Assembly (NCBI GenBank): GCA_021204885.1
Contig: JAJPYP010000020.1
Span: 1 to 14,870, forward strand
DNA: 14,870 nt
Reading direction: 5' to 3'
DNA from: Prevotellaceae bacterium
Lineage (GTDB): Bacteria; Bacteroidota; Bacteroidia; Bacteroidales; Bacteroidaceae
Shown: in pieces, positions 1-14,870 of the stretch
Position numbering within the stretch: the stretch's first letter is position 1
How the letters are laid out: each line of letters starts with the position of its first letter
Notes under the pieces: model-generated
What the model was told of the DNA's origin: nothing
The model's database searches: none
Seen by the model: only the letters and a program-made list of their open reading frames with translations
Position numbers and translations under genes: made by a program

Positions 1-95
1 TCAGCTGGAAGACCATCATCAATGCCATCGCACAGGCGGCCATCGCCGTGTTGACCGCCCTTGGCATCACCAGTTGCAGCAACTGGTTGGGGTAA
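1..95 (+). CDS. smalltalk protein, 3' end (partial)
   Basis: The reading frame starts at base 3 and gives 30 residues before TAA at 93-95. The residues run SWKTIINAIAQAAIAVLTAL and then GITSCSNWLG. This matches the Bacteroides 'smalltalk' family of roughly 30-residue peptides, whose members carry a W-K-x-I-I start, a short hydrophobic helix and a G-(V/I)-T-S-C end. The N-terminus lies outside the window. In Bacteroides these peptides usually sit between an HU-like DNA-binding protein gene and an N-acetylmuramoyl-L-alanine amidase gene, and the amidase is indeed next here. Their function is not known. The Thr-Ser-Cys ending of the helix recalls a lipobox, but no lipoprotein claim can be made from the partial sequence. 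Confidence 0.8.
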   Translation, partial: SWKTIINAIAQAAIAVLTALGITSCSNWLG

Positions 96-105
96 GATGA
101 GTTAT

Positions 106-186
106 ACCTGCCGCCCGAGCCGTTCCAACCGACCCATGTTGCAAGCATACCGGCGGCTTGGACGGCAGGTTTTGTATCACCTTTTT
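106..186 (+). terminator. long imperfect hairpin followed by a T-rich tract
   Basis: The arms at 106-122 and 154-170 pair over 17 positions with one mismatch and one G-U pair, and the outermost 8 bp (acctgccg / cggcaggt) are perfect. The 31-base loop contains a small inner atg/cat pairing. T-rich sequence follows, including six T residues near 182-187. It lies 10 bases after the smalltalk stop. The simplest reading is a transcription terminator for the gene ending at 95. A structured untranslated leader of the amidase is an alternative, because the loop is long for an intrinsic terminator. Confidence 0.5.
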
Positions 187-223
187 TAATCCGAACATTA
201 TCACCCTTTAATACCCCTATATC

Positions 224-289
224 ATGTATTACCTGTTTTACCTCCTGTTCCTGCTCTCCGCCCTTTGCTCCCTCTCGTTTACGGTTTAA
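224..289 (+). CDS. possible 21-residue hydrophobic peptide
   Basis: An ATG at 224 opens 21 codons ending in TAA at 287-289. The peptide begins MYYLFYLLFLLSALC and is almost entirely hydrophobic, as a single short membrane helix would be. No clear ribosome binding site is visible; the upstream bases are an AT-rich stretch. A 7-bp hairpin (tttacgg 278-284, ccgtaaa 291-297) overlaps the stop codon. Short hydrophobic ORFs arise easily by chance in pyrimidine-rich DNA, so this is a weak candidate. Its place between smalltalk and the amidase, both part of a conserved gene pair, is the main reason to list it. Confidence 0.2.
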   Translation: MYYLFYLLFLLSALCSLSFTV

Positions 290-355
290 CCCGTAAATGG
301 AACTAACTCATAAACAACTACCATCGTTTCTTAACCCTTAAACCAATAATATCGT

Positions 356-871
356 ATGATTACCGAACAATACCCCTTGCCCGAATACCCTGACATCATG
401 AGTGAAGAAGAGTTTCTTGAACGTATTGAGAACGGCCTTTCGATGCACTCTCCCCTTAGCGTGCGCTACCTCATATTACACTGCTCGGCCACGCGCTGCG
501 ACCAAGACTACACCGCGCAGCAGCTTAAACGCGACCACAAGGCACGTGGCTTCCGCACAGTAGGTTACCACTTCTACGTGCGCAAAGATGGCAGCGTAAC
601 CCAGCATAGAAGATTGTGGGAAGTGGGTGCCCACTGCCGCCCTTACAACCGCTGCTCCATCGGCATCTGCTACGAGGGCGGATTGGACGAAGAGGGCCAG
701 CCCAAGGACACGCGCACGTCGGCACAGACCAACACCTTGCGGCATATTTTCGCAAGCCTAAAGACTATCTTCCCCGATGCCCTAATCTGCGGCCACCGCG
801 ACCTGCCCGGCACCACGCCCAAAGCCTGCCCTTGCCTCGACACCGCCGCTGTGTTCGGGGGCATCGAATGA
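356..871 (+). CDS. N-acetylmuramoyl-L-alanine amidase, T7-lysozyme-like
   Basis: A 171-residue zinc amidase of the Amidase_2/PGRP fold that cleaves the bond between N-acetylmuramic acid and L-alanine in peptidoglycan. Counterparts of the T7 lysozyme active-site residues are visible. They are zinc ligands H42 (in LILHCSAT), H147 (GHRDL) and C158 (KACP), catalytic Tyr71 (GYHFYV) and Lys156. The signature GICYEGG follows at 103-109. About 35 residues precede the core, slightly more than in many relatives. There is no signal peptide, so export would need another route (as with phage endolysins), or the enzyme acts only on lysis. It follows the smalltalk peptide gene, the usual Bacteroides arrangement. 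ATG 356 is the first in-frame start; Met15 and Met30 are less likely alternatives. Family assignment is secure; the physiological role is not. Confidence 0.92.
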   Translation: MITEQYPLPEYPDIMSEEEFLERIENGLSMHSPLSVRYLILHCSATRCDQDYTAQQLKRDHKARGFRTVGYHFYVRKDGSVTQHRRLWEVGAHCRPYNRCSIGICYEGGLDEEGQPKDTRTSAQTNTLRHIFASLKTIFPDALICGHRDLPGTTPKACPCLDTAAVFGGIE

Positions 872-942
872 CACTTGAAACGGCAATAAAAAAACCTGGA
901 AATGGAAGAATATACTATCTTGATATGTTTGCTATCTGGGAA

Positions 943-957
943 ATAATCGGTGATTAT
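943..957. promoter_or_regulatory. small palindrome upstream of the DUF1016 nuclease gene
   Basis: ATAATC-GGT-GATTAT is a perfect 6-bp inverted repeat with a 3-base centre, 25 bases before the -7 candidate at 982. It could be an operator. The inner 11 bases (AATCGGTGATT) recur at 1413-1423 inside the coding region, which may be coincidence. Confidence 0.2.
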
Positions 958-981
958 CGATGCTCCGTCATAATAAAAGTG

Positions 982-989
982 TATCTTTG
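982..989 (+). promoter_or_regulatory. candidate -7 promoter box (TAtcTTTG)
   Basis: TATCTTTG matches the Bacteroidetes primary sigma -7 consensus TAnnTTTG exactly and lies 20 bases before the nuclease start codon. No convincing TTTG -33 element is seen 19-21 bases upstream, so the support is one box only. A second match (TATGTTTG) is at 924-931. Confidence 0.45.
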
Positions 990-1009
990 TAAGAGATGTA
1001 ATTAAGAAT

Positions 1010-2170
1010 ATGGATAAAGACACAGATATACAGACTGATAATGGTGTAATGGCTGATAGATTTCATGGCTACGCCGTGTTGCTTCGCCAAATCAAACAGC
1101 GGATGTTACTTGCCCGGCAAAGGGCGGTTTATGCTGCCAATGAGGAGTTGTTGCGGATGTATTGGGATGTTGGCGGAATGTTGCAGCAGAGCCAGAATGC
1201 AGACGGATGGGGTAAAAAGACTTTGCAACGGTTGTCGGTAGACTTGAAGAACGATTATCCTGAAATAAAAGGCTTCTCTGTACGTAATCTGCAGTGTATG
1301 ATGCAGTTCTTCAATGAGTACAATCAAGGACTTACGATGATAAAAAATACGGTTTCTCCAATTACGCAACCGGTGATTGCGCAACCTGACAAGGCATCAG
1401 GAGCAATTACGCAATCGGTGATTGCGCAATTGGAAGCGTATAATTTTACCCTTCCCATAAAACACTTGGATTGGTCGCATAACCTTATACTCATGCAGCA
1501 AGTCAAAGACATTCGCGCACGATATTGGTATATGGTGCAAAGCATCACATCCCATTGGAACACACGCTATCTGCAAGAGGCTATCAAGCTTGATCATTAT
1601 GGTAAACATGGGGCATTGGCAAACAATTTCATCCAAACTTTACCTGCACCGGAAGCTAACGAAGTAAAGTCAATGTTGAAAGATCCTTATATATTCGATA
1701 TGCTTACTTTTACTGACCAATACAATGAGCGTGATGTGGAAATGGGTTTGGTCAAGCATGTAGAGAAGTTTCTCATAGAAATGGGGGCAGGATTCGCCTT
1801 TATGGGCAGGCAATACCATATAGAAGTGTCAGGTGATGACTATTACATTGACATGCTGATGTACAACACTTTTCTACACCGATATTTGGTGATTGAGTTG
1901 AAAGATTCGGAATTTAAGCCGGAATATATCGGCAAGCTCAACTTCTACTGTTCGGCCGTGGACGATATTCTTTCCCGTAAGGGCGATAACCGCACTATCG
2001 GATTGTTGCTTTGTAAAAGTAAAGACCGTATCAAAGCTGAATACGCCTTGCGCGATATTCAAAAACCGATAGGCATCTCCGACTATGAATTGGGGCAGGC
2101 TCTGCCAAAAGATTTCAGGGGTAGTCTGCCGACAATAGAGGAAATCGAGAAAGAGTTGGAGATGGATTAG
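1010..2170 (+). CDS. DUF1016/YhcG-type PD-(D/E)XK nuclease family protein
   Basis: A 386-residue protein with the two-domain layout of the DUF1016 (YhcG) family. The N-terminal domain (about 15-115) has the signature YWDVGG..Q, GWGKKTLQRLS.DLK and GFSVRNLQCM. The C-terminal nuclease domain (about 220-375) has Asp281 (in YIDMLMYN) and E296-x-K298 (VIELK), giving a D-x14-E-x-K active site, followed by the family blocks FKPEYIGKLNFY, DNRTIGLLLC and EYALRDIQKPIG. The family joins restriction-like accessory nucleases; its exact substrate is not established. An unusual insertion at about residues 115-150 comes from a 15-codon direct duplication (ITQPVIAQ and ITQSVIAQ). It stands alone, with no methylase, specificity subunit or toxin partner beside it in this window. 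Base composition is more AT-rich than in the amidase before it, which fits acquisition as an accessory gene. Confidence 0.9.
   Translation: MDKDTDIQTDNGVMADRFHGYAVLLRQIKQRMLLARQRAVYAANEELLRMYWDVGGMLQQSQNADGWGKKTLQRLSVDLKNDYPEIKGFSVRNLQCMMQFFNEYNQGLTMIKNTVSPITQPVIAQPDKASGAITQSVIAQLEAYNFTLPIKHLDWSHNLILMQQVKDIRARYWYMVQSITSHWNTRYLQEAIKLDHYGKHGALANNFIQTLPAPEANEVKSMLKDPYIFDMLTFTDQYNERDVEMGLVKHVEKFLIEMGAGFAFMGRQYHIEVSGDDYYIDMLMYNTFLHRYLVIELKDSEFKPEYIGKLNFYCSAVDDILSRKGDNRTIGLLLCKSKDRIKAEYALRDIQKPIGISDYELGQALPKDFRGSLPTIEEIEKELEMD
1359..1429 (+). repeat. 26-bp direct repeat inside the nuclease gene
   Basis: The two copies at 1359-1384 and 1404-1429 begin caattacgcaa and end ggtgattgcgcaa. They differ at one base (C1370 against T1415) and are offset by 45 bases, a whole number of codons. 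They encode ITQPVIAQ and ITQSVIAQ. Each copy also contains the self-complementary 8-mer ttgcgcaa. Confidence 0.85.
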
Positions 2171-2222
2171 TGATCAAGCGCGAACAGGTTGTGCATAACT
2201 TTATGTTGACTTCAAGGGACAT

Positions 2223-2243
2223 GGAGGTTTAGCTATAATCTCC
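2223..2243 (+). terminator. weak hairpin after the nuclease gene
   Basis: ggaggtt (2223-2229) pairs with aatctcc (2237-2243) with one G-U pair and a 7-base loop, followed by ttcaattt. The stem is short and the T-tract poor. It is the only terminator candidate between the nuclease gene and the operon starting at 2425. The rest of 2171-2424 is AT-rich leader and promoter sequence with no gene I can support. Confidence 0.25.
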
Positions 2244-2363
2244 TTCAATTTGTCGGACTAAATCATTCTTGGATCGCACTTTATTTGGTAAGCTATTCAT
2301 AGAGTTAATCACTTTTAACTATTTTTCTTGCTTTATATGCATTCAATTTGTAAAGTATTATTA

Positions 2364-2371
2364 TATCTTTG
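2364..2371 (+). promoter_or_regulatory. candidate -7 promoter box (TAtcTTTG) of the 2425-8378 operon
   Basis: TATCTTTG fits the Bacteroidetes -7 consensus TAnnTTTG and is followed by GCC. A TTTG at 2347-2350 is only 13 bases upstream, closer than the usual 19-21. The box would give a transcript starting near 2377 with a leader of about 50 bases before the ATG at 2425. This supports ATG 2425 over the more upstream in-frame TTG near 2269. Confidence 0.5.
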
Positions 2372-2424
2372 CCGCTACTAAGTATAATCATAACAACAAA
2401 CAAATTAAAAAACGTATTATTTTT

Positions 2425-3237
2425 ATGAGACTCAAATGTATTATTACAATTGTAACGCTGTGTTTCGCTTTGTATTCAGTTTCATTACAAGCACAAATAT
2501 CGCGTAACGAGTGGAGTTTTGGTCCGGTGCTGCAGACGGACAATTTTTTGTATGCTGATGTGGGGTCATATGTTATTGGGCGTACACTTTTAGCTATTTT
2601 TGATGATGATGCGGATGAAATGGGTGAATTTATCTATAAAAATAGATGTTGGTATCCACTTCTCAGGTACAGGGCAAATGTCGTAAGTAAGATGGAATTT
2701 GCCGGCGGTAAAGCGAAAGTCTATCCTCGTGCTTGGGGATTCTCTAAATGGGACTGGTCGCTTGCAACTTATGCCGTAGGATACCACGTAGGTTATCTGT
2801 CGCGTGTCGTTCCTTTGGGCTTTGATTTGCAGGTGGATTATGCGCAGGATGGCTTCAAAATTAAGCCTGCCGGTTCAGACACGAAATCTTCTGTTAAGAA
2901 GCGGATGATATCCTCCACCGCATTGTTGAGAATAAGGTTGCTTAAATATGAGAGCAATAGGATAAATCCCGTTTTGGAGCTTGGCGGTAGCTACGACTAC
3001 GCATTCCACTATCACGATGACACTATCAATGACAAAGATGCCGTGAACAACGGCTTCAATGGAATTATCGGCTTGGGGTTCACCAATACAGAAGGACATA
3101 TTTCTGTCTCGTTGCGCTATGAACATTCTTTCTATGATTTCTACAATAAGGACTATTTGTACGATGGCAACCCGATGTTTGCGGGTTCGAACTCCACTTT
3201 CGGTAGATTGAGTCTTGCCATAACGTTCAGACATTAA
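2425..3237 (+). CDS. predicted outer-membrane beta-barrel protein, unknown function
   Basis: The start at 2425 gives 270 residues with a clear signal peptide: basic MRLK, a hydrophobic core to about residue 20, and an S-L-Q-A-Q end at 20-24, the usual Bacteroidetes cleavage region. The mature protein is rich in aromatic and glycine residues in alternating patterns (SLATYAVGYHVGYLSR, ELGGSYDYAFHY, HISVSLRYEHSFYDFY). It ends in a strand closing with an aromatic residue, GRLSLAITFRH, as porin-like barrels do. These features suggest a small outer-membrane beta-barrel, but I do not recognise a named family. It is the first gene of six tightly spaced genes on the same strand, all encoding exported proteins. 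Reading the frame from upstream near 2269 would bury the signal peptide in the middle of the protein and overlap the promoter, so I reject that start. Confidence 0.75.
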   Translation: MRLKCIITIVTLCFALYSVSLQAQISRNEWSFGPVLQTDNFLYADVGSYVIGRTLLAIFDDDADEMGEFIYKNRCWYPLLRYRANVVSKMEFAGGKAKVYPRAWGFSKWDWSLATYAVGYHVGYLSRVVPLGFDLQVDYAQDGFKIKPAGSDTKSSVKKRMISSTALLRIRLLKYESNRINPVLELGGSYDYAFHYHDDTINDKDAVNNGFNGIIGLGFTNTEGHISVSLRYEHSFYDFYNKDYLYDGNPMFAGSNSTFGRLSLAITFRH

Positions 3238-3256
3238 ACTATAAACTGTTTATATT

Positions 3257-3814
3257 ATGAGATTAAAATTATTAGTGCGCAGTCTCTCTATCGGGGCTAT
3301 GGTATTCGCAATATGCGTAGGGTGTCAGGCTTCAAACAAGAAAGATCTGCGTCATATCCTCACTTCTCAGAAGGAGAGTGGATACAGTAAGGTGATGGTC
3401 GACAGCATAGCATCCATTATCTTTGATTCAAAGAAAGTGTCGTGTTCTCTTCCGTCGGCAAGCGCTGCCGATTCTCTTCGCGTAGATACTATGGCTTGTG
3501 TGCCCGCTTGCGTTGGAAACGCGCTGGTTTGTATTCTTTTTAACGAACAGAATTTTCAAAGGAATGATACCGTCTATGGCATATTTCAACCTTGGGCAAC
3601 GTATGAATTCAGGGCAAGCAAGAAACGGGCCGTATATTTGGAACTGGACTTCAGCCTTCGTAAATGGAAATTGCTTGACAATAACAAGCAGGAGATATGT
3701 GTACAAGATACGAGGTTTGGAAATATGGAACTGCTCTATCTGACAAGGCTGCTCTTTGCCGATGACAAGACTTTGAACCTTTTGAACGAGAACCTTAATT
3801 ACACGAACAAATGA
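3257..3814 (+). CDS. putative lipoprotein, unknown function
   Basis: A 185-residue protein beginning MRLKLLVRSLSIGAMVF, a basic then hydrophobic export signal. Cys23 follows in the context AICVGCQAS. The G-C junction suits lipoprotein processing, but the residue three before the cysteine is another cysteine rather than the usual Leu or Val, so the lipobox is atypical. The mature part has no motif I recognise. Several short beta-type stretches (KRAVYLELDFSLRKWKLLD) hint at a small soluble domain. It starts 19 bases after the barrel gene and overlaps the following caspase-like gene by the four bases ATGA (3811-3814), so translation of the two is probably coupled. The role is unknown; a periplasmic or outer-membrane accessory of the operon is the natural guess. 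Confidence 0.7.
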   Translation: MRLKLLVRSLSIGAMVFAICVGCQASNKKDLRHILTSQKESGYSKVMVDSIASIIFDSKKVSCSLPSASAADSLRVDTMACVPACVGNALVCILFNEQNFQRNDTVYGIFQPWATYEFRASKKRAVYLELDFSLRKWKLLDNNKQEICVQDTRFGNMELLYLTRLLFADDKTLNLLNENLNYTNK

Positions 3815-5031
3815 AAAGGCTTATATTATTCGCAAGTCTTATCCTTGCCATTATCGCAGGTAAGGCACAGACTATTCACTGGTTGACGTTTATTGACACT
3901 ACGGACAAAAATGTTGGACAAATTGACATTGTGGGACGACAAGTGCTTTATTCGCATTTCATCAACGATGTAAACGCGGCATTGGCTCCGAAAGGTTATA
4001 CCACAGACATACAAGACTTCTACGGAAAAAGAACATCTCCCGAGAATTGCAAGGCTGCCGTAGAGGGTCTTCGCATCAGCAACCCTAATGATATTATAGT
4101 GTTCTACTATATAGGACATGGCGGAAGACCGAACACGGATGTGGATTATGTAAAAAAACACCCTTATCCGCAAATGTTTTTGGCACAAAACTATGATGAG
4201 AAGCTTATCCCGCTCGAATGGGTTTACAATGAATTGAGTACAAAGGGGGCGAGGCTGTCGGTTACTATCGGCATGTGTTGCAATGTATTTCAAAACATGA
4301 CTATAAAAGAAGGTCCGGCTTTTTCGCCAAATTATGGAGCTTCCTATATGAGTGGTACGAAGTTGGCGAGGATACAAGAGTTGTTCCTCAATCAGAAAGG
4401 TAGCGTGATTGCCACGTCTTCATCGCCCGGACAGAGTTCAGGGTGTTTTACTACTACCAGTTTTGGTACCATTGATGCATACACTACCGTGTTATGCGAC
4501 ATCTTTAACAACTATCTTGACAGTTACGGCGAGACGCTTACATGGGACGATCTTTTAGGGTCGATAGGTTCTACTATTAACAAAGTGACGGATGGCGAAC
4601 AGACTCCGTTCCACGAAACGCATCTCACGGCAGCCACGGCACCGAAAACCACTACGCCTAATGTACCCACTGACAAGCAGATAGAAGAAACGAAACAAAA
4701 GCAGACTCCCGGCACCACAAAGCAGCAAGGCGATGCAGACAACTGGGTCAACAGCTTGACAAAGAGTCTTGCCACACTTATCAACGTGAATGTCAGCGAG
4801 GAGGACCGCATTAGTTTGGAAAGGAAATTGAATGGTCTGTTTGCCGATGATGCGCAAGTAAAGATACTGGGGCAAGACGGAGACACGACCATCGATCGCG
4901 AGTCGGCCGATGTATTCCTTGGCCGTTTGGCCACGAGCCGCCTTCTGCTGAATGTGGGCGTTGTGGAGGGTAGTTTCAATTCGAACAACAAGATTCAAAC
5001 GCTAAAGGTGCGCGAGGTGTATAAGAAATGA
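3811..5031 (+). CDS. exported divergent caspase-like (C14-type) protein
   Basis: A 406-residue protein with a signal peptide (MKRLILFASLILAIIAGKAQ, cleavage near residue 20). The part from about 21 to 270 has the order of elements of a caspase/clan CD p20-like fold. A strand INDVNAALAPKGY is followed by NDIIVFYYIGHGG with candidate catalytic His103, then ARLSVTIGMCCNV with candidate catalytic Cys156. In typical caspase homologues the cysteine motif is D-x-C-H-S-G; here the Asp is Gly154 and His-Ser is replaced by Cys-Asn, so this is a divergent member. Residues of about 270-305 form a Thr/Pro/Gln/Lys-rich linker. A C-terminal domain (about 310-406) begins with a helix and a segment (LNGLFADDAQVKILG) resembling parts of the next two gene products. 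Its start codon overlaps the upstream stop (ATGA). Activity is not certain from sequence; a structural homologue without catalysis is possible. Confidence 0.75.
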   Translation: MKRLILFASLILAIIAGKAQTIHWLTFIDTTDKNVGQIDIVGRQVLYSHFINDVNAALAPKGYTTDIQDFYGKRTSPENCKAAVEGLRISNPNDIIVFYYIGHGGRPNTDVDYVKKHPYPQMFLAQNYDEKLIPLEWVYNELSTKGARLSVTIGMCCNVFQNMTIKEGPAFSPNYGASYMSGTKLARIQELFLNQKGSVIATSSSPGQSSGCFTTTSFGTIDAYTTVLCDIFNNYLDSYGETLTWDDLLGSIGSTINKVTDGEQTPFHETHLTAATAPKTTTPNVPTDKQIEETKQKQTPGTTKQQGDADNWVNSLTKSLATLINVNVSEEDRISLERKLNGLFADDAQVKILGQDGDTTIDRESADVFLGRLATSRLLLNVGVVEGSFNSNNKIQTLKVREVYKK

Positions 5032-5060
5032 GAAAAGGACAACGGATTAAAACAACAGAT

Positions 5061-5663
5061 ATGAAAACGATACGCAAGATTGCAGTACTGGCACTATTGC
5101 TCTGCCTTGGTGGCCCTGTCATGGCTCAAGCAACCGATCAGGACTATATGTTAGGCCGGCGGGCGGCGGAGAAAGTGGCGCAAATGAACGATTACATATC
5201 GTTTATGGCAAACAAGAAAAAGTCGCAGGACAACCGCATGTATTATCGCAGGAAAGCGCTTAACCTGTTCATGGGCAAGGGCGACAGTTACGAAGAGAAT
5301 GGGGTGACGAAAGCCGGGGTACAGATGGAAGTGACATCGAAGTATCGGAGTAGTGTGAGTCATAAATATATGAGGACTTATTTCACGAACCTCGTAAATG
5401 GTCTTACCGCTTACGACGATGTGCAAATAAGCTCTACAGAGATAGCCAATATCAAAGTGAGCAATTTGCGGCAGGTGGGCGACAACTTGTATGTGTGTAC
5501 CTGCGAATACTCCCAGGCTTTCGCCGGGTATCGCGATGGCAGGATTATTTATAAAGACATCACTACCAAGCGGATTAAATGTTACGTCAAGACGGAAGAT
5601 ACGGAAGACGGGGTGGAATATATAATCCTTCTGGGTGATGTATATGCCATTGACACAAAGTAA
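5061..5663 (+). CDS. exported protein of unknown function sharing a module with the next gene product
   Basis: The start at ATG 5061 gives 200 residues with a signal peptide (MKTIRKIAVLALLLCLGG, ending PVMAQA near residue 24). An earlier in-frame ATG at 5028 overlaps the upstream stop but would put 11 charged residues before the signal peptide. The mature protein looks like a single alpha+beta domain: a helical start (EKVAQMNDYISFMANKK), then strands, a block SQAFAGYRDGRIIYKDITTK, and a final strand pair DGVEYIILLGDVY. I recall this block pattern from Bacteroidetes proteins found near caspase-family genes, but cannot name a family. Residues 36-95 and 175-197 resemble residues 313-371 and 432-454 of the protein encoded at 5671. 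It probably acts in the periplasm. Confidence 0.7.
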   Translation: MKTIRKIAVLALLLCLGGPVMAQATDQDYMLGRRAAEKVAQMNDYISFMANKKKSQDNRMYYRRKALNLFMGKGDSYEENGVTKAGVQMEVTSKYRSSVSHKYMRTYFTNLVNGLTAYDDVQISSTEIANIKVSNLRQVGDNLYVCTCEYSQAFAGYRDGRIIYKDITTKRIKCYVKTEDTEDGVEYIILLGDVYAIDTK

Positions 5664-5670
5664 GGACAAT

Positions 5671-7047
5671 ATGCAGCGATTAGAATGGTTAAAGTGCCTG
5701 ATTATAGGCATTTTCGTTCTTATGCCTGTGGGCATGCATGCGCAGGCATTGGCACTGAACGCAACCGACTCATACTTCCATGCGGTGCGCGTGGGGTTGG
5801 TTGACGAGTTTTTCGACCGCTTCAACGGAGTGACCGCACATCCCGACCTTGCCGGCGAAGGGCTGGAAAGTCGTAAGGAGAACCTGTTGATGCTGTTCGA
5901 CTTGTCCCAATTCAAGTCGAAAGAGGATTCATTGTTCGTGGAAGCCCAAAAGTTTGCCGATAAGGTAGCAGAAGATTCCGTATTCATTCATTACGAGGAC
6001 ACCACGTGGTTTGCCCTTGCACATTGCAAAGGCGTGATGGAAGGGCGGAGCGTTAAATTCGATTTGTACCTTACTGTGGAACATAGGAAAGGGAATATGT
6101 ACAAATGGGTGATTGCCAATGCGGGTGGCAGCCTCTTCGACGCCACTCCCCATACTTCTGGCGAGGTTATGCTCTATCCCGATGATCATGAAACCAATTT
6201 CCTTTCCCTGCGGCGCATGACGGAAGAGCAACCGAAGGACGTTTGCGCGTTTATGGAAAAGGGCTTTTCGTATGATCCGACTTCCGCTTTTGCCTATCTT
6301 GTGTATAGTGGCAAGCTTAAGATTGATTACGTGGACGAGTTGGAGTTTGTCTTCACGCAAGTGCCGGGATACATTTTCAATGTGAAGTACTTTGAAAGGG
6401 AACGGAACAACGCCGGGTGGCTGATAGCGGAATGTTACAAGATTTCTGACGAAGGAAAGAAACGCTTGCTTGGTTTAGTACATACAAGCGCGTCGACTGG
6501 GGAGACTTATAAACCGTGCGTACCGGACTCTACGACAATCTATGGCGTGGATTGCGATACTGTCCACACCCTTCAGCCGGATTTTAAGGCGACCTACGAG
6601 CGGCGGTTGTTAGAGAAACTTGCGTTGGCGAAAGACTATATGGCGTTTATGCAGCGCGATGACAGCTTGCGGGCTTCATCGATTTATAAGGTAAAGATGG
6701 AAAGTCTCTTCGTAAAAGAGGCGAAAGTGTTTTTGCTGAACGCGGACGCGGACAGTGTCGCCGTTGTAACTGTCAACGAGTTTTGTGACATGGTAATAGA
6801 GAAAGAGGCAGGACATTTTGTTTTGGATTCTGTTGCCGTGCCTGTTTGGAGCGATGATGTGCTGACACTTGATGCACCCGACAACATTTGTGAGGCTCCT
6901 TCCCGCTTGCAGCCGTTCTCCGGAGAAAAAGCCTCTGAAGGTGCTTTGTACGTTCAAACACTGTATATTTATAAAGAAGAGATAGAAAACGGAGTGGAAT
7001 GGCTGCCCGTATTTGGCGATTTGACGGTAAAAGTTTTAGAGGAATGA
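5671..7047 (+). CDS. exported two-domain protein of unknown function
   Basis: ATG 5671, seven bases after the previous stop and preceded by taaggac, gives 458 residues. The signal peptide (basic start, hydrophobic core, V-G-M-H-A-Q end at 20-25) fixes this start over the in-frame ATG at 5635, which lies inside the previous gene. The N-terminal part (about 30-300) includes DEFFDRFNG and a block with alternating hydrophobic residues, SVKFDLYLTVEHR, of no family I can name. The C-terminal part (about 305-458) resembles the whole mature protein encoded at 5061: EKLALAKDYMAFM against EKVAQMNDYISFM, and NGVEWLPVFGDL against DGVEYIILLGDV. This points to duplication and fusion of a shared module. It overlaps nothing but sits only a few bases from both neighbours, as a middle gene of the operon. 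Probably periplasmic. Confidence 0.7.
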   Translation: MQRLEWLKCLIIGIFVLMPVGMHAQALALNATDSYFHAVRVGLVDEFFDRFNGVTAHPDLAGEGLESRKENLLMLFDLSQFKSKEDSLFVEAQKFADKVAEDSVFIHYEDTTWFALAHCKGVMEGRSVKFDLYLTVEHRKGNMYKWVIANAGGSLFDATPHTSGEVMLYPDDHETNFLSLRRMTEEQPKDVCAFMEKGFSYDPTSAFAYLVYSGKLKIDYVDELEFVFTQVPGYIFNVKYFERERNNAGWLIAECYKISDEGKKRLLGLVHTSASTGETYKPCVPDSTTIYGVDCDTVHTLQPDFKATYERRLLEKLALAKDYMAFMQRDDSLRASSIYKVKMESLFVKEAKVFLLNADADSVAVVTVNEFCDMVIEKEAGHFVLDSVAVPVWSDDVLTLDAPDNICEAPSRLQPFSGEKASEGALYVQTLYIYKEEIENGVEWLPVFGDLTVKVLEE

Positions 7048-7049
7048 TT

Positions 7050-8378
7050 ATGACGAGGAATTATGGCATTATATGGGCTCTCGCGGCATTGACTTGTTCC
7101 GTGGAACTTTCGGCACAAACCGTGCAAGAACGGATTGTAGGGGAGTTTGGCGACAACATGTCGTCGTGGTGCCAGACGGGCAACGCGATGTGGCGTGAGA
7201 AAATAGAACAATTGGTGGAAGGAGTCAAAGGCTGCCGGGTTGACGATGGCATCATGCAATTGTTCGTGAAGAGAGACACGACCTCGTTGCTGTCGCAAGG
7301 AACGGCCGTTGTCGACAATTATCTCAACGGCTTTGACAAGGCCATAGAAAATGGCTTGTCGTATAAACATGGGAAGCCTGTTTGGCAGGAAGGCTATGTG
7401 GAACCGGTGGCTTATTCAGACAAGACGGAAGCTCCGCTGTATTTCGTGAGTATGGATGTGGAGACCAACGGCGATATTGATTACAACGGCACCGACTTGT
7501 TTTTCGTGCGCGGAGGACAGATTACCAAGATAATTGATTTTGGCGGCGATAATTCTCTTGCCGCGGCTATACGCCTCTACTCCTCGCACCAGTATGAAGA
7601 GGCATTCCGTATCTTCCGTAAACTTGCCTATGAAGACCCCAACAACTACGATGCCCAATACTATACCGCCGTAATGGAGATAAAACGACAAGGGTGCGGC
7701 TTCCTTTCAAAGAAAGTAAGGGATATAGAGGCCGCGTGGTGGGTTACCAGAGGCACGTTGAGTTGGTATTCAGAACGCTTTGATAAATTGTACGCTCGAT
7801 TTACCGTTGACGAGACACTTTTGCCTTTCAGTAGAAATAAAGATTTTTACGTGTACTGTTTAAGCATGGAGAAATTGGTAACTGAGGGATTAATGGCGTA
7901 TCAAGTAAAAGGGAAATATGGTTATATAAATGAACAGGGGAATGTTGTCATTCCTTGTAAATACGATATTGTACTTCCTTTTTGGAAAAATGGACGTGCT
8001 TGGGTAAAGAAAGATGGGAAAATAGGATATATTGACAAGCAGGGGAATGAGGTGGTGCGTGTACAATACGACCATGGCATGAGTGAGTTTATCGAAGGCA
8101 AGACCTTTGTTCTCCTGAATGGCTCATTGCTTTTGATTGATGAGCAAGGAAATTTACTCAAAGCTGCCGGCGAAGGATATGATTCTTTGGCTAGAAAATT
8201 TTATAGGGGTAAAGCGTATGCCCACAATGTGTCATCGGGGATGTGGGATCTTTACGACACGGATGGCAACATGACTTCAACTGAGGAAGAAGTTTTTAGC
8301 ATAGACTTTAGGAAGAATTGTTTCTACACTGATATCGGCAACAATACCAGAATGTACGAACAGCCGTTTTGGGAATAA
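7050..8378 (+). CDS. exported protein with a TPR-like segment and WG repeats
   Basis: With ATG 7050 the product has 442 residues and a signal peptide ending E-L-S-A-Q near residue 23. ATG 7044, overlapping the upstream stop, is the alternative; I prefer 7050 because agagga then lies about six bases upstream. Residues 50-165 form an alpha+beta domain with LYFVSMDVETNGD and DLFFVRGGQITKIIDF, strands typical of small NTF2-like domains (inference). Residues 168-215 look like a helical repeat pair (QYEEAFRIFRKLAYEDPNNY). Residues 286-370 hold WG-type repeats: GKYGYINEQGNVVIPCKYD, then GKIGYIDKQGNEVVRVQYD, then a degenerate third, LLLIDEQGNLL. WG repeats form beta-propeller-like binding surfaces of unknown ligand. 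The coding sequence becomes clearly more AT-rich in the WG part. It is the last gene of the operon, before a strong terminator. Confidence 0.78.
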   Translation: MTRNYGIIWALAALTCSVELSAQTVQERIVGEFGDNMSSWCQTGNAMWREKIEQLVEGVKGCRVDDGIMQLFVKRDTTSLLSQGTAVVDNYLNGFDKAIENGLSYKHGKPVWQEGYVEPVAYSDKTEAPLYFVSMDVETNGDIDYNGTDLFFVRGGQITKIIDFGGDNSLAAAIRLYSSHQYEEAFRIFRKLAYEDPNNYDAQYYTAVMEIKRQGCGFLSKKVRDIEAAWWVTRGTLSWYSERFDKLYARFTVDETLLPFSRNKDFYVYCLSMEKLVTEGLMAYQVKGKYGYINEQGNVVIPCKYDIVLPFWKNGRAWVKKDGKIGYIDKQGNEVVRVQYDHGMSEFIEGKTFVLLNGSLLLIDEQGNLLKAAGEGYDSLARKFYRGKAYAHNVSSGMWDLYDTDGNMTSTEEEVFSIDFRKNCFYTDIGNNTRMYEQPFWE

Positions 8379-8466
8379 AGGCTACGGCGTTTGCCTCGAC
8401 AACAGTATGGGCATGTCGCAACATACATTATAAGACGATATGTCTACATCGTGGTATATAATTATG

Positions 8467-8509
8467 AATTGAGTGCATCGAAAACCCTCTTTCGATGCAC
8501 TCAATTTTT
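8467..8509 (+). terminator. strong hairpin terminator between convergent genes
   Basis: A perfect 17-bp inverted repeat (8467-8483 against 8490-8506) with a 6-base loop accctc is followed by a run of T ending at 8509. It lies 88 bases after the WG-repeat gene and 12 bases before the 3' end of the minus-strand gene, so it probably stops transcription from both sides. The remaining bases of 8379-8466 show no supportable gene. Confidence 0.88.
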
Positions 8510-8521
8510 AGTGTGGGTACT

Positions 8522-8977
8522 TTATCTTTCATCCACACCATCTACACCGTCCACTCCACTCATGCCGGAGGCGCCATTTTCCTCGCTGCCCGGTTCGGCC
8601 TCGAGTTTTTCAAGGAACTCGCGTCCTTGGCGGGCAGCGTTTTCAAGGTGCATGATCATGCGCGAGAGAAGGAGTTCCAAGTCTTCGCCGCCAAAGAGTT
8701 CGCGCTCGTAAAAGAGCCAAAGGCTGTCGTGCATGCGATAGGCCTTTACATATTTGGGGGCTGAATTGAGCTTTTCGGCCAGCACGAGGAAGTTCACCAC
8801 GTTGGCTTCGCTCAGTTCATAGATGCCGGGGACGGCCAAGCACAGGAAGTGCTCGTCATCGTCGTCAATCAGGTAGATGAAGTCCGTTCCATTGCCGGTG
8901 AAGCCATAACCTAAATCGTTCACTCTCTTGGGGGTATAGCCCAATTCGACCAATGCTTCCAAAATCTTTTCTTTCAT
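8522..8977 (-). CDS. small acidic cytosolic protein of unknown function
   Basis: A 151-residue protein with no signal peptide or membrane segment. It begins with a helix MKEKILEALVELGY, continues with strands (GYGFTGNGTDFIYLID, HFLCLAVPGIYEL) and then a helix rich in hydrophobic residues (ANVVNFLVLAEKLNS). Next come a beta strand pair and a long acidic C-terminal helix (about 95-130). The order helix-strands-helix-strands-helix recalls the YbjN/type III chaperone-like fold, a resemblance of layout only. The tail repeats Gly-Val-Asp (GMSGVDGVDGVDER), encoded by three imperfect 9-base units at the 3' end. It is the only minus-strand gene supported in the window and faces away from the RelA/SpoT-family gene. 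A divergent regulatory region of about 290 bases lies between them. Confidence 0.75.
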   Translation of the reverse strand: MKEKILEALVELGYTPKRVNDLGYGFTGNGTDFIYLIDDDDEHFLCLAVPGIYELSEANVVNFLVLAEKLNSAPKYVKAYRMHDSLWLFYERELFGGEDLELLLSRMIMHLENAARQGREFLEKLEAEPGSEENGASGMSGVDGVDGVDER

Positions 8978-9077
8978 ATCCGTGTAGTCTTTAAATTTTC
9001 ATATACAATTAAAACGTCGTTCGCTTTTGCCCTTTTATGCGCATAATGGCCGTGAAGTAACCTCCGACAACGCTTAT

Positions 9078-9111
9078 ATTGTAAGTTATTATTACAATGG
9101 ATGGAATGTAA
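9078..9111. promoter_or_regulatory. cluster of TTGTAA/TTACAA sites in the divergent intergenic region
   Basis: ATTGTAA (9078-9084) and TTACAAT (9092-9098) form a perfect 7-bp inverted repeat around a 7-base spacer. A third half-site, TGTAA (9107-9111), follows. This is the layout of an operator for a dimeric regulator and sits between the divergent genes starting at 8977 (-) and 9272 (+). No regulator gene can be assigned. The rest of 8978-9271 is AT-rich promoter sequence with no gene I can support. Confidence 0.35.
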
Positions 9112-9169
9112 CGTATATTTTTCTCAACAAAAAACGAGGGAAAGAATATGCTGGAACGATAGAATTGAC

Positions 9170-9177
9170 TATCTTTG
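9170..9177 (+). promoter_or_regulatory. candidate -7 promoter box (TAtcTTTG) of the RelA/SpoT-caspase block
   Basis: TATCTTTG followed by GCC is identical over 11 bases to the candidate at 2364, which strengthens both. It lies about 95 bases before ATG 9272. No good -33 TTTG is visible 19-21 bases upstream. It is the last promoter-like box I see before 14870, so the genes from 9272 onward may form one transcription unit. Confidence 0.5.
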
Positions 9178-9271
9178 CCGTTCCTGAACGGGAACGGGAT
9201 AATGAAGGGGAAAGGAGCGGGGCGCCGGGCCGTCTGTTTTTTTCCAAGTGTCAACACAAAAGAACAGGATT

Positions 9272-11146
9272 ATGGAAGCGGAGTATGAAAGCAGGATCAA
9301 CGAGAGCGCGGAGCAGCTGTTCCGTGCCATTGAGCGACGCATGACCGCCGAGGACATGCGGCGCATCCGCGATGCATTCGATTTTGCACGCGATGCACAC
9401 AAAGACCAGCGTCGCAAGACGGGAGAGCCATACATCATCCACCCCATTGCCGTGGCACGCATCCTTGCCGTGGAGTTGGAGTTAGGCGCCAATCCTGTCA
9501 TCGCGGCTTTCCTGCACGATGTGGTGGAAGACACGCCCCACACCATCGAGGAGATAGAAACCCGCTTCGGCAGTGACGTGGCGTTCCTTGTGCGCGTGGT
9601 CACCAAGCCGAAGAAGCAGAAGTACGAACAGTCCAAGCAGGTGGACAACTACCGGCAAATCTTGTCGTCGGTACAGTTTGACTTGCGGGCCATCTTGCTG
9701 AAGTTGGCCGACCGCCTGCACAACATGCGCACTTTGGCCAGCATGCGCCCCGACAAGCAGATGAAGATTGCCGGAGAGACGGATTACTTCTACGCGCCGT
9801 TGGCCAACCGCTTGGGGCTGTACCACATCAAGACGGAGTTGGAGGACTTGTCGTTCCAGTACCGTTGCCCCCGTGAATACGAGCAGATGAAGCGGATGTT
9901 GGACGAGGAGAAGGAGCAGGAGAAAGCGCATCTCGACGCTTTCGCCGCCAAGGTGCAGGAGCTTTTGACAGCGGGCGGCATCACGACCAGAATAGAGCTG
10001 CGCTACCGCATGCCTTACAGTATATGCCGCAAGATGCGCTCGAAGAACTGCGACTTCCACCATGCCGACGGCAAGCACTACATCCGCATCATCTATGAAG
10101 CCAATGGCTTGAAAGAGGAGAAAGAGAAGAGCCTGCACATCTACGGCTTGCTGACCGACTACTTCAAGGAGCGCCCGGGAAGCGTGGCCAACTACATCAA
10201 CGCGCCCAAGGAGAACGGGTACCAGAGTTTCCACGTGAAGCTGCTCAACGAGCAAGGGGAGTGGGAAGAGATACACATCGCCTCGGAACGCATGGTGCGC
10301 AACTCCCGGTTGGGCTGCGCGGCCGAACGCACGGAAGAGAACGTGAAGGCTTGGTTGGAGAAGTTCAAGAAGGTGCTGCAAGACGCGGCCTTCCACACGC
10401 AAGAGATGGACTACATGGACGGCGTGACGGCCTCCTTCTACAACGACGACATCATGGTATTCACGCCACAAGGACAGGAGGTTATCTTGCCTAAAGGAGC
10501 CACGGCCCTTGACTTTGCCTTCGAGCGGTTGGGCGAAGAGGGACTTCATGCCTACTTTGCCCGCATCAACGGCAAGATCTTCTCGGTAAAGACGGTGCTG
10601 CACCGGGGCGACTGCGTGGAGATCATCACCCTTGAAACGGCTTCCCCGCAAGAGGAGTGGTTGGGACATGTGTCTACCTACAAGGCCAAGAGCACGTTGC
10701 GCAGCCATTTCGCCAAGAAGGAGAAGTTGGGCTACATACGTTGCGGCCGTTGCCACCCGCTGCCCGGCGACGAGCTCATCGGCTTCAAGGATGCCGACGG
10801 GAAAATCACCCTGCACAAGCGCAACTGCCCCGAAGCCATCCGCATGGCCTCCCAGCAGGGCGACTCCATCGTGGCGGTGAACTTCGAGGAGCGCGAGGAG
10901 TTTCTCTTCCCCGTGCGCATCTACATACGGGGCATCGACCGCCACCACCTGTTGAGCGACGTGGTGGCATGCATCACCGAGAAGCAGAGCCTCTCCATCT
11001 CGCGGCTCACCACCACGACCGTAGACAACATCGTGGAGACTTCGGTAGACTTCGAGATACACTCGGAAAATGAATTGGAACAGACCATGAACTCCATCGC
11101 CGCCATCAAGCATGTGGACGAAGTGGCCCGCATAGACATAGAATGA
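9272..11146 (+). CDS. RelA/SpoT-family (p)ppGpp hydrolase, synthetase domain doubtful
   Basis: 624 residues in the full long RelA/SpoT order. The HD hydrolase domain (about 35-190) has its metal and catalytic residues intact: H57, H82-D83, E86-D87, D147. In the synthetase-like domain (about 235-355), YSICRKM, the NGYQSFH loop and E333 remain. But the R-x-K is R-x-R, the EVQIRT motif is EIHIAS, the conserved AAHW is missing and the acidic residue before RII is shifted by one. A TGS domain (about 392-452), a zinc-finger-like segment (C491, C494, C519) and a C-terminal ACT domain (about 545-624) follow. Most likely it removes (p)ppGpp in the cytoplasm and makes little or none. It is shorter than typical 700+ residue members. 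ATG 9272 is preferred over GTG 9248 because aggatt lies just upstream. The caspase gene begins 37 bases after its stop. Confidence 0.9.
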   Translation: MEAEYESRINESAEQLFRAIERRMTAEDMRRIRDAFDFARDAHKDQRRKTGEPYIIHPIAVARILAVELELGANPVIAAFLHDVVEDTPHTIEEIETRFGSDVAFLVRVVTKPKKQKYEQSKQVDNYRQILSSVQFDLRAILLKLADRLHNMRTLASMRPDKQMKIAGETDYFYAPLANRLGLYHIKTELEDLSFQYRCPREYEQMKRMLDEEKEQEKAHLDAFAAKVQELLTAGGITTRIELRYRMPYSICRKMRSKNCDFHHADGKHYIRIIYEANGLKEEKEKSLHIYGLLTDYFKERPGSVANYINAPKENGYQSFHVKLLNEQGEWEEIHIASERMVRNSRLGCAAERTEENVKAWLEKFKKVLQDAAFHTQEMDYMDGVTASFYNDDIMVFTPQGQEVILPKGATALDFAFERLGEEGLHAYFARINGKIFSVKTVLHRGDCVEIITLETASPQEEWLGHVSTYKAKSTLRSHFAKKEKLGYIRCGRCHPLPGDELIGFKDADGKITLHKRNCPEAIRMASQQGDSIVAVNFEEREEFLFPVRIYIRGIDRHHLLSDVVACITEKQSLSISRLTTTTVDNIVETSVDFEIHSENELEQTMNSIAAIKHVDEVARIDIE

Positions 11147-11183
11147 CGTGCCTTGGGCCGTCTCACTTAAAAAGAAAACGACC

Positions 11184-12085
11184 ATGAGGAATGTCCTCTA
11201 TATACTGACCGTCCTTTTTCTCTTCAGCTTGCAGGCGGGGAGCTTACGCGCCCAGACAAAACGGGCGCTCGTCATCGGCTTGGGCCAGCAGGAAGACCCG
11301 GCATGGACCAAGATAAACGGCGACAAGGACGTGCCTTACGTGGAAGAGATGCTGCGCGGCGCGGGCTTCGAGCCGGGCAACATCAGCGAGCTTGTGAACC
11401 GCGAGGCCACCAAGGCGGCCATTGCCGATGCCTTTGAAGCGTTGACAAGCCGGTGCGTCGAGGGCGACATCGTCTACATCCACTTCTCGGGCCACGGGCA
11501 GCAGATGAAAGACCTGAACGGCGACGAGGCCGACGCATTGGACGAATGCTGGATTCCCTACGACGCCTACCGCTATCCTTGTGACAAAGACCAAGGCGAC
11601 AAGCACCTCACGGACGATGAAGTGAACCTTTACCTGAACCGGCTGCGCGAGGCGGTGGGCAGTGAAGGCAAGCTGCTCGTGGTGATCGACGCCTGTCACA
11701 GCGGCGACGCCACCCGGGGCATGACAGGCGAGGTGACACGCGGCGTGGGGAATATATTCGAAGGGCTCAAGGCCTACCTTGTAGGGAAGTCCGGGTATGG
11801 AACAAAGAGCGCGACGGCCAATCCCCACGCGCGTCCCAACCCGGAGCGGTGGATTACCTTGAGCGCCTGCACAAGCAGCCAAGTAAACATCGAGATGGGA
11901 AACCCCGCGGTAGGGAAATTGACCTACGCGCTGTATAAGGAGATAAACCGGAACCCTACAGGCGATAACGCGGACCTGTTCCGACGAATAAAGAAGTTTG
12001 TCAACGACCACACCGGGAGCCGCCCGCAATACCCCGTCCTGACGGGCGAGACAGACACATTCAACATAACCGATATCCTAAGATA
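11184..12085 (+). CDS. secreted caspase-family cysteine peptidase (C14)
   Basis: The start at ATG 11184 gives 300 residues; an in-frame ATG at 11148 would put 12 residues before the signal peptide. The signal peptide (MRNVLYILTVLFLFSLQAGS, then LRAQ) ends near residue 23-24. The mature protein is little more than a caspase domain: TKRALVIGLG (first strand), His104 in YIHFSGHGQQ, the acidic loop GDEADALDECWIPYD, and Cys171 in VVIDACHSG, followed by WITLSACTSSQ. His104 and Cys171 form the expected dyad and both motifs are canonical, so activity is likely. The acidic loop and Asp169 resemble metacaspases and paracaspases, which cut after Arg or Lys (family knowledge; specificity here is inferred). 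Its location should be periplasmic or extracellular. Its stop overlaps the sigma factor start (TAATG), so the two are probably translated together. Confidence 0.92.
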
Positions 12086-12724
12086 ATGGCAAAGACCGTA
12101 CAACTACGCACCCCCTTGCAAGAGAAAGAGGCAGCCCTTGTTGCCGGCATGTACAAAGGGGAAGTCAGGGCGCAATATGAAATGTACTCGTATTGTGCCG
12201 ATTACTTCAAGGACAACTACAAAGGATTGTTCTTCATAGAGTGGAAAGATGCCGAAGAGATATTCCAGAACAGCTTCATCGCGTTTTGGGAGAACATCCA
12301 GAACCGCAAGATATACGTGAAAGAGGGTTTTGTGACAGGCAAGGACGACCGGCCGCTCAAGGGCAGCATCCTTACCTACTTCATGGCCATCGCCCGGAAC
12401 AAATACCGCGAATGGTTACGCGACCATTCCGTCTTGATCAACCCGGAGACCGACTTGCCCGAGACGGACGAGCCCATGGACTACGGGTATGATTCCGACC
12501 AGACCGACGTGCTGGAGATTATAGCCGACGTGCTTTCGAACATGTCGGCCCGCTGCTACGAAATATTGACCAAATTCTACTATGAAGAGAAGGATTTGGA
12601 CATCATTCTCATGGAGATACCCGAGATGAACTCGAAAGACGCGCTCAAGACCAAAAAGCACAAGTGCTTGGAACAGTTGCGCAAAACGGTGAAAGCGATT
12701 TACTACAAGGAGTTGAACGCATAA
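12086..12724 (+). CDS. ECF-type RNA polymerase sigma factor
   Basis: A 212-residue sigma-70 family protein of the extracytoplasmic-function type. Region 2 spans about 28-115, with the typical DAEEIFQNSFIAFWENI block and SILTYFMAIARNKYREWLR. A charged linker (about 118-140) and region 4 (about 142-205) follow, with a helix-turn-helix-like LDIILMEIPEMNSKDALKTK and the closing CLEQLRK. It directs RNA polymerase to a small set of promoters, unknown here. It is tied to the caspase gene by a TAATG stop-start overlap and is followed 12 bases later by a gene for a single-pass membrane protein, the usual place of an anti-sigma factor. An autoregulated promoter is common for such factors, but none is seen directly upstream because the gene lies inside the operon. 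Confidence 0.9.
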   Translation: MAKTVQLRTPLQEKEAALVAGMYKGEVRAQYEMYSYCADYFKDNYKGLFFIEWKDAEEIFQNSFIAFWENIQNRKIYVKEGFVTGKDDRPLKGSILTYFMAIARNKYREWLRDHSVLINPETDLPETDEPMDYGYDSDQTDVLEIIADVLSNMSARCYEILTKFYYEEKDLDIILMEIPEMNSKDALKTKKHKCLEQLRKTVKAIYYKELNA

Positions 12725-12736
12725 AAAAGGACGGAT

Positions 12737-13387
12737 ATGGATACAAAGTTTCAAGACAGCATAGACAATTACTTGACAGGACGCCTGACCGCCGAAGAGG
12801 AGAAACGGTTCCTTGAAGAGGTGGCTGGAGACAAGCAGAAGAAGGAGCAATTGGAGTTTACCCGGCAAGTCAAGGAGACCATCACCAGCAGGGAAGAGAA
12901 GCTCAAGGCGTTGGCCGGGTTCAAGAAGCGGTATGAAGACGAGCACACGCCGTTCGGCCGTACCGGAACGGATTCGGGCATACGCTTCTCGGTATCGGAA
13001 AAGGGGGAAAGGCCGATGCCTTCATACAGCCAATATATGGAGTCGAGATTTGAGGAGACAGAAAGGCGTGCAAAGTCCAAGAAGTCTTCTTCCAAGAAGA
13101 TATGGTTATGGGTAGCGGGTATCGCGGCAGTAATAGCTGTCGGGGTATTTGTGATAAGCCCCCTGTTCATGGCAACTGCCCCCGACCCAAAGAGCATGAT
13201 GCCCGAAGACCACCCGCGTGGTGACGATGAAGTATTTGGGCCAAAAGAGTTAGAAGAGAAGTTAATGGAAAATATGTCGGAAGAGCGAGCAGCACCCGAA
13301 GCGTCGGAAGCCACGGAAGCGTCGCCGGCATCGCAAGATACCATAACTGTATCGGAAGATGGACCTGATGAAACGGAATCTGAATAG
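12737..13387 (+). CDS. single-pass membrane protein, probable anti-sigma factor
   Basis: 216 residues with no signal peptide. The N-terminal part (1-121) is charged and helical and begins like many Bacteroidetes anti-sigma proteins (FQDSIDNYLTGRLTAEEEKRF, a pattern of zf-HC2-like starts, here without the zinc-binding Cys/His). It ends in a basic run (KSKKSSSKK). One membrane helix follows at about 122-146 (IWLWVAGIAAVIAVGVFVI). The remaining 70 residues are acidic and rich in Glu, Ala, Ser and Pro, looking unstructured. By the positive-inside rule the N-terminus is cytoplasmic and the acidic tail periplasmic. An aaaaaagga ribosome site precedes ATG 12737. Position directly after the sigma gene suggests it holds that factor inactive at the membrane. 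No anti-sigma domain is proven from sequence; a structural membrane partner of the proteases is the alternative. Confidence 0.72.
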   Translation: MDTKFQDSIDNYLTGRLTAEEEKRFLEEVAGDKQKKEQLEFTRQVKETITSREEKLKALAGFKKRYEDEHTPFGRTGTDSGIRFSVSEKGERPMPSYSQYMESRFEETERRAKSKKSSSKKIWLWVAGIAAVIAVGVFVISPLFMATAPDPKSMMPEDHPRGDDEVFGPKELEEKLMENMSEERAAPEASEATEASPASQDTITVSEDGPDETESE

Positions 13388-14870
13388 GCCGGCGCTCCTG
13401 TCGGTCGCCCTTCTTTGCCTCTTCCTGCCTTTGAGGGCGCAGTCGCCCGTAGGGACGGCAGGAGGTGCCGCGCGGCAGGTGGCGCATGCCCCGTCGGCAT
13501 CACCGCTTGCCCTGTATGTGCAAGGCATGGAATACCTCTTGGCCCAACAATATGACGAGGCGTTGACGCTGTTCGAGGGTGCCTTGACCGGCTATCGTGC
13601 CTTGGGCAAGAGGGACGGCGAGATAGAGTCCTTACAGAAGATAGCCGCCGTCAAGATGCACATGTACGACTTCGCCGCCTCCAAGGAGCGTTACGCCGAG
13701 GCGCTCGCCTTGGCCAAACAGGCAGGCGACACCTCCAAGCAGATGGAACTGCTCAAGGAGATGTGGTCGATGGCCGACAAGGCGGAAGACCGTGGACTCA
13801 TGCGCACCTGTTCGGCCGCCATGGACACGTTGATGGAAAGGGTGACGGACGTCAAGACGAAGTTCGCCTACTGCCAGCTCAAAGGAGACGAGGCAAACGG
13901 AAACGGACAAATCCGCTTGGCCGAAGAGTGGTACAAGCGGGCGGTCGACTTGGCCGAAGGAAACGAACCGGGAGCCGAGGCGCTGAACAAAGACGTGGCA
14001 TATGTAAAACTCAGGGACCTGTACGTCTATAACGGCCGATACGAAGAATCCCTTGTCTATGCACGCAAGTCGTTGGTGGCCTATCAGGAACTCACGCCTG
14101 CCGACGACGAGGACTACTACCTACCCTACTTCATGTTGGCCCATATCTACTGCATGATGGGCGACAAGGCCGGCTGCCTTGCTACCTTGGACACGCTCTT
14201 CACCAACATCGCCACCCTGACGGAACCCCGAAAACAGAGCGTGCGTTACACCACCCGCGCCACTTGCTTGGCCTATTTTGGAGATTACACCGAAGCGCTT
14301 GCCGACTTCCGCCGGGCCGACGAGGCGCTGGCCACGAAATACCCGCCTGCCGACGGAGACAGGGTAAAGCTGCTGCCGCTCATCGGCGGCTTGGAGAACC
14401 GGTTGGGGAACTATGAAGCATCGGAAGAGTGCTATGGCCTCTATACCGGTTACATCAGGCAAATCTATGGCCCACAAAGCATGGAACACATCAACGCCCG
14501 CATCTACTTGGCCAATGCCGAGGGCTTTGCAGGCCACTTGGCGGCGGGTTGCTTAGACTATACCGAAGCCACCGCGGCGCTAAAGGCGATGATGAAAGAG
14601 CACTTCCCCTATATGAGCGCCACCGAGCAAGAGGGCTTCTGGAAACCCGTCTCTTCCCTCTTCACGTTGATGACACCCTACGCCTTGGAAGCCGGGGAAC
14701 GGCAATCCCCCTTCACCCGAAGCTGTTACGACGCGCTCGTCTTGTCCAAGGCCTTCCTGCTGGCCTCCGAGCGCACCCTCTTCGACGTGGTGAAAGAGAA
14801 AGGCACCCCGGAGGATATGCGCGACTACATGCGGCTCGCGGCCATGAAGCAACGCATCAAGGCTTGGGAG
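13368..14870 (+). CDS. exported TPR protein, probably TPR-CHAT peptidase (partial, open at window end)
   Basis: The frame stays open from ATG 13368 to the last base: 501 codons, no stop. The signal peptide (MKRNLNRPALLSVALLCLFL, then PLRAQ near 25) supports this start; ATG 13359 is also in frame. The gene starts 20 bases before the upstream stop, overlapping it in another frame, with ggaag nine bases before the ATG. Tetratricopeptide repeats fill about 45-400, for example LYVQGMEYLLAQQYDEALTL, IRLAEEWYKRAVDLA and LAYFGDYTEALADFRRADEA. Residues of about 415-501 (MMKEHFPYMSATEQEGFWKP, then YDALVLSKAFLLASERTLFD) match the segment just before the CHAT domain in TPR-CHAT proteins. CHAT is a caspase-like cysteine peptidase domain; its catalytic residues would lie beyond the window. 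Calling it TPR-containing is secure, CHAT is a strong inference. It would act outside the cytoplasm, next to the caspase encoded at 11184. Confidence 0.85.
   Translation, partial: MKRNLNRPALLSVALLCLFLPLRAQSPVGTAGGAARQVAHAPSASPLALYVQGMEYLLAQQYDEALTLFEGALTGYRALGKRDGEIESLQKIAAVKMHMYDFAASKERYAEALALAKQAGDTSKQMELLKEMWSMADKAEDRGLMRTCSAAMDTLMERVTDVKTKFAYCQLKGDEANGNGQIRLAEEWYKRAVDLAEGNEPGAEALNKDVAYVKLRDLYVYNGRYEESLVYARKSLVAYQELTPADDEDYYLPYFMLAHIYCMMGDKAGCLATLDTLFTNIATLTEPRKQSVRYTTRATCLAYFGDYTEALADFRRADEALATKYPPADGDRVKLLPLIGGLENRLGNYEASEECYGLYTGYIRQIYGPQSMEHINARIYLANAEGFAGHLAAGCLDYTEATAALKAMMKEHFPYMSATEQEGFWKPVSSLFTLMTPYALEAGERQSPFTRSCYDALVLSKAFLLASERTLFDVVKEKGTPEDMRDYMRLAAMKQRIKAWE

What the first reader, a model, noticed from the sequence alone, without database searches (positions are those of the whole stretch)
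11184..14870. Caspase - ECF sigma - membrane anti-sigma - TPR-CHAT operon: candidate protease-gated sigma switch
Seen: four same-strand genes with overlaps or gaps of 12 bases or less encode a secreted caspase with intact His104/Cys171, an ECF sigma factor, a single-pass membrane protein with an acidic outer tail, and an exported TPR protein with the pre-CHAT signature. Known: anti-sigma factors are often inactivated by regulated proteolysis. In type III-E CRISPR systems (Craspase) a TPR-CHAT protease cuts Csx30, which binds the ECF factor RpoE. Inference: here two caspase-clan proteases in the periplasm may control a sigma factor through its membrane partner. I do not know of a described system with this exact set and exported proteases.
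Basis: partly seen in the sequence, partly recalled or inferred. Interest (0 to 1): 0.78.

Follow-up and report, generated by a model that had tools for sequence, protein, structure and literature searches.

The report
Caspase-linked sigma factor switch
Gut Bacteroidales carry a gene set in which an exported caspase-like protease probably cuts a membrane protein that holds a gene-switching sigma factor inactive, so a protease family best known from cell death may here transmit an outside signal to gene expression.

Summary
The four genes are as described. The order caspase-sigma-membrane protein-TPR/CHAT is complete in 14 of 20 related loci; TPR homologues carry CHAT, but the window ends before its own.

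New here: of 54 related loci, 31 have the caspase directly upstream of sigma and 9 have PrsW there, the known anti-sigma (RsiW) protease. The membrane protein's outer stub has Arg-[Gly/Ser/Ala] in 58 of 59 loci whose fetched stretch holds a caspase (shuffles: mean 22.8, maximum 35), and in 2 of 9 PrsW loci. Of five core genomes with no caspase found and no PrsW beside sigma, three lost it; one of these keeps a caspase remnant.

Best reading: an exported metacaspase-like enzyme is the site-1 protease of a membrane anti-sigma factor. CHAT's role, signal and regulon are unknown. Against: tree-corrected support is small, and among distant relatives the motif does not track the caspase (caspase in 4 of 17 genomes with the motif, 7 of 11 without). 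Caspase-sigma neighbourhoods and TPR-CHAT control of a sigma factor are in print; a membrane-anchored version with PrsW swap I did not find.

The parts
11184..12086 (+). exported metacaspase-like peptidase (C14): leader segment then catalytic domain
11493..11495 (+). catalytic His104 codon (S102-G-H104)
   Evidence: His and S102 invariant in 38 of 38
11694..11696 (+). catalytic Cys171 codon (D169-A-C171)
   Evidence: Cys and D169 invariant in 38 of 38
11739..11744 (+). Arg186-Gly187 in a low-confidence loop 15 residues after the catalytic Cys: possible self-processing site
   Evidence: invariant in the 25 rows of A4; pLDDT under 50 at 183-189; but R[GSA] in this loop is also in 12 of 18 located control C14 proteins
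12086..12724 (+). ECF-type sigma factor
   Evidence: TIGR02937 E 1.3e-8, below cut-off; family profile matches SigW of PDB 5wuq, E 3.3e-6
12737..13387 (+). single-pass membrane anti-sigma factor (inferred)
   Evidence: 65 matches, the window's own included; place after sigma conserved; more Lys+Arg before than after the membrane segment in 56 of 59 caspase-linked members
13100..13156 (+). transmembrane segment, residues 122-140
   Evidence: hydropathy
13217..13222 (+). predicted cleavage site Arg161-Gly162 in the outer stub
   Evidence: R161 and G162 at least 90% conserved in A2, 21 rows; R[GSA] in 62 of 65 matches and 58 of 59 caspase-linked loci
13359..14870 (+). exported TPR protein, N-terminal part of a TPR-CHAT protein; cut off by the window end
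   Evidence: TPR_12 E 9e-14; 54% identity over 456 residues to a full-length homologue; homologues carry CHAT PF12770

Best explanation
This is an envelope-signalling operon. The sigma factor is held inactive by the cytoplasmic part of the single-pass membrane protein (inferred). The exported caspase, a metacaspase-like protease expected to cut after Arg, acts as site-1 protease and cuts the outer stub at a conserved Arg-[Gly/Ser/Ala] (Arg161-Gly162 here), about 20 residues outside the membrane. A housekeeping M50 site-2 protease would then clear the rest and release the sigma factor. The TPR-CHAT protein probably senses the signal or controls the caspase; in some lineages it is missing. In related operons PrsW fills the caspase's slot. 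Shown: gene order, domains, topology signals, slot swap, conserved Arg in caspase-linked members. Inferred: the cut itself, the anti-sigma activity, the signal, the CHAT role.
For: Order complete in 14 of 20 scan loci. Of 54 related loci, 31 have the caspase and 9 have PrsW directly upstream of sigma; PF13367 E 3.7e-36 and 9e-37 in the two PrsW genes checked. R[GSA] within 45 residues outside the membrane: 58 of 59 loci with a caspase in the fetched stretch (2000 shuffles: mean 22.8, maximum 35), 2 of 9 PrsW loci; K[GSA] only 17 of 59. In the core set 38 of 38 against 2 of 9, Fisher p 5.7e-7, not corrected for kinship. Losses: the genomes of L003, L011 and L107 give no caspase at E<=1e-15 and their stubs have no R[GSA]; L087 and L116 keep it and their genomes hold a caspase elsewhere. 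L003 has a frameshifted remnant of the caspase C-terminus just before sigma, and both Arg-Gly places of its relative L005 are changed (alignment by eye). Genomes G513, G620 and G633 hold a PrsW copy without the motif and a caspase copy elsewhere; in G513 and G620 that copy's stub could be read and has it. Leader segment in 38 of 38 caspases; D169 and S102 invariant; metacaspase fold. Ten loci with caspase and no CHAT keep the motif. M50 protease in 16 of 18 genomes.
Against: No biochemistry. Independent contrasts on supported branches number 6-7; the motif follows the caspase in a mean of 4.1-4.8 and opposes it in about 0, sign test median p 0.06-0.125. In the core, 5 of 8 loci with neither protease in the stretch still score R[GSA]: L087 and L116 (caspase elsewhere), L088 (none found), L014 (R-R-A), L108 (R-A far out in a helix). 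L017, PrsW-linked, has R-G; L146, caspase-linked, has R-D. Among distant relatives the link fails: of 17 loci with R[GSA] and no caspase in the stretch, 4 genomes hold a caspase; of 11 without R[GSA], 7 do, three of them weakly. R[GSA] has a sizeable chance rate in 45 residues. Two caspase hits of the wider set, L120 and L159, lack the Asp-Ala-Cys pattern. The model of sigma plus membrane protein says nothing about an interface, and Pfam names no anti-sigma domain.
Confidence: 0.55

Rival explanations
1. The sigma/anti-sigma pair controls the caspase and CHAT genes as part of its regulon, and the anti-sigma factor is cut by another protease. The caspase works elsewhere in the envelope.
For: Autoregulated ECF operons are common (established knowledge). 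Other exported proteins lie in these operons. Many distant relatives keep the Arg without a caspase.
Against: Does not predict PrsW in the caspase slot, nor the near-universal Arg in caspase-linked members against 2 of 9 PrsW-linked ones. No shared promoter dyad above shuffles upstream of 14 operons, though that scan is weak.
Confidence: 0.22
2. The TPR-CHAT protease, not the caspase, cuts the anti-sigma factor, as Csx29 cuts Csx30; the caspase activates CHAT.
For: TPR-CHAT is conserved in the close relatives and has two invariant Arg just before the CHAT LPGS segment (44 of 44 rows). Of six loci with CHAT and no caspase nearby, four score R[GSA] in the tail, one of them at the membrane edge.
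Against: Ten loci with caspase directly upstream and no CHAT in the stretch keep the motif. R[GSA] before LPxT is also in 9 of 16 located control CHAT proteins.
Confidence: 0.13
3. The conserved Arg-Gly block is a docking site or contact for the caspase or TPR protein, not a cut site.
For: In the core family the block is longer than a P1-P1' pair: P156, R161, G162, D164, F167.
Against: Across the wider set Arg plus a small residue is kept with different neighbours, as expected for Arg at P1.
Confidence: 0.1

Closest known systems
PrsW-RsiW-SigW of Bacillus subtilis (site-1 cleavage of a membrane anti-sigma factor; recalled)
   Same: ECF sigma, single-pass membrane anti-sigma factor, site-1 protease; PrsW itself sits directly upstream of sigma in 9 of 54 related loci; the only solved relative found for the sigma is SigW
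   Different: Here the slot holds an exported cysteine protease of the caspase fold, not a membrane-embedded PrsW
Type III-E CRISPR Craspase: Csx29 (TPR-CHAT), Csx30, CASP-sigma (PMC10028731, passages read)
   Same: A TPR-CHAT protease, an inhibitor of an ECF-like sigma factor, release by cleavage
   Different: There RNA-activated and CRISPR-linked; here exported proteases, a membrane-anchored inhibitor and a second protease of the caspase family. No CRISPR family passed its cut-off among the proteins scanned
Metacaspase operons with sigma-70 factors in Myxococcus and others (PMC3501461, section 13 and passages read)
   Same: Caspase and sigma factor in one operon
   Different: No mechanism, membrane anti-sigma factor or cut site is described in that section
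EACC2-caspase systems with ECF sigma and DUF1822 TPR protein (PMC8195603, passages read)
   Same: Caspase, ECF sigma and TPR genes as neighbours; self-cleavage and a transcriptional output proposed
   Different: Caspase fused to EACC2 and variable domains; no membrane anti-sigma factor in the passages seen
ECF54 with CHAT, subtilase or carboxypeptidase neighbours (PMC8999054, section 3.3 read)
   Same: Proteolytic control of an ECF sigma proposed from gene context, with CHAT

Membership tests
Peptidase C14, metacaspase type | caspase-fold domain with His-Cys dyad | tested here: met
Peptidase C14, metacaspase type | acidic S1 pocket (Asp two before Cys, Ser two before His; recalled) | tested here: met
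   D169 and S102 in 38 of 38
Peptidase C14, metacaspase type | cleavage after Arg or Lys | not testable with these tools
   needs purified enzyme
ECF sigma factor | sigma2 and sigma4 regions without sigma3 | tested here: inconclusive
   TIGR02937 34.6 bits, cut-off 42.9; profile match to SigW E 3.3e-6; Foldseek matches of the linked model to ECF sigma chains have E 0.056 or worse
Class I anti-sigma factor | N-terminal three-helix bundle plus fourth helix that bind the sigma factor (PMC7406223, passages) | tested here: inconclusive
   model has three N-terminal helices and one before the membrane, but no Pfam anti-sigma domain and no interface measure
Class I anti-sigma factor | often one membrane helix, N-terminus in the cytoplasm | tested here: met
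   one segment, positive-inside in 56 of 59 caspase-linked members; a hydropathy rule, not a topology experiment
TPR-CHAT protein | C-terminal CHAT domain with His and Cys | not testable with these tools
   window ends before it; homologues L002, L012, L018 have PF12770 at E 1.3e-45 to 1.2e-48
Type III-E Craspase | Cas7-11 effector and CRISPR array in the locus | not tested
   no dedicated search; none among the window proteins scanned
PrsW-type site-1 protease system | PrsW next to the sigma/anti-sigma pair | tested here: not met
   not upstream of sigma in the window; caspase there instead

The most novel reading that the evidence does not exclude
An apoptosis-like protease cascade in the periplasm drives transcription: the metacaspase matures by cutting itself at Arg186-Gly187, cuts its TPR-CHAT partner at the conserved Arg before the CHAT core, and cuts the anti-sigma factor at Arg161-Gly162, one Arg-[Gly/Ser/Ala] code for all three; the protease slot of this sigma lineage is exchangeable between caspase and PrsW.
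Probability: 0.22. Interest if true: 0.88.

Novelty: new variant of a known kind. Interest (0 to 1): 0.7.

Why it matters
What exported bacterial metacaspases do is largely unknown. If this is right, they have a defined substrate with a predicted residue, and a job (site-1 proteolysis of an anti-sigma factor) so far given to other protease classes such as PrsW and DegS. It would also suggest that an anti-sigma factor can change its protease by changing a short stub, and it would widen the Craspase principle of protease-gated sigma release to a periplasmic setting without CRISPR.

Tried and rejected
Shared motif in three proteins: attractive at first, but R[GSA] after the catalytic Cys is in 12 of 18 located control C14 proteins (12 of 30 not located) and before LPxT in 9 of 16 located control CHAT proteins (14 of 30 not located). 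The controls came from 40 genomes picked mostly for lacking this sigma family; one (G038) has a weak member, one located CHAT (L225) has a caspase beside it, and L246 and L247 show the same segment. I keep the idea only as the novel case.

Sigma/anti-sigma interface: the linked fold gave pTM 0.68 and weak domain-level matches; no interface score is returned, so it is neither for nor against.

Autoregulation: no -35/-10 like dyad in 14 upstream regions above shuffles; some gene starts were set by hand.

Window's own CHAT: no whole genome is held, and the third protein search did not list the near relative's TPR-CHAT among the 120 shown of 749, so it stays unread.

Motif-caspase link outside the core family: not upheld. 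Loci with R[GSA] and no caspase in the stretch, tested: 17 (L127, L147-L149, L151-L154, L156, L161, L165, L166, L171, L173-L176); caspase in the genome of 4 (L147, L149, L152, L153). Five of the 17 are doubtful as tests: trypsin-like tails L154, L171, L173, an unrelated ORF L127, a membrane-edge hit L176. Loci without R[GSA]: 11 (L124, L125, L128, L150, L158, L163, L164, L167, L168, L170, L172); caspase in the genome of 7, three of them at only E 1e-18 to 1e-19.

Rows dropped before counts: of 115 loci, 8 had no membrane ORF by my rule and are not (caspase loci L132, L137, L140; also L155, L160, L162, L169, L177), leaving 59 caspase, 9 PrsW and 39 with neither. 'Caspase' means a caspase profile hit over 60 bits anywhere in the fetched stretch. 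The 39 still contain five ORFs that look unrelated (L123-L125, L127, L128), which were left out of the tree. In one search the LP pattern was not found in 57 of 120 proteins; the Arg columns were counted on 44 aligned rows.
Full report
OBSERVATION. The window holds, on the + strand, caspase 11184-12086, sigma 12086-12724, membrane protein 12737-13387 and a TPR protein from 13359 that runs off the end. The caspase matches Peptidase_C14 (E 8.6e-20) with His104 and Cys171. The sigma factor matches the ECF model TIGR02937 below its cut-off; a family profile finds SigW of PDB 5wuq (E 3.3e-6). The membrane protein has one hydrophobic segment and a 76-residue acidic tail; no Pfam family passed its cut-off in it.

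CONSERVATION. A scan of species genomes with a profile of the sigma factor gave 20 loci. The order caspase-sigma-membrane protein-TPR/CHAT is complete in 14 of 20: L001, L002, L004-L007, L009, L010, L012, L013, L015, L016, L018, L020. In L001 the TPR-CHAT frame is split in two; in L012 an 85-aa ORF lies between caspase and sigma. Of the other six, L008 ends soon after the membrane protein; L003, L011 and L014 have no intact caspase and no CHAT hit in the stretch held (L011 and L014 are short); L017 and L019 have PrsW instead. CHAT was checked by Pfam in L002, L012 and L018 (PF12770, E 1.3e-45 to 1.2e-48). The window's TPR part reaches only residue 618 of a 1055-aa homologue, so its own CHAT is inferred. 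The sigma family is patchy: E<=1e-12 in 37 of 399 genomes of the family; in the order sample two of 393 matched at E 1e-50 or better, one being the centre genome itself.

PROTEASE SLOT. I mapped 34 more loci of related sigma factors. Of the 54 loci besides the window, 31 have the caspase directly upstream of sigma, nine have PrsW there (L017, L019, L091, L092, L095, L097-L099, L105), six have a caspase in the stretch but not directly upstream (L012, L086, L094, L100, L102, L114), and eight have neither (L003, L011, L014, L087, L088, L107, L108, L116). Ten have the caspase directly upstream and no CHAT in the stretch (L090, L093, L096, L101, L103, L104, L106, L109-L111). The two PrsW genes checked match PF13367 at E 3.7e-36 and 9e-37; the other seven rest on a local profile. 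PrsW is the site-1 protease of the anti-sigma factor RsiW in Bacillus subtilis (recalled). On a sigma tree of 76 rows the state caspase/PrsW/neither changes at least 12 times. A known anti-sigma protease and a caspase at one and the same place is the strongest context evidence that the caspase does the same job.

CANDIDATE CUT SITE. In 21 aligned membrane proteins the outer tail is variable except for a block with R161 and G162; 62 of 65 matches have R[GSA] after the membrane (of the three others one has R-D and two look truncated or out of frame). Of 115 loci, 107 had a readable tail. R[GSA] lies within 45 residues outside the membrane in 58 of 59 with a caspase in the fetched stretch (shuffle mean 22.8, maximum 35 in 2000), in 2 of 9 PrsW loci (shuffle mean 1.7) and in 22 of 39 with neither (shuffle mean 11.6, maximum 19). 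The caspase locus without it is L146 (R-D). In the core set (window, L001-L020, L084-L117) the counts are 38 of 38, 2 of 9 and 5 of 8; Fisher's test caspase against PrsW gives p 5.7e-7, not corrected for kinship. With correction, 6-7 independent pairs on supported branches differ in caspase; the motif follows in a mean of 4.1-4.8 and opposes in about 0 (median p 0.06-0.125).

LOSSES. Five core genomes gave no caspase at E<=1e-15 and have no PrsW beside sigma: L003, L011 and L107 have lost R[GSA], L014 has R-R-A, and L088 keeps R-G (draft genome). L087 and L116 keep the motif without a neighbouring caspase, and their genomes hold one elsewhere. L108 is a second sigma copy in a genome whose caspase sits with the first; it has only an R-A far out. 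L003 is telling: a frameshifted remnant of the caspase C-terminus lies just upstream of sigma, and the two Arg-Gly places of its relative L005 read R-N and H-D (by eye). G003, its genome, also lacks an M50 match, so it may be incomplete, but the local remnant stands. Genomes G513, G620 and G633 carry both kinds: the PrsW copies (L091, L097, L098) lack the motif, the caspase copies L090 and L135 have it, and L140 had no readable tail.

LIMITS. Outside the core the link is not upheld: of 17 distant loci with R[GSA] and no caspase in the stretch, 4 genomes hold a caspase; of 11 without R[GSA], 7 do, three weakly. So the Arg is older or broader than the caspase link, or other proteases use it. Two caspase hits of the wider set (L120, L159) lack the Asp-Ala-Cys pattern. 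The same dipeptide after the catalytic Cys (Arg186-Gly187, invariant in 25 rows, in a low-pLDDT loop) and the two Arg before the CHAT core (44 of 44 rows) suggested one code for three substrates, but controls show R[GSA] in 12 of 18 located C14 proteins and 9 of 16 located CHAT proteins. That idea is only the novel case.

MECHANISM. Most likely the caspase is a site-1 protease of the anti-sigma factor, cutting at Arg161-Gly162, with sigma release by later steps (confidence 0.55). TPR-CHAT is probably a sensor or controller of the caspase. Signal and regulon are unknown.

PRIOR ART. Seen: PMC10028731 passages (Csx30 inhibits CASP-sigma, cut by Csx29); PMC3501461 section 13 and passages (metacaspase operons with sigma-70 in Myxococcus and others); PMC8195603 passages (EACC2-caspase with ECF sigma and a TPR gene); PMC8999054 section 3.3 and passages (ECF54 with CHAT neighbours); PMC7406223 passages (class I anti-sigma fold); PMC9308784 passages (a different Bacteroidales sigma/anti-sigma envelope response). 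The listings, judged by titles and starts of abstracts, showed no description of a caspase cutting a membrane anti-sigma factor; the library holds open-licence papers only.

Noticed in passing
window 3811-5031: A second, divergent exported caspase-like protein (weak Raptor_N and caspase profile hits; Gly-His-Gly and Met-Cys-Cys-Asn in place of Asp-Ala-Cys-His), amid proteins without Pfam hits and one WG-repeat protein (6999-8378). Similar proteins lie near the operon in L002 and L020.
   Followed up: partly
L163, L171, L154 and similar loci: In distant relatives the membrane protein after sigma carries a trypsin-like protease segment outside the membrane (GTxFAxSSxG; NPGNSG in L163 and L171), which would put a DegS-like protease on the anti-sigma factor itself. 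Named from the sequence only.
   Followed up: no
L096, L101, L103, L104, L106, L109-L111: A CHAT-free variant: caspase, sigma, membrane protein with a helical-looking tail, then exported proteins, in most of about 230 and 500-740 aa; the one of L103 has a transglutaminase-like hit below cut-off.
   Followed up: partly
L017 3340-6901 and L019: PrsW-linked copies sit behind a DUF6057 protein and a PD40 beta-propeller protein (Pfam in L017; local profile in L019).
   Followed up: no
window 9248-11146: A 632-aa ORF that reads like a RelA/SpoT-type protein (recalled; no family search run) ends 37 bases before the caspase start on the same strand; among L001-L020 only fragments in L006, downstream, resemble it.
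   Followed up: no
C14 proteins in L194-L217: Arg followed by Gly, Ser or Ala 8-30 residues after the catalytic Cys recurs in C14 proteins without this sigma beside them (12 of 18 located); it may be a general self-processing site.
   Followed up: partly
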